A program made the position numbers and the translations under genes. A stretch of DNA of 46,380 bases from contig NZ_JAGAXX010000025.1 of NCBI RefSeq assembly GCF_017940815.1, forward strand, positions 1-46,380, given 5' to 3'. Origin of the DNA: Methanobrevibacter sp. GTDB taxonomy: Archaea; Methanobacteriota; Methanobacteria; Methanobacteriales; Methanobacteriaceae. Every line of letters begins with the position of its first letter. Positions within the stretch are counted from its first letter, which is position 1. The notes under the pieces are model-generated. The model worked only from the letters and a program-made list of their open reading frames with translations. It was not told the DNA's origin and did not search any database. Shown in pieces: positions 1 through 46,380 of the stretch.

Positions 1-4
1 TATA

Positions 5-1246
5 ATGGCAAAAGAAAAAGAACATCTTAACTTAGCATTTATTGGACACGTTGACCACGGAAAATCCACTTTAGTTGGACACTTATTATTAAAAGCTGGT
101 GCAATCGCTGAACAACAATTAGACGAAGGTGAAGACAAATTCAGATTTGTTATGGACAAATTAGGAGAAGAAAGGGAAAGAGGAGTAACCATCGATTTAG
201 CTCACCAAAAATTCTCCACCAAAAAATACGACTACACTATTGTAGACTGTCCTGGACACAGAGACTTCGTTAAAAACATGATCACCGGTGCATCCCAAGC
301 TGACGCAGCTGTATTAGTAGTAGCTGCTAACGACGGTGTAATGCCTCAAACCAAAGAACACATGTTCTTATCCATGACTTTAGGTATTAAACAATTAATC
401 ATTGCAGTTAACAAAATGGATATGGAAAACTACAGTGAAGACAGATTCAACGAAGTAAAAGAAGAAGTTGGTGCATTACTCAAATCCATCGGTAGAAACC
501 CTGCTGACGTACCATTCATCCCAATGTCTGCATTTGAAGGGGACAACATCAAAGAGAAAAGTGAAAACATGCCTTGGTACAAAGGTGACGCACTTATCAC
601 TGAATTAGACAAATTAACCCCACCTGAAAAACCTGTAGACTTACCATTAAGAGTACCTATTCAAGACGTTTACTCCATTACTGGTGTAGGAACCGTACCT
701 GTAGGAAGAGTTGAAACCGGTATCATGAAAAAAGGTGAAAACGTTATCTTCGAACCTGCTGGAGCTTCTGGAGAAGTTAAATCTATCGAAATGCACCACG
801 AAGTATTCGACGAAGCTGAACCTGGTGACAACATCGGATTCAACGTAAGAGGTGTAGGTAAAAACGATATCAGAAGAGGAGATGTAGCTGGACACACTGG
901 AGATGCTCCTACTGTAGCTAAAGAATTCACCGCACAAGTTGTTGTATTACAACACCCTGGTGTAATCACCGTTGGATACACTCCTGTATTCCACTGTCAC
1001 ACTTCCCAAACTGCATGTACTTTCTTAGAATTAACTTCTAAATTAGACCCTGCAACCGGTCAACCTCAAGAAGGAACCCCTGACTTCCTCAAAACTGGTG
1101 ATGCAGCGATCGTCCAAATTAAACCAACCAAACCAATGGTTATGGAAGAAGCTCAAAAAATCCCACCTATGGGAAGATTCGCTATCAGAGATATGGGTCA
1201 AACCGTTGCTGCAGGATTATGTCTTAAAGTTACCTCAGCAAAATAA
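5..1246 (+). CDS. tuf: Elongation factor 1-alpha (aEF-1A)
   Basis: This is the translation GTPase that brings aminoacyl-tRNA to the ribosomal A site as a ternary complex with GTP, in the cytoplasm. The 413-residue product has the P-loop GHVDHGKS at residues 14-21, the G3 motif DCPGH at 81-85 and NKMD at 136-139, followed by the two beta-barrel domains; 413 residues is full length for archaeal EF-1A. The start is the ATG four bases from the window edge, so its ribosome-binding site cannot be judged. Codon choice is strongly biased towards a small set, as expected of a very highly expressed gene. rpsJ follows 66 bp downstream, the usual archaeal tuf-rpsJ order, with a hairpin and T-tract between them. 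Identity is near certain. Confidence 0.98.
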
Positions 1247-1263
1247 GTTTGTAAACAATAATT

Positions 1264-1300
1264 AGAAAGTAACTTTTTACTTTCTTTTCTTTTGTTTTTT
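1264..1300 (+). terminator. Hairpin plus T-rich tract between tuf and rpsJ
   Basis: A 9-bp perfect inverted repeat, AGAAAGTAA / TTACTTTCT (1264-1272 and 1277-1285), with a CTTT loop, is followed by a T-rich run up to the rpsJ ribosome-binding site GGAGG. It has the form of an intrinsic terminator or attenuator. Because rpsJ follows directly it probably acts as a partial terminator or processing site that lowers rpsJ output relative to tuf. That role is inferred. Confidence 0.55.
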
Positions 1301-1312
1301 GGAGGATAATAC

Positions 1313-1621
1313 ATGAATCAAGCAAGAATTAAACTTACTGGAACTGACCCAGAAAAATTAGCATACGTTTGTGATCAACTCAAAAAAATTGCTGAAAGAA
1401 CTGGTGTTGACTTATCTGGTCCTATTCCATTACCTACTAAAAAATTAGTAGTTCCAACAAGAAAATCTCCAGATGGAGAAGGTAAAGCTTCTTGGGAAAA
1501 ATGGGAACTCAGGATTCATAAACGTTTAATCGGTATTGGAGCTGATGAACGTGCTATGAGACAAGTCATGAAAGTTAACGTTCCTGATAATGTAAGTATT
1601 GAAATTGAACTTAAAGGATAA
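1313..1621 (+). CDS. rpsJ: Small ribosomal subunit protein uS10
   Basis: This is a structural protein of the 30S head, 102 residues long, the normal length for archaeal S10. The opening [15 protein letters not shown] and the central segment with [20 protein letters not shown] are characteristic of archaeal and eukaryotic uS10. The start is set by GGAGG eight bases upstream of the ATG. It follows tuf by 66 bp and precedes a tRNA-Ser gene, with an inverted repeat starting at its stop codon. Function is known for the family with essentially no ambiguity. Confidence 0.98.
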
Positions 1622-1645
1622 ATATTTAGATTCCTTCTAAATATT
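1621..1645 (+). terminator. Inverted repeat between rpsJ and tRNA-Ser
   Basis: A perfect 10-bp inverted repeat, AATATTTAGA / TCTAAATATT (1621-1630 and 1636-1645) with loop TTCCT, begins at the last base of the rpsJ stop codon and ends 11 bases before the tRNA. Only four T residues follow, so it may be a weak terminator or an RNA-processing or stability hairpin at the mRNA/tRNA junction. Confidence 0.45.
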
Positions 1646-1656
1646 CCTTTTCATAT

Positions 1657-1740
1657 GCCGAGATAGTCTAGTCTGGTAAGGCGCAGGACTTGAAATCCTG
1701 TGAGGTCATCCTCGCCTGGGTTCAAATCCCAGTCTCGGCG
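1657..1740 (+). tRNA. tRNA-Ser (anticodon UGA)
   Basis: The sequence folds as a class II tRNA. The acceptor stem pairs GCCGAGA with TCTCGGC and is followed by discriminator G. The anticodon stem CAGGA/TCCTG encloses the loop CTTGAAA, giving anticodon TGA. There is a long variable arm with stem GAGG/CCTC, and a T arm containing GGTTCAAATCC. The long variable arm and anticodon together identify serine. The 3' CCA is not encoded; the sequence after the discriminator is T-rich. No intron is visible. Confidence 0.96.
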
Positions 1741-1758
1741 TTTATTTTATATCTATTT

Positions 1759-2544
1759 TTAAAAAAAGCTTTTTAATTTAATGTCTAACTCTTCGAGGTT
1801 AGATACAATATCATTTTTTTCTAAACTGTCTATTTTTGGTCTTTGAATCATTATGACTGCAACATCCTTCTCGTTTGCAGCCTCTATCTTTTCGATTACT
1901 CCACCTATCTCGCCACTTTCCTTGGTAATCATCACGCTTGCATCGTACCTTTCAATAAGTTCAATGTTTTCCTCAAGGCTTGCGGCGCCTTTCATGGGGA
2001 TGATGTGGTTTGAATCAACATTAAGTGACTTGCACTTTTCAATGGAGCTTTCGACCTTAAGGATTCTTGGATAGAACCTGTCAACTGAAACGTATTTCAG
2101 GATGTCTCCCATGGTGTTTGCTCCTGCAAAGTGAAGGACATTTCCTTCAGTGAACTCATTCTCGATCAGTTTTCCTGCCTCATCGAATGAGTCTACATAA
2201 TGGATATGTGAAGTGTCGATGTTTTCAAGATTTGTGGTGGGTCTTTCAAAGCGGATGTATGGAAGTTTCAGTTCCTTTGCAATGCTTGTGCTGGTTTGGG
2301 TGATGTGTTTGGCAAATGGATGGGTTGCATCTATTAGGATGTCGAATTTTTCATTAAGAATCATTTCCTTTATCTCATCCTTTGGAATTGGCCTTGCAAT
2401 GGTGTCATCGCTTCCACCCTCACGAGCCAGTTTTGCACCATACTCTGTTGTGGTGGTTGTTAAAATGTAAGAGTCATAGTTTTCTTTTATGTGTTCGATT
2501 ATGTTTGTGGAATCTTTTGTTCCGCCAAGCAAAAATATCTTCAT
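1759..2544 (-). CDS. cbiJ: Cobalt-precorrin-6A reductase
   Basis: This is the predicted NADPH-dependent reductase of the macrocycle at the precorrin-6A/cobalt-precorrin-6A stage of adenosylcobamide synthesis (CobK/CbiJ family). The 261-residue protein has the family's N-terminal nucleotide-binding segment KIFLLGGTKDS, the internal DATHPFAKHIT motif at about residues 72-82 and ARPIPKDEI near 50; the length is typical. Its ATG overlaps the stop codon of the upstream P-type ATPase by four bases (ATGA), so the two are probably translationally coupled. Corrinoid synthesis fits a methanogen that needs cobamide for Mtr. The family is confidently recognised; cobalt-early versus cobalt-late substrate is inferred from the anaerobic lineage. 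Confidence 0.9.
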   Translation of the reverse strand: MKIFLLGGTKDSTNIIEHIKENYDSYILTTTTTEYGAKLAREGGSDDTIARPIPKDEIKEMILNEKFDILIDATHPFAKHITQTSTSIAKELKLPYIRFERPTTNLENIDTSHIHYVDSFDEAGKLIENEFTEGNVLHFAGANTMGDILKYVSVDRFYPRILKVESSIEKCKSLNVDSNHIIPMKGAASLEENIELIERYDASVMITKESGEIGGVIEKIEAANEKDVAVIMIQRPKIDSLEKNDIVSNLEELDIKLKSFF

Positions 2545-4949
2545 TCTATCACTTTATTCATTAGTTTATCTGCAATGATTATGGTGAATGATACAATTAT
2601 AATCATCACCCATTCCATTAAATTGATTGATGTTGTTCTGAATATGATTTGCAATTGTGGAATGTATATGATTAGCAGCTGAAGCACGAATGAAAGCAAA
2701 ATTGCTATGTACAAGTACTTACTTGAGCTGTCTGAATTTGCCTTTCTGTTGTATGCATTGAAAAGTTGGTACATCACAAACAGTGTGAATGCAACGGTCA
2801 TTGCCTTTTGCTCAGATGCATTGATGCTCAATTCATACCAGAATACTGCAATTGTTCCGATTGCCATTACAATACCTGAAAGCAGGATTTCTGTCAATGT
2901 TTTTCGTGTCAGGATGTCTCCGGTTTCAGGAGGCCTTTCCATGATGTCCCTTTCGGCCCCCTCAATTCCCAATGTCTGTGCAGGGGGACCGTCCATAACG
3001 ATATTCAGCCATAGCAACTGAACAGGATTGAACGGCAGCGGCAGTGACAGCAGTGATGTTCCGACAATGGTAAGTATCGCACCGACATTTGTGGACACCT
3101 GGAACTTGACGAATCTCTTGATGTTGTCATAGATCTTACGCCCTTCCCGGACTGCCTTTACGATTGTTGCAAAGTCGTTGTTCTGAAGTATCATGTCTGC
3201 GGATTCCTTTGCAACGTCGGTTCCGTCACCCATTGCAACACCGATTGATGCCTTCTTGAGTGCAGGTGCGTCGTTAACGCCGTCACCAGTCATTGCAACG
3301 ATGTTTCCGGATTCCTTTAATGCCTCCACGATTTTCATCTTTTGTGTGGGCTTGACCCTTGCATAAACCTGGATGTCATTTGCAATTTCATAATACTCCT
3401 CGAGACTCATCTGGTCCAGTTCAGCACCTGTTATGACTCTTCCGTCGGTGAGTATTCCCAAATCCCTTGCGATTGCACAGGCAGTCTTTTTGTAATCTCC
3501 AGTAATCATCTTGACTTTGATTCCTGCCTTCTTACAGTCGCTCACTGCCTTTTTGGCATCTTTTTTAGGAGGGTCTATCAATCCGAGAAGTCCTGTGAAT
3601 GTCAGGTTTTCTTCAGGGTCTGTCTCGTCCTGAAGCTTGTATGCAAACCCGATTACCCTCAATGCCTTTTCACTCATTTCGTCAATTTTCTTAAGTATGT
3701 TTTCCTTAACTCTAGCATCAAGAATTTCAACATTTCCGTCATTGTCTATGTATTTGCATTTGTCTAGAATTATTTCTGGAGCACCTTTTGTAAGAACAAT
3801 GTTACTTTCACCGTTTAGTGTATGTATGGTTGTCATCATTTTACGATTGCTGTCAAGAGGTATTTCATCAATTCTGTCAAGGTCGATGTCTGCGTCCTTA
3901 CAGAATTTCATGATTGCTCCATCGGTCTGGTCTCCAATGACCTCGTCATTGCGGATTATTGCATTGTTGCACAGTTTTCCGATTTCCAATGTGGTCTTTT
4001 CATTTGTGTAGAAACTGTCAACGACAGTCATTCTGTTTTCAGTGAGTGTTCCTGTCTTGTCACTGCAGATTATGGTACATGATCCAAGTGTTTCCACGGA
4101 TAGCAATTTCCTGACAATCGCATCTGATTTGGCCATCTGTGACATTCCCAATGCCAGTGTTAAAGTCAATACTGCAGGAAGGCCTTCTGGAATTGCTGCA
4201 ACAGCAAGGGAAACCGCTGTCATGAATGTCTCCACAAGTGGAATGCCCTTAAGCAGTTCCAGGATGAAAATGGATATACACACGATTATGGAAATGATGG
4301 ATAGTGTCTTGCCGAGATTTCCGACCTTTGTCTTGAGAGGGGTGTCCTCATCCTCTTCCTGGACAATTTCGGCAATCTTTCCGATTTCTGTTTTCATTCC
4401 TATATTCTTGACAACACCGACCGCATTTCCGGAAAGTATGTTGGAGTCCATGTAAACCTCTTCGCCCGTTTCCTTTTTGATGGCTTCGGACTCTCCGGTC
4501 AATGATGACTCGTCACAGCTCAAGTCATTGACCTCAATCAGTGTAAGGTCTGCAGGAATCTTGCCTCCTTCTTCAAGAATGACTACGTCCCCGATTGTCA
4601 GTTCCTCTGAGCTGATTTCCTGGATTTCACCGTCCCTTTTGACAATCGCTGTTTTGACGACCAGATTCTTGAGGCTTTCCATTGCCTTTCTGGACCTGTA
4701 CTCCTGGATGAATCCCATTATCACGTTAAGAAGGACCGCAAGCAGGATGACGCATGCGTCAATGACGTCACCTATCGCATATGCAGCAATTGCCGCAATG
4801 ATGAGAAGTCCTATCAGTATGTCTATGAATTGTGAGAAAAATAAAACGATAAGGGGTGTTGGCTTTCTTTCATCAAGCCTGTTCAATCCATGCTCCTTCT
4901 GCCTTTTCGTTGCTTCCTGCGTTGTCAAACCTGTAGATTGATTTTCCAT
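2541..4949 (-). CDS. Calcium-type (P2A) cation-transporting P-type ATPase
   Basis: This is a membrane cation pump of the SERCA/PMR1-like group, 802 residues. Landmarks in order are an N-terminal cation ATPase domain, membrane helices near 33-80, the actuator motif TGES at 151-154, the M4 ion-binding motif PEGLP at 254-258, the phosphorylated aspartate in DKTGT at 297-301, KGAPE at 388-392, the hinge TGDGVND at 554-560, and an M6 segment NIVMDGPPA near 649-657 like the SERCA NLVTDGLPA. These support Ca2+ or Mn2+ export, but the ion is not proved by sequence. The start is set by AAGGTGATGTAATG. It lies between UPF0146 (4 bp upstream) and cbiJ (overlapping) in a minus-strand operon. Confidence 0.93.
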   Translation of the reverse strand: MENQSTGLTTQEATKRQKEHGLNRLDERKPTPLIVLFFSQFIDILIGLLIIAAIAAYAIGDVIDACVILLAVLLNVIMGFIQEYRSRKAMESLKNLVVKTAIVKRDGEIQEISSEELTIGDVVILEEGGKIPADLTLIEVNDLSCDESSLTGESEAIKKETGEEVYMDSNILSGNAVGVVKNIGMKTEIGKIAEIVQEEDEDTPLKTKVGNLGKTLSIISIIVCISIFILELLKGIPLVETFMTAVSLAVAAIPEGLPAVLTLTLALGMSQMAKSDAIVRKLLSVETLGSCTIICSDKTGTLTENRMTVVDSFYTNEKTTLEIGKLCNNAIIRNDEVIGDQTDGAIMKFCKDADIDLDRIDEIPLDSNRKMMTTIHTLNGESNIVLTKGAPEIILDKCKYIDNDGNVEILDARVKENILKKIDEMSEKALRVIGFAYKLQDETDPEENLTFTGLLGLIDPPKKDAKKAVSDCKKAGIKVKMITGDYKKTACAIARDLGILTDGRVITGAELDQMSLEEYYEIANDIQVYARVKPTQKMKIVEALKESGNIVAMTGDGVNDAPALKKASIGVAMGDGTDVAKESADMILQNNDFATIVKAVREGRKIYDNIKRFVKFQVSTNVGAILTIVGTSLLSLPLPFNPVQLLWLNIVMDGPPAQTLGIEGAERDIMERPPETGDILTRKTLTEILLSGIVMAIGTIAVFWYELSINASEQKAMTVAFTLFVMYQLFNAYNRKANSDSSSKYLYIAILLSFVLQLLIIYIPQLQIIFRTTSINLMEWVMIIIVSFTIIIADKLMNKVIE

Positions 4950-4953
4950 TACA

Positions 4954-5343
4954 TCACCTTAATACATAAAAGCTTGCTCTGTTGTAGTTCTTTAATTTCA
5001 TTTTGACTCTGCCCGTATTCAGGTCCTCGTTGGTCAACGGTTTTATGATTAGCTGTGATCCGATTTCCTGGGCAAGCTTGACCAAATACGGTTGAAGTTC
5101 GCTTGGTGGTCTGATTGAATATATGATGTCAGTGTCCATGTACAGTTCTAGATTTGGCTTTGTGATGTCGTCCTTGATTACAGTCGAATCCTTCGGAAGG
5201 ATATCTGTCTTGATGAGTGTTATATTTTGTTTTGATGATAATATTTCGGCTATCCTGTCGTATTTTCCAATGGCGATTTCAGCTATTTTCACATTTTCAT
5301 CGCCAACCTCTTTTAGAATATATTCAGCAAAGTCATCCCACAT
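4954..5343 (-). CDS. UPF0146 family protein
   Basis: This 129-residue cytoplasmic protein of the archaeal UPF0146 family has no established function. It resembles a compact Rossmann-like fold: an N-terminal helix, a strand/turn region VKIAEIAIGKYDRIAEIL, an acidic loop ending a second strand (ITLIKTDIL) and a conserved IIYSIRPPSELQPYL segment. This is similar in outline to a minimal SAM-binding fold, although no methyltransferase catalytic motif is evident. The start ATG follows GAGGATTAAAA. It is the first gene of the minus-strand operon with the P-type ATPase and cbiJ, and it diverges from the acetyltransferase gene at 5455. Confidence 0.8.
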   Translation of the reverse strand: MWDDFAEYILKEVGDENVKIAEIAIGKYDRIAEILSSKQNITLIKTDILPKDSTVIKDDITKPNLELYMDTDIIYSIRPPSELQPYLVKLAQEIGSQLIIKPLTNEDLNTGRVKMKLKNYNRASFYVLR

Positions 5344-5454
5344 TTTTAATCCTCAAATAAATATTCGTTGTACAATGTATTAAAATATTGTATTATATTT
5401 TTTAGAACACATTAGTTAGAATTAAATACTTTGTATTTTATATGTTATTTTTGT

Positions 5455-5907
5455 ATGATTGTTAGAAAATTCACACCGAATGATTTAAGAAGAGTTTTTG
5501 AAATAGAAAACATGTCTTTTAACCAATCCTATGGTATCAACATGTTTCAGCAGTTATATGAAATGGGTGTGGGTTTTCTTGTGGCTGAGGAGGACGGCTA
5601 TGTCATAGGCTATGTCATCTTCTGGATAAAGTATGAAAATCAGGGCCACATCATCTCAATCGCCGTTGACAAGAACTACCGCAGGACAGGTGCCGGAACA
5701 CAGCTTTTGGTAAAGGCGATTTCAATACTGTCACTTTTAAACATCAGTGCAATATATCTTGAGGTGAATGAAAACAATCATGGTGCGGTCGAGTTTTACA
5801 AGACATTTAACTTTAAGGTGGATAGGGTGGTTCCGGGATACTATGAGGATGGTGACGGCGCCATCATAATGTATATTCCCCTAAATAGAGGTAAAATTTC
5901 CGGATAG
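5455..5907 (+). CDS. GNAT acetyltransferase, RimI-like
   Basis: This is a predicted acetyl-CoA-dependent N-acetyltransferase resembling the archaeal RimI/Naa10-like enzyme that acetylates protein N-termini. The core motifs are IISIAVDKNYRRTGAGTQLL (acetyl-CoA pyrophosphate-binding R/Q-x-x-G-x-G/A) and LEVNENNHGAVEFYKTFNF followed by YYEDGDGAIIM, all typical of RimI. I place the start at ATG 5455, giving 150 residues starting MIVRKFTPND. An in-frame TTG at 5431 would add residues unlike the family, and there is no ribosome-binding site, so a leaderless transcript is likely. Its 3' end overlaps the convergent zinc-ribbon gene by 27 bp. Substrate is inferred from family similarity only. Confidence 0.88.
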   Translation: MIVRKFTPNDLRRVFEIENMSFNQSYGINMFQQLYEMGVGFLVAEEDGYVIGYVIFWIKYENQGHIISIAVDKNYRRTGAGTQLLVKAISILSLLNISAIYLEVNENNHGAVEFYKTFNFKVDRVVPGYYEDGDGAIIMYIPLNRGKISG

Positions 5908-6396
5908 CATCTGCTGGTATTGTGATATTGCATCGGCAGGCATGTGTCCTGTTGCGAAAAGGATTGCGATGAGCAATATGTAGAATCCGAAAATTGCCAG
6001 TTGAATGTGTCCATGTTTTTTAGCTACCGGATCTTTTCTTGTTGACAGGTAAATTGCAATAATCAATCCCAGGATTCCGCCTAAGATTGAGAATACGTAT
6101 CCAAATAAAATTAACCATTTGCTTGTTCTGTTTGCCTTATACTCTTGGGCGTTGTTCACAACTTCCTTTTTAATGACAATCGGGTTCATTGCATTGTGTG
6201 TGCCTTCAAACTGGCTTTTAAATATTAATGGGGTTCCGCATTTGACGCAGTAATCCGCTTCATCGGGATTTGGAAATCCGCATAATGGGCATGCATTCTC
6301 GTTTTCAGCCACTTTTGGAAATTCATGTCCGCATTTTATACAAAAACCATACATGTCATCGCTTGCAGTACCGCACTGTGGGCATCTTCTAATCAT
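5881..6396 (-). CDS. Double zinc-ribbon membrane protein
   Basis: This 171-residue protein of unknown function has two N-terminal zinc ribbons. The first has CPQC (residues 5-8) and CIKC; the second has CPLC and CVKC. A linker follows to about residue 90, then two predicted transmembrane helices: one in WLILFGYVFSILGGILGLII and one in LAIFGFYILLIAILFA. The zinc-ribbon part should face the cytoplasm. Its 3' end overlaps the convergent acetyltransferase gene. A perfect 20-bp palindrome lies just upstream of its start (6405-6424), suggesting control by a dimeric repressor. Proteins of this architecture are common in Methanobacteriales; no specific role can be given. Confidence 0.82.
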   Translation of the reverse strand: MIRRCPQCGTASDDMYGFCIKCGHEFPKVAENENACPLCGFPNPDEADYCVKCGTPLIFKSQFEGTHNAMNPIVIKKEVVNNAQEYKANRTSKWLILFGYVFSILGGILGLIIAIYLSTRKDPVAKKHGHIQLAIFGFYILLIAILFATGHMPADAISQYQQMLSGNFTSI

Positions 6397-6404
6397 AGTA
6401 TCAC

Positions 6405-6424
6405 TTAGTTAATTAATTAACTAA
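6405..6424 (-). promoter_or_regulatory. Perfect 20-bp palindrome upstream of the zinc-ribbon gene
   Basis: TTAGTTAATTAATTAACTAA is its own reverse complement over all 20 bases. It lies 9-28 bases upstream of the start codon at 6396 and just downstream of a TATA-like ATTTATTAAT on the minus strand (about 6433-6442), so it would overlap the transcription start. This is a plausible operator for a homodimeric regulator, though alternating TTAA sequence in AT-rich DNA makes some chance symmetry possible. Confidence 0.4.
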
Positions 6425-6498
6425 TGATTATTAATAAATGTTTGTTTTACATCAAATTATATTAGTCTTAAAAACCAATTTAATTATCAAGGATATTT

Positions 6499-7464
6499 AT
6501 GATTGAAAAGATTGAAATTACTCAAAGATTCAACTTTAAAAGATTGAATCGCCATTATGAATGTTTCACAATAGATTTGGTTAACAAGAATGCATACTAT
6601 AAAATCTCAGAACGTGGAAGCGGTGACAAGTTCGTAAAGGAGAATCCTCTTTGTGACGATACATGGGTGGACATACTTGTTGACTTGAGGCGCAAGATGA
6701 CTAGCGAAATCTATAGGTTGACTGATTCAAAAATTGACGATTTTTTGCATGAGTTTGATAATTTAAGGTTGTTTGAGGATTTCGAATCTGAAAAATTTTC
6801 TTATTTTGAAAAGCTGGAATTGGTCTATTCATGCAATGTCATAATCTATTCAACCGACAATTATGAGGAATACAGCTTCAAGAACAACTATCCCATAAAC
6901 TGGATCAGGTTCGGCGAGCTTTTGATAAGGACATTCGGTTTTGACGTATTGCATCTGAATTACCAAAAGCATCTTGCAACTCCATTATATTATAATATTA
7001 AAAAAGATGGAATTTATTCAGATGATAAATTAAACATAAAATCCATAGAATTCGGCCATTATCAGACTTATCCTTATGAGCTTCCAAATCCTCGGTTGAT
7101 AATTAATTTTGAAAGGAATACTGTTGATGGATACATTGAAAAGAAATTGTCATCTTCTGATGAAGAGCTGATTTTGGAGCTATTGAAAAAATATCATGTA
7201 TACATGTGGATTTTTGACGAGTATCATAAAAAATCCAATGCACGAGACCCTGATGACTTGGAAGGATATGACTGGTATTTGGAAATGGTTTTTGAAAATG
7301 ATGTCATATGGCATATTTTCGGATACAATGACTATCCCGACACTTACGTTCACATGGCAAGAGAAGTCATGGACATCACTGGAATGGATTTGATGGAGAT
7401 AAACACCATCGCAAGCGGTGACTTGGAGCTGTTTGAAAAATTCGGTGAGGAACTACTTGATTAG
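6499..7464 (+). CDS. Unknown protein with two internal repeats
   Basis: I do not recognise a named family for this 321-residue protein. It has no signal peptide or membrane segment. It appears to be an internal duplication. Residues about 20-153 and 197-301 share the pattern of a strand of the type 'ECFTIDLVNKNAYY / RLIINFERNTVDGY', a helix, then 'LELVYSCNVIIYS...YPINWIRFGELLIRTFGFDVL' against 'WYLEMVFENDVIWHI...YPDTYVHMAREVMDITGMDLM'. The composition is acidic and aromatic-rich. The start is an ATG with AAGGAT upstream. The last 12 bp overlap the convergent tRNA-dihydrouridine synthase gene. It is probably a real gene, given the long open frame and coherent repeats, but no function can be assigned. 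Confidence 0.72.
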   Translation: MIEKIEITQRFNFKRLNRHYECFTIDLVNKNAYYKISERGSGDKFVKENPLCDDTWVDILVDLRRKMTSEIYRLTDSKIDDFLHEFDNLRLFEDFESEKFSYFEKLELVYSCNVIIYSTDNYEEYSFKNNYPINWIRFGELLIRTFGFDVLHLNYQKHLATPLYYNIKKDGIYSDDKLNIKSIEFGHYQTYPYELPNPRLIINFERNTVDGYIEKKLSSSDEELILELLKKYHVYMWIFDEYHKKSNARDPDDLEGYDWYLEMVFENDVIWHIFGYNDYPDTYVHMAREVMDITGMDLMEINTIASGDLELFEKFGEELLD

Positions 7465-8430
7465 CTCAACGTATTCGTCTAGTAAGTCGAACAATTCCTC
7501 TTTGGTGTTCATCTTGAACAGTCTTGGCTTTATCTCTGCGCTTCTGTAACGGCCCTTGAGGTAATATGCAGCATGGGTTCTCATCTTGTGCATGGCAACC
7601 TTTTCAGGCCTTATTTCACTTAAAAGCTCTGCATGCTTTTTAATCATTTCGATTCTCTCTTCCATTGTGACTCTTTCAGGTTCTGTTCCGTTCTCAAGGT
7701 AATCTATGCATTGTCTGATGAGCCAAGGGTTTCCCAACACTCCACGACCGATCATGATTGCATCGCATCCGGTTTCATCAATCATCCTTTTTGCATCATA
7801 GCATGTGAAGATGTCCCCATTGCCTATAACCGGTATGGAAACTGTGTCCTTGACCTCTTTTATGATTGACCAGTTTGCCTTGATGCCGTATCTTTCCTCA
7901 CGTGTGCGGGGATGCACTGTTATTGCAGATGCTCCGCAGTCCTCAACAATCTTTGCTATTTCAACTGCATTTATGCAGCGATTGTCCCATCCGCTTCTGA
8001 TTTTGACTGTCACCGGAACGTTCACTGTATCCACCACTGCACTGACAATGTCTCTTACCTTTTTGGGGTTTTTTAAAAGTGCGCTTCCTGCCTGTGACCT
8101 TACGGCAACCTTTGTGACGGGACATCCCATGTTTATGTCGATGATGTCAGGTTTCATGTTTTCTTCAATGAATGATGAAGCAATTTTAAATGATTCGACA
8201 CCTGCGCCGAATATCTGCTGGGCGATTGGCCTTTCATATTCTGTCATGAAAAGCATTGACTTTGTTTTCCAGTTGTCATACATTATCGCCTTGTCTGAAA
8301 CCATTTCGGTTGACAATAGTCCGCAGCCCATTGACTTGGCAATCCTTCTGAACGATGAATCGCAGATTCCAGCCATCGGCGCAAGAACAACCTGATTGTC
8401 GATTTTCACATTTCCGATTTTCCATTTCAT
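7453..8430 (-). CDS. dus: tRNA-dihydrouridine synthase
   Basis: This is an FMN enzyme that reduces specific uridines in tRNA to dihydrouridine with NAD(P)H. The TIM-barrel protein begins VVLAPMAGICDSSFR, contains DINMGCPVTKV with the catalytic cysteine in GCP, VTVKIRSGWD, ITVHPRTREERY, and the phosphate-binding IPVIGNGDIF and IMIGRGVLGNPWL motifs, followed by the short C-terminal helical domain. I choose ATG 8430 (325 residues, MKWKIGN). The open frame extends to a GTG at 8439, but a TATA-like ATTTAAT lies about 24 bases upstream of the ATG, fitting a leaderless message. The target uridine position is not deducible from sequence. Confidence 0.93.
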   Translation of the reverse strand: MKWKIGNVKIDNQVVLAPMAGICDSSFRRIAKSMGCGLLSTEMVSDKAIMYDNWKTKSMLFMTEYERPIAQQIFGAGVESFKIASSFIEENMKPDIIDINMGCPVTKVAVRSQAGSALLKNPKKVRDIVSAVVDTVNVPVTVKIRSGWDNRCINAVEIAKIVEDCGASAITVHPRTREERYGIKANWSIIKEVKDTVSIPVIGNGDIFTCYDAKRMIDETGCDAIMIGRGVLGNPWLIRQCIDYLENGTEPERVTMEERIEMIKKHAELLSEIRPEKVAMHKMRTHAAYYLKGRYRSAEIKPRLFKMNTKEELFDLLDEYVELIK

Positions 8431-8538
8431 AAAAGTCACATTAAATAATGGGGATTTTCACTGTTTTTTCATTAATTATTTATATTTGTATTTATATAAT
8501 TATATCTATTATATTAATTTAATTATTATAGGGATAAC

Positions 8539-9783
8539 ATGGCTAACGTATCATCAAAAGAATTGTATGAATTTAAGAAAACTTTAAAAGAATTATCAGA
8601 AAAAAGAGGTAGAGGTACAGAGCTTGTTTCCGTTTATATTCCACCAACCAAGCAATTGAGTGATGTTGGTAAGCACATGAGAGATGAAATGGGTCAGAGT
8701 GCTAACATTAAGAGTAAACAAACAAGAAAAAATGTACAGTCTGCTATTGCGGTTATTTTAGAAAGCATAAAACTATACAGGCAACCGCCTGAAAACGGTT
8801 TGGTTTTATTTGTAGGTATGATTCCTAAAGGCGGTCCGGGTACTGAAAAGATGGAAAAATACATTATAGAGCCACCGGAACCTGTTCAGACCTACTGGTA
8901 TAAATGTAACAACGAGTTTTTCGTAGAGCCATTGGAATACATGATTGAAGAGCATGACGTTTATGGTGTGGCTGTTATCGACAGAAATGAGGCTACCTAC
9001 GCTACATTGAAAGGTAAGAAAGAAACCATTCTCGGTCACTTGACCAGTGGTGTTCCTGGAAAGCACAAGGCAGGGGGACAATCACAAAGAAGGTTTGACC
9101 GTGTAATCGAAGACCTTGCTCACCAATTCCTTAAACGTATTGGAGATCACATGAACGAGGCTTATCTTCCGCTCAAGGATGACTTGAAAGGAATCATTTT
9201 AGGCGGTCCGGGCTTTACCAAAAAAGACTTCTATGATGGTGACTACCTTCAATATGAACTTAAAAACAAGGTCATTTCCATAGTGGACACCTCTTACACC
9301 GGTGAAGAGGGTATCCGTGAGGTTATTACCCGTGCTGCTGATGATTTGGAAAACCTTGACGTTATGCATGAGAAAAAGCTCGTTCAGAAATTCATTCAGG
9401 AGTTAAGAAAGGATAAGGGTTTATGTTCCTATGGTGAAAACCAGGTAAGAAACAACTTGATTATGGGTGCTGTTGACACATTGCTCTTATCAGAGGACTT
9501 GACAAGCATGCGTAAGAAATTCGTTTGTCCTAGCTGCGGTGAGGAAAAAGAGATCACTGTTAAGACTCAGGCTGAAGCGGACAACCTCAAGGAGAAATGC
9601 CCTAACTGTGGTGAAATCTTAAAAGAAGAGTCTTCAATTGACTTGGCTGAAGAGTTTGTTGAACGGGCTGAGGAAATGAATACTGAAGTAGAATTCATTT
9701 CAACTGAAACTGAGGAAGGTATGCAAATCTTCAGGGCATTCGGTGGAATTGCAGCTATTCTCAGGTATTATGTTGATTACTAG
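8539..9783 (+). CDS. prf1: Peptide chain release factor aRF1
   Basis: This factor recognises all three stop codons and triggers peptide release in archaea. The 414-residue protein carries the stop-codon decoding motif NIKS at 56-59, the catalytic GGQ at 179-181 within [14 protein letters not shown], and a C-terminal domain with a zinc-finger-like pair, CPSC and CPNC, near residues 333-356. Length and motif order match archaeal aRF1/eRF1. A TATA-rich region (about 8480-8520) supplies the promoter, and GGGATAAC precedes the ATG. The stop codon overlaps the convergent small gene at 9780-10016 by four bases. Confidence 0.97.
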
Positions 9784-10016
9784 TTATAACATTTTGGAGA
9801 CTTGTCCAAATGTGTTATAATATTACTTTTTCTTTTTTCTTTTTTTGTATAAAATTCGTTTAATCCTTCTTCTTGTCTTATCTGATTTATTAACTTGAAA
9901 AATACTTGTTTTGAAACGGCAATCTCTTTGTTTAATTCCACATACAATGAATGCATATTCCTGTTTTTTGAGAGGTAGTTCTCTTTCAATGTTTCATATT
10001 GTGTTTTATTAATCAT
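9780..10016 (-). CDS. Small basic protein of unknown function
   Basis: This 78-residue ORF opens with a helical region ([23 protein letters not shown]), then a segment [26 protein letters not shown] that could form a helix-turn-helix, and a lysine-rich tail. No named family is recognised. In favour of a real gene are the coherent amphipathic helices, the four-base overlap with the end of prf1, and a minus-strand TATA-like ATATTTAAAAT about 40-50 bases upstream of the start. A nucleic-acid-binding role is a guess from charge and helix pattern. Confidence 0.55.
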
Positions 10017-11859
<1,843 letters not shown>

Positions 11860-12119
11860 ATTTCTTGTTTTATTCTCTTTTTTTAATCATTTATTTGCTA
11901 ATTATTTTTTTTAGATAACCTATTCACATTTTTGATAATTTACTTTTTATTTCATTGTTTTAATTTAAATCTTATTAGATTTGATTTTATTTATTTTAAT
12001 TCATTATATGCAAAAAATAACTGACATTAGAAGATTAAGTACGTGTTATGTATAATTTAAATTACATTTAGATGTTTTTTTCAAAACATTTATATATCTT
12101 TGATTATATACTATTAGTC

Positions 12120-12137
12120 GGAAGGAAGTTTCCTTCC
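12120..12137 (+). promoter_or_regulatory. Two overlapping NrpR-type operators at glnA
   Basis: GGAAGGAAGTTTCCTTCC contains GGAA-N6-TTCC twice, offset by four bases (12120-12133 and 12124-12137). This is the consensus established for NrpR, the 2-oxoglutarate-responsive nitrogen repressor of methanogens. It starts at the predicted transcription start, about 25 bases after the TATA box TTTATATA, where a bound repressor would block RNA polymerase. The target gene is glutamine synthetase, a classical NrpR target. Confidence 0.75.
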
Positions 12138-12158
12138 GGTGAAGTATTTAATTAAATT

Positions 12159-12230
12159 CATTTAGTCAAAATGGTTTTCCATTTTTCCATATTAACTCAA
12201 CTAAATGGAGAAGATATTCAAATGAAGTGA
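12159..12230 (+). promoter_or_regulatory. Structured glnA leader with short upstream ORFs
   Basis: An 8-bp outer stem, CATTTAGT (12159-12166) with ACTAAATG (12200-12207), encloses an inner hairpin AAAATGG-TTTT-CCATTTT (12168-12185). The 3' arm of the outer stem contains the ATG of a six-codon frame ending at TGA 12223-12225. This overlaps a second frame, ATG AAG TGA (12222-12230), whose AAGTGA is also the likely ribosome-binding site for glnA. The layout suggests translational control; no experimental family is recognised. Confidence 0.45.
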
Positions 12231-12234
12231 AAAA

Positions 12235-13572
12235 ATGTCAGAAAAAGATAAAACATTAGATCAAATTATAAAGACAATCGACGCAAACGACATAAAATTT
12301 CTGAAATTGCAATTTTCAGATATACATGGATTACCTAAAAGCATGGCGGTGCCTCTTAAAAAGGCGGATGATGTTGAAGATATAGTAAATGATGGATTAT
12401 TGTTTGATGGTTCTTCAGTAGCAGGATTGGCTTCAATCAATGACAGTGACCTTCTCGCAAAACCGGACATCAACACATTCTCAACAATCCCATGGAGGCC
12501 TGAATCAAAAGGTACCAGTAGATTCATATGTGATATTTTCACAACTGATGGGAAACCATATGACGGTGATCCAAGGGGAGTACTTAAAAAATCCTTAAAA
12601 TTAGCAGAAAAAAGAGGATATCAATTTAATATGGGTCCAGAACCTGAATTCTTCATCATAACTGAGGATGAAAATGGAAATTACATACCTGCGGATGAAG
12701 CTGAATACTTTGATGTGGAACCACTAGACCAAGGTACTGATATCAGAAGGGAAATCGTACTGGGTCTTGAAAAGCTTGATTTTGATGTTGAGGTGAGCCA
12801 CCACGAAGTTGCAGCAGGTCAGCATGAAGTGGACTTCAAATATGCAGACGCTTTGAAAACAGCTGATGCTGTCATAACATTTAAGGAAGCAGTCAAAGCA
12901 TTGGTCAATAATTTAGGTTTCAAAGCAACATTCATGCCAAAACCGTTCTTGGGAATCAACGGTAGTGGAATGCACTGTAATCAAAGTCTGTTCAAGGATG
13001 GGGAAAACATTTTCTACGACCCTAACACTGAAACTCAAATCTCTCAGGAGGCATTGTACTTCATTGGAGGATTGCTGAAACATGCACCTGCATTGTCATC
13101 AATCTTATCTCCTACAGTCAACTCTTACAAACGTTTGGTTCCGGGTTATGAAGCACCATGTTACATAGCTTACGGTTTTAAAAACAGGTCAACCCTGTTA
13201 AGGATTCCAGCATCAAGAGGATTAGGTACAAGAATCGAATGCAGGTCTGCTGACCCTTCATGTAATCCTTACCTAGCATTTGCAGTATTGCTTGAAGCAG
13301 GTTTGGATGGTATGGACAATAAGATTGATCCTGGTGAACCTACTGAAGAAAACCTCTTTGCATTTTCCGAAGATGAAATAGTCGAAAAAGGAATCAGCAG
13401 TCTTCCAACAAGTCTATGGGAAGCATATCATGCATTGGATGAAAATGACGTAATCAAGAATGCACTTGGGGAAAAAGTATTCAATCAGTTCTATAACATA
13501 AAAAGGGCTGAATGGGATGCTTACAGAATACAGGTATTTGATTATGAACGTGATGAATATTTGAACGTATAA
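12235..13572 (+). CDS. glnA: Glutamine synthetase type I
   Basis: This enzyme makes glutamine from glutamate, ammonium and ATP, and forms a dodecamer in the cytoplasm. The 445-residue protein has [19 protein letters not shown], the metal-ligand motifs MGPEPEFFI and [13 protein letters not shown], the ATP/glutamate segment [16 protein letters not shown], and [23 protein letters not shown] with [29 protein letters not shown] see no adenylylation-type Tyr site (NLYDLP), so it is probably the GSI-alpha class, controlled by transcription and by binding partners. Upstream lie two NrpR-type operators and a structured leader; a GC-rich hairpin follows the stop. The glutamate synthase genes lie next on the same strand. 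Confidence 0.97.
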
Positions 13573-13596
13573 GTTATTATATTGTCGGAATATCTT

Positions 13597-13626
13597 GGCG
13601 GCCATGCCGATTTTGCCGTGGTCGCC
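13597..13626 (+). terminator. GC-rich hairpin after glnA
   Basis: GGCGGCCATG (13597-13606) pairs with CGTGGTCGCC (13617-13626) over 10 bp including two G-U pairs, enclosing a 10-base loop. It is markedly GC-rich for this genome, lies 24 bases after the glnA stop, and is not followed directly by a T-run; GTTTTAAGTTTTAAATTATTTTT begins about 18 bases later. An outer TTGGC/GCCAA pairing is an alternative. It is probably a 3'-end stabiliser or terminator. Confidence 0.5.
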
Positions 13627-13707
13627 AGCCAATAAATTTCGGAGGTTTTAAGTTTTAAATTATTTTTATATATGATGTTTTTTTTAGGAATTTTGAAACA
13701 TTGTTTT

Positions 13708-13785
13708 AAGGCATATTTAGTATTGGGAGTATTTATAAGGCATATGTAGGATTAGCAATTCATGATTATTTTTTTCAAGGCATAT
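13708..13785 (+). repeat. Three direct repeats AAGGCATAT upstream of glutamate synthase
   Basis: Identical AAGGCATAT copies occur at 13708-13716, 13737-13745 and 13777-13785. The second and third continue with similar sequence (GTAGGAT / GAGGAAT). They lie 73-150 bases before the start of the glutaminase subunit gene. Such iterated short repeats upstream of an operon usually mark binding sites of one regulator; I do not recognise the motif, and it is not the NrpR consensus. Confidence 0.45.
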
Positions 13786-13857
13786 GAGGAATTATCGGAA
13801 TTATTTTTTTAGTTAATCTACATGTATTCTCCGATTATTTAAAATGGAGGTATAAGG

Positions 13858-14775
13858 ATGTGTGGAATAGCAGGTGTAATATACAAGGATAAAAAAACTC
13901 ACCACGTAGGGGAAGCATTAACTTCAATGCTTGAATCTTTACAGCACAGGGGGCCGGATTCAGCAGGTTATGCAATCTATGGGGGTTTAAATTTTTCTGA
14001 AAATTATTATCAATTAAACATTCAAGTAAATAGGAGAAAAGGAACATTAGACAATTTAAAATCACTTCTGACTCAGTTTAGTCAGATTTATGAAGAACAG
14101 TTAATCGAGTCCGTTGGTGATTCTGATGTATATAAATGTAAAATAGCATTGGATGAGTATTCTCTTTTAAAACCGTGTATACGGGAAATAGATGAACTCG
14201 AAAACGTAAGGGTAATCAACGGTTCCCATTCATTTGAAATGATAAAGGATATCGGAAAGGTAAAGGACATTGCAGAAAGATTCGACGTTCCCTCCAGGAT
14301 GGGGACCCATGGAATCGGACACACCCGCTTTGCAACAGAAAGTGGTGTGGACAGGTATCATGCACACCCATATCAAAGTTATATAATTCCAGACATAACT
14401 GTGGTGCATAATGGGCAAATCACAAACTACTGGAAAATAAGGGATCCATTGGAGAGAAAAGGCCATATATTTGAATCATTCAACGATACAGAATGCATTG
14501 TTCATTATATGGCTGACAAACTTAACCAAGGATATAAGCTGGAAGAAGCTTTGGATGATGCGGTTGTTGATTTGGACGGTCCTTTTTCAATACTTGTGGG
14601 AACACCTAACGGCATAGGTATTGCAAAGGACAAGCTTGGCCTCAGGCCAGGGGTCATGGCTGAAACTGATGAAATTTTTGCCATAGCATCAGAGGAAATG
14701 GCATTGCACGATGTCATAGATTCAGACCAGATAGAGCAAATCGCTCCAGGTGAAACTAGGGCTTACACAATTTAA
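13858..14775 (+). CDS. Glutamate synthase, glutaminase subunit
   Basis: This class II (Ntn-type) glutamine amidotransferase subunit of the split archaeal glutamate synthase hydrolyses glutamine and passes ammonia to the FMN subunit. The mature N-terminal cysteine nucleophile is Cys2 (MCGIAG). Other motifs are QHRGPDSAGYAIY, GIGHTRFATES, VVHNGQITNYW and FNDTECIVHY, all typical of GltB/PurF-like glutaminase domains. The 305-residue length equals the domain alone. GGAGG lies 9-13 bases upstream of the ATG. It is the first of four closely spaced genes (gaps 15, 11 and 0 bp) whose products correspond to domains fused in bacterial GltB, plus an F420-type electron-input subunit. Confidence 0.93.
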   Translation: MCGIAGVIYKDKKTHHVGEALTSMLESLQHRGPDSAGYAIYGGLNFSENYYQLNIQVNRRKGTLDNLKSLLTQFSQIYEEQLIESVGDSDVYKCKIALDEYSLLKPCIREIDELENVRVINGSHSFEMIKDIGKVKDIAERFDVPSRMGTHGIGHTRFATESGVDRYHAHPYQSYIIPDITVVHNGQITNYWKIRDPLERKGHIFESFNDTECIVHYMADKLNQGYKLEEALDDAVVDLDGPFSILVGTPNGIGIAKDKLGLRPGVMAETDEIFAIASEEMALHDVIDSDQIEQIAPGETRAYTI

Positions 14776-14790
14776 TGAGGGGGTTTATCC

Positions 14791-15444
14791 ATGAAAGAAT
14801 ATGTTATTGATGCAAAGGATATGGATTCAAAGGAATTAAATCGTACCATAAAAAAACAGGCTGCATTTCATGATAAGCTCATTATTAACAATCCTGAGTC
14901 AAGACACAATGTGTGTGCAGGTTTGACTGAGGACATATGTGTGGAAATCAATGGTTCTGCAGGTTATTTTGCGGGAACAATGGTTAATGGGCCAAAAATT
15001 CACGTAACCGGAAATGCAGGTTGGTTTGCTGGAGACAACATGGCCAAAGGAGAATTGATTATAGAAGGCACTGCAGGTGATGGTGCAGGACAAGGAATCT
15101 ATGGCGGAACAGTAATAGTGAAAGGAAGCACAGGTTCAAGAACCGGAGAAATCATGAAAGGAGGAACCGTTATAATTGGTGGAAACAGTGGATACATGAC
15201 CGGATTGCTCATGATGGGAGGTAAACTCATAATACTTGGCGATGTGACTGACGACGTTGGCGAATCAATCATGAGGGGAACCATATATGTCCTTGGTGAC
15301 GTTAAAAGTTTAGGAAAAAATGCTGTCATGGAAAAGACCACACTTAAAGATCAAAAAGAGCTGAAGGAAATTCTAACCAAATACGGTTTTGAACTTACAG
15401 ACATAGATTATACAAACTTTAAAAAAATTGTTAATATGCAATAG
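14791..15444 (+). CDS. Glutamate synthase, GXGXG-domain subunit
   Basis: This 217-residue protein is made mainly of the right-handed beta-helix GXGXG domain found at the C-terminus of bacterial glutamate synthase and in formylmethanofuran dehydrogenase subunit C. Repeated turns such as INGSAGYFAGTMVNG, VTGNAGWFAGDNMAKG, IEGTAGDGAGQGIYGG and IGGNSGYMTGLLMMGG run through residues 50-150. In bacterial GltB this domain is structural and helps shape the ammonia channel. The start is an ATG with GAGGGGG upstream. It sits 15 bp after the glutaminase gene and 11 bp before the FrhB-like gene. As a separate polypeptide it is expected to bind the FMN subunit encoded two genes later. Confidence 0.92.
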   Translation: MKEYVIDAKDMDSKELNRTIKKQAAFHDKLIINNPESRHNVCAGLTEDICVEINGSAGYFAGTMVNGPKIHVTGNAGWFAGDNMAKGELIIEGTAGDGAGQGIYGGTVIVKGSTGSRTGEIMKGGTVIIGGNSGYMTGLLMMGGKLIILGDVTDDVGESIMRGTIYVLGDVKSLGKNAVMEKTTLKDQKELKEILTKYGFELTDIDYTNFKKIVNMQ

Positions 15445-15455
15445 GAGCTGAAAAT

Positions 15456-16529
15456 ATGAGCAAACACAAAATAGCAATGGTTGGAACACCCTGTGAAATT
15501 ATGGCTGCATCCAAACTGCAATATTACACTGACAGTCCTATTGACGTTAAGCTGGGATTATTTTGTATGGAGAACTTTTCATATAAATACTTTGAAAGTC
15601 TCTTGAGTGAATATGGCTTGAAAATGGATGATATTGAAAAATTTCAAATTGAAAAAGGATTCGTATTCCTATTATTGAAAACTAAAGAAACAGTTAAAAT
15701 TCCCCTGTCTGTGGCCAAACGGATAATCAGGAAAAACTGCAATATCTGTGTTGAACTAACTTCTGAAACATCAGACATTTCCATAGGTTCCATAGGTTCG
15801 GAGGATGGCTGGTCAACATTAATTATCAGAACTGAAAAAGGTGAGGAAATAGTCAACGGGGCAATAAAGCAGGAATTCATAAAAGCTAAAGACCTCAATG
15901 AATCACAATTCAATCTATTGAACAGACTTGCAGGAAACAAGATTGCTAAAAATCTTGAAAATATTGAGAGAAGGGAATTTTTGGCACGTCCTGTTCTGTA
16001 TCAGAGGGACAAGTCAGACAGTTCAATCAACAAGGACATTTTGGAGTCCGACTTCTCAGATTTGAAATCCAATGTCATTGATGTTGGTGCATGTGTGCTT
16101 TGTGGAGCATGCGAATATGTATGTCCGGACAATCTGATTACAATTGACGACACCAAACCGATAATGAAAGGAAACTGCCCTCAAAATTGTCATTTATGCT
16201 TCAGGGTCTGTCCGAGAACTTTCATTCATGAAGATTTGAGAAATGACAATTCAAAGCCAATAGGGGAGTTCATCAAAGTGCTTTCAGTCAAATCACTAAA
16301 ACATACCCAAGGTCAGGACGGATCCATTGTAACAACATTGCTGGACTATCTATTGTCAAATAAAATCGTAACCGAAGCGCTCATTGTCGACAAGCAGGAC
16401 CACCTTGCATGGAAACCATATGCAAAGATAACAAGTGCCATTGATGAGGTCGTAAAATCAGGGGGAACAAAATATTCGGTCTGCCCTGTATTCAAGCCAT
16501 TGAGAAACATGGAAGAGGGGGTGAATTAA
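15456..16529 (+). CDS. FrhB-like/ferredoxin subunit with permuted domain order
   Basis: This 357-residue protein is related to the F420-binding beta subunit of F420-reducing hydrogenase (FrhB/FdhB). Residues 1-178 match the FrhB C-terminal half, from KIAMVGTPCEIMAASK through KLGLFCMENFSY to IGSIGSEDGWSTLI. Residues 213-253 hold two ferredoxin motifs, CVLCGACEYVCP and CPQNCHLCFRVCP. Residues 280-352 match the FrhB N-terminal half, with QDGSIVTTLLDYLL, AWKPYAKI and GGTKYSVCP. In standard FrhB the last block comes first, so the order here is circularly permuted. The probable role is to oxidise F420H2 and pass electrons through the clusters to the adjoining FMN subunit. Its stop directly abuts the next ATG, so the two should be co-translated. 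Confidence 0.85.
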   Translation: MSKHKIAMVGTPCEIMAASKLQYYTDSPIDVKLGLFCMENFSYKYFESLLSEYGLKMDDIEKFQIEKGFVFLLLKTKETVKIPLSVAKRIIRKNCNICVELTSETSDISIGSIGSEDGWSTLIIRTEKGEEIVNGAIKQEFIKAKDLNESQFNLLNRLAGNKIAKNLENIERREFLARPVLYQRDKSDSSINKDILESDFSDLKSNVIDVGACVLCGACEYVCPDNLITIDDTKPIMKGNCPQNCHLCFRVCPRTFIHEDLRNDNSKPIGEFIKVLSVKSLKHTQGQDGSIVTTLLDYLLSNKIVTEALIVDKQDHLAWKPYAKITSAIDEVVKSGGTKYSVCPVFKPLRNMEEGVN

Positions 16530-18011
16530 ATGTCATTCACTGTTGAGCGTAAGATAGAAATATGCAAACAGAACAACAATCGCCCAGGTTGCTGCTGGTA
16601 TCTTTGTGACAATCCTAAACAGTCAGCATGTAAGAACTGTTACAGCTGCTATTCGAATTGTCCTCATGATGTTTATGAGGTAATCAATGACGAGCCTCTT
16701 CCGATACGTCAGGAAAATTGTGTAGGGTGCAAGATATGTGAGGAAATGTGTCCGACACATGCGATATATGTCAGGCCTCTTGCAGATGAAGGGCGAGGGG
16801 TATGGTCAAATTCTACCATGGTTGAAATTAAACGCAAAAGCCAAACCGGTTCATATAAGGTTAGAGGTTGCGGTTTGACCCGTAAGATACCTACATTTGA
16901 TGACTTGAGCATATTGCCTGCGCAGGTATCAAGACCTCCAATCGATTCATACAGGGAACCCTGCAAGACTTCAGTTGTTCTGGGTGACCGTTTTGCTGAA
17001 AATCCGATTGAGATTGACACTCCTATAATGATCGGGGCAATGTCATTTGGTGCATTGAGCAAGGAGGCAAAAATAGCGTTGGCCATTGGAAGCAGTAAAG
17101 TGGGTTCAATAGCAAATACTGGTGAAGGAGGAATGCTTCCTGAAGAAAGGCATTTCGCCGATAAGTTGATAGCCCAATATGCATCAGGCCGTTTTGGAGT
17201 CTCTGCAAGCTATCTGAACAATGCTGAAGCTGTTGAAATCAAAATAGGTCAGGGTGCAAAATCCGGTATGGGAGGTCACTTGCTTGCCCATAAGGTAACC
17301 GCTGAAGTTGCCAGGGTTAGAAACATCCCTGAAGGAACATCCGCATTAAGTCCGGCAAGACACATGGATATTGTCGGTCCTGAGGATTTGGGCATGAAAA
17401 TCGACCAGCTAAGGGAAATCACTGATTGGAAAGTCCCAATCATCGTTAAGTTCGCAGCCGGTAGGGTTGAGCAGGATGTAAAGATTGCTGCTAAGGCCGG
17501 TGCGGACATTATTGTGGTTGACGGTATGCAAGGGGGAACTGGTGCAGGCCCTGAAGTGGTTACTGAACATGCAGGAATCCCTACCATTGAAGCTATTGTA
17601 AAAGCTGATGGTGCCCTAAAGGACATTAATTTGAGAAGTGAGGTGAGCCTTGTAGCTGCAGGAGGGATAAGGTCTGGAGCCGATGTTGCAAAGGCAATCG
17701 CTTTAGGTGCAGATGCAGTATATATAGCTACTTCTGCATTGATCTCTATAGGTTGTAAGGTTTGCCAAAGCTGTTCTGAGGGAATCTGTCCGAAAGGAAT
17801 TGCAACACAGGACAGGATGCTTAGAAGAAGATTGGATCCTATAAGAAAAGGTCAGCAAGTTGCAAATTACATTGAAGCAATGACTCAGGAAGTTACCTCC
17901 TTAACTCAACAGGCAGGAAACACTGACATAGAAAAGCTTGAGCGTCAGGACCTCGTGGCATTGACTGTTGAGGCTTCACAACTGACAGGTGTGCCTATGG
18001 TTAGAGGTTAA
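16530..18011 (+). CDS. gltB: Archaeal glutamate synthase, FMN/Fe-S subunit
   Basis: This subunit reductively aminates 2-oxoglutarate to glutamate with ammonia delivered by the glutaminase subunit. The 493-residue protein has two N-terminal ferredoxin motifs (Cys34/37/40/44 and Cys64/67/70/74), then the FMN TIM-barrel domain with MIGAMSFGALSKEAK, GEGGMLPEE, VKFAAGRVEQDVKIAAKAGADIIVVDG, GGTGAGPEV and AAGGIRSGADVAKAIALGADAVYI. It ends with the cluster loop CKVCQSCSEGICPKGI (Cys409/412/415/420), which in bacterial GltB binds a 3Fe-4S cluster. It lacks the glutaminase and GXGXG domains, which are encoded just upstream. The N-terminal ferredoxin domain should receive electrons from the adjoining FrhB-like protein or from ferredoxin. 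Confidence 0.95.
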   Translation: MSFTVERKIEICKQNNNRPGCCWYLCDNPKQSACKNCYSCYSNCPHDVYEVINDEPLPIRQENCVGCKICEEMCPTHAIYVRPLADEGRGVWSNSTMVEIKRKSQTGSYKVRGCGLTRKIPTFDDLSILPAQVSRPPIDSYREPCKTSVVLGDRFAENPIEIDTPIMIGAMSFGALSKEAKIALAIGSSKVGSIANTGEGGMLPEERHFADKLIAQYASGRFGVSASYLNNAEAVEIKIGQGAKSGMGGHLLAHKVTAEVARVRNIPEGTSALSPARHMDIVGPEDLGMKIDQLREITDWKVPIIVKFAAGRVEQDVKIAAKAGADIIVVDGMQGGTGAGPEVVTEHAGIPTIEAIVKADGALKDINLRSEVSLVAAGGIRSGADVAKAIALGADAVYIATSALISIGCKVCQSCSEGICPKGIATQDRMLRRRLDPIRKGQQVANYIEAMTQEVTSLTQQAGNTDIEKLERQDLVALTVEASQLTGVPMVRG

Positions 18012-18057
18012 TATTTAGATTCATGTTAAAGTTAATTAATGATTAGGAGATATTGTT

Positions 18058-20706
18058 ATGGCAGCATTCGATAGAATTAAATCAGGAATTCCGGGACTGG
18101 ACAATGCTTTGGATAATATCCGTTTAGGAGATAATGTAGTGTGGAATGTCACTAATCTAAATGAATTTTCCTACTTTGCCGATCCCTATATAAAGCAAGC
18201 AAAAGAGGACAACAGAAACTTGATATATATTCGATTTGCTAATCACCCTCCATTGATAGAAATGACCGAGGAGGATTTTGATTTACTTGAAATTGAGCAA
18301 AATGACTCTGATAAGGAGTTTTGCATGATTGAACGTGATGGGATTAAGATATATCAGGTTAATCCATATAACCAATTCGAGACATTCACGCTGGAAGTTC
18401 ATAGGATTATAGAAAAGGAAGGCTTTGATGCATTTTATGTATTTGACTGCCTAAGCGACCTTCAGGCTGTATGGTCAACCGATTTGATGATGGGTAATTT
18501 CTTTAGGGTGACATGTCCGTTTCTTTTCCAGCTTGATACTGTGGCGTTTTTCCCAATCATTAGGGGAAGACACTCCTATGATGCCATAGCAAAAATACGT
18601 GAAACAACACAGCTGTTTTTGAATGTATATTCAAATTCCGCTGATGAGGTTTATGTTTCTCCATTGAAGGTGTGGAACAGATACTCCCAGACCATGTTTC
18701 TGGGACATAAGTTCAACCCCCAAACCGGTTCCGTCAAGGTTCTGCAGGATGGCCATGAAGTCAGCAAGTATTATAAGACCGTCAATGATTCTGACAAATA
18801 TCAGAACGGTCAGATTTTGGACAGTTGGGAAAGATATATGCTTCAGGTCAGGATGAAGCATGGCGAAGGTGAAAATGTCGATGAAGAATGTGACAAGATT
18901 TGCGAGCTCATGATGACCAAGGATGAGAAGATGCTTTCCAAAATCAAGGAATATTTCACATTTGAGGATTACACTACCATTTACGATCGCCGTGTAGGAA
19001 GTGGTTTGGTCGGCGGTAAATCCTGCGGAATGCTTCTTGCAAGAAAGATCATTGAAAAAAACTGTCCGGAATTATATAACAATGTATTTGAACCTGATGA
19101 TTCGTTTTATATAGGTTCTGATTTGTTTTATACTTATATAGTGTCAAATGACTTGTGGGACCTCAGGGTAAAGCAGAGAACTGAAGAGGGATATTATGAA
19201 TACGGCAAAAAGCTGGAGGAAGGCCTTAAAAATGGTGTCTTTTCAGAGGAAATCAAAAAGGAATTCATTCATATCCTTGATTATTTCGGACAAAATCCGA
19301 TTATAGTTAGGTCAAGTAGTTTTCTTGAGGACGGATATGGAAATGCGTTTGCAGGCAAATATGAGTCAGTGTTCTGTGTAAACCGGGGAAGTCTTGAGGA
19401 GCGTCTTACCGCTTTTGAGGATGCTGTGAAAGTGGTTTATGCAAGTACCATGAACATTTCAGCATTGGAGTACAGGAAATTAAATGATTTGGATGACGCC
19501 GATGAGCAGATGGCCCTTCTGGTTCAGAGGGTTTCAGGTTCATATTGCGGCGATTATCTTTTCCCTACTGCTGCAGGTGTTGGATTTTCATACAGCCCGT
19601 ATTCCCCGCTTCCTGATATGGATAACGGCAAGGGAATGTTGAGGCTTGTAATGGGTCTTGGTACAAAGGCTGTGGACAGGACAAAAAAGGATTATCCTAG
19701 AATTGTCAATCTTGATAAGCCTGAATTGACCATGATGAAAGACATTAAGGAAAAGCACAGATATTCCCAACACTATTTGGACGTCATCGATTTGGAAAAC
19801 AGGAGCCTGCATGACATTCGCATTGATGACGGATTGGATGTCCTTCCGAGATATGCAAAAAAGGTTCTCATAGAACATGACCGTGAAGCCGAAAGCATGT
19901 TTCGCGAACGGGGACAGCGCCGTGAAATTGTCTTTGTCAACTGTGAGGGTCTTGTAAGAAATCAGCAGTTCATTGAAGTGATGAAAGAAATTTTAAGTAC
20001 TCTGGAAACTGCATATGACTATCCTGTTGACATAGAGTATACAATTAATGTTGCTGAGGACAATTCCTTCAACATAAACCTGTTGCAGTGCCGCCCTCTT
20101 CAGGTTTCAACAAACAATGAGGCTATTGAAATGCCTGAAGATAAAAATGTCTTCTTCCATATCAAGGAATCCTCCATGGGGATGTCACGTAAAAATAAGA
20201 TTGATGCAATCTGTTATGTTGACCCTCACAAGTATTATGAGTATCCCTATGCCCAGAAGAGTTCAATATCTCGCGTAATAAATAACGTAAATAGCTACTG
20301 TAAAAACAATGACAAAACGGCTATCTTAATTGTTCCTGGAAGAATAGGCACATCATCTCCCGAATTGGGAATTCCAGTTGTCTTTGCGGACATCAGTCAT
20401 TTTTCTGCAATTCTGGAAGAATCGTACAGTGAAGTTGGATATATGCCTGAACTGTCTTTCGGAAGCCACATGTTCCAGGATCTGGTCGAAGCGGAAATAT
20501 ACTACGGGGCATTATTTGAAAACGAGAAAAAAATAGAATTCAACAGGGATATGGTCTTTGATTATCAGAATATCCTGAAGGAAATTGATCCGAATCTGGA
20601 TGAGGAGATATATGATATGGTTCAGGTGATAGATTTCAACGGAAGCAATGCGGAATTCTATCATGACATGAACAAGGATGAAACAATGTGTATTTTCAAT
20701 GATTGA
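18058..20706 (+). CDS. KaiC-like plus PPDK-type ATP-grasp protein
   Basis: This 882-residue protein has an unusual architecture. Residues 1-235 resemble a RecA/KaiC domain: FDRIKSGIPGLDNAL at the start and a Walker-B-like FYVFDCLSDL at 126-135, but no Walker A lysine motif. Residues 310-690 match the nucleotide-binding domain of pyruvate phosphate dikinase/PEP synthase, with GLVGGKSCGM (316-325), VRSSSFLEDGYGNAFAGKYES (417-437) and MALLVQRVSG (485-494). The catalytic histidine domain and the PEP-binding TIM barrel are absent; residues 700-882 are an unassigned C-terminal domain. It begins 46 bp after the glutamate synthase genes with AGGAGATATTGTTATG and may belong to the same unit. It is not a normal PEP synthase; a regulatory or phosphotransfer role is possible. 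Confidence 0.8.
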   Translation: MAAFDRIKSGIPGLDNALDNIRLGDNVVWNVTNLNEFSYFADPYIKQAKEDNRNLIYIRFANHPPLIEMTEEDFDLLEIEQNDSDKEFCMIERDGIKIYQVNPYNQFETFTLEVHRIIEKEGFDAFYVFDCLSDLQAVWSTDLMMGNFFRVTCPFLFQLDTVAFFPIIRGRHSYDAIAKIRETTQLFLNVYSNSADEVYVSPLKVWNRYSQTMFLGHKFNPQTGSVKVLQDGHEVSKYYKTVNDSDKYQNGQILDSWERYMLQVRMKHGEGENVDEECDKICELMMTKDEKMLSKIKEYFTFEDYTTIYDRRVGSGLVGGKSCGMLLARKIIEKNCPELYNNVFEPDDSFYIGSDLFYTYIVSNDLWDLRVKQRTEEGYYEYGKKLEEGLKNGVFSEEIKKEFIHILDYFGQNPIIVRSSSFLEDGYGNAFAGKYESVFCVNRGSLEERLTAFEDAVKVVYASTMNISALEYRKLNDLDDADEQMALLVQRVSGSYCGDYLFPTAAGVGFSYSPYSPLPDMDNGKGMLRLVMGLGTKAVDRTKKDYPRIVNLDKPELTMMKDIKEKHRYSQHYLDVIDLENRSLHDIRIDDGLDVLPRYAKKVLIEHDREAESMFRERGQRREIVFVNCEGLVRNQQFIEVMKEILSTLETAYDYPVDIEYTINVAEDNSFNINLLQCRPLQVSTNNEAIEMPEDKNVFFHIKESSMGMSRKNKIDAICYVDPHKYYEYPYAQKSSISRVINNVNSYCKNNDKTAILIVPGRIGTSSPELGIPVVFADISHFSAILEESYSEVGYMPELSFGSHMFQDLVEAEIYYGALFENEKKIEFNRDMVFDYQNILKEIDPNLDEEIYDMVQVIDFNGSNAEFYHDMNKDETMCIFND

Positions 20707-20715
20707 AAATATTTA

Positions 20716-20731
20716 GGTTGGGTTGGGTGGG
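20716..20731 (+). other. G-rich tract with four G-runs
   Basis: GGTTGGGTTGGGTGGG begins 10 bases after the stop codon of the preceding gene and contains four closely spaced G-runs on the coding strand. This fits a two-tetrad G-quadruplex in the 3' UTR. G-runs of this kind are rare in such AT-rich DNA. A weaker CCCTAT/ATAGGG inverted repeat with T-rich flanks (20822-20856) follows and may be the transcript end. Confidence 0.35.
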
Positions 20732-20902
20732 ACATATGCCTTTTTATTTGCAATATTTCTTTTTTTAAAAAAGATTTTTCAAATAAAAGCAAGTATGACA
20801 AAATTCCGATGTGATAGATGGCCCTATTGTGTTTTTGAGTTTATTTTGCGATAGGGTTGTTTTTCACATTTTTTTTTAATAAAATAAAATTAAATAATGA
20901 GA

Positions 20903-21379
20903 TTACTCATTAACGAATTTTTCCAGGGCCTCACCCTTGAAGTGGAACAGTTCCCAATCCTTCAGCTCGGCACCGATGCTCAGGTAAAAGTCAATGCTTG
21001 GCTTGTTCCAGGATAGGCATGTCCATTCAAAGCGACCGTAGCCTCTTTCAAGAACTATTTTTCCCAATTCCTTTAGAAGTGCCTTGCCATAACCGTTTCC
21101 TCGATATTCCGGTTCGATGAAGAGGTCCTCAAGGTGCATGTTCACGTTTCCTATGTATGTTGAAAAGCTTAAGAAGTATAATGCAAAGCCTATTACTTCA
21201 CCATCTAAAAGTGCAAAGGTTACCTCTGCCTGTTTTTCGTCAAAAACCCATTTTTCAATATCATCAGGTGTTGCAATTACCTCGTCAAGTCTTTTTTCAT
21301 AATCTGCAAGCTTTTTAATGTATTCTAATATTAACTCAGATTCATCTCTTTCAGCTATCTTAAATGTTAATTCTGCCAT
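20903..21379 (-). CDS. GNAT acetyltransferase, diamine acetyltransferase-like
   Basis: This GNAT enzyme resembles spermidine/spermine (diamine) N-acetyltransferases. Motifs are LEDLFIEPEYRGNGYGKALLKELGKI (acetyl-CoA-binding R-x-x-G-x-G/A) and FEWTCLSWNKPSIDFYLSIGAE near the C-terminus, as in the SAT family. I choose ATG 21379 (158 residues, MAELTFKIAERDE). The longer frame from 21436 would add an AT-rich, family-unlike extension, and a minus-strand TATA-like AAATATTTAAG lies about 20-30 bases upstream of the chosen start, so the message is probably leaderless. It diverges from the thioesterase gene at 21484. Polyamine or another amine as substrate is inferred only from family resemblance. Confidence 0.85.
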   Translation of the reverse strand: MAELTFKIAERDESELILEYIKKLADYEKRLDEVIATPDDIEKWVFDEKQAEVTFALLDGEVIGFALYFLSFSTYIGNVNMHLEDLFIEPEYRGNGYGKALLKELGKIVLERGYGRFEWTCLSWNKPSIDFYLSIGAELKDWELFHFKGEALEKFVNE

Positions 21380-21483
21380 GTAATTAATTATTGATATTTT
21401 CTTAAATATTTGTTGTGTTGGTTGAACAATCATCAAAAATTTTAATTATTCACACAATCTAAATTAATATTGGGTGTAAAAAT

Positions 21484-21888
21484 ATGGCTAATTTCAATTC
21501 ACTAGAAGAGGCAAGAGAATTTTTCTACAAGGACAAATATGCTGTAAATACAGGCATCACATTGGATGAGATTACTGAAGATGAAGCTATTTGCAGCTTG
21601 GTTTTAACCGATGAGCACAGAAACGCTTACGGTGGAGTTATGGGTGGAGTTATATTTACCTTAGGCGACTTCGCTTTCGCAGTTCTTTCAAACCAGATTC
21701 ACCAATTGACTGTTGCTCAGCAAGTTGACATCCATTACCTGTCCGCTCCGAAAGGGGACAAGCTGATAGCTAAGGCAACATGCCGCAAAAGCGGAAGGAC
21801 ATCATCCATTGTCAATGTGGATATCTCAGATGACACCGGTCGTGACGTTGCCCAGTTTATTGGAACCGGTTTTAAGTTACAAGTTTAA
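21484..21888 (+). CDS. PaaI-like hotdog thioesterase
   Basis: This 134-residue hotdog-fold protein belongs to the PaaI/YdiI acyl-CoA thioesterase group. The signature segment HRNAYGGVMGGVIFTLGDFAFAVLSN (about residues 46-71) corresponds to the family's HxNxxGxxHGGxxxxLaDxA, with the catalytic-region acidic residue at GD. The later IHYLSAPKGDKLIAKA strand is also typical. Length is normal for a single-domain enzyme that assembles as a tetramer. The acyl substrate cannot be predicted. A promoter lies in the 104-bp divergent region shared with the acetyltransferase. Confidence 0.88.
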   Translation: MANFNSLEEAREFFYKDKYAVNTGITLDEITEDEAICSLVLTDEHRNAYGGVMGGVIFTLGDFAFAVLSNQIHQLTVAQQVDIHYLSAPKGDKLIAKATCRKSGRTSSIVNVDISDDTGRDVAQFIGTGFKLQV

Positions 21889-21895
21889 AAACTCT

Positions 21896-22186
21896 TTAAT
21901 TGCTCATAGTATATTCTGAAATGTTTATTAGAGCATAAATGTTTGAGGAGTTTAAGTTTAGCAATTCCCTTGTGGTTTCAAGGGATTTATACTGTTTTTT
22001 TAAGTGATTGAGGGAGTTTATCTTAAATTCCAGCATTCTTTCATTTTTCGGATGCCTGTCGCATATATGTATTATGAGTTCATGGTATTTTTCTGATTTT
22101 TCTGTCTGTCTGGTGGTTTCATATATTTCAGCTATTTCTGCCATTCTGCCAATGTTTCCAATATCAATATTGCTTTTAATTTGCAT
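21896..22186 (-). CDS. Small TPR-like helical protein
   Basis: This 96-residue protein is predicted to be entirely helical, with helix pairs that look like two or three degenerate tetratricopeptide units: IGRMAEIAEIYETTRQTEKSEKYHELIIHI, ERMLEFKINSLNHLKKQYKSLETTRELLNL and NSSNIYALINISEYTM. It is soluble with no signal peptide. It starts at an ATG preceded by a weak GGTGAAAAT and ends eight bases from the stop of the convergent thioesterase gene. Function is unknown; protein binding is the general property of such repeats. Short length and weak repeats leave some doubt about the family. Confidence 0.55.
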   Translation of the reverse strand: MQIKSNIDIGNIGRMAEIAEIYETTRQTEKSEKYHELIIHICDRHPKNERMLEFKINSLNHLKKQYKSLETTRELLNLNSSNIYALINISEYTMSN

Positions 22187-22305
22187 ATTTTCACCAATTA
22201 TTCTTGCAATTAGATTTTATTGAGTTCATATCTTTTAAATTTATTCATTATACGTTTAAAACAATTTAATATTGGTATTAACAATTTTAATCAAAAAATA
22301 ATATT

Positions 22306-22328
22306 GTAAAGCACGTGTTGTGCTTTAC
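22306..22328 (-). terminator. Terminator of the flavodoxin-ferredoxin gene
   Basis: A perfect 9-bp inverted repeat, GTAAAGCAC / GTGCTTTAC (22306-22314 and 22320-22328) with a five-base loop, is followed on the minus strand by AATATTATTTTTTG. The stem contains the stop codon of the gene at 22325-23089, so the terminator is built partly from coding sequence. Confidence 0.65.
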
Positions 22329-23089
22329 AGGAAAAATTCCACCTCGTTTCTCTCGAGGCTGTTTGAAATTGCATTTTCAAGTTCTGACTGATAGGTGTCT
22401 CCGCCAAAGGATCTTGCATTTTCCGGACAGACATTGATGCATGTTGTGCATCTTGTGCAGTCGTCAAGATTTGTTTCGGTCGGAGTTAGCTCGGATATTG
22501 CCTCCTCGGGGCATGTGTAAACGCAGTCCATGCACTCGATGCAGAGGTTCTCATCACACAACACGCTGAAATCAGGAGTCTTGTAATCTGGAAATGGCTT
22601 GTATCCGCTTACAAAGATCTCGTTTTGGGTGTTGCTGTTTAGCTTCTCAATGACCTTTCGTGAAAACTCGTTGATTCTTTCCATGTCGCTGGCATCGGGA
22701 CGGTTGCTTCCCACCTCATTGAATTGGGAGTGCTGGCTGACTGTTGTTGCAACGCCGACAATATGGAAATCGTTTTCTTTTAAAAGTTCCACTAGCTCAA
22801 GGAGTGCGTCACCGTAGTTGATGTTTCCATAGTTCAGAACAACAATGGCTTTTGTATCTGTTCCTTTGATTTTGGAAAGCCTTTTGCATGCAAGCTTTGG
22901 AATTCTTCCGTCAAAAACCGGAATTCCAATGATTACAAGTTCATCTGTGAATGTTTTTGACTCATCAAAACTCAACAGGTCGTAGTTCTCTCGGTTCATG
23001 TTGAAGTTCTTTGCGACTTCATTCACTATTTTTTCAGTGGTTCCTGAGGGACTGAAATATATTTTTGATAGTTTTTCAAAGTTCATCAT
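22325..23089 (-). CDS. EFR1-type flavodoxin plus two 4Fe-4S protein
   Basis: This is a predicted cytoplasmic electron carrier in which an N-terminal flavodoxin-like FMN domain is joined to a C-terminal 2[4Fe-4S] ferredoxin. The FMN phosphate loop is seen as YFSPSGTTEKIV near the N-terminus, and GIPVFDGRIPKLACKRL is typical of the EFR1 family. The ferredoxin motifs are CIECMDCVYTCP and CTRCTTCINVCP. I choose ATG 23089 (254 residues) because AGGTGA sits five bases upstream; the more distal in-frame GTG is part of that ribosome-binding site. Such proteins carry electrons in anaerobes; the partner is unknown. A hairpin terminator overlaps its stop codon. Confidence 0.87.
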   Translation of the reverse strand: MMNFEKLSKIYFSPSGTTEKIVNEVAKNFNMNRENYDLLSFDESKTFTDELVIIGIPVFDGRIPKLACKRLSKIKGTDTKAIVVLNYGNINYGDALLELVELLKENDFHIVGVATTVSQHSQFNEVGSNRPDASDMERINEFSRKVIEKLNSNTQNEIFVSGYKPFPDYKTPDFSVLCDENLCIECMDCVYTCPEEAISELTPTETNLDDCTRCTTCINVCPENARSFGGDTYQSELENAISNSLERNEVEFFL

Positions 23090-23260
23090 ATTAATCACCT
23101 TGAATTAGCATTATTTTTTGAGTATTTAATGATTTGGTGAGTGAATGGTTACTTTACGTTTCATATATTCTTTTTTGAAATTTTTTCAAAACCATTTAAT
23201 TTATAAGGTATGAATATAATAAGTATTAAGTGACTAATTAACAAGTCGTGAAAAATCTTG

Positions 23261-23298
23261 ATTCGAAGTTGCACTGCCGTAGCTTCGAATTTTTTTTA
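23261..23298 (+). terminator. Hairpin with T8 in the cupin leader
   Basis: ATTCGAAG (23261-23268) and CTTCGAAT (23283-23290) form a perfect 8-bp stem with a 14-base loop, followed directly by eight T residues. A TATA-like TTTATAAG about 60 bases upstream (near 23200-23208) predicts transcription starting near 23230, so the hairpin would end a short transcript before the cupin gene at 23344. A second small inverted repeat, CAACA-TTGAT-TGTTG, follows at 23302-23316. Candidate attenuator or small RNA. Confidence 0.5.
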
Positions 23299-23343
23299 TA
23301 CAACATTGATTGTTGCATAACTCAACATTTATGGTGAATTATC

Positions 23344-23763
23344 ATGTCTGATTTTGATAGCAAAAATATTTTTGGAAAGGGAATGCCTAATGATGCGTTC
23401 ACACAATACTTCATTGGCCAATCATACTTGAATCCTTTGGTAGATTTTGAGGATAACATATTATTCATAGCAAATGTCACTTTTGAGCCAGGATGCAGAA
23501 ACAACTGGCACATCCATCATGCAAAAAGTGGCGGTGGACAAATTCTCATCTGTGTTGCTGGAAACGGATGGTATCAGGAAGAGGGCTGTGACCCGGTAGA
23601 GCTAAAGCCGGGTATGGTCGTTGAAATCAAGCCTAATGTAAAGCATTGGCACGGCGCTCAAAAGGACTCCTGGTTCAGCCACATTGCCATTGAGGTTTCA
23701 GGTGAAGAGACTTCAAACGAATGGCTGGAAGAGGTCAGTGATGAATACTATGAAAAATTATAA
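23344..23763 (+). CDS. Cupin-domain protein
   Basis: This 139-residue single-domain cupin has the metal-binding motif WHIHHAKSGGGQILICVAGNGWYQEEG (motif 1, three histidines near residues 57-60 and a Gln) and LKPGMVVEIKPNVKHWHGA (motif 2 with a final His). This is the architecture of small cupins often annotated as related to carboxymuconolactone decarboxylase partners. The reaction is unknown; a divalent metal is likely bound. A hairpin followed by a T-run lies 46-83 bases upstream, suggesting that expression is attenuated. A TATA-like element near 23200 would give an about 115-base leader. Confidence 0.85.
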   Translation: MSDFDSKNIFGKGMPNDAFTQYFIGQSYLNPLVDFEDNILFIANVTFEPGCRNNWHIHHAKSGGGQILICVAGNGWYQEEGCDPVELKPGMVVEIKPNVKHWHGAQKDSWFSHIAIEVSGEETSNEWLEEVSDEYYEKL

Positions 23764-23957
23764 TTTTTCACTATATTTTTTCCATTATTTATTTTAATAA
23801 TCCAATTAATTAAAATGATATCTTAACCTAAAACTATCATTTTTCTTTTATTCTCAATTCAATATTTTCATGCTCTTTTGATTTTCAAAATATATTTTTA
23901 TGGCAATCTACATTACAATACTATTTTTTTAAATATTTGATGAAACATACTATATCT

Positions 23958-24476
23958 ATGGAACTTTTAGATGTTATGCTCAAGAGAAGGAGCACAAGGA
24001 AATTCAATGGTGAACCGGTGACAAAGGATGAACTGGATAAGATTCTAACATCTGCACTTCTTGCCCCAACAAGCATGAACCGCAAGCCATGCAACTTCAT
24101 GGTTGTCGAGAGAAGGGAAACCTTGGATGAATTGTCAAAATCAAAGGACCATGGCGCTGATTTAATCAGAGGTGCCGACAAGGCTATTGTCGTTGTTGCA
24201 GACACATTGATAGCAGACACATGGATTGAAGACTCCTCAATCGCATTGACTCACATGCACTTGATGGCCACTGAGTTGGGATTGGGTAGCTGCTGGGTCC
24301 AGATACACCTGCGCAGCAGGGAAGGCAGGGATGCCGAGGAAGTTGTTAGGGACATAATAAAAATAGATGATCACTATAGGGTTGTTGGAATATTAGCATT
24401 GGGCCATTCTGATGACATTCCAAAGGCACATTCCATGGATGATGTGGACAAGTCCAAAGTCCACTTTCTGGTTTAG
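23958..24476 (+). CDS. Nitroreductase-family FMN protein
   Basis: This FMN-binding oxidoreductase of the nitroreductase family, 172 residues from the chosen start, has the family's opening MELLDVMLKRRSTRKFNGEPV (FMN phosphate-binding Arg residues), LLAPTSMNRKPCNFMVVE and LGLGSCWVQIHLR, ending with VVGILALGHSDDIPKAH. Two in-frame starts lie upstream (TTG 23937, ATG 23940). I prefer ATG 23958 because it matches the family N-terminus and a TATA-like TTTAAATA ends 22 bases upstream, predicting a leaderless transcript. The electron acceptor cannot be deduced; in anaerobes these proteins reduce various flavin-accessible substrates. Confidence 0.87.
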   Translation: MELLDVMLKRRSTRKFNGEPVTKDELDKILTSALLAPTSMNRKPCNFMVVERRETLDELSKSKDHGADLIRGADKAIVVVADTLIADTWIEDSSIALTHMHLMATELGLGSCWVQIHLRSREGRDAEEVVRDIIKIDDHYRVVGILALGHSDDIPKAHSMDDVDKSKVHFLV

Positions 24477-24555
24477 TCACTTTGCACCCTTGAATAGTGA
24501 CAAAATATTTAAATACATTCTTTATCTATTTTTATATAGAAATTATTGAGAGGGA

Positions 24556-24852
24556 ATGAAAATGCACGTTAAAGATTTATTAGATGATTTAGGAATAAGA
24601 GTAAAATTGCCACAACACTGGTATTCAACCGACATAAGCAATGATTTTGAAAATCCTGAACTTTTGCAAAACGATGACATTATCAGGATTCAGGCTGTCG
24701 GCGAAAAGAACACAAAAGTCATTGTCATTGACGTAAATGACGGAATGAGTGTTGTCACAAGATTCCCCGACGAAAAGGTCATAGGTGTTAAGTACCTCGA
24801 CAACAAGGATGACTTCGAATACATAGGAAAACCTTCCGAATTATACTACTGA
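24556..24852 (+). CDS. Small conserved-looking unknown protein
   Basis: This 98-residue soluble protein with no recognised domain opens MKMHVKDLLDDLGIRVKLPQHWYSTDIS, then a stretch of alternating strands (IIRIQAVGEKNTKVIVIDVNDGMSVVTRFPDEKVIGVKYL). The pattern suggests a small mixed alpha/beta or beta-barrel fold. It has a promoter of its own: TATA-like ATATTTAAATAC near 24508-24519, then AGAGGGA before the ATG. It lies 60 bp upstream of the MtrA paralogue on the same strand and might be co-expressed, although another TATA-like ATATTTAAATATT separates them. Function unknown. Confidence 0.7.
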   Translation: MKMHVKDLLDDLGIRVKLPQHWYSTDISNDFENPELLQNDDIIRIQAVGEKNTKVIVIDVNDGMSVVTRFPDEKVIGVKYLDNKDDFEYIGKPSELYY

Positions 24853-24912
24853 TAACAATATTTAAATATTCTTTCAAATATAAACTCAATTAGAAATTAG
24901 GAGGATTTAGGT

Positions 24913-25476
24913 ATGGTTGATAAAAAAGCTCCTGCAGATGGTTGGCCTGTAATCAGTGGCGACTATATTGTTGGAGATCCGGAAAGTCCTGTTGCAGTCA
25001 CTACTTTAGCTTCCCATATTGAGGCGGAATTGTCAGGAGCTGCTATTGCAGGACCATGTAAAACAGAAAATCTGGGAATAGAAAAGGTAGTTGCGAATAT
25101 CATTTCCAATCCGAACATCAGATTCCTGATTTTGGCAGGTGCGGAAGTGCAAGGTCACATCACAGGTCAAAGTTTCAAGGCTTTGCATGAAAACGGTGCG
25201 GACCCTGAGAAAAAGAAAATCATCGGTGCAACCGGTGCGATTCCCTTCGTTGAAAACGTTCCTCTCGAAGGTGTTGAAAGATTCCAGCAACAACTGGAGA
25301 TTGTGGACTTAATCGACACAGAAGACATTGGAACCATCCAATCTAAAATCAATGAGTGTGTTGAAAAGGACCCTGGGGCTCTTGAAGCTGAACCGATTGT
25401 CATGGAAGTTGACGAGGAAGAGCAAAAATTAAAGATTGTCGATAAGAAAAAGGAAAAAGCTGAATCTGAGGCATAG
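24913..25476 (+). CDS. mtrA: MtrA-like corrinoid protein without membrane anchor
   Basis: This protein is related to subunit A of tetrahydromethanopterin:coenzyme M methyltransferase, the corrinoid carrier of methyl groups in the energy-conserving membrane complex. It shows VKGPAP-like opening residues [21 protein letters not shown], then [27 protein letters not shown] and [11 protein letters not shown], with the cobalt-ligand histidine at residue 82. Bona fide MtrA is about 235-240 residues with a C-terminal transmembrane helix. This copy is 187 residues, ends in a Lys/Glu-rich tail with no helix, and is not next to other mtr genes. It is therefore a soluble paralogue, perhaps working with another methyltransferase. 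GGAGGA precedes the start. Confidence 0.88.
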
Positions 25477-25499
25477 TGTCTCAGATTAATCTATTTTTT
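25463..25499 (+). terminator. Terminator of the mtrA-like gene
   Basis: AATCTGAG (25463-25470) pairs perfectly with CTCAGATT (25480-25487), and TTTTTT follows at 25494-25499. The 5' arm and loop are made of the last codons and stop codon of the mtrA-like gene, so coding and termination signals overlap. Confidence 0.6.
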
Positions 25500-25601
25500 A
25501 TATTTTTATTTATTTTACTATTTTTTAGGTGAATTTTTTCATCGTTATTTTAATTTGCATTGTCATTTTTTTGTAGGCACTACCCTTTTGCACATGTGCT
25601 T

Positions 25602-25628
25602 TTTTGCATTTTTTTAAAAAATGCAAAA
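25602..25628 (+). promoter_or_regulatory. 27-bp palindrome abutting a TATA box
   Basis: TTTTGCATTTTTT (25602-25614) and AAAAAATGCAAAA (25616-25628) are exact reverse complements around a single central base. The TATA box TTTATATA starts three bases later, so the palindrome covers the TFB-recognition position. This is a strong operator candidate controlling the gene at 25849 and possibly the HsdS/HsdM-like pair beyond it. Confidence 0.55.
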
Positions 25629-25770
25629 CATTTATATACTACTTAAAATATATTATAATTTGCAGTCGAAAAAATGTAATTTTTAAAAAAATACAATATA
25701 AACAGTTAAGTTTAAATACTATGAATAATTAAATATGATTGCAACAATGCATAATCTTTAAAAAAATGCA
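25616..25770 (+). repeat. Iterated AAAAAATGCA element
   Basis: Copies or close variants occur at 25616-25625 (AAAAAATGCA), 25669-25678 (AAAAAATGTA), 25685-25695 (AAAAAAATACA) and 25761-25770 (AAAAAATGCA). The first is the right arm of the 27-bp palindrome and the others lie in the leader region. Low-complexity A-tracts reduce confidence, but the recurring TGCA/TGTA/TACA end is not explained by A-richness alone. Confidence 0.4.
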
Positions 25771-25848
25771 TCAACCAAGAAATATAATTTCTAAAAAATC
25801 CACACCATTGTATTTTAAGGTGAAATAAAAAAATAAAGAGGTAATAAT

Positions 25849-26190
25849 ATGAACGTGATTAATTGGAGCGAAAAAGTAAGAGATTTAGATCAGAACATCA
25901 GAAATGAAATTGGCCTTGAAGGAGAAAATGAGGCAAAACACATCTTAATTAAGGTGCAAACCAAATCCTCCGAACCTATTGAACCTGCTTTCATCGTTGG
26001 AGAAGATGATACATTCCTCGATTTATTCGTATTGTCTCCACAAGGTTCCGGATTAACTTCCACTGCCGTGTTGAAAGACAACATCCAAAGTGTTGGAGTA
26101 ATCGGAGGAGTTTCTGCCGAAAAAGTAGAGCCATCAGAAATTTCTGATGAAACACCACTCATTGAAGATTCAAATCCACTGTACCAATAG
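25849..26190 (+). CDS. Unknown acidic protein preceding the HsdS/HsdM-like genes
   Basis: This 113-residue protein has no recognised family. The start ATG follows GAGGTAATAAT. The first 35 residues look helical (NVINWSEKVRDLDQNIRNEIGLEGENEAK). The middle is strand-rich (HILIKVQTKSSEPIEPAFIVGEDDTFLDLFVLSP), and the tail is acidic and probably disordered (VEPSEISDETPLIEDSNPLYQ). There is no signal peptide. It has a long regulated leader with a palindrome and repeats, and it is separated from the following HsdS-like gene by two perfect hairpins. It may be a separate abundant protein rather than part of that pair. Function unknown. Confidence 0.7.
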   Translation: MNVINWSEKVRDLDQNIRNEIGLEGENEAKHILIKVQTKSSEPIEPAFIVGEDDTFLDLFVLSPQGSGLTSTAVLKDNIQSVGVIGGVSAEKVEPSEISDETPLIEDSNPLYQ

Positions 26191-26219
26191 TTAGTTTTTG
26201 GCCCACCACCAAAAACTAA
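26191..26219 (+). terminator. Perfect 11-bp hairpin after the 113-residue gene
   Basis: TTAGTTTTTGG (26191-26201) and CCAAAAACTAA (26209-26219) pair perfectly around the loop CCCACCA, starting at the first base after the stop codon. There is no T-run after it, so it is not a canonical intrinsic terminator. It may be a processing or stability element or a protein-binding site. Confidence 0.55.
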
Positions 26220-26255
26220 TGCTCATTCCACCCCACCATTACATAACAATTGAAC

Positions 26256-26278
26256 ATTAGCTTTCACTGAAAGCTAAT
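26256..26278 (+). promoter_or_regulatory. Perfect 10-bp hairpin before the HsdS-like gene
   Basis: ATTAGCTTTC (26256-26265) and GAAAGCTAAT (26269-26278) are exact inverted repeats with a three-base centre. It lies 24-46 bases upstream of the ATG at 26302. With the hairpin 37 bases earlier it forms a pair of strong inverted repeats in a 111-bp gap. It could serve as an operator for a DNA-binding complex or as an RNA hairpin limiting read-through. Confidence 0.5.
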
Positions 26279-26301
26279 AACTCATTTTAAAAGGGATTAA
26301 A

Positions 26302-26871
26302 ATGAAAAAAGTAAAACTAGAAGATATGGCAGAAATATTCTCAGGATTGTCCTATAGACGTTACTTGGATGAGACTGGAGATAACTTCCGGGTCATCGTT
26401 CAAAGGTCCATCAAAAAGGATGGGGAGCTATCTGACTTTGATGAATTGAGCCTTAAGAGCAACATTAAGGAAAGATACTTCACAAGAGAGAACGATGTTC
26501 TGATGAAAATGCCCCATCCATATGATGTAGTATGTGTTAAAGAAGAGGGACTGGTTGTAAGCGATAGGATTGCTATCATAAGGCTAAAAAAAGATTATGA
26601 TCCTGATTTTATAGCACACTTGCTCACTAATGCCCATATAAGAAAGCAGCTTCATGATTTGGGAAGCAGCGAAAAGATTCCTCACACATCACTTAAGGAA
26701 ATCAAGCAACTGGAACTGATTGTGCCTGACTATGACACCCAATTGAAATATGGGATGCTTTTGAACACCATCAATGACAAGATCCATGAGGACCTTCGCC
26801 AGGTCACATATGACCGCAATCTAAAAGAGGCAATATTGAACGAACTGTGGGGAGATGACGATGAGATATAA
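26302..26871 (+). CDS. Half-size type I specificity (HsdS-like) protein
   Basis: This protein resembles one target-recognition domain plus one conserved helical spacer of type I restriction specificity subunits. It opens VKLEDMAEIFSGLSYRRY, as HsdS half-repeats do, continues with a TRD including RENDVLMKM...GLVVSDRIAIIRLK, and ends with DPDFIAHLLTNAHIRKQL, IPHTSLKEIKQLELIVPDYDTQ and the coiled-coil helix around 150-182. At 189 residues it is about half the usual roughly 400, so a homodimer would be needed to make a bipartite DNA-binding unit. Its last 17 bases overlap the start of the HsdM-like gene, indicating co-translation. No HsdR is present in the window. Confidence 0.82.
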   Translation: MKKVKLEDMAEIFSGLSYRRYLDETGDNFRVIVQRSIKKDGELSDFDELSLKSNIKERYFTRENDVLMKMPHPYDVVCVKEEGLVVSDRIAIIRLKKDYDPDFIAHLLTNAHIRKQLHDLGSSEKIPHTSLKEIKQLELIVPDYDTQLKYGMLLNTINDKIHEDLRQVTYDRNLKEAILNELWGDDDEI

Positions 26872-28534
26872 ATCAAAAAACTATAAAATCCTGAAAAACC
26901 TCATATCCAAGTCAAGAAGATTCAACCTGCCTTCTGAAATCGACTATATCATAATATACACATTCTTATACAAATATTGCTCAGATAACCTAAAGGACCA
27001 TTTTATGATGGTGCTTCAGGATAAGGAAATGACTCTTGATGAGGCGTACGGTGATGAATATCAGCATGAGATGCTTAAGGAGGATGCCATGCACCTCTTT
27101 GGATATCACATCAAAAGGCCTGAAGCGTTCATCGATGAGGTAATAAACAATAACTATTCTGACAGATTCTTCCTTTCAATGTTCTTTAGAGTATTTTCCG
27201 AAAACATTGAATTCGATGAAAACAGCAAGGACAAGCAATATTTTGAATCATTATTTAAAACATTAAAAGATGAATTGAGCGTTAAGGAATATGAATTCGA
27301 TAACGAAATGGATTTGGCAATCAAGGAAGTCATCTATGCAATTTCAAAACTTGATTTGTTTGAAAATGCATTCGAGTTTAGAAAAGTGTTCGATTTGATT
27401 TCAGCCTCCAGACTAATGCATATAGATTCAAATCCACAATACATCTCACAAATCTTATCAACACTGATTGCCTGTGAAAAAACATCCATCAGGACAGCTT
27501 ACGATCCATTCATGAAAGACGGATCCTCTCTGATGAGTCTTTCAGACTTGTGTGAAACAGGAGTGACATATTTCGGTAAGGAAGAGGATAAGCTAACCTA
27601 TTATTATACGATAGCAAGGTTCTTTATCAATATCTTTTATCTGGACCATGTTGTGTTCAAAAATGAGGATGCAAAGCAGTCAATTGATATTGAAGGCGCA
27701 TCATTTGATGTTATTCTCTCAGAAATTCCAGTATCCATCAAGAATTATTATTCCGCCAACAAGAATCAGAGTTTCGAAATGGCAAAAAGGAACAAGCGCA
27801 ATGAACTTGAGGACATGCTGCTTGAGAAGTTCGGCATGAACAGCGACTCATTCTCAAAGGATTCGGCATTGAACAGTGCTCTGGAAAACCTCCTTGAAAA
27901 GATTGATGTCGAAAAGGACTCCAAGGATGACCTCGTTGGGGAGTATGAATCATTGAAGGATAATGAGTTTTTATTCCTAATCAATCTCATAGATGCCCTA
28001 AATGATGATGGAATAATGGCAATATCCATTTCACAGAACTTTTTGTACAAAAATTCCCTCCAGATACTTAGAAAATATCTAGTTTATGAAAAAAATTACA
28101 TTGACACCATAATAAGCATTCCCGAAGAGTTGGGAAGGAGAAAGCCTGAAGTCGTGATTGTGTTTAAGAAAAACAGATCAAACGATGATGTCCTGTTCAT
28201 AGACATGTCAAAAGAGTTCAAGACACAGAAAGGCGATAGGCTGTTCCCGGGACTGTTTAGAAGAAATCTGATTTTGGCAAATGAAACAATAAATAAGATG
28301 AAGGATGTTTTCACCAATAAGCTGACAATTGAAAAGTTTTCCAATGTTGTAAAAATCGATGAGGTAATTAAAAACAACTTCAACCTGTCCGTTTCAAGAT
28401 ATGTCGACACTTTTGAGGGGGATTTCATAAAGCTTGAAAACCTTGCCTCAGAAAAAAGGGAAATTGATGAAAACGTCAAAAAATTAAATTTAAAAATAGA
28501 AAAAATGATGGATGAGTTAGATATCAGATTCTAA
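26855..28534 (+). CDS. HsdM-like protein with degenerate methyltransferase motifs
   Basis: This 559-residue protein shows the layout of a type I N6-adenine methyltransferase subunit: a helical N-terminal domain (1-190), a Rossmann-like core (200-460) and a C-terminal helical tail that normally contacts HsdS. The core segments LNDDGIMAISISQNFLYKNSLQILRKYLV and YIDTIISIPEELGRRKPEVVIVF match HsdM well. Both catalytic motifs are lost. The SAM-binding DPxCGxGG position reads DPFMKDGSS (217-225), and the NPPF motif reads SEIPVS (289-294). It is therefore probably inactive as a methylase and may act as a DNA-binding scaffold with its overlapping HsdS-like partner. The start at 26855, or the ATG two codons on, is plausible. 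Its 3' end overlaps the convergent ARPP-1-like gene by 18 bp. Confidence 0.82.
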   Translation: MTMRYKSKNYKILKNLISKSRRFNLPSEIDYIIIYTFLYKYCSDNLKDHFMMVLQDKEMTLDEAYGDEYQHEMLKEDAMHLFGYHIKRPEAFIDEVINNNYSDRFFLSMFFRVFSENIEFDENSKDKQYFESLFKTLKDELSVKEYEFDNEMDLAIKEVIYAISKLDLFENAFEFRKVFDLISASRLMHIDSNPQYISQILSTLIACEKTSIRTAYDPFMKDGSSLMSLSDLCETGVTYFGKEEDKLTYYYTIARFFINIFYLDHVVFKNEDAKQSIDIEGASFDVILSEIPVSIKNYYSANKNQSFEMAKRNKRNELEDMLLEKFGMNSDSFSKDSALNSALENLLEKIDVEKDSKDDLVGEYESLKDNEFLFLINLIDALNDDGIMAISISQNFLYKNSLQILRKYLVYEKNYIDTIISIPEELGRRKPEVVIVFKKNRSNDDVLFIDMSKEFKTQKGDRLFPGLFRRNLILANETINKMKDVFTNKLTIEKFSNVVKIDEVIKNNFNLSVSRYVDTFEGDFIKLENLASEKREIDENVKKLNLKIEKMMDELDIRF

Positions 28535-29473
28535 TATGGTATCCTCAATTAATTCATCATTTATTTTATCCTCTATTTTCTTGAAGTAGGACCAGTGTAT
28601 GACTTTATTCTTAAAAAGATACATTGTTCCAATCCCTTCCTGATTTTCAAAGATGTATCCTTCCTCAAGCCCTTCGCTTTCTTTTTTTGTAAATGATGAA
28701 TTGCAGGCATTGTTGATTACATATTCGGCGGCGTCAACATCTATTGGAAATGCCTTTTCGTTAATGTCTGCATCAATAATATAGCTTTTCAAAATCTTTG
28801 CATGGAATTCCTTGTATATCTCTGAGTTTAGGAATATTTCAAAACCCTTGATTTCACCGTCTATGATGATCACAACACCATTTTGCCCATCAACGATTTT
28901 GAATCCTTCGACAATCTGGTTATGGTTCACCTTAAGGTTTTCATAGCTCTCTTCCATTGCTGCGGTACTTGAAGAGAATGAATTTGCATGTTCCAGCTCG
29001 TCGATGGATGACCAGATTACATCCTGGAAATGATTGGAGTCCCTTGATGCACATTCCTTTGCCACTCTTGTCCTGTAGTTTGCAATATAGTTTGATTGCT
29101 TGAATTCGCTTTTATATCCCCATCTGTTTTTTTCGGTACAGCTGACTGGGACCTTCATCTCGCTTTTGGCGTCAATCAGTATGGTTGAGTTGACTATTCT
29201 GTTCTGATCTCCTCCAACAACCTCTTCACCATCGATTAAAATCAAGGGGGTCACTGATTTGTTTTTGACGATTAGGGTGTTCACCTGTGAGGTTTCACAT
29301 TCCTTGACTTCAACAAGGCCCAATTCAAAACCTTTCTTGAGTGTTAGGATGTCAATATAATTCCTTTCGGTTTTCAGTGGGATTATTGCGATGTTATTGT
29401 TTACTTGGGGTTCCAGGAATTCTATTTGAGGATTTATGCTAATGTCATTTCCAATGCTTATCATTTTTATCAT
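28517..29473 (-). CDS. ARPP-1-like domain protein
   Basis: This 318-residue protein resembles the ARPP-1 domain, a family found with ADP-ribosylglycohydrolases and rhodanese-phosphatase-like proteins in NAD-related gene neighbourhoods. The telling region is LGLVEVKECETSQVNTLIVKNKSVTPLILIDGEEVVGGDQNRIVNSTILI, followed by VPVSCTEKNRW with a conserved Cys, and the long helical segment with YIANYRTRVAK. There is no signal peptide. Biochemical function is not established. Its ATG immediately follows the stop (TAGATG) of the HIRAN gene, so the two should be co-translated. It converges on the HsdM-like gene. Family assignment is from pattern memory and less certain than the overall gene call. Confidence 0.72.
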   Translation of the reverse strand: MIKMISIGNDISINPQIEFLEPQVNNNIAIIPLKTERNYIDILTLKKGFELGLVEVKECETSQVNTLIVKNKSVTPLILIDGEEVVGGDQNRIVNSTILIDAKSEMKVPVSCTEKNRWGYKSEFKQSNYIANYRTRVAKECASRDSNHFQDVIWSSIDELEHANSFSSSTAAMEESYENLKVNHNQIVEGFKIVDGQNGVVIIIDGEIKGFEIFLNSEIYKEFHAKILKSYIIDADINEKAFPIDVDAAEYVINNACNSSFTKKESEGLEEGYIFENQEGIGTMYLFKNKVIHWSYFKKIEDKINDELIEDTILESDI

Positions 29474-29845
29474 CTAGTATTTCAGTTCCAATTCTGATGG
29501 ATTTTCGCTTAGGTAATGGACATCGCTTTCAGGATTTTCAATTTCTGCGATGTATTCATCGGAATCCAATACCTTTGCTATTGCAAGCTTGCCGTTTATA
29601 AATTTGATTTTAGCAAAGTATTCATCAGTTATCTTATCATATAATCTGCCTGAACTCATTGTTCCTTTAATAACGCTATGTGTACTGTTTGCAAGGTATC
29701 CTATTTTTCCGAAGTGTCTCATTTCACAGGATATCGCTTCAGCGTCATATTTGTTGTCAGGTTCTTTTACTAATTTGATAATCCCTTCTAATTTGAGGGG
29801 TTTTGCCCCATGCATGTCTTCAAATGCAATTACAGTTATGTACAA
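29474..29845 (-). CDS. HIRAN-domain protein
   Basis: This 123-residue protein essentially consists of a HIRAN domain, a small beta-barrel that in HLTF and related proteins binds single-stranded 3' DNA ends at damaged or stalled replication sites. The signature appears as LIKLVKEPDNKYDAEAISCEMRHFGKIGYLANSTHSVI (residues about 20-60). I choose TTG 29845, preceded by AGGTGA at five bases, giving MYITVIAFED; the GTG at 29854 is part of that ribosome-binding site. It is directly followed by the ARPP-1-like gene. A role in DNA repair or stress is inferred from the domain. Confidence 0.78.
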   Translation of the reverse strand: MYITVIAFEDMHGAKPLKLEGIIKLVKEPDNKYDAEAISCEMRHFGKIGYLANSTHSVIKGTMSSGRLYDKITDEYFAKIKFINGKLAIAKVLDSDEYIAEIENPESDVHYLSENPSELELKY

Positions 29846-29944
29846 AATTATCACCTTGTGAATATATTGTGTGTTAAACTATATAAAAATATGTGATTAA
29901 ATGTAGTTTAGGTTTAAAAATAAAAAGAGAAATTAGTAGTAGAA

Positions 29945-30556
29945 TTATAATCTACTAACTTTAATTAGGGATTCTACAGGAATTCCTTCAATTTCGGAAA
30001 GTCCTGTTTTGTCGATTAATACGGTAACGCAAGTTGGTTCTCCACCAAGATCCTTTACGGTGTGGATGACTTCTTTTGCGGTTTTTCCACTGGTGATTAC
30101 GTCATCGACAATAACCACTTTTTTGCCTTCAACGCTTCCGAAGTTGGTACTTATTGTACCTTCATCGTCAGTTGAATCAGCGTCTTTTCTGTGTTTGTTT
30201 GGGTGGAAAATAGCTAATGAAGTATCTAATCCAGTCATGTCTTCCATAAAGTCAGCCATTACGGTTGCAAATGGAATTCCACTAACTGCAATTCCAACAA
30301 CGGTGTCGGCGTCTCCATGTGATAATGCCATGTCACTTAAAGCGCCTGAAACATAACTTAAACGAGTTGAGTTTCCTCCGATGCTTTTCCAGTTAATAGC
30401 AAAATCAACAGGGGCATCGATTTTTTCTTCAGTAGCTTTTTGAAGTGTTAACCATCTGGCTGTGTCCATACTGACGTTCAATTCGTCAGCGATTTCTCCA
30501 GTGGTGAATCCATGTTGTCTGAGTTCTTGAGCCTTTGCAATTAATTTTTGTTTCAC
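29945..30556 (-). CDS. gfcR: GfcR-like HTH/phosphoribosyltransferase regulator
   Basis: This 203-residue protein has an N-terminal helix-turn-helix (residues 4-40, [30 protein letters not shown]) joined to an orotate-phosphoribosyltransferase-like domain with the PRPP-binding loop [18 protein letters not shown] and [13 protein letters not shown]. This is the archaeal PyrE-like/GfcR architecture; GfcR in haloarchaea is a regulator of central carbon metabolism, and members are often misannotated as pyrE. The start is GTG preceded by AGGTGATAAT; the overlapping ATG would run directly into TGA. It is the last gene of the hemC-oxidoreductase-gfcR run. Its regulon here is unknown. Confidence 0.85.
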
Positions 30557-30565
30557 ATTATCACC

Positions 30566-31522
30566 TTATTCGAGTTCTTCAAAACTGATTGGTTTATGTT
30601 CATTGGATGATCTATTAGCAGCAATAACCATCTTGAGAGCCTTAAGTCCATCTTCACCGGTAATTTCTGGTTCTTCACCATTCATCACTGCGTTTAAGAA
30701 TGATTTTAATTCACTTTTAAGAGGTTCTTCATGTTTAATTTGGATATCTTGAGCAAATTTACCATACACTTCAATACTTTGCTTGATGTAGTCAACAGAT
30801 ATGATTCCTGCAGTACCTGTGAGTTCCAATTCTCTACGTTTGTATGGGGTCAACCAGTTTACTTCAATTATTCCGGTAGACTCATTGTCAAAACTGACCA
30901 TGATTTCTGCGTGGTCTTCAAATTCACTGTCATCAAAACTGCAGTTCATGGTTCCGTAAACTTGTGTGACTTCCTCTTCAAATAAATAGTTCATGATGTC
31001 TAAATCGTGAATAGCTAAATCGATTGATACACCTACGTCTTTAATTCTAGGTGGGAGTGGACCTACCCTTTTTGCGAATGCGGAAACGATGTCTCCAATA
31101 ACTCCGTCCTCAATGAGTTCTTTAGCTTTTTGAACAGCAGGGTTGAATCTTTCAACATGTCCAGTAGCGAGTAAAACTCCAGCTTCTTTAGCAGCTGCAA
31201 TCATTTCTTCTGCTTCATTTAATGTAAATGCAATTGGTTTTTCAACTAAAACATGTTTTCCATGTTTGATGGCTTCCATCACTACTGCATGGTGGAATGT
31301 GGTTGGTACACATACGCTTACAGCTTCAATTTCCGGGTTTGAAAGTAATTCACTGTATTCTGTGAAACCTTTAGCACCATATTTCTTTTCGATTCTTTTA
31401 AGTGCTCTTTCACTTACATCACTTACAGCAACTAAATTTGCTTCTTCCATTTTGTGGTAGACACGAACATGGTTCTCACCCATCGCACCTACTCCAATAA
31501 CTCCTACGTTAACAGTTTTCAA
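30566..31522 (-). CDS. Gfo/Idh/MocA family dehydrogenase
   Basis: This 318-residue NAD(P)-dependent sugar dehydrogenase has an N-terminal Rossmann fold (GVIGVGAMGENHVRVYHKM), the catalytic-region motifs LVEKPIAFT (residues about 93-101) and VSIDLAIHDLDIMNYLFEEE, and the family's C-terminal beta-sheet domain. In related methanogens close homologues act as UDP-GlcNAc 3-dehydrogenase for surface glycan sugars, so that is a reasonable but unproven role here. The start codon is TTG, set by GGAGGAATTAGATTG. It follows hemC by 14 bp and precedes gfcR by 9 bp on the minus strand. Confidence 0.88.
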   Translation of the reverse strand: MKTVNVGVIGVGAMGENHVRVYHKMEEANLVAVSDVSERALKRIEKKYGAKGFTEYSELLSNPEIEAVSVCVPTTFHHAVVMEAIKHGKHVLVEKPIAFTLNEAEEMIAAAKEAGVLLATGHVERFNPAVQKAKELIEDGVIGDIVSAFAKRVGPLPPRIKDVGVSIDLAIHDLDIMNYLFEEEVTQVYGTMNCSFDDSEFEDHAEIMVSFDNESTGIIEVNWLTPYKRRELELTGTAGIISVDYIKQSIEVYGKFAQDIQIKHEEPLKSELKSFLNAVMNGEEPEITGEDGLKALKMVIAANRSSNEHKPISFEELE

Positions 31523-31536
31523 TCTAATTCCTCCGT

Positions 31537-32406
31537 TTAAACATAATCCTCGAAAAGTCTTCCAATGCGACCGCCAAGTTCAATCGCATTTTTAACAGAT
31601 CCCTTTTCGGTTTGCTCTTTAAGGATTTCTCCTTCTTTAGTTAATAATATTGAATAAATATTAAATTCTTTATCTTTCATTTGTGCTATGGCTCCAATTG
31701 GCCATTGGCATCCAACTCCAAGTTCTTCAAGCACTTTTTTCTCAGCAAGTACCTCTTGCATTGAGATATAATCATTTAATTTGGATATTGAGTTTTTTAC
31801 ATCAGAGTCGCACCTTGTAATGATTGCCAATGCTCCCTGACCTGCAGGGGGAGTGATATAATCCACAGGGAATACATTTTTGATGTATTGTGTTAGGTTT
31901 AATCTTTTAAGACCTGCCTGTGCCATAATGGTAGCATCCAAATCAGTTTCCAGGGCTTTCTTGATTCTAGTTTCAATATTTCCTCTGATTGGTTTAAGTT
32001 CAAATTCCTTATTGTAATGATTACAAAAAGCCTCTCGTCTAAGACTGCTTGTTCCAAGTTTGGAACCTGGACCTAATTCGTCCCAGCCTTTTTTGGAGAT
32101 TAAAACTTCATTTGGAGACTCACGTTTTGGAACTGCAACAATTTCCAAGTCCTCATCCAGTTCAGTAGGCAAGTCCTTAAAACTGTGCACTGTGAAATCA
32201 ACTTCCTCATCTAAAAGGGCAATATCCAATTCCTTGGTGAACAGGCCTTTTGAGTCCATATTATACAATTGGGATGTTGTAATTTTATCTCCCTTTGTCT
32301 TAATAACTTCAACATCAATAGATTCGCCAGTAATTTTGGATAAAGCTGCACAAACTTGATTTGTTTGAGCTAGTGCCAATTGACTTCCGCGTGTTCCTAC
32401 AATCAT
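31537..32406 (-). CDS. hemC: Porphobilinogen deaminase (hydroxymethylbilane synthase)
   Basis: This enzyme polymerises four porphobilinogens to hydroxymethylbilane, the route to sirohydrochlorin, cobamides and F430. The 289-residue protein has the N-terminal IVGTRGSQLALAQTNQV, the substrate-binding LGTSSLRREA, and the cofactor-attachment cysteine in LGVGCQWPIGA near residue 227. Length is slightly short of the bacterial 310, as in many archaea. GGAG precedes the ATG. A 24-bp palindromic element (32432-32455) lies 26-49 bases upstream, between the probable TATA box and the start, and may regulate tetrapyrrole synthesis. cfbE lies 110 bp upstream in the same orientation. Confidence 0.95.
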   Translation of the reverse strand: MIVGTRGSQLALAQTNQVCAALSKITGESIDVEVIKTKGDKITTSQLYNMDSKGLFTKELDIALLDEEVDFTVHSFKDLPTELDEDLEIVAVPKRESPNEVLISKKGWDELGPGSKLGTSSLRREAFCNHYNKEFELKPIRGNIETRIKKALETDLDATIMAQAGLKRLNLTQYIKNVFPVDYITPPAGQGALAIITRCDSDVKNSISKLNDYISMQEVLAEKKVLEELGVGCQWPIGAIAQMKDKEFNIYSILLTKEGEILKEQTEKGSVKNAIELGGRIGRLFEDYV

Positions 32407-32431
32407 GTATTATCTCCAGGTTTTCAAAATT

Positions 32432-32455
32432 ATATCGTAAGTCGACTTACAATAT
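32432..32455 (-). promoter_or_regulatory. Palindromic operator candidate at hemC
   Basis: GTAAGTCGACTTAC (32437-32450) is a perfect 14-bp palindrome. The symmetry extends through ATAT on both sides with one mismatched pair, giving 22 symmetrical bases of 24. On the minus strand it overlaps or follows a TATA-like AAAATATT (about 32453-32460) and lies just upstream of the ribosome-binding site and ATG of hemC. It is rich in G/C for this genome's promoters. Confidence 0.6.
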
Positions 32456-32516
32456 TTTGCTACATTTTTAATTTTTGCAATTAATATTTATTAAATGTTT
32501 CAATTTTTACAAAAAT

Positions 32517-33935
32517 TCATCTTTGTGAAACTTTACGATAATCTGACCGGTATATGAAAAGAAGGTTTTTATTATTGTTTATGGCCATATCATAAATTTC
32601 AGAAGCATTTTCAATAAAATCATATTTTTTATCTAATCTTGATGAAATTGACAATCCCAAATCGCCGGTTAATATGATTTCCTTGTCAAGCGTATTTAAA
32701 AAGGCGGTTAATTTTTCTTCATCGATTTCTTCACAGGTTATTCCGTAATCTCCTCCTATGGAGACATAATAATCATCTAGATTACTGATCATGTTTATGG
32801 ATTCTTTGATGGCTTCCGTATTCAATCCAGGATTAATTTCTTCTATAATTATTGAATTTTTCATTGTTTTTTTATTGGTTCTGCCTGGAATGCCCTTATA
32901 ATTTTCAATATTTTCAATGATTTTTTCTTTTGGGATTTCTAGACTGATGCAGGTCAAGACCACTCCCAAGACGTTGTTAATGTGATGCGGTCCTGGCGCA
33001 AATGTTTTCAGTGAAATTTCTCCGCTGACTGTTTTGTCATTGATGGTTTTTACATTGTTGTACTCCATCTCCACATTGGTTTTGTCCAGATTGTAATCAA
33101 CGCTTTTTGCGAAAAGATTTGCTGATGGGTCATTGGTTGAAAAGCTGTTGGTCTTGTCATGAATTACATCACTGTAATATTCATCAAGTGCCTCCTTTTG
33201 AATGCAAACGCACTTGCATCTGAAAATCTGCTTTTTAGCGGTTGCAGCATCGCTTCTTGACTTTGCAATCGGATAATTTTCAACGATATTTAAAAGAAGT
33301 CCCACATCTCCAATTCCGCTGACTCCAAGGGATGATTCGAAAATGGTGGATTCATATTTCCTCAGGTTTTCACTTTCGACAATTCCATCTGCAATTTCGC
33401 AAATAGGATTTGCAATTTTATAGGCAAGGTCAACGCTTTCCTTGATGTTGGCAGGGGTTATCGAAATGTTCTTTTTTAAAATGATTTCCCTTTTGTTTTC
33501 ATATAATAATGCGCCTAAGCTGGATAGGATCAGCGGATTTTTATCAATCAATATCTCTTTTAGCATAAAGACTGAGGTTGTCTTTCCCTTGACTCCGGTC
33601 ACTTCAATTTTTGGGATGTCCTCTCCCCAACCTTCCAGAATGTCCCTGATGCATTCGTGATGTGTCTTGAAAGTGTAATCTAAATCGGGATTGTATGATG
33701 CAATTTCGTCTGTGCTCAAAGGCAAATGGATGGGATAGATCACGGTCATATCTCCCTCAAAATCCTTCAAGTCGCTTAATCGGATTAATTTGATGTTGTA
33801 TCTTTTAAGCATTTCAGCGTCATCATCCTTCAAGGTATTGTAGATGTCATATGCTAAGACACTTTTTCCTTGTTTGGCTAAACTGGTGGCTATTTTCACT
33901 CCGCCATGTGTTAAATCGATAACCAGATTATTCAT
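32517..33935 (-). CDS. cfbE: Coenzyme F430 synthetase
   Basis: This is the Mur-ligase-like ATP-dependent enzyme that forms the last ring (carbocyclic F) of coenzyme F430, the nickel cofactor of methyl-coenzyme M reductase. The 472-residue protein has the ATP-binding VTGVKGKTTSVFML (about residues 113-126), SSLGALLYENK, ESSLGVSGIGDVGLLLNIVENY, FAPGPHHINNVLGVVLTCI and a C-terminal ligase domain ending FIYRSDYRKVSQR. The start ATG overlaps the end of the NAD kinase fusion by eight bases. The operon is pdaD, NAD kinase fusion, cfbE. It is a strong marker that the organism is a methanogen. MurF-like names in databases would refer to the same family. Confidence 0.92.
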   Translation of the reverse strand: MNNLVIDLTHGGVKIATSLAKQGKSVLAYDIYNTLKDDDAEMLKRYNIKLIRLSDLKDFEGDMTVIYPIHLPLSTDEIASYNPDLDYTFKTHHECIRDILEGWGEDIPKIEVTGVKGKTTSVFMLKEILIDKNPLILSSLGALLYENKREIILKKNISITPANIKESVDLAYKIANPICEIADGIVESENLRKYESTIFESSLGVSGIGDVGLLLNIVENYPIAKSRSDAATAKKQIFRCKCVCIQKEALDEYYSDVIHDKTNSFSTNDPSANLFAKSVDYNLDKTNVEMEYNNVKTINDKTVSGEISLKTFAPGPHHINNVLGVVLTCISLEIPKEKIIENIENYKGIPGRTNKKTMKNSIIIEEINPGLNTEAIKESINMISNLDDYYVSIGGDYGITCEEIDEEKLTAFLNTLDKEIILTGDLGLSISSRLDKKYDFIENASEIYDMAINNNKNLLFIYRSDYRKVSQR

Positions 33936-35787
33936 TATTGCACCGTGGACTTGGATTTATTCCGCCTTCTTTCAACTTGTCCTTAACTTTTTCATAGAAA
34001 TATTTTGTTGAGGTTCTTATGAAGTAGGCATCCTTGTCGTATTTTTTGAATTTGATTTCCTCTTCATATTCGGCTTCTTCGCTTATTTGGCCATCCATTA
34101 CAAACACTGCAGTTTTACCCTTTTTCAGCTGTTTCACTGTTATTTCACTATTGTCAGATACAACAAACGGCCTTGCTCCAAGCTTGTATGGACATATAGG
34201 TATTATGATGAATCCTGCAACTTTAGGATCAACGATAGGTCCTCCAGCAGACATTGCATAGGCTGTTGACCCGCTTGGTGTTGAAATAATCAGTCCATCA
34301 GCTCGAACTTCCTCAATAGTCTCTCCATCCACCTGTATTTCAAAGTGCAGCATCTTTGCAGGCTTGTCTGTCATGACAACAACCTCATTCATTGCAGTGA
34401 ACTGGTTGTTTTCGTGTGACACTACAAGACGGGTCCTTTTTTCCTTATAGTAATTTCCTTTAAGGATTTCATCCAATGCCTCAAAGGTATGTTTTGCTTC
34501 AATTTCTGTTAAAAATCCAACGGTTCCCATATTTATTCCAAATATAGGTATTTCAGGTTTCATCTTGCCTTGAGCCCTTAGGAGTGTTCCATCCCCTCCA
34601 AGAATCACTGCCATGTCGCAGTCAAAGTCGAATACTGGCTCAGCAAGTTGTTTGAAATCAATATTGAAATTTACATCGTCAAGCAGATGTGCAATTTCCG
34701 GATAATCTACTTTTGTATTTTCTATTATTTTGTTCAGTTCAGGATTTTCCTTTAATTCTGTCAATTTGTGAGCCAATCTGTTTTCAATGCAAACTTCTCG
34801 TCCGTTGGTTAAAAGGTAATCGATAATCTTTGCGGAGAATATTATGGGTCTTGTTTGGTCGATTCTTGATATGACTCCAACCTTTCCGATGAAATCTGTC
34901 TGGTTGTCATTTAGGATGTCAATCATCTGCTTGTGCAATATCTTGTTGTTTGCGGCAACCACGATTGTCTTTTCATAAATGCTTAATGGATTGTTGAGCT
35001 TTTGGCCGTATTTGTTGGTGATGATACATCCCGCTTCCTCAAGAATCAATTTTGATGCTGCAATGTCTATTATTCTGCTTCCCCTCAAATCAAGAAATGC
35101 ATCATATCTTCCGCTTGCAACGTATGACAATTCTAAAACTACACTGCCTAAAACACGCATACGACGAGCGTTATCTACTAGTTTGGAAGCCTGTGATGTT
35201 CCACTTTTGGTAAATCCTCCAAGAGTCATGTCGCTGATGTTTATGATGTCGCTCGGTTTGACCTCTTTATTATTCAGCCAGCATCCTTTTCCCTTTTCAG
35301 CCTCAAAGAAATTGCCGTTTGCAAAACTGCTTATGAATCCAAGTTCAACATCATTCAATGTAGATAATCTTCCTTGACAAACGTTTGCAACTGCCACTGA
35401 TATTCCGAATGCCGGAATCTCCTTGATAGCATTGTTTGTTCCATCAACCGGATCGATTAGAAATATGAATTTTGGAATCTCATCTTCCTCCAAATCCTGG
35501 CGTCTCAATTCATGAGTTAGGACAATGCTTCTTTTTGTTCCCTTACCAAGTTTCAATTCACCAATTTCCTCACTAACAATGTATGAAAGCACTGGCGCAT
35601 TTTTCAGGATGTTTATAATCTTTTCTTCTGCAATTATGTCGATTAATGAGGTTGGGGTACCGTCTGCACCTATTTTCACCTTTTCGGCAGATTCTGGTTT
35701 TCCGACATACGGGCGAATTGCTCTGCTTACTTCTCGTATAATCTCATAAGATAAGTCTGTTGCTATTTGTTTGTCACGAGCATTCAT
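33928..35787 (-). CDS. Bifunctional NADP phosphatase/NAD kinase
   Basis: This is a fusion of an inositol-monophosphatase-like domain with an NAD kinase domain, as described for the Methanocaldococcus MJ0917 protein, giving opposite activities in one chain. The phosphatase half (about residues 1-285) has SEEIGE, IFLIDPVDGTNNAI and RIIDIAASKLILEEAG; the kinase half (about 300-600) has VILGGDGTLLRAQG, NMGTVGFLTEI and SGSTAYAMSAGGPIVDP. I choose ATG 35787 (619 residues) with GAGTGAT upstream. The GTG at 35796 overlaps the pdaD stop and is a possible alternative. It should set the NADP(H)/NAD(H) ratio. The 8-bp overlap with cfbE indicates coupling. Confidence 0.92.
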   Translation of the reverse strand: MNARDKQIATDLSYEIIREVSRAIRPYVGKPESAEKVKIGADGTPTSLIDIIAEEKIINILKNAPVLSYIVSEEIGELKLGKGTKRSIVLTHELRRQDLEEDEIPKFIFLIDPVDGTNNAIKEIPAFGISVAVANVCQGRLSTLNDVELGFISSFANGNFFEAEKGKGCWLNNKEVKPSDIINISDMTLGGFTKSGTSQASKLVDNARRMRVLGSVVLELSYVASGRYDAFLDLRGSRIIDIAASKLILEEAGCIITNKYGQKLNNPLSIYEKTIVVAANNKILHKQMIDILNDNQTDFIGKVGVISRIDQTRPIIFSAKIIDYLLTNGREVCIENRLAHKLTELKENPELNKIIENTKVDYPEIAHLLDDVNFNIDFKQLAEPVFDFDCDMAVILGGDGTLLRAQGKMKPEIPIFGINMGTVGFLTEIEAKHTFEALDEILKGNYYKEKRTRLVVSHENNQFTAMNEVVVMTDKPAKMLHFEIQVDGETIEEVRADGLIISTPSGSTAYAMSAGGPIVDPKVAGFIIIPICPYKLGARPFVVSDNSEITVKQLKKGKTAVFVMDGQISEEAEYEEEIKFKKYDKDAYFIRTSTKYFYEKVKDKLKEGGINPSPRCNNE

Positions 35788-35792
35788 GATTA

Positions 35793-36251
35793 TCACTCAA
35801 TTATTTCATCGTTTAGATAAACTACTGATGCAACAACGGATGCGATGTTTTCAACGGTTGTTGTGGATGATTCAATAATTATGTCTTTGATTTCAACATT
35901 TCGTTTGTTCATCATGTATTTGACCATCATTTGGGCTTCATCAACCAAATCTTCGTAGTTTTCATTAATTCCGGATGTTTCAACAACACAACCTAATTCC
36001 TCTCCAATGGCGGCAGCTATGACTGCGGTAATTTCATCACCTGGATTGTCTGAAGTGACTTCAGATAAGACACAGTTCACCATAGCTCCTGCTTTAAGTT
36101 TTGGCAATTGTTTAATTTCTGCATTTCCTGCAAGCATGCTGGATACCTTTATTAGGTTGACATCCCCTATTCCTGCATTGCTTAGGGCATTGTCAAATGC
36201 ATTTAATTTTGTAGGTCCTTCATCTTTTCCGGATACAATCGCTATTTTCAT
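35793..36251 (-). CDS. pdaD: Pyruvoyl-dependent arginine decarboxylase
   Basis: This enzyme converts arginine to agmatine, the first step of archaeal polyamine synthesis, with a covalently bound pyruvoyl group formed by self-cleavage. The 152-residue proenzyme shows the cleavage region IKVSSMLAGNAEIKQLPKL, with Ser37-Ser38 as the expected scissile pair, and a later GEELGCVVETSGINENYED segment of the same family. Length is close to the roughly 165-residue Methanocaldococcus enzyme. The start follows AGTGATAAA. It heads the minus-strand operon with the NADP phosphatase/NAD kinase and cfbE. Agmatinase, the next enzyme in the pathway, lies about 1 kb away on the other strand. Confidence 0.94.
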   Translation of the reverse strand: MKIAIVSGKDEGPTKLNAFDNALSNAGIGDVNLIKVSSMLAGNAEIKQLPKLKAGAMVNCVLSEVTSDNPGDEITAVIAAAIGEELGCVVETSGINENYEDLVDEAQMMVKYMMNKRNVEIKDIIIESSTTTVENIASVVASVVYLNDEIIE

Positions 36252-36353
36252 TTTATCACTAATCTTAAATTTGGTTGTTATATTAAATTAAATTATTCAT
36301 GAATGCATCATCTATTTAAATAATAAAATGTTAAATAAATTTAGGTGTACATA

Positions 36354-36704
36354 ATGATTTTCAATAAACCAATTTCATTAATTCTATCTGCATGTATGTT
36401 CATGCTTTTAATGCTGATTGTATCTTCAATTATTGCGATGTTTGGTTCAATTCCATACATCGGACTGATATTTGTTGTAGTGTTCTATTTCGTGGCCCGT
36501 ATGTTCTATTCCTACTTGAGGAATGATGATTTTTACAAGAACAATAAAAATCATTCCAGTGACATGAAGGGAGAAAGCTATTTGATAAAAGGCGAAAGAG
36601 ACGGCAAAAAAATTTTCATTGTTGTTTGGATGCTGGTCATTTTGGTTTTGGCTGCCGTGTCATTATGGCTTTACTCATACAACACTGGTGCAACATTAGT
36701 TTAA
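36354..36704 (+). CDS. Small membrane protein of unknown function
   Basis: This 116-residue protein has three predicted membrane segments: residues 5-30 (ISLILSACMFMLLMLIVSSIIAMF), about 35-55 (YIGLIFVVVFYFVARMFYSYL) and a C-terminal helix (FIVVWMLVILVLAAVSLWLYSY). A charged cytoplasmic loop between the second and third is rich in Lys, Asn and Asp. I choose ATG 36354; the GTG at 36345 belongs to TAGGTG, probably the ribosome-binding site. It sits alone between pdaD (divergent) and IF5A. No family recognised. Confidence 0.68.
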   Translation: MIFNKPISLILSACMFMLLMLIVSSIIAMFGSIPYIGLIFVVVFYFVARMFYSYLRNDDFYKNNKNHSSDMKGESYLIKGERDGKKIFIVVWMLVILVLAAVSLWLYSYNTGATLV

Positions 36705-36847
36705 TTAATAACTTCTTTTTTTCTTTTTTTCCACTTTTTCCTCTAAACGAATACTTTATATAAAATGGAAAAGATAGTTTATATTAATCTATAATATTCC
36801 TTATTATATGATTAAAAACCGGTTTTTATTAAAATGGAGGAAAATTA

Positions 36848-37243
36848 ATGTCAACAAAAGTTGTAGAAATTAAAACATTAAAAGTTGGAAAATATATCGT
36901 TTTAGGAGGAGAAGCTTGTAAAATTATCAGTTACACCACTTCATCTCCTGGTAAACACGGAGCTGCTAAAGCAAGAATCGAAGCAGTTGGTGTATTCGAT
37001 AATCAAAAAAGAAGTTTAGTTAAACCTGTAGATAACAAAGTAGATATTCCTATTATCGACAAAAGATTAGGACAAGTTATCTCCATCCAAGGTGACAATG
37101 TACAAATCATGGACATGGAAAACTATGACACCATCGACTTACCAATGCCTGAAGACTTAAAAGATGAAATCACTGAAGGTAGAGAAGTTGAATACATTGT
37201 TGCAATGGGAAATATGAAAATAATGAGAACTAGAGGATCATAA
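36848..37243 (+). CDS. eif5A: Translation factor aIF5A
   Basis: This is the archaeal homologue of eIF5A/EF-P, which helps ribosomes form difficult peptide bonds. Its function requires hypusine or deoxyhypusine made from spermidine. The 131-residue protein has the modification loop [14 protein letters not shown] with the target lysine at residue 36, followed by the OB-fold C-terminal domain ([23 protein letters not shown]). TGGAGGAAAATTA precedes the ATG, and codon use is biased like tuf. An intrinsic terminator overlaps the stop codon. Its neighbours pdaD and speB act in polyamine synthesis, the source of the modifying group. Confidence 0.97.
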
Positions 37244-37257
37244 GTTCTCTTTTTTTA
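37225..37257 (+). terminator. Terminator of aIF5A
   Basis: GAGAACT (37225-37231) pairs with AGTTCTC (37243-37249) and is followed by eight T residues. The stem is formed from the last codons and the stop codon region of the gene, so the terminator overlaps coding sequence. Confidence 0.65.
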
Positions 37258-37281
37258 TTTTCCTTTTTTTTTAGATTAATT

Positions 37282-38148
37282 ATGCTTTTAAATACTTATG
37301 AACCATGGAAATTTGCATTTTCTCATGAAAATGATGAAATAATTGAAAATTCATTTGGGATAATCGGAGTTCCATTTGACAGCACTACTTCTTATCATTC
37401 CGGTTCACGTTTAGGACCAATTGTTGTTCGAGAGGCATCATTTGGGTTTGAAAAATACAATACTGTTTTTAATAAAGAATTGAACACTATTTTTTATGAC
37501 TTTGGCGATGTCAATGTTGTTCCTGGAAACTGTGAAAAAACATGTGGCATAATCGAAGACACAGTTAATGAATTGCTTGATATGAATCTTAGGCCAATAA
37601 TAATTGGTGGTGAGCATTCCGCTTCAATCGGAGCTATTGAAGCATTATCAAAAAGACATGAAAAGTTAACGGTCATTCATTTGGATGCTCATAGGGATCT
37701 TGCATTCGAATTCATCGGTGAGAAATACTCTCACGCCGCAGTCATGAGGAGGGCTCATGAGGCTGGTGTGAATCTTGTTCAAATTGGAATAAGGTCATCA
37801 TCCGCTGATGAGGAGGAATTCGTAAAGTCAACCTATAACATTCAGACATTCAAGAATAAGGATGTCCACAAGCATATGGATGCGATTGAGTATTATTTGA
37901 CAAACATTGACGGTCCGATTTATATCTCAATTGATATGGATGTAATAGACCCAGCTATTGCTCCAAGCGTTGGAAATCCTACTCCTGGGGGCTTGTTCAT
38001 ATCCGAAATTGAAACAATCCTTGAGACATTATGTCATAAAAATGTCGTTGGTTTTGATGTTGTTGAAACCGCTAGCGATAGGTTGGGAGACCATACTGCA
38101 GTCGTTGCTGCCAAAATAATTTATGATTTCTTAACATTGATTGAATAA
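37282..38148 (+). CDS. speB: Agmatinase
   Basis: This manganese enzyme of the ureohydrolase family hydrolyses agmatine to putrescine and urea. The 288-residue protein has the metal-binding motifs IIIGGEHSASIGA, VIHLDAHRDL and ISIDMDVIDPAIAPSVGNPTPGG, the last being characteristic of agmatinases. Length is typical. The start ATG follows a T-rich stretch and AGATTAATT without a strong ribosome-binding site, so the message may be leaderless or start in the IF5A terminator region. Together with pdaD it completes arginine-to-putrescine conversion. Confidence 0.94.
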   Translation: MLLNTYEPWKFAFSHENDEIIENSFGIIGVPFDSTTSYHSGSRLGPIVVREASFGFEKYNTVFNKELNTIFYDFGDVNVVPGNCEKTCGIIEDTVNELLDMNLRPIIIGGEHSASIGAIEALSKRHEKLTVIHLDAHRDLAFEFIGEKYSHAAVMRRAHEAGVNLVQIGIRSSSADEEEFVKSTYNIQTFKNKDVHKHMDAIEYYLTNIDGPIYISIDMDVIDPAIAPSVGNPTPGGLFISEIETILETLCHKNVVGFDVVETASDRLGDHTAVVAAKIIYDFLTLIE

Positions 38149-38408
38149 TTGTTAAACTTCAATTTAAATAATGTGTTTTTTGATTGTTTTTGCTGAAATA
38201 TTGTTTCATTTCAATCAATTAATTTTATTTTCGACGAACTATTCTTTTTTTACAAATAGTATTCCTGTCAATTCATATCCGTTCATTCTATTCTTTTTTC
38301 ATTTGATTTAGGTTTAACTAAATTTTATGACTTTTTTTAGGTTAAACTAATTTTAAAATGCTTAGATTTATATATAACTTATTTTAAATAATTATTTGAG
38401 GTAAAATC

Positions 38409-38543
38409 ATGACTGATGATAAGAAAGTATGGACTTTAAACCCTATTGAAAGAATTGCCTATAAAGGATTGACACAAGCATTTGTAGGTGCATATATGGT
38501 TAAAGACATTCTAGACCTCAATAATGATGATGATAAAGAATAA
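38409..38543 (+). CDS. Short 44-residue ORF with good expression signals
   Basis: This ORF encodes MTDDKKVWTLNPIERIAYK... to ...DLNNDDDKE, 44 residues with acidic ends and a central stretch (RIAYKGLTQAFVGAYMVKDIL) that could form an amphipathic helix. It has a TATA-like TTTATATATAA near 38368-38378 and GAGGT seven bases before the ATG, both well placed, which supports real expression. No family is recognised. It sits in an otherwise empty 719-bp gap between speB and the purine permease, and a large imperfect inverted repeat follows it at 38584-38628. Confidence 0.6.
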   Translation: MTDDKKVWTLNPIERIAYKGLTQAFVGAYMVKDILDLNNDDDKE

Positions 38544-38583
38544 CTAGATTCTTTACCATTTTGTATTTTATTGCCATTTTTTC

Positions 38584-38628
38584 CATATGGAAATAATCTT
38601 GTCTGGGCTTGGATTATTTTCCAATATG
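38584..38628 (+). repeat. Long imperfect inverted repeat after the 44-residue ORF
   Basis: CATATGGAAATAATC (38584-38598) pairs with GATTATTTTCCAATATG (38612-38628) over about 15 bp with two single-base bulges; the 13-base loop is TTGTCTGGGCTTG. No T-run follows. It may stabilise the 3' end of the small ORF transcript or be part of an RNA of its own. Confidence 0.4.
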
Positions 38629-38836
38629 CCAATATCGGAAATTGTGTATTGATGTTTTACTTATTTTACATTTATTAATGAATTTCATGACTGTTTTGTA
38701 GTTTATTTATTAATTTTTGTATATTTTGTTTCTTTTTTCATTAATTCTCGGCTCGTTTTGTAAGGTAATATTCTTTTATTTTAAATGGAATTTAGACAAA
38801 TTTAATAGTTATATTATACAAATATGGTACTATCTA

Positions 38837-38855
38837 ACGAAATTTATTATTTCGT
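38837..38855 (+). promoter_or_regulatory. Hairpin next to the permease ribosome-binding site
   Basis: ACGAAAT (38837-38843) and ATTTCGT (38849-38855) form a perfect 7-bp stem with loop TTATT. The ribosome-binding site AAGAGGTG follows directly, and the permease ATG is at 38868. The hairpin could tune translation initiation. Confidence 0.35.
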
Positions 38856-38867
38856 AAGAGGTGTTAT

Positions 38868-40205
38868 ATGTTGGACAATTTTTTTAAATTTAAGGAAAAT
38901 GGAACTGATTTTAAAACTGAAATCCTTGCAGGTATCACAACATTCCTTGCTATGGCTTACATTTTAGGTGTAAACCCAGTCATATTGGGTGATGGTGGAT
39001 TGCCTGTTACAGGAGTATTTTTCGCAACAGCAGTTGCTTCTGGTGTTGCTTGTATAATCATGGGGCTAGTTGCTAAATATCCAGTCGGATTAGCTCCAGG
39101 TATGGGACTGAACGCACTGTTTACATACACCATCATTTTGGGAATGGGAAACAGTATTGAAACTGCTCTTTCAGCTGTATTGCTCTCAAGTGTAATCTTT
39201 TTAATTATTACAATTTCAGGATTAAGGGAAGCTATCCTGAATGCTATTCCTCTTGATTTGAAATTAGGTATCGGTGCAGCTATCGGTTGTTTCTTGGCAT
39301 TCTTAGGTCTTAAAGGTGCAGGAATTATTGTATCTGATCCTTCTACTTTCGTTACCATGGGAGCACTCACATACGCTCCAGCATTTCTCGCATTGCTTGG
39401 TATCATCATTACCTTGGTCTTATATGTGAAAAAAGTGCCTGCAGCAGTGTTCCTTGGATTGGTTATCACCGCTATCATAGGTGTAATATTCACTGCAGTT
39501 GGATTCGGAACTGGAGACATGTTAATGCCTACCGTTCCTGCACAATTCATTACCACTAGTTTCGACTTGTCATTATTCGCTGCATGTTTCAAAGGATTCG
39601 GATCATTATTCAATAACATTCCAAACTTGATCATGATGCTGTTCTCACTTGTATTCGTAACATTCTTCGATACAACAGGAACTTTAATGGCTTTAGGTAG
39701 ACAATGTGGATTTATGGATGAAGACGGTCAGGCTGTCGGTATTGAAAATGCATTCTTGGCTGACGCTGTCGGGGGTATTGTCGGTGCAATATTCGGTACA
39801 AGTACAGTAACTGCATTCGTTGAAAGTGCAACCGGTATCGGTTTAGGTGGTAAAACTGGATTAACCGCTGTAATCACTGGTATCCTATTTATTTTATCAA
39901 TATTCTTCGCTCCATTAGTATTAGGATTATTCACTTCTCCTGTTACTTGTGCAGCATTAGTTATTGTCGGTATCTTGATGATCGGACAATTAAAAGAAGT
40001 TGAATGGGATAACTTAATTGTTGCATCTTCAGTATTCATGACCATTGTTATGATGCTTTTAACCTACTCCATTTCATTAGGTATCGCTTGGGGATTCGTA
40101 GTTTACGCAGTTGCAAGCTTAGCTAGTGGAAAAGCAAAAGAGTTAGGTTGGGCTATCTGGTTGATGGTTATTGTATTTATAATCTACCTGTTCTTCGGAC
40201 TTTAG
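38868..40205 (+). CDS. Purine permease of the AzgA/PbuG (NCS2) type
   Basis: This is an integral membrane transporter for purine bases, probably guanine/hypoxanthine or adenine, driven by cation symport. The 445-residue protein has about twelve to fourteen predicted transmembrane segments. It opens in the AzgA manner (FFKFKENGTDFKTEILAGITTFLAMAYILGVNP), with KYPVGLAPGMGLNALF and VTFFDTTGTLMALGRQCGFMDEDGQ, both signature regions of this group. The substrate is inferred from family, and adenine deaminase encoded 3 kb downstream fits purine salvage. A small hairpin lies just upstream of its ribosome-binding site, and a strong terminator overlaps its stop codon. Confidence 0.9.
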   Translation: MLDNFFKFKENGTDFKTEILAGITTFLAMAYILGVNPVILGDGGLPVTGVFFATAVASGVACIIMGLVAKYPVGLAPGMGLNALFTYTIILGMGNSIETALSAVLLSSVIFLIITISGLREAILNAIPLDLKLGIGAAIGCFLAFLGLKGAGIIVSDPSTFVTMGALTYAPAFLALLGIIITLVLYVKKVPAAVFLGLVITAIIGVIFTAVGFGTGDMLMPTVPAQFITTSFDLSLFAACFKGFGSLFNNIPNLIMMLFSLVFVTFFDTTGTLMALGRQCGFMDEDGQAVGIENAFLADAVGGIVGAIFGTSTVTAFVESATGIGLGGKTGLTAVITGILFILSIFFAPLVLGLFTSPVTCAALVIVGILMIGQLKEVEWDNLIVASSVFMTIVMMLLTYSISLGIAWGFVVYAVASLASGKAKELGWAIWLMVIVFIIYLFFGL

Positions 40206-40240
40206 ACTCATAACAATGAGTCTATCTCTTTTTTTATTTT
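40204..40240 (+). terminator. Terminator of the purine permease
   Basis: AGACTCAT (40204-40211) pairs perfectly with ATGAGTCT (40216-40223) around AACA, then ATCTC and a long T-rich run. The stem begins within the stop codon. It also lies between convergent genes and may serve the wHTH gene on the other strand. Confidence 0.7.
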
Positions 40241-40247
40241 TTTTAAA

Positions 40248-40526
40248 TTAGTCGTTATAATCTTTTTCTACCTTATTAAGATAATATTTGCCTTTTTCTG
40301 TGATGCTGTAAAATCTGTATCTCTTGTCATCTTCATTTAGACATTCAACCAGCTCTGCGTCCTTAAGTGTTTTTAGGTATTTGGAAACATGGTTGCTGTT
40401 ATCGTTAATGTCTTTGCTGATTTTTGAGGGAATTTTATCTTCTTTTTCCAGTGATTTTAGCACTTTAATTCTTTTTTTGGAACGTGCTAGTAGAGATACA
40501 ATACTCATATCGTCCTTTTTACTCAT
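40248..40526 (-). CDS. Winged-helix transcriptional regulator
   Basis: This 92-residue single-domain regulator has a winged HTH of the ArsR/MarR-like type: SLLARSKKRIKVLKSLEKEDKIPSKISKDINDNSNHVSKYLKTLKDAELVECLNEDDKRYRFYSITEKGKYYL, with a recognition helix around residues 42-56 and the wing after LVECL. Such small archaeal proteins act as homodimers and bind palindromes. It is transcribed away from the first of two secreted-protein genes, and a perfect 16-bp palindrome lies between the two promoters (40570-40585). A TATA-like ATTAAATA about 28 bases upstream of its ATG suggests a leaderless message. The effector is unknown. Confidence 0.86.
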   Translation of the reverse strand: MSKKDDMSIVSLLARSKKRIKVLKSLEKEDKIPSKISKDINDNSNHVSKYLKTLKDAELVECLNEDDKRYRFYSITEKGKYYLNKVEKDYND

Positions 40527-40569
40527 GATTAAGAATTTAGTTTTGGCTATTTAATAGATATGTATATGA

Positions 40570-40585
40570 TATTAGCATGCTAATA
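40570..40585. promoter_or_regulatory. Palindromic operator between a wHTH gene and secreted-protein genes
   Basis: TATTAGCATGCTAATA is a perfect 16-bp palindrome. It sits between the TATA-like ATTAAATA of the regulator on the minus strand (about 40550-40557) and the TATA box TTTATATT (40592-40599) of the plus-strand gene, immediately upstream of the latter. This is the expected place for autoregulation by the adjacent dimeric regulator. Confidence 0.6.
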
Positions 40586-40620
40586 GCAATGTTTATATTA
40601 TGTGTTTAATAAACTTATTA

Positions 40621-40643
40621 TTACAAAATTTTTGATTTTGTAA
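40621..40643 (+). promoter_or_regulatory. Hairpin at the 5' end of the secreted-protein transcript
   Basis: TTACAAAA (40621-40628) and TTTTGTAA (40636-40643) form a perfect 8-bp stem with loop TTTTTGA. It begins near the transcription start predicted from the TATA box at 40592-40599 and ends eight bases before the GGAGG ribosome-binding site, so it may protect the 5' end of the mRNA. Confidence 0.4.
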
Positions 40644-40663
40644 AAAAGTATGGAGGAAAAGAT

Positions 40664-41116
40664 ATGAATAAAAAAATATTCGCTTTTTTAATCGTCTTAA
40701 TAGCAGTTTTTACCGTTGCTGGCGTGTCTGCACAAGATTTTGTATCTCATGATTTTGGTCAATTCAAAATGGATGTGCCTGATGCTCAAAATGGTGAAAT
40801 TGCTGAACAGCAAGGTGGAATTAGTGTAAATCATACTATATATGCAATTCCAAATCCAGACGGATCACTTTTTGCTTATTTGGACTATTTGAATACTACT
40901 CATACAAATGGGAATAATAACACCACTGATTTTGCTTTAAATTTAATAAAAGAAAATAACACAGTTTCAGTTGAAGAGGGCATTCCTACTTGGATTTATG
41001 AGGGTACTACTGATCATGGATACTTGGTATCCTCAGAAGATGACACACAAGTATTAATTGTTCAGAGTTCTGATGTTAATATCAAAGAAGCGATAAATAG
41101 TGTTGAATTTAAATAA
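40664..41116 (+). CDS. Secreted protein of unknown function (first of pair)
   Basis: This 150-residue protein has an N-terminal signal peptide, NKKIFAFLIVLIAVFTVAGVSAQ, with probable cleavage after VSA. The mature part has strands such as FGQFKMDVPDAQNGEIAEQQGGISVNHTIYAI and several NxT/S sequons (NHT, NTT, NNT), compatible with N-glycosylation outside the cell. No family is recognised. GGAGG precedes the ATG. It is followed 42 bp later by a second secreted protein of similar size, opening (MNKKI) and signal-peptide design, so the two are probably one transcript controlled by the divergent wHTH regulator. Confidence 0.78.
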   Translation: MNKKIFAFLIVLIAVFTVAGVSAQDFVSHDFGQFKMDVPDAQNGEIAEQQGGISVNHTIYAIPNPDGSLFAYLDYLNTTHTNGNNNTTDFALNLIKENNTVSVEEGIPTWIYEGTTDHGYLVSSEDDTQVLIVQSSDVNIKEAINSVEFK

Positions 41117-41158
41117 GTGAGCAATTGCTTACTTAATTTACTTTTTTAAGGTGGGATA

Positions 41159-41629
41159 ATGAATAAAAAGATTATTTTCATCATTATGATGTCTGTTATA
41201 GTTATTGCATCTGTATCATGTGTCAGTGCTTGGTGGATATTTGGTGGAGGAAATGATGTTACTGTTAATGGGGTTAATTTCCATTTGCCTGATGGATTTG
41301 ATGTTGATAATCCTGTAAAGGCGGACATTGATGAAACATATGCGAATATGGTTTATAAAAATACTGAGATTGGAGATACCGTTGATATTGCAGTGGATAA
41401 TAAAGTAGTTGAGGATTCAATAATAAATAATAATTTAATTAAAAAAGGATATCAACAACAAAATATAGCTGGCAAAGATGGATTCTATAAAATGGACCTA
41501 AACAAGAATGTGGAATTCGTTTATATTGCAGATGGCAAAGTTGTTTCTATTGTTGTTCCATATGTTTATGACAAATATGGGGATAATTTTATGAAATATA
41601 ATCAACTGCTTGAGGAAATAATAAGATAA
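41159..41629 (+). CDS. Secreted protein of unknown function (second of pair)
   Basis: This 156-residue protein has a signal peptide (NKKIIFIIMMSVIVIASVSCVSAW) with probable cleavage after VSA. The mature part starts with an aromatic/Gly segment (WWIFGGG) followed by VNGVNFHLPDGFDVDN, KNTEIGDTVDIAVDNKVVEDSIINN, KDGFYKMDLNKNVEFVYIADGKVVSIVVPY and a helical end. The strand pattern 'nFhlPdGf' resembles that in many short exported Methanobrevibacter proteins. It is a likely distant paralogue of the gene just upstream. AAGGTGGGATA precedes the ATG. Function unknown. Confidence 0.78.
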   Translation: MNKKIIFIIMMSVIVIASVSCVSAWWIFGGGNDVTVNGVNFHLPDGFDVDNPVKADIDETYANMVYKNTEIGDTVDIAVDNKVVEDSIINNNLIKKGYQQQNIAGKDGFYKMDLNKNVEFVYIADGKVVSIVVPYVYDKYGDNFMKYNQLLEEIIR

Positions 41630-41763
41630 GGGAAAGCAATTTTTAAATTAATTCTATTTATAAATCTATTTTTATATTTTTTTCTCTTTTTTAACCATAA
41701 CAATACCATTAAATATCACCGAAAATATAGTTATAATATTAACTAAAAATGGAGCATATTGTT

Positions 41764-42987
41764 ATGAATAAACGAACTATTGAGCTTTCAGGCCATATTA
41801 TTGACTCATTGACCTTAACCAAAACAATGGGTATTATTATGGATAAAGGCGGAGAATTTGATATTTTAGAAATCGATGTTGGACGTAAAAAATCAGACAT
41901 AAGTCACGCTAAAATCGAAGTTTCTGCTGATTCTCCCGAATTGTTAGAATCAATTTTGGATGAATTGTCAGTGCTTGGTGCAGCTATTGATGAAATTAAA
42001 GAGGTAAATCTTGTTGCATCAACCAAGGATAAGGTTGCTCCTGAAGGTTTTTATTCATCATCCAATCACGTCACCCATATTTTTTACGGTGGGAACTGGA
42101 TACCTGTTGAAGAGATTGAAATGGACTGTTTGGTAGTTGTTGATGAGGAAGCTAAAAGGGCTTTTGTAAAGCCTATTGCTGATGTCAAAGCAGGCGATAA
42201 AATCGTTGTAGGGCTTGACGGTGTCAGGGTAACACCTCCTCAAAGGTCACGTGATGAGCAGCAAGTGTTTGAGTTCATGAACAGTGAGGTTTCATCTGAA
42301 AAGCCTTTAATGAATCTCATCAATGGTATTGCTGATGAGATGAAGGAAATCAAGGCTAAAGGTGGAAAAATAGGTATTGTCGGAGGACCAGCTATTGTCC
42401 ACACCGGTTCAGGTAAATACTTGGCGCAACTTGTCAAGGAGGGTTACATTGATGTCATCATGGCAGGTAATGCATTGGCCACCCACGACATTGAATCAAA
42501 CCTGTTCGGAACTTCATTGGGTATTGAGGTTGAAACAGGTAAGATTGTAGCTCACGGCCACACACACCACATGAGGGCAATCAACAGAATCAACAATTCA
42601 GGTTCCATTAAAAAGGCGGTTGAAGACGGTACTCTGACTGGAGGTATCATGTATGAGTGTGTCAAAAACGATGTTCCATTTGTTCTAGCAGGATCAATTC
42701 GTGACGACGGCCCTTTGCCTGATGTCATTACAGACACTGTGGAAGCGCAAAAATTGATGAGACACTACGCTCAAGAGGTTGACATGGTTATCATGATTGC
42801 CACTATGCTTCATTCAATTGCAACTGGTAACTTGCTCCCTTCAAGAGTTAAAAGTATTTGTGTAGATATCAACCCATCAACTGTAACCAAATTATCCGAT
42901 AGGGGAAGCGCTCAAGTGGTAGGTATCGTTACAGATATCGGTACATTCTTACCGCTTCTCTACAATGCTTTAAATGAGGATGATTAG
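41764..42987 (+). CDS. Archaeal ornithine cyclodeaminase (TIGR00300 family)
   Basis: This protein belongs to the family characterised in Methanococcus maripaludis as an ornithine cyclodeaminase, which converts ornithine to proline with loss of ammonia and uses bound NAD. It has the N-terminal 'LOR/SDH bifunctional' domain ([28 protein letters not shown]) and the C-terminal Rossmann part ([78 protein letters not shown]-type region). I choose ATG 41764 (407 residues) because GGAG at 41751-41754 is nine bases upstream; the ATG at 41749 overlaps that site. Its stop codon abuts the adenine deaminase start, so they are co-transcribed. Confidence 0.85.
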
Positions 42988-44703
42988 ATGTCATTTACTG
43001 CTTTTATTCTTGATGTGGTGACAGACACCATTTATCCGGCAAGAATCACTATAGAAAATGGATTGTATAAGAAAGTCACTCCAATTACCATTAATGAAAA
43101 TTCCACTTTGGATGTTAAGGGACTTATGATTCCTGGATTCATTGATTCACATATTCACATTGAAAGCAGTATGATTACACCGGCACAGTTTGCCAAAATT
43201 GCCGTTCGCCATGGTACCACTGCTGTTGTTTGCGACCCTCATGAAATAGGTAATGTATTGGGGATTGAAGGAATTGAGGCAATGATTGACAATGCAAACA
43301 AGGTTCCTTTCAATTTCTATTTCGCAGCACCTTCATGTGTGCCTGCCACACCATTTGAGACTTCAGGAGCAACATTGGGTCCGGATGATATTGAATATTT
43401 GCTTCAAAAGGATGAAATCGTGGCGTTGGGAGAGATGATGAATTATCCTGGCGTTATAAATGGTGATGAGGAAGTAATTAGGAAACTGGACCTAGCAAAA
43501 AAATACGGAAAGCCGATTGACGGTCATGCACCATTGGTTTCACGCGAAGATTTGGATAAATATCTTGCTCAAGGTATATCCACTGACCACGAATGCAGCA
43601 ATATTCTCGAAGCTCTTGAGAAAAAGGTAAAAGGTATGAAAATTATGGTCCGTGACGGTTCATCTGCCATGGATATGGAAGGTCTTTTCAATATAGATGA
43701 TGGTCGTCGAGCACTTGAATATGAGGGGGCATTGAATCTCCTGTTCAGGGATATTTTTGAAAATAAGATTTACTCCCCACTGTTTGATTTCATAGTCAGT
43801 GATGATAAACATCCAAATGATTTGATTAAAGGCCATCTGAATGCTTCCGTTAAAAAAGCAGTTAGTTTAGGAATAGACATTTTAAAAGCCATTCATATGG
43901 TGACAATCAATCCGGGATACCATTATAATTTAAACTGCGGAGCCATTGTCGAGGGTGCTCAGGCGGACTATGTAATAGTTGACAGCATTTACGACTGCAA
44001 TATCCTTGCAACATATGTCGGTGGGGAATGTGTCTTCGACGGTGAAAATGTTTTATTTGATGTCCCTGAATTTGAATCTAAAAATACAATGAACGTGTCT
44101 AAAAAAACACCTGAGGATTTTGAGATATATTATGATGGCGATGAATGCGAAGTCAATGTAATCGAGTGCACTGACGGTGATTTGCTGACCAAAAAGACCA
44201 CTGCAAAACTCCCTGTTAAGGATGGTGTGGTTCAAACTGATATTCGCCATGACGTCTTAAAGATCGCGGTAGTTGAACGTTATGGTGGAAATACTGTTGC
44301 AAATGGATTCATCAAAGGATTTGGAATGAAAAAGGGAGCCATTGCTTCATCAATTGCTCACGATTCACATAACATAATCGTTGTTGGATATAATTCGGAC
44401 AGGATGGCGAAAGCAGTCAATAAGGTAATTGAAAATAAGGGTGGAATTGCCATTTACAGTGTTGACTTTGAAGATTCACTGCCTCTTCCTATTGCGGGGC
44501 TCATGTCAAATGAGGATGCATATGAAGTTGCTGAAAAGCTGGGCGATTTGCATGAGATGGTTAAGGCATTGGGTTGTCAGCTTGAAGCGCCATTCATGAC
44601 AATGGCGTTCATGGCGTTATTGGTCATTCCATCAATCAAGATTTCAGATAAGGGACTGTTTGACGGCGACAGTTTTGAATTTATGGATGTTATAAGAAAT
44701 TAG
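42988..44703 (+). CDS. adeC: Adenine deaminase
   Basis: This is an amidohydrolase-family enzyme converting adenine to hypoxanthine and ammonia. The 571-residue protein has the N-terminal strand domain, the metal-binding [63 protein letters not shown], and the C-terminal adenine deaminase domain with [27 protein letters not shown]. Length is typical of AdeC. The ATG immediately follows the ornithine cyclodeaminase stop; GAGGATGATT serves as ribosome-binding region. The final four bases overlap the convergent DUF447 gene. With the purine permease upstream it supports purine salvage. Confidence 0.95.
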
Positions 44704-45326
44704 GGTTCGTACCCTTTTTTCATCAATTCTTTTTTTATTATTTGCATGGATTTTATATCTTCTTTAGTTCCGACTTTGAGGACAACTCTATTTGCTTCTT
44801 TAAATTTTTTTATGTATTCTTCTTTTTGATCATCGCCAACTATGTCAAAGCGGGTGTAATTGGCCAATGTTTCAATGACATATCCGAATCCTCTGTTCAA
44901 TGCATGAACATCCTCTTTCACGGTCATATCAGTAACTTTTGCTTTTATGACAATAGCTTCATCCTTCTTTTTAATGGGGTCGCTTTGCTTGACTGCTTCA
45001 GTTAAGCGGATTACCTCGCATTTGAAAAATGCCTTCATGCATTTTATTGAACCGTCATCTTCAAAGTAATCTTGTGGTAGGTTTCCAAGGGTTGATATGG
45101 TGTAAAGCTCGGGATCATGGGTGATATTGACTATAAACTCTTTTTCACGAATGATATTGTCCAAGGTGTGACTTCCCTTAAAAATTCTGATGATTATCTT
45201 GTCATTGCCTGCATAAATCACGCCAATTGGTGCGGCATTTTTACTGCCATCTTCATTTTTGGTGGAAATGATTGTCTCGTATTGTCTACCTTTTTCCATT
45301 CCAATTAATGTTAAATCCTCATTCAT
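44700..45326 (-). CDS. DUF447 family protein, FMN-binding split barrel
   Basis: This 208-residue protein has the fold of the flavin reductase-like FMN-binding split barrel. The N-terminal segment [53 protein letters not shown] is typical, and the C-terminal half forms the helical DUF447 extension. Members are widespread in methanogens and thought to bind FMN; their reaction is unknown. I choose ATG 45326 (MNEDLTLIG); another in-frame ATG lies three codons upstream at 45335. It converges on adenine deaminase with a 4-bp overlap and diverges from the SIS-domain gene. Confidence 0.82.
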
Positions 45327-45409
45327 TTTAATCATTATTTAAAAAACCTTTTTATATATTAATTAACAATATATAAATTATAATATTTAATTTTAAGGAG
45401 TTTAAGCTT

Positions 45410-46380
45410 ATGAAGTACAAAATGTATGATGAAATGATGGAGCAACCGGATTCATTAAGAAAAACTTTTGAAAGTGAAAAAGCCACTATGGATGAAGTGT
45501 CAAAATTAGTCTCAGATGTTTCTAAAGTTTATTTGGTAGGTTGTGGAAGTTCTATTTCAACCTGTTACAGTGTTAGGGATGCAATTAGGATGTCCAGTAC
45601 TAATATAGACATTGAAGTCTATGCAGGTTATGAATTCTACTACAACAAGAAATTGGTTGAAAATGAAAATTCAATCGCAATTTTCACCTCACAATCCGGT
45701 GAAACTGCAGATACTCTTGCAGCACTTAGAAAAGCTAACGAATTTAATATTCACACTGTTTCCATTTCAAATGAACCTGAAAGTTCAATGATTAAAGAAG
45801 CTAAAACTCCAATTGTTACAAGATGTGAAACAGAAACAGCTATTTTAGGAACCAAAACATACATCACTCAACTTGCAAGCTTATATCAGATATTATTTGC
45901 AGCTTCAGATTATGAAAGAAAGGACAACTTATTGAAGCAATTGTCTGAACTGCCTGACATTATTGAAGAGCTATTAAAAACCACTGAATTTGACAACAGG
46001 CTTCTTGCAGAGAACTTTAAAAAAGAGGACATTTTCTACTGCTTAGGAAGCGGCCCTAACTTCGGTCTTGCTTACAAGTTGGCAATGACCATGCTCATGG
46101 AAGGTGCAATCAAGCATGCTTGTCCTGAATATTCTGCTGAATTCAGACATGGTTTGATTGAAAGGGCAGAAAAGGATGTTCCGATTATTATTTTAAAATC
46201 AGGGTTTGAATCAGATGAAATTACTGATAAGGCAATTGACTTTTCTGAAAATCTGGAATTGAAATCAATCATTTATGAATTGAAAGACTATGCTGATGTG
46301 GATAATCTCTTATCTCCATTCGTATTGGTGGTTCCTCTTGAATGGTTTGTATATTATCTAGCACATTTCAATGGTGAAGA
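45410..46380 (+). CDS. SIS-domain sugar-phosphate isomerase, truncated by window end
   Basis: This frame runs open from ATG 45410 to the window edge (323 full codons). It encodes two SIS domains as in the isomerase half of glucosamine-6-phosphate synthase: VYLVGCGSSISTCYSVRDAIR, FTSQSGETADTLAALRKANE, LGTKTYITQLASLYQIL, YCLGSGPNFGLAYKLAMTMLMEGA and EFRHGLIERAE. There is no glutaminase domain at its N-terminus, so it is a stand-alone isomerase or deaminase of the GlmS/AgaS group acting on amino-sugar or related phosphates. AAGGAG lies upstream, and a TATA-like ATATAAATTATAAT near 45370 gives the promoter. The C-terminal catalytic end is outside the window. Confidence 0.88.
   Translation, partial: MKYKMYDEMMEQPDSLRKTFESEKATMDEVSKLVSDVSKVYLVGCGSSISTCYSVRDAIRMSSTNIDIEVYAGYEFYYNKKLVENENSIAIFTSQSGETADTLAALRKANEFNIHTVSISNEPESSMIKEAKTPIVTRCETETAILGTKTYITQLASLYQILFAASDYERKDNLLKQLSELPDIIEELLKTTEFDNRLLAENFKKEDIFYCLGSGPNFGLAYKLAMTMLMEGAIKHACPEYSAEFRHGLIERAEKDVPIIILKSGFESDEITDKAIDFSENLELKSIIYELKDYADVDNLLSPFVLVVPLEWFVYYLAHFNGE

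Follow-up and report, generated by a model that had tools for sequence, protein, structure and literature searches.

It is established for EcoR124I, EcoDXXI, NgoAV and engineered enzymes that half-size specificity (S) proteins of type I modification systems can form homodimers, whose targets are interrupted palindromes (PMC3874165, PMC6158711), and such half-HsdS dimers have been likened to homodimeric repressors (PMC6158711). M.AhdI, termed a 'Type 1 1/2' methyltransferase, is likewise composed of separate M and half-size S proteins (2M+2S; PMC3874165), and functions as the active methyltransferase of a Type II system. In the hsdRSMS operon of Staphylococcus xylosus, which encodes both HsdR and a long HsdS, a short S protein of 191 aa (hsdS_short) is encoded directly 5' of hsdM; this short S is conserved, never occurs within a full-size HsdS, is required for correct methylation and is toxic if expressed alone (PMC10030836). 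In M. ruminantium M1 an HsdM has been annotated (PMC7772410), which is not equated here with the M gene described below.

The subject of this analysis is a pair of overlapping genes (termed here S and M) within a 46,380-nucleotide stretch of DNA from Methanobrevibacter sp. (contig NZ_JAGAXX010000025.1; termed here the window). The first gene, S (26302..26871, plus strand), encodes a half-size HsdS-like protein of the hsdS_short type (189 aa, consisting of one TRD plus a helical region), which matches Pfam Methylase_S (PF01420) at 3.8e-6 and the PADLOC type I specificity models at 6.9e-16 for the best of them; its orthologues at 36 other loci are 61-94% identical. The second gene, M (26855..28534, plus strand), encodes an HsdM-like protein of 559 aa that matches Pfam N6_Mtase (PF02384) at 1.6e-27, chiefly over the C-terminal half; sequence comparison also relates this protein to the HsdM structures 3lkd (profile E 1e-38) and EcoR124 (2e-34). 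Both frames are intact, and they share 17 bases. AlphaFold models of M and S, built from ten-sequence alignments, were of low confidence (pLDDT 50 and 38), and hence no structural claim is based on them. No HsdR gene lies beside the pair in the window, and at the other loci the neighbors are fixed housekeeping genes; the sole HsdR-like trace in the window's own genome is a 345-aa ORF, located on a different contig, that matches HSDR_N in part. The same genome also contains a BREX-like island (L091, G000:C87) with a PglX gene (cut by the contig end), a BrxHI-like helicase and a BrxD-like ATPase.

When M is aligned with eleven intact HsdM proteins of the same genus, it is seen to have lost the GEFYTP, DPTCGSGS and NPPF motifs together. 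At the former motif I (residues 216-226; 27500..27532, plus strand) YDPFMKDGSSL replaces YDPTCGSGSLL; at the former motif IV (residues 289-292; 27719..27730, plus strand) SEIP replaces NPPF; and after the latter comes a family-specific insertion of about 60 residues (residues ~297-360; 27743..27934, plus strand), opposite which canonical HsdM has a gap. The SAM-binding motif (DPxCGSGS), NPPF and GEFYTP are missing from all 37 M orthologues examined: at the motif I site most of these have Y(D/N)PFxx(D/N)(G/A)S, the glycine loop being absent from every one of the 37, and at the NPPF site most have S(K/R)IP, the form being S-x-I-P or similar. Because the same changes occur in all 37 orthologues, each of them in frame, the loss is not attributable to chance or to sequencing error. 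M retains the N-terminal FLYKYCSD region, the later core strands and, most of all, the C-terminal RYVDTFEG region; the HsdS-binding C-terminus (FNLSVSRYVDTFEG) is kept throughout the 37 orthologues, and a C-terminal segment common to canonical HsdM (FNLSVSRYVDTFEGDF; 28379..28426, plus strand) is nearly invariant. We take this segment to be the part of M that contacts HsdS in type I enzymes. M therefore presents an HsdM fold (as indicated by PF02384 and by the structures matched by sequence) and an S-contact region (the RYVDTF region), together with neither a SAM-binding motif I (DPxxGSGS) nor a catalytic motif IV (NPPF/Y), and HsdR is not encoded with M and S; judged by sequence, then, M does not qualify as a methyltransferase, nor the pair as a restriction-modification system. 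METTL14 is similarly an inactive methyltransferase partner, whose fold was retained for scaffolding and nucleic-acid binding after its active site was lost. METTL14, however, pairs with an active partner, whereas no active M was found with the present pair. The original prediction, which was made from this DNA alone, had placed both frames, overlapping and unbroken, exactly where they are found here, had noted that no HsdR accompanies them and had recognized that DPFMKDGSS and SEIPVS stand where canonical HsdM has DPxCGSGS and NPPF; alignment to HsdM, the check that it proposed, bears out both losses across the orthologues. It had overlooked the loss of GEFYTP, the insertion and the retention of the S-binding C-terminus.

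Set against the described systems, the pair resembles hsdRSMS in that a conserved S protein of half size (about 190 aa) is encoded immediately 5' of hsdM, and in its kinship to short S proteins (to those within the genus only); unlike hsdRSMS, it has neither an HsdR nor a long HsdS alongside, and its M lacks the catalytic motifs. Like M.AhdI, it comprises a separate M and a half-size S, and by this analogy an M2S2 assembly on an interrupted palindrome would be expected; unlike M.AhdI, its M is unlikely to be active, given the motif loss. The best sequence and fold matches to M are the EcoR124I-type HsdM and its relatives (PDB 7bst, 3lkd and 2okc), with which it shares the conserved C-terminal S-contact region and from which it differs in lacking the catalytic and SAM motifs, in its insertion and in having a half-size partner.

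The probable source of the pair is a kind of operon still present in the genus, where several canonical type I operons, similar to hsdRSMS (PMC10030836) and with intact motifs, contain a half-S gene of about 184 aa directly before hsdM, plus a full-size HsdS. Archaeal type I operons at four loci (L049, L050, L053 and L196) have this accessory half-S arrangement, as in the staphylococcal hsdRSMS. In the S tree all of the half-S proteins--that is, the orphans and those of intact hsdR-halfS-hsdM-hsdS operons--form a single clade (support 100/99), which stands apart from the halves of full-size HsdS, several branches being long. This suggests that the orphan pair derives from the short-S/HsdM part of an hsdRSMS-type operon. 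Outside the genus, too, there are orphan half-S/HsdM pairs whose motifs are partly degraded: (i) in the sister genus g39 (L186-L195 and L199) they occupy a different conserved locus and read YDPCCGS(A/S)S and SxIPF; and (ii) in a second sister genus, g38 (L198), a single complete genome (n=1) has one, likewise away from the present locus, with DPTCNSGS and KPPF. Since the g38 protein falls inside the canonical clade of the M tree, its change appears to be independent; for g1 and g39, the shared S-x-I-P hints at a single inactivation, the M tree being unrooted.

A profile search finds M at full length and free of stop codons in 40 of 67 genomes of the genus, the remaining 27 lacking it, and at all 37 loci examined in detail a half-S gene adjoins M at the same locus. 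The usual gene order is mtrA, UP (described below), S and M, often followed by ARPP-1 and HIRAN genes, and then by phosphoribosyltransferase, oxidoreductase and hemC genes; mobile or defense genes were not found as neighbors of the pair at this fixed locus, and the M profile, run against viral contigs, detected no relative. In the window, the adjoining MtrA-like protein (24913-25476) is a stand-alone form of 187 aa, the MtrA model having 238 positions, and the ARPP-1 and HIRAN-domain genes (28517-29854, minus strand), which are present in many, though not all, orthologous loci, are convergent with M. Distances between M proteins follow those between the neighboring oxidoreductases (Mantel r 0.69; 0/999 permutations), and the pair is inherited vertically at a fixed locus. 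It is also under purifying selection: among close pairs, M has a pairwise dN/dS of 0.04-0.12 and S has comparable values; these are approximate because dS is near saturation in several pairs, yet they exclude values near 1. In all 561 pairwise comparisons S is the better conserved of the two proteins; within the genus sample its identity is at least 53% in each comparison, and its TRD is well conserved genus-wide, while M changes quickly by the standards of core genes (median identity 44%). In the canonical type I loci of the genus this order is reversed, with identities of 89-91% for HsdM, 67-77% for half-S and 30-40% for full-size S.

The gene upstream of S, termed here UP (25849..26190, plus strand), encodes a 113-aa protein of no known family that is conserved across the genus. 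UP is present at all 37 loci carrying the pair, and the pair is seen only together with UP; conversely, UP occurs without the pair in four genomes (G010, G025, G055 and G101). UP is preceded by two tandem promoter-like boxes, each with a dyad ahead of it. The palindrome TGYATTTTTTNAAAAAATRCA adjoins the TATA box of the UP promoter region: here a perfect dyad (TGCATTTTTTTAAAAAATGCA; 25605..25625, plus strand), candidate operator 1, lies directly upstream of that box (about 25631-25638), and a degenerate copy (25675..25695, plus strand), candidate operator 2, precedes a second, TATA-like box (about 25711-25718). The best match to the dyad has 0-4 mismatches at all 37 loci with the pair (at a few of these its score does not exceed that of their top shuffle), and it has 5-7 mismatches in all four genomes that retain UP but not the pair, these being few and their flanking DNA having diverged. 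Matches with no mismatch occur at the UP promoter only, across 24 genomes; for the window, the dyad has a chance probability of 0.05. Because it is co-conserved with the pair and lost where the pair is absent, the dyad is treated here as a candidate operator for the complex, whose binding to it we infer from this co-conservation. The spacing of its conserved bases is compatible with a type I target, a fit that is not diagnostic; the dyad is A/T-rich, and another regulator could bind it.

A second cis element lies between UP and S, where most genomes have a leader stretch matching ATGCTYATTTCARCCA; in the window's clade a one-base gap interrupts the match. In the window this leader element (26218..26240, plus strand) is complementary to a trans-encoded, sRNA-like element. 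In each of ten pair-bearing genomes, one other place holds an exact copy of the leader stretch, in antisense, inside an element of about 116 bp; the copy in the window's own genome (G000:C11:25469-25584, locus L110; about 116 nt) lies just upstream of a 162-aa ORF. This element is identical in 17 genomes, and most of the genus has a recognizable form of it. It carries a TATA box of its own and is predicted to form two hairpins (z -5) around an unpaired GGUGAUGGUU, a stretch that does not vary among the aligned genomes and that complements the S-M leader. Predicted duplexes between leader and element outscore shuffles for 37 of 37 leaders (all z < -3, mean -5.6). The pairing target downstream of UP is missing or degraded in genomes without the pair, and distant lineages lacking the pair have a version of the sRNA-like element with an altered seed-side stem. 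Dyad and pairing stretch are both present at 37 of 37 pair loci and both lost in the four UP-only genomes. Rfam matches neither the element nor the locus; the element may be an sRNA in its own right or, alternatively, a structured leader belonging to the gene that follows it.

Two other roles for this intergenic region were considered. The leader element was set aside as a DNA-binding site in favor of RNA pairing, 41 of 50 differences in its core being C to T or A to G, that is, pair-preserving (a count taken over related, non-independent sequences). A TTTTGG-N7-CCAAAA repeat between UP and S was dropped as a half-S target, being present at just 12 of 37 loci; in the window the inverted repeat TTAGTTTTTGG-N7-CCAAAAACTAA (26191..26219, plus strand) follows the UP stop codon and is confined to the window's own clade. 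At 13 loci (L042, L044-L048, L072, L076, L079, L082, L085, L086 and L088), though not in the window's clade, a gene of unknown function encoding 123-133 aa intervenes between UP and S; the RNA-pairing site sits within this gene and persists where the gene is gone.

On balance we lean towards regarding the pair as a type I modification complex that has been domesticated and is catalytically dead, and that binds DNA sequence-specifically as a regulator, probably one controlling the locus that encodes it. Sequence-specific DNA binding is likely, since a target-recognition protein that stays conserved while its partner lacks an active site is naturally understood in this way. Two half-size S and two M-like proteins would assemble as in the M2S2 ('Type 1 1/2') methyltransferases; the S dimer would recognize an interrupted palindrome; and the M-like proteins, lacking SAM-binding and catalytic motifs, would serve only as scaffold and clamp, so that the complex would occupy fixed DNA sites and leave no mark. 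Its most likely role would be transcription control, including that of its own locus via the palindrome at the UP promoter. Counting against this model, the fixed TRD of hsdS_short proteins may read DNA unconventionally (PMC10030836); the rapid divergence of M and its absence from 27 of the 67 genomes also weigh against it. A broader proposal is offered tentatively, as possible and still rather doubtful: that archaea of the Methanobrevibacter group domesticated a type I restriction-modification complex as a transcription regulator, one that still reads DNA through HsdS yet has stopped marking it, that controls its own locus through the dyad operator and is itself controlled by the structured, deeply conserved sRNA, and that similar inactivation took place at least twice in the family.

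The original prediction had named chromosome organization, anti-restriction and gene regulation as possible roles, of which the last has gained support from a UP promoter palindrome lost along with the pair, and the first two have found no specific support. A nucleoid-type or chromosome-marking protein--that is, a dead complex sitting structurally on many short bipartite sites, with no specific regulon--would agree with the genus-wide conservation of the TRD and with the frequency expected of a bipartite site made of short type I half-sites (PMC3874165), but the sole conserved cis signal found marks one promoter and the pair is dispensable in 27 of 67 genomes, which makes this role unlikely. 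Quite unlikely, too, is a defense or counter-defense factor that shields target sites from restriction or poisons incoming type I enzymes through mixed subunits: fixed residence among housekeeping genes, vertical inheritance and the lack of mobile or defense neighbors all speak against it, S is conserved and not diversifying, and HsdR shows no clear link to the pair (10 of 19 genomes with it versus 6 of 18 without), even though M and S are kin to HsdM and HsdS of the same genus and a short HsdS, when produced by itself, is toxic to E. coli (PMC10030836).

M might instead still be an enzyme, its altered pocket accepting another ligand or methylating another substrate, inasmuch as Y-x-P-F-x-x-D and S-x-I-P are conserved and not random at the former motif sites, the latter also in the sister genus g39; this we judge very unlikely, for the glycine loop, the entire NPPF and GEFYTP were lost together and no new, catalytic-looking set of invariant residues was recognized in M. 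That the pair is a slowly decaying remnant, retained by chance, might be suggested by the lineages without it and by the fast divergence of M, but is scarcely credible in view of the intact frames, the low dN/dS, the 40 full-length copies of M that are stop-free over a large divergence and the floor on S identity in the genus sample. The original prediction's view of a repurposed, rather than decaying, pair is thus strongly supported, including by the fixed locus and by S being the better conserved partner; its proposed checks of dN/dS and of conserved neighbors both came out in its favor, and no close homologue was found with intact motifs and a nearby hsdR.

The pair is best called a domesticated, inactive type I modification complex. 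In the literature searched, nothing on point was found concerning inactive HsdM regulators or Methanobrevibacter methylomes, nor any documented natural case of HsdS recognition turned regulator. The co-conserved operator candidate and RNA-pairing site make the regulator reading directly testable. More generally, type I M and S genes are routinely annotated as DNA methyltransferases, yet in rumen and gut methanogens many cannot be conventional ones, which affects both methylome and restriction predictions. If the regulator reading is true, then in these archaea HsdS target recognition would have been turned into gene regulation.
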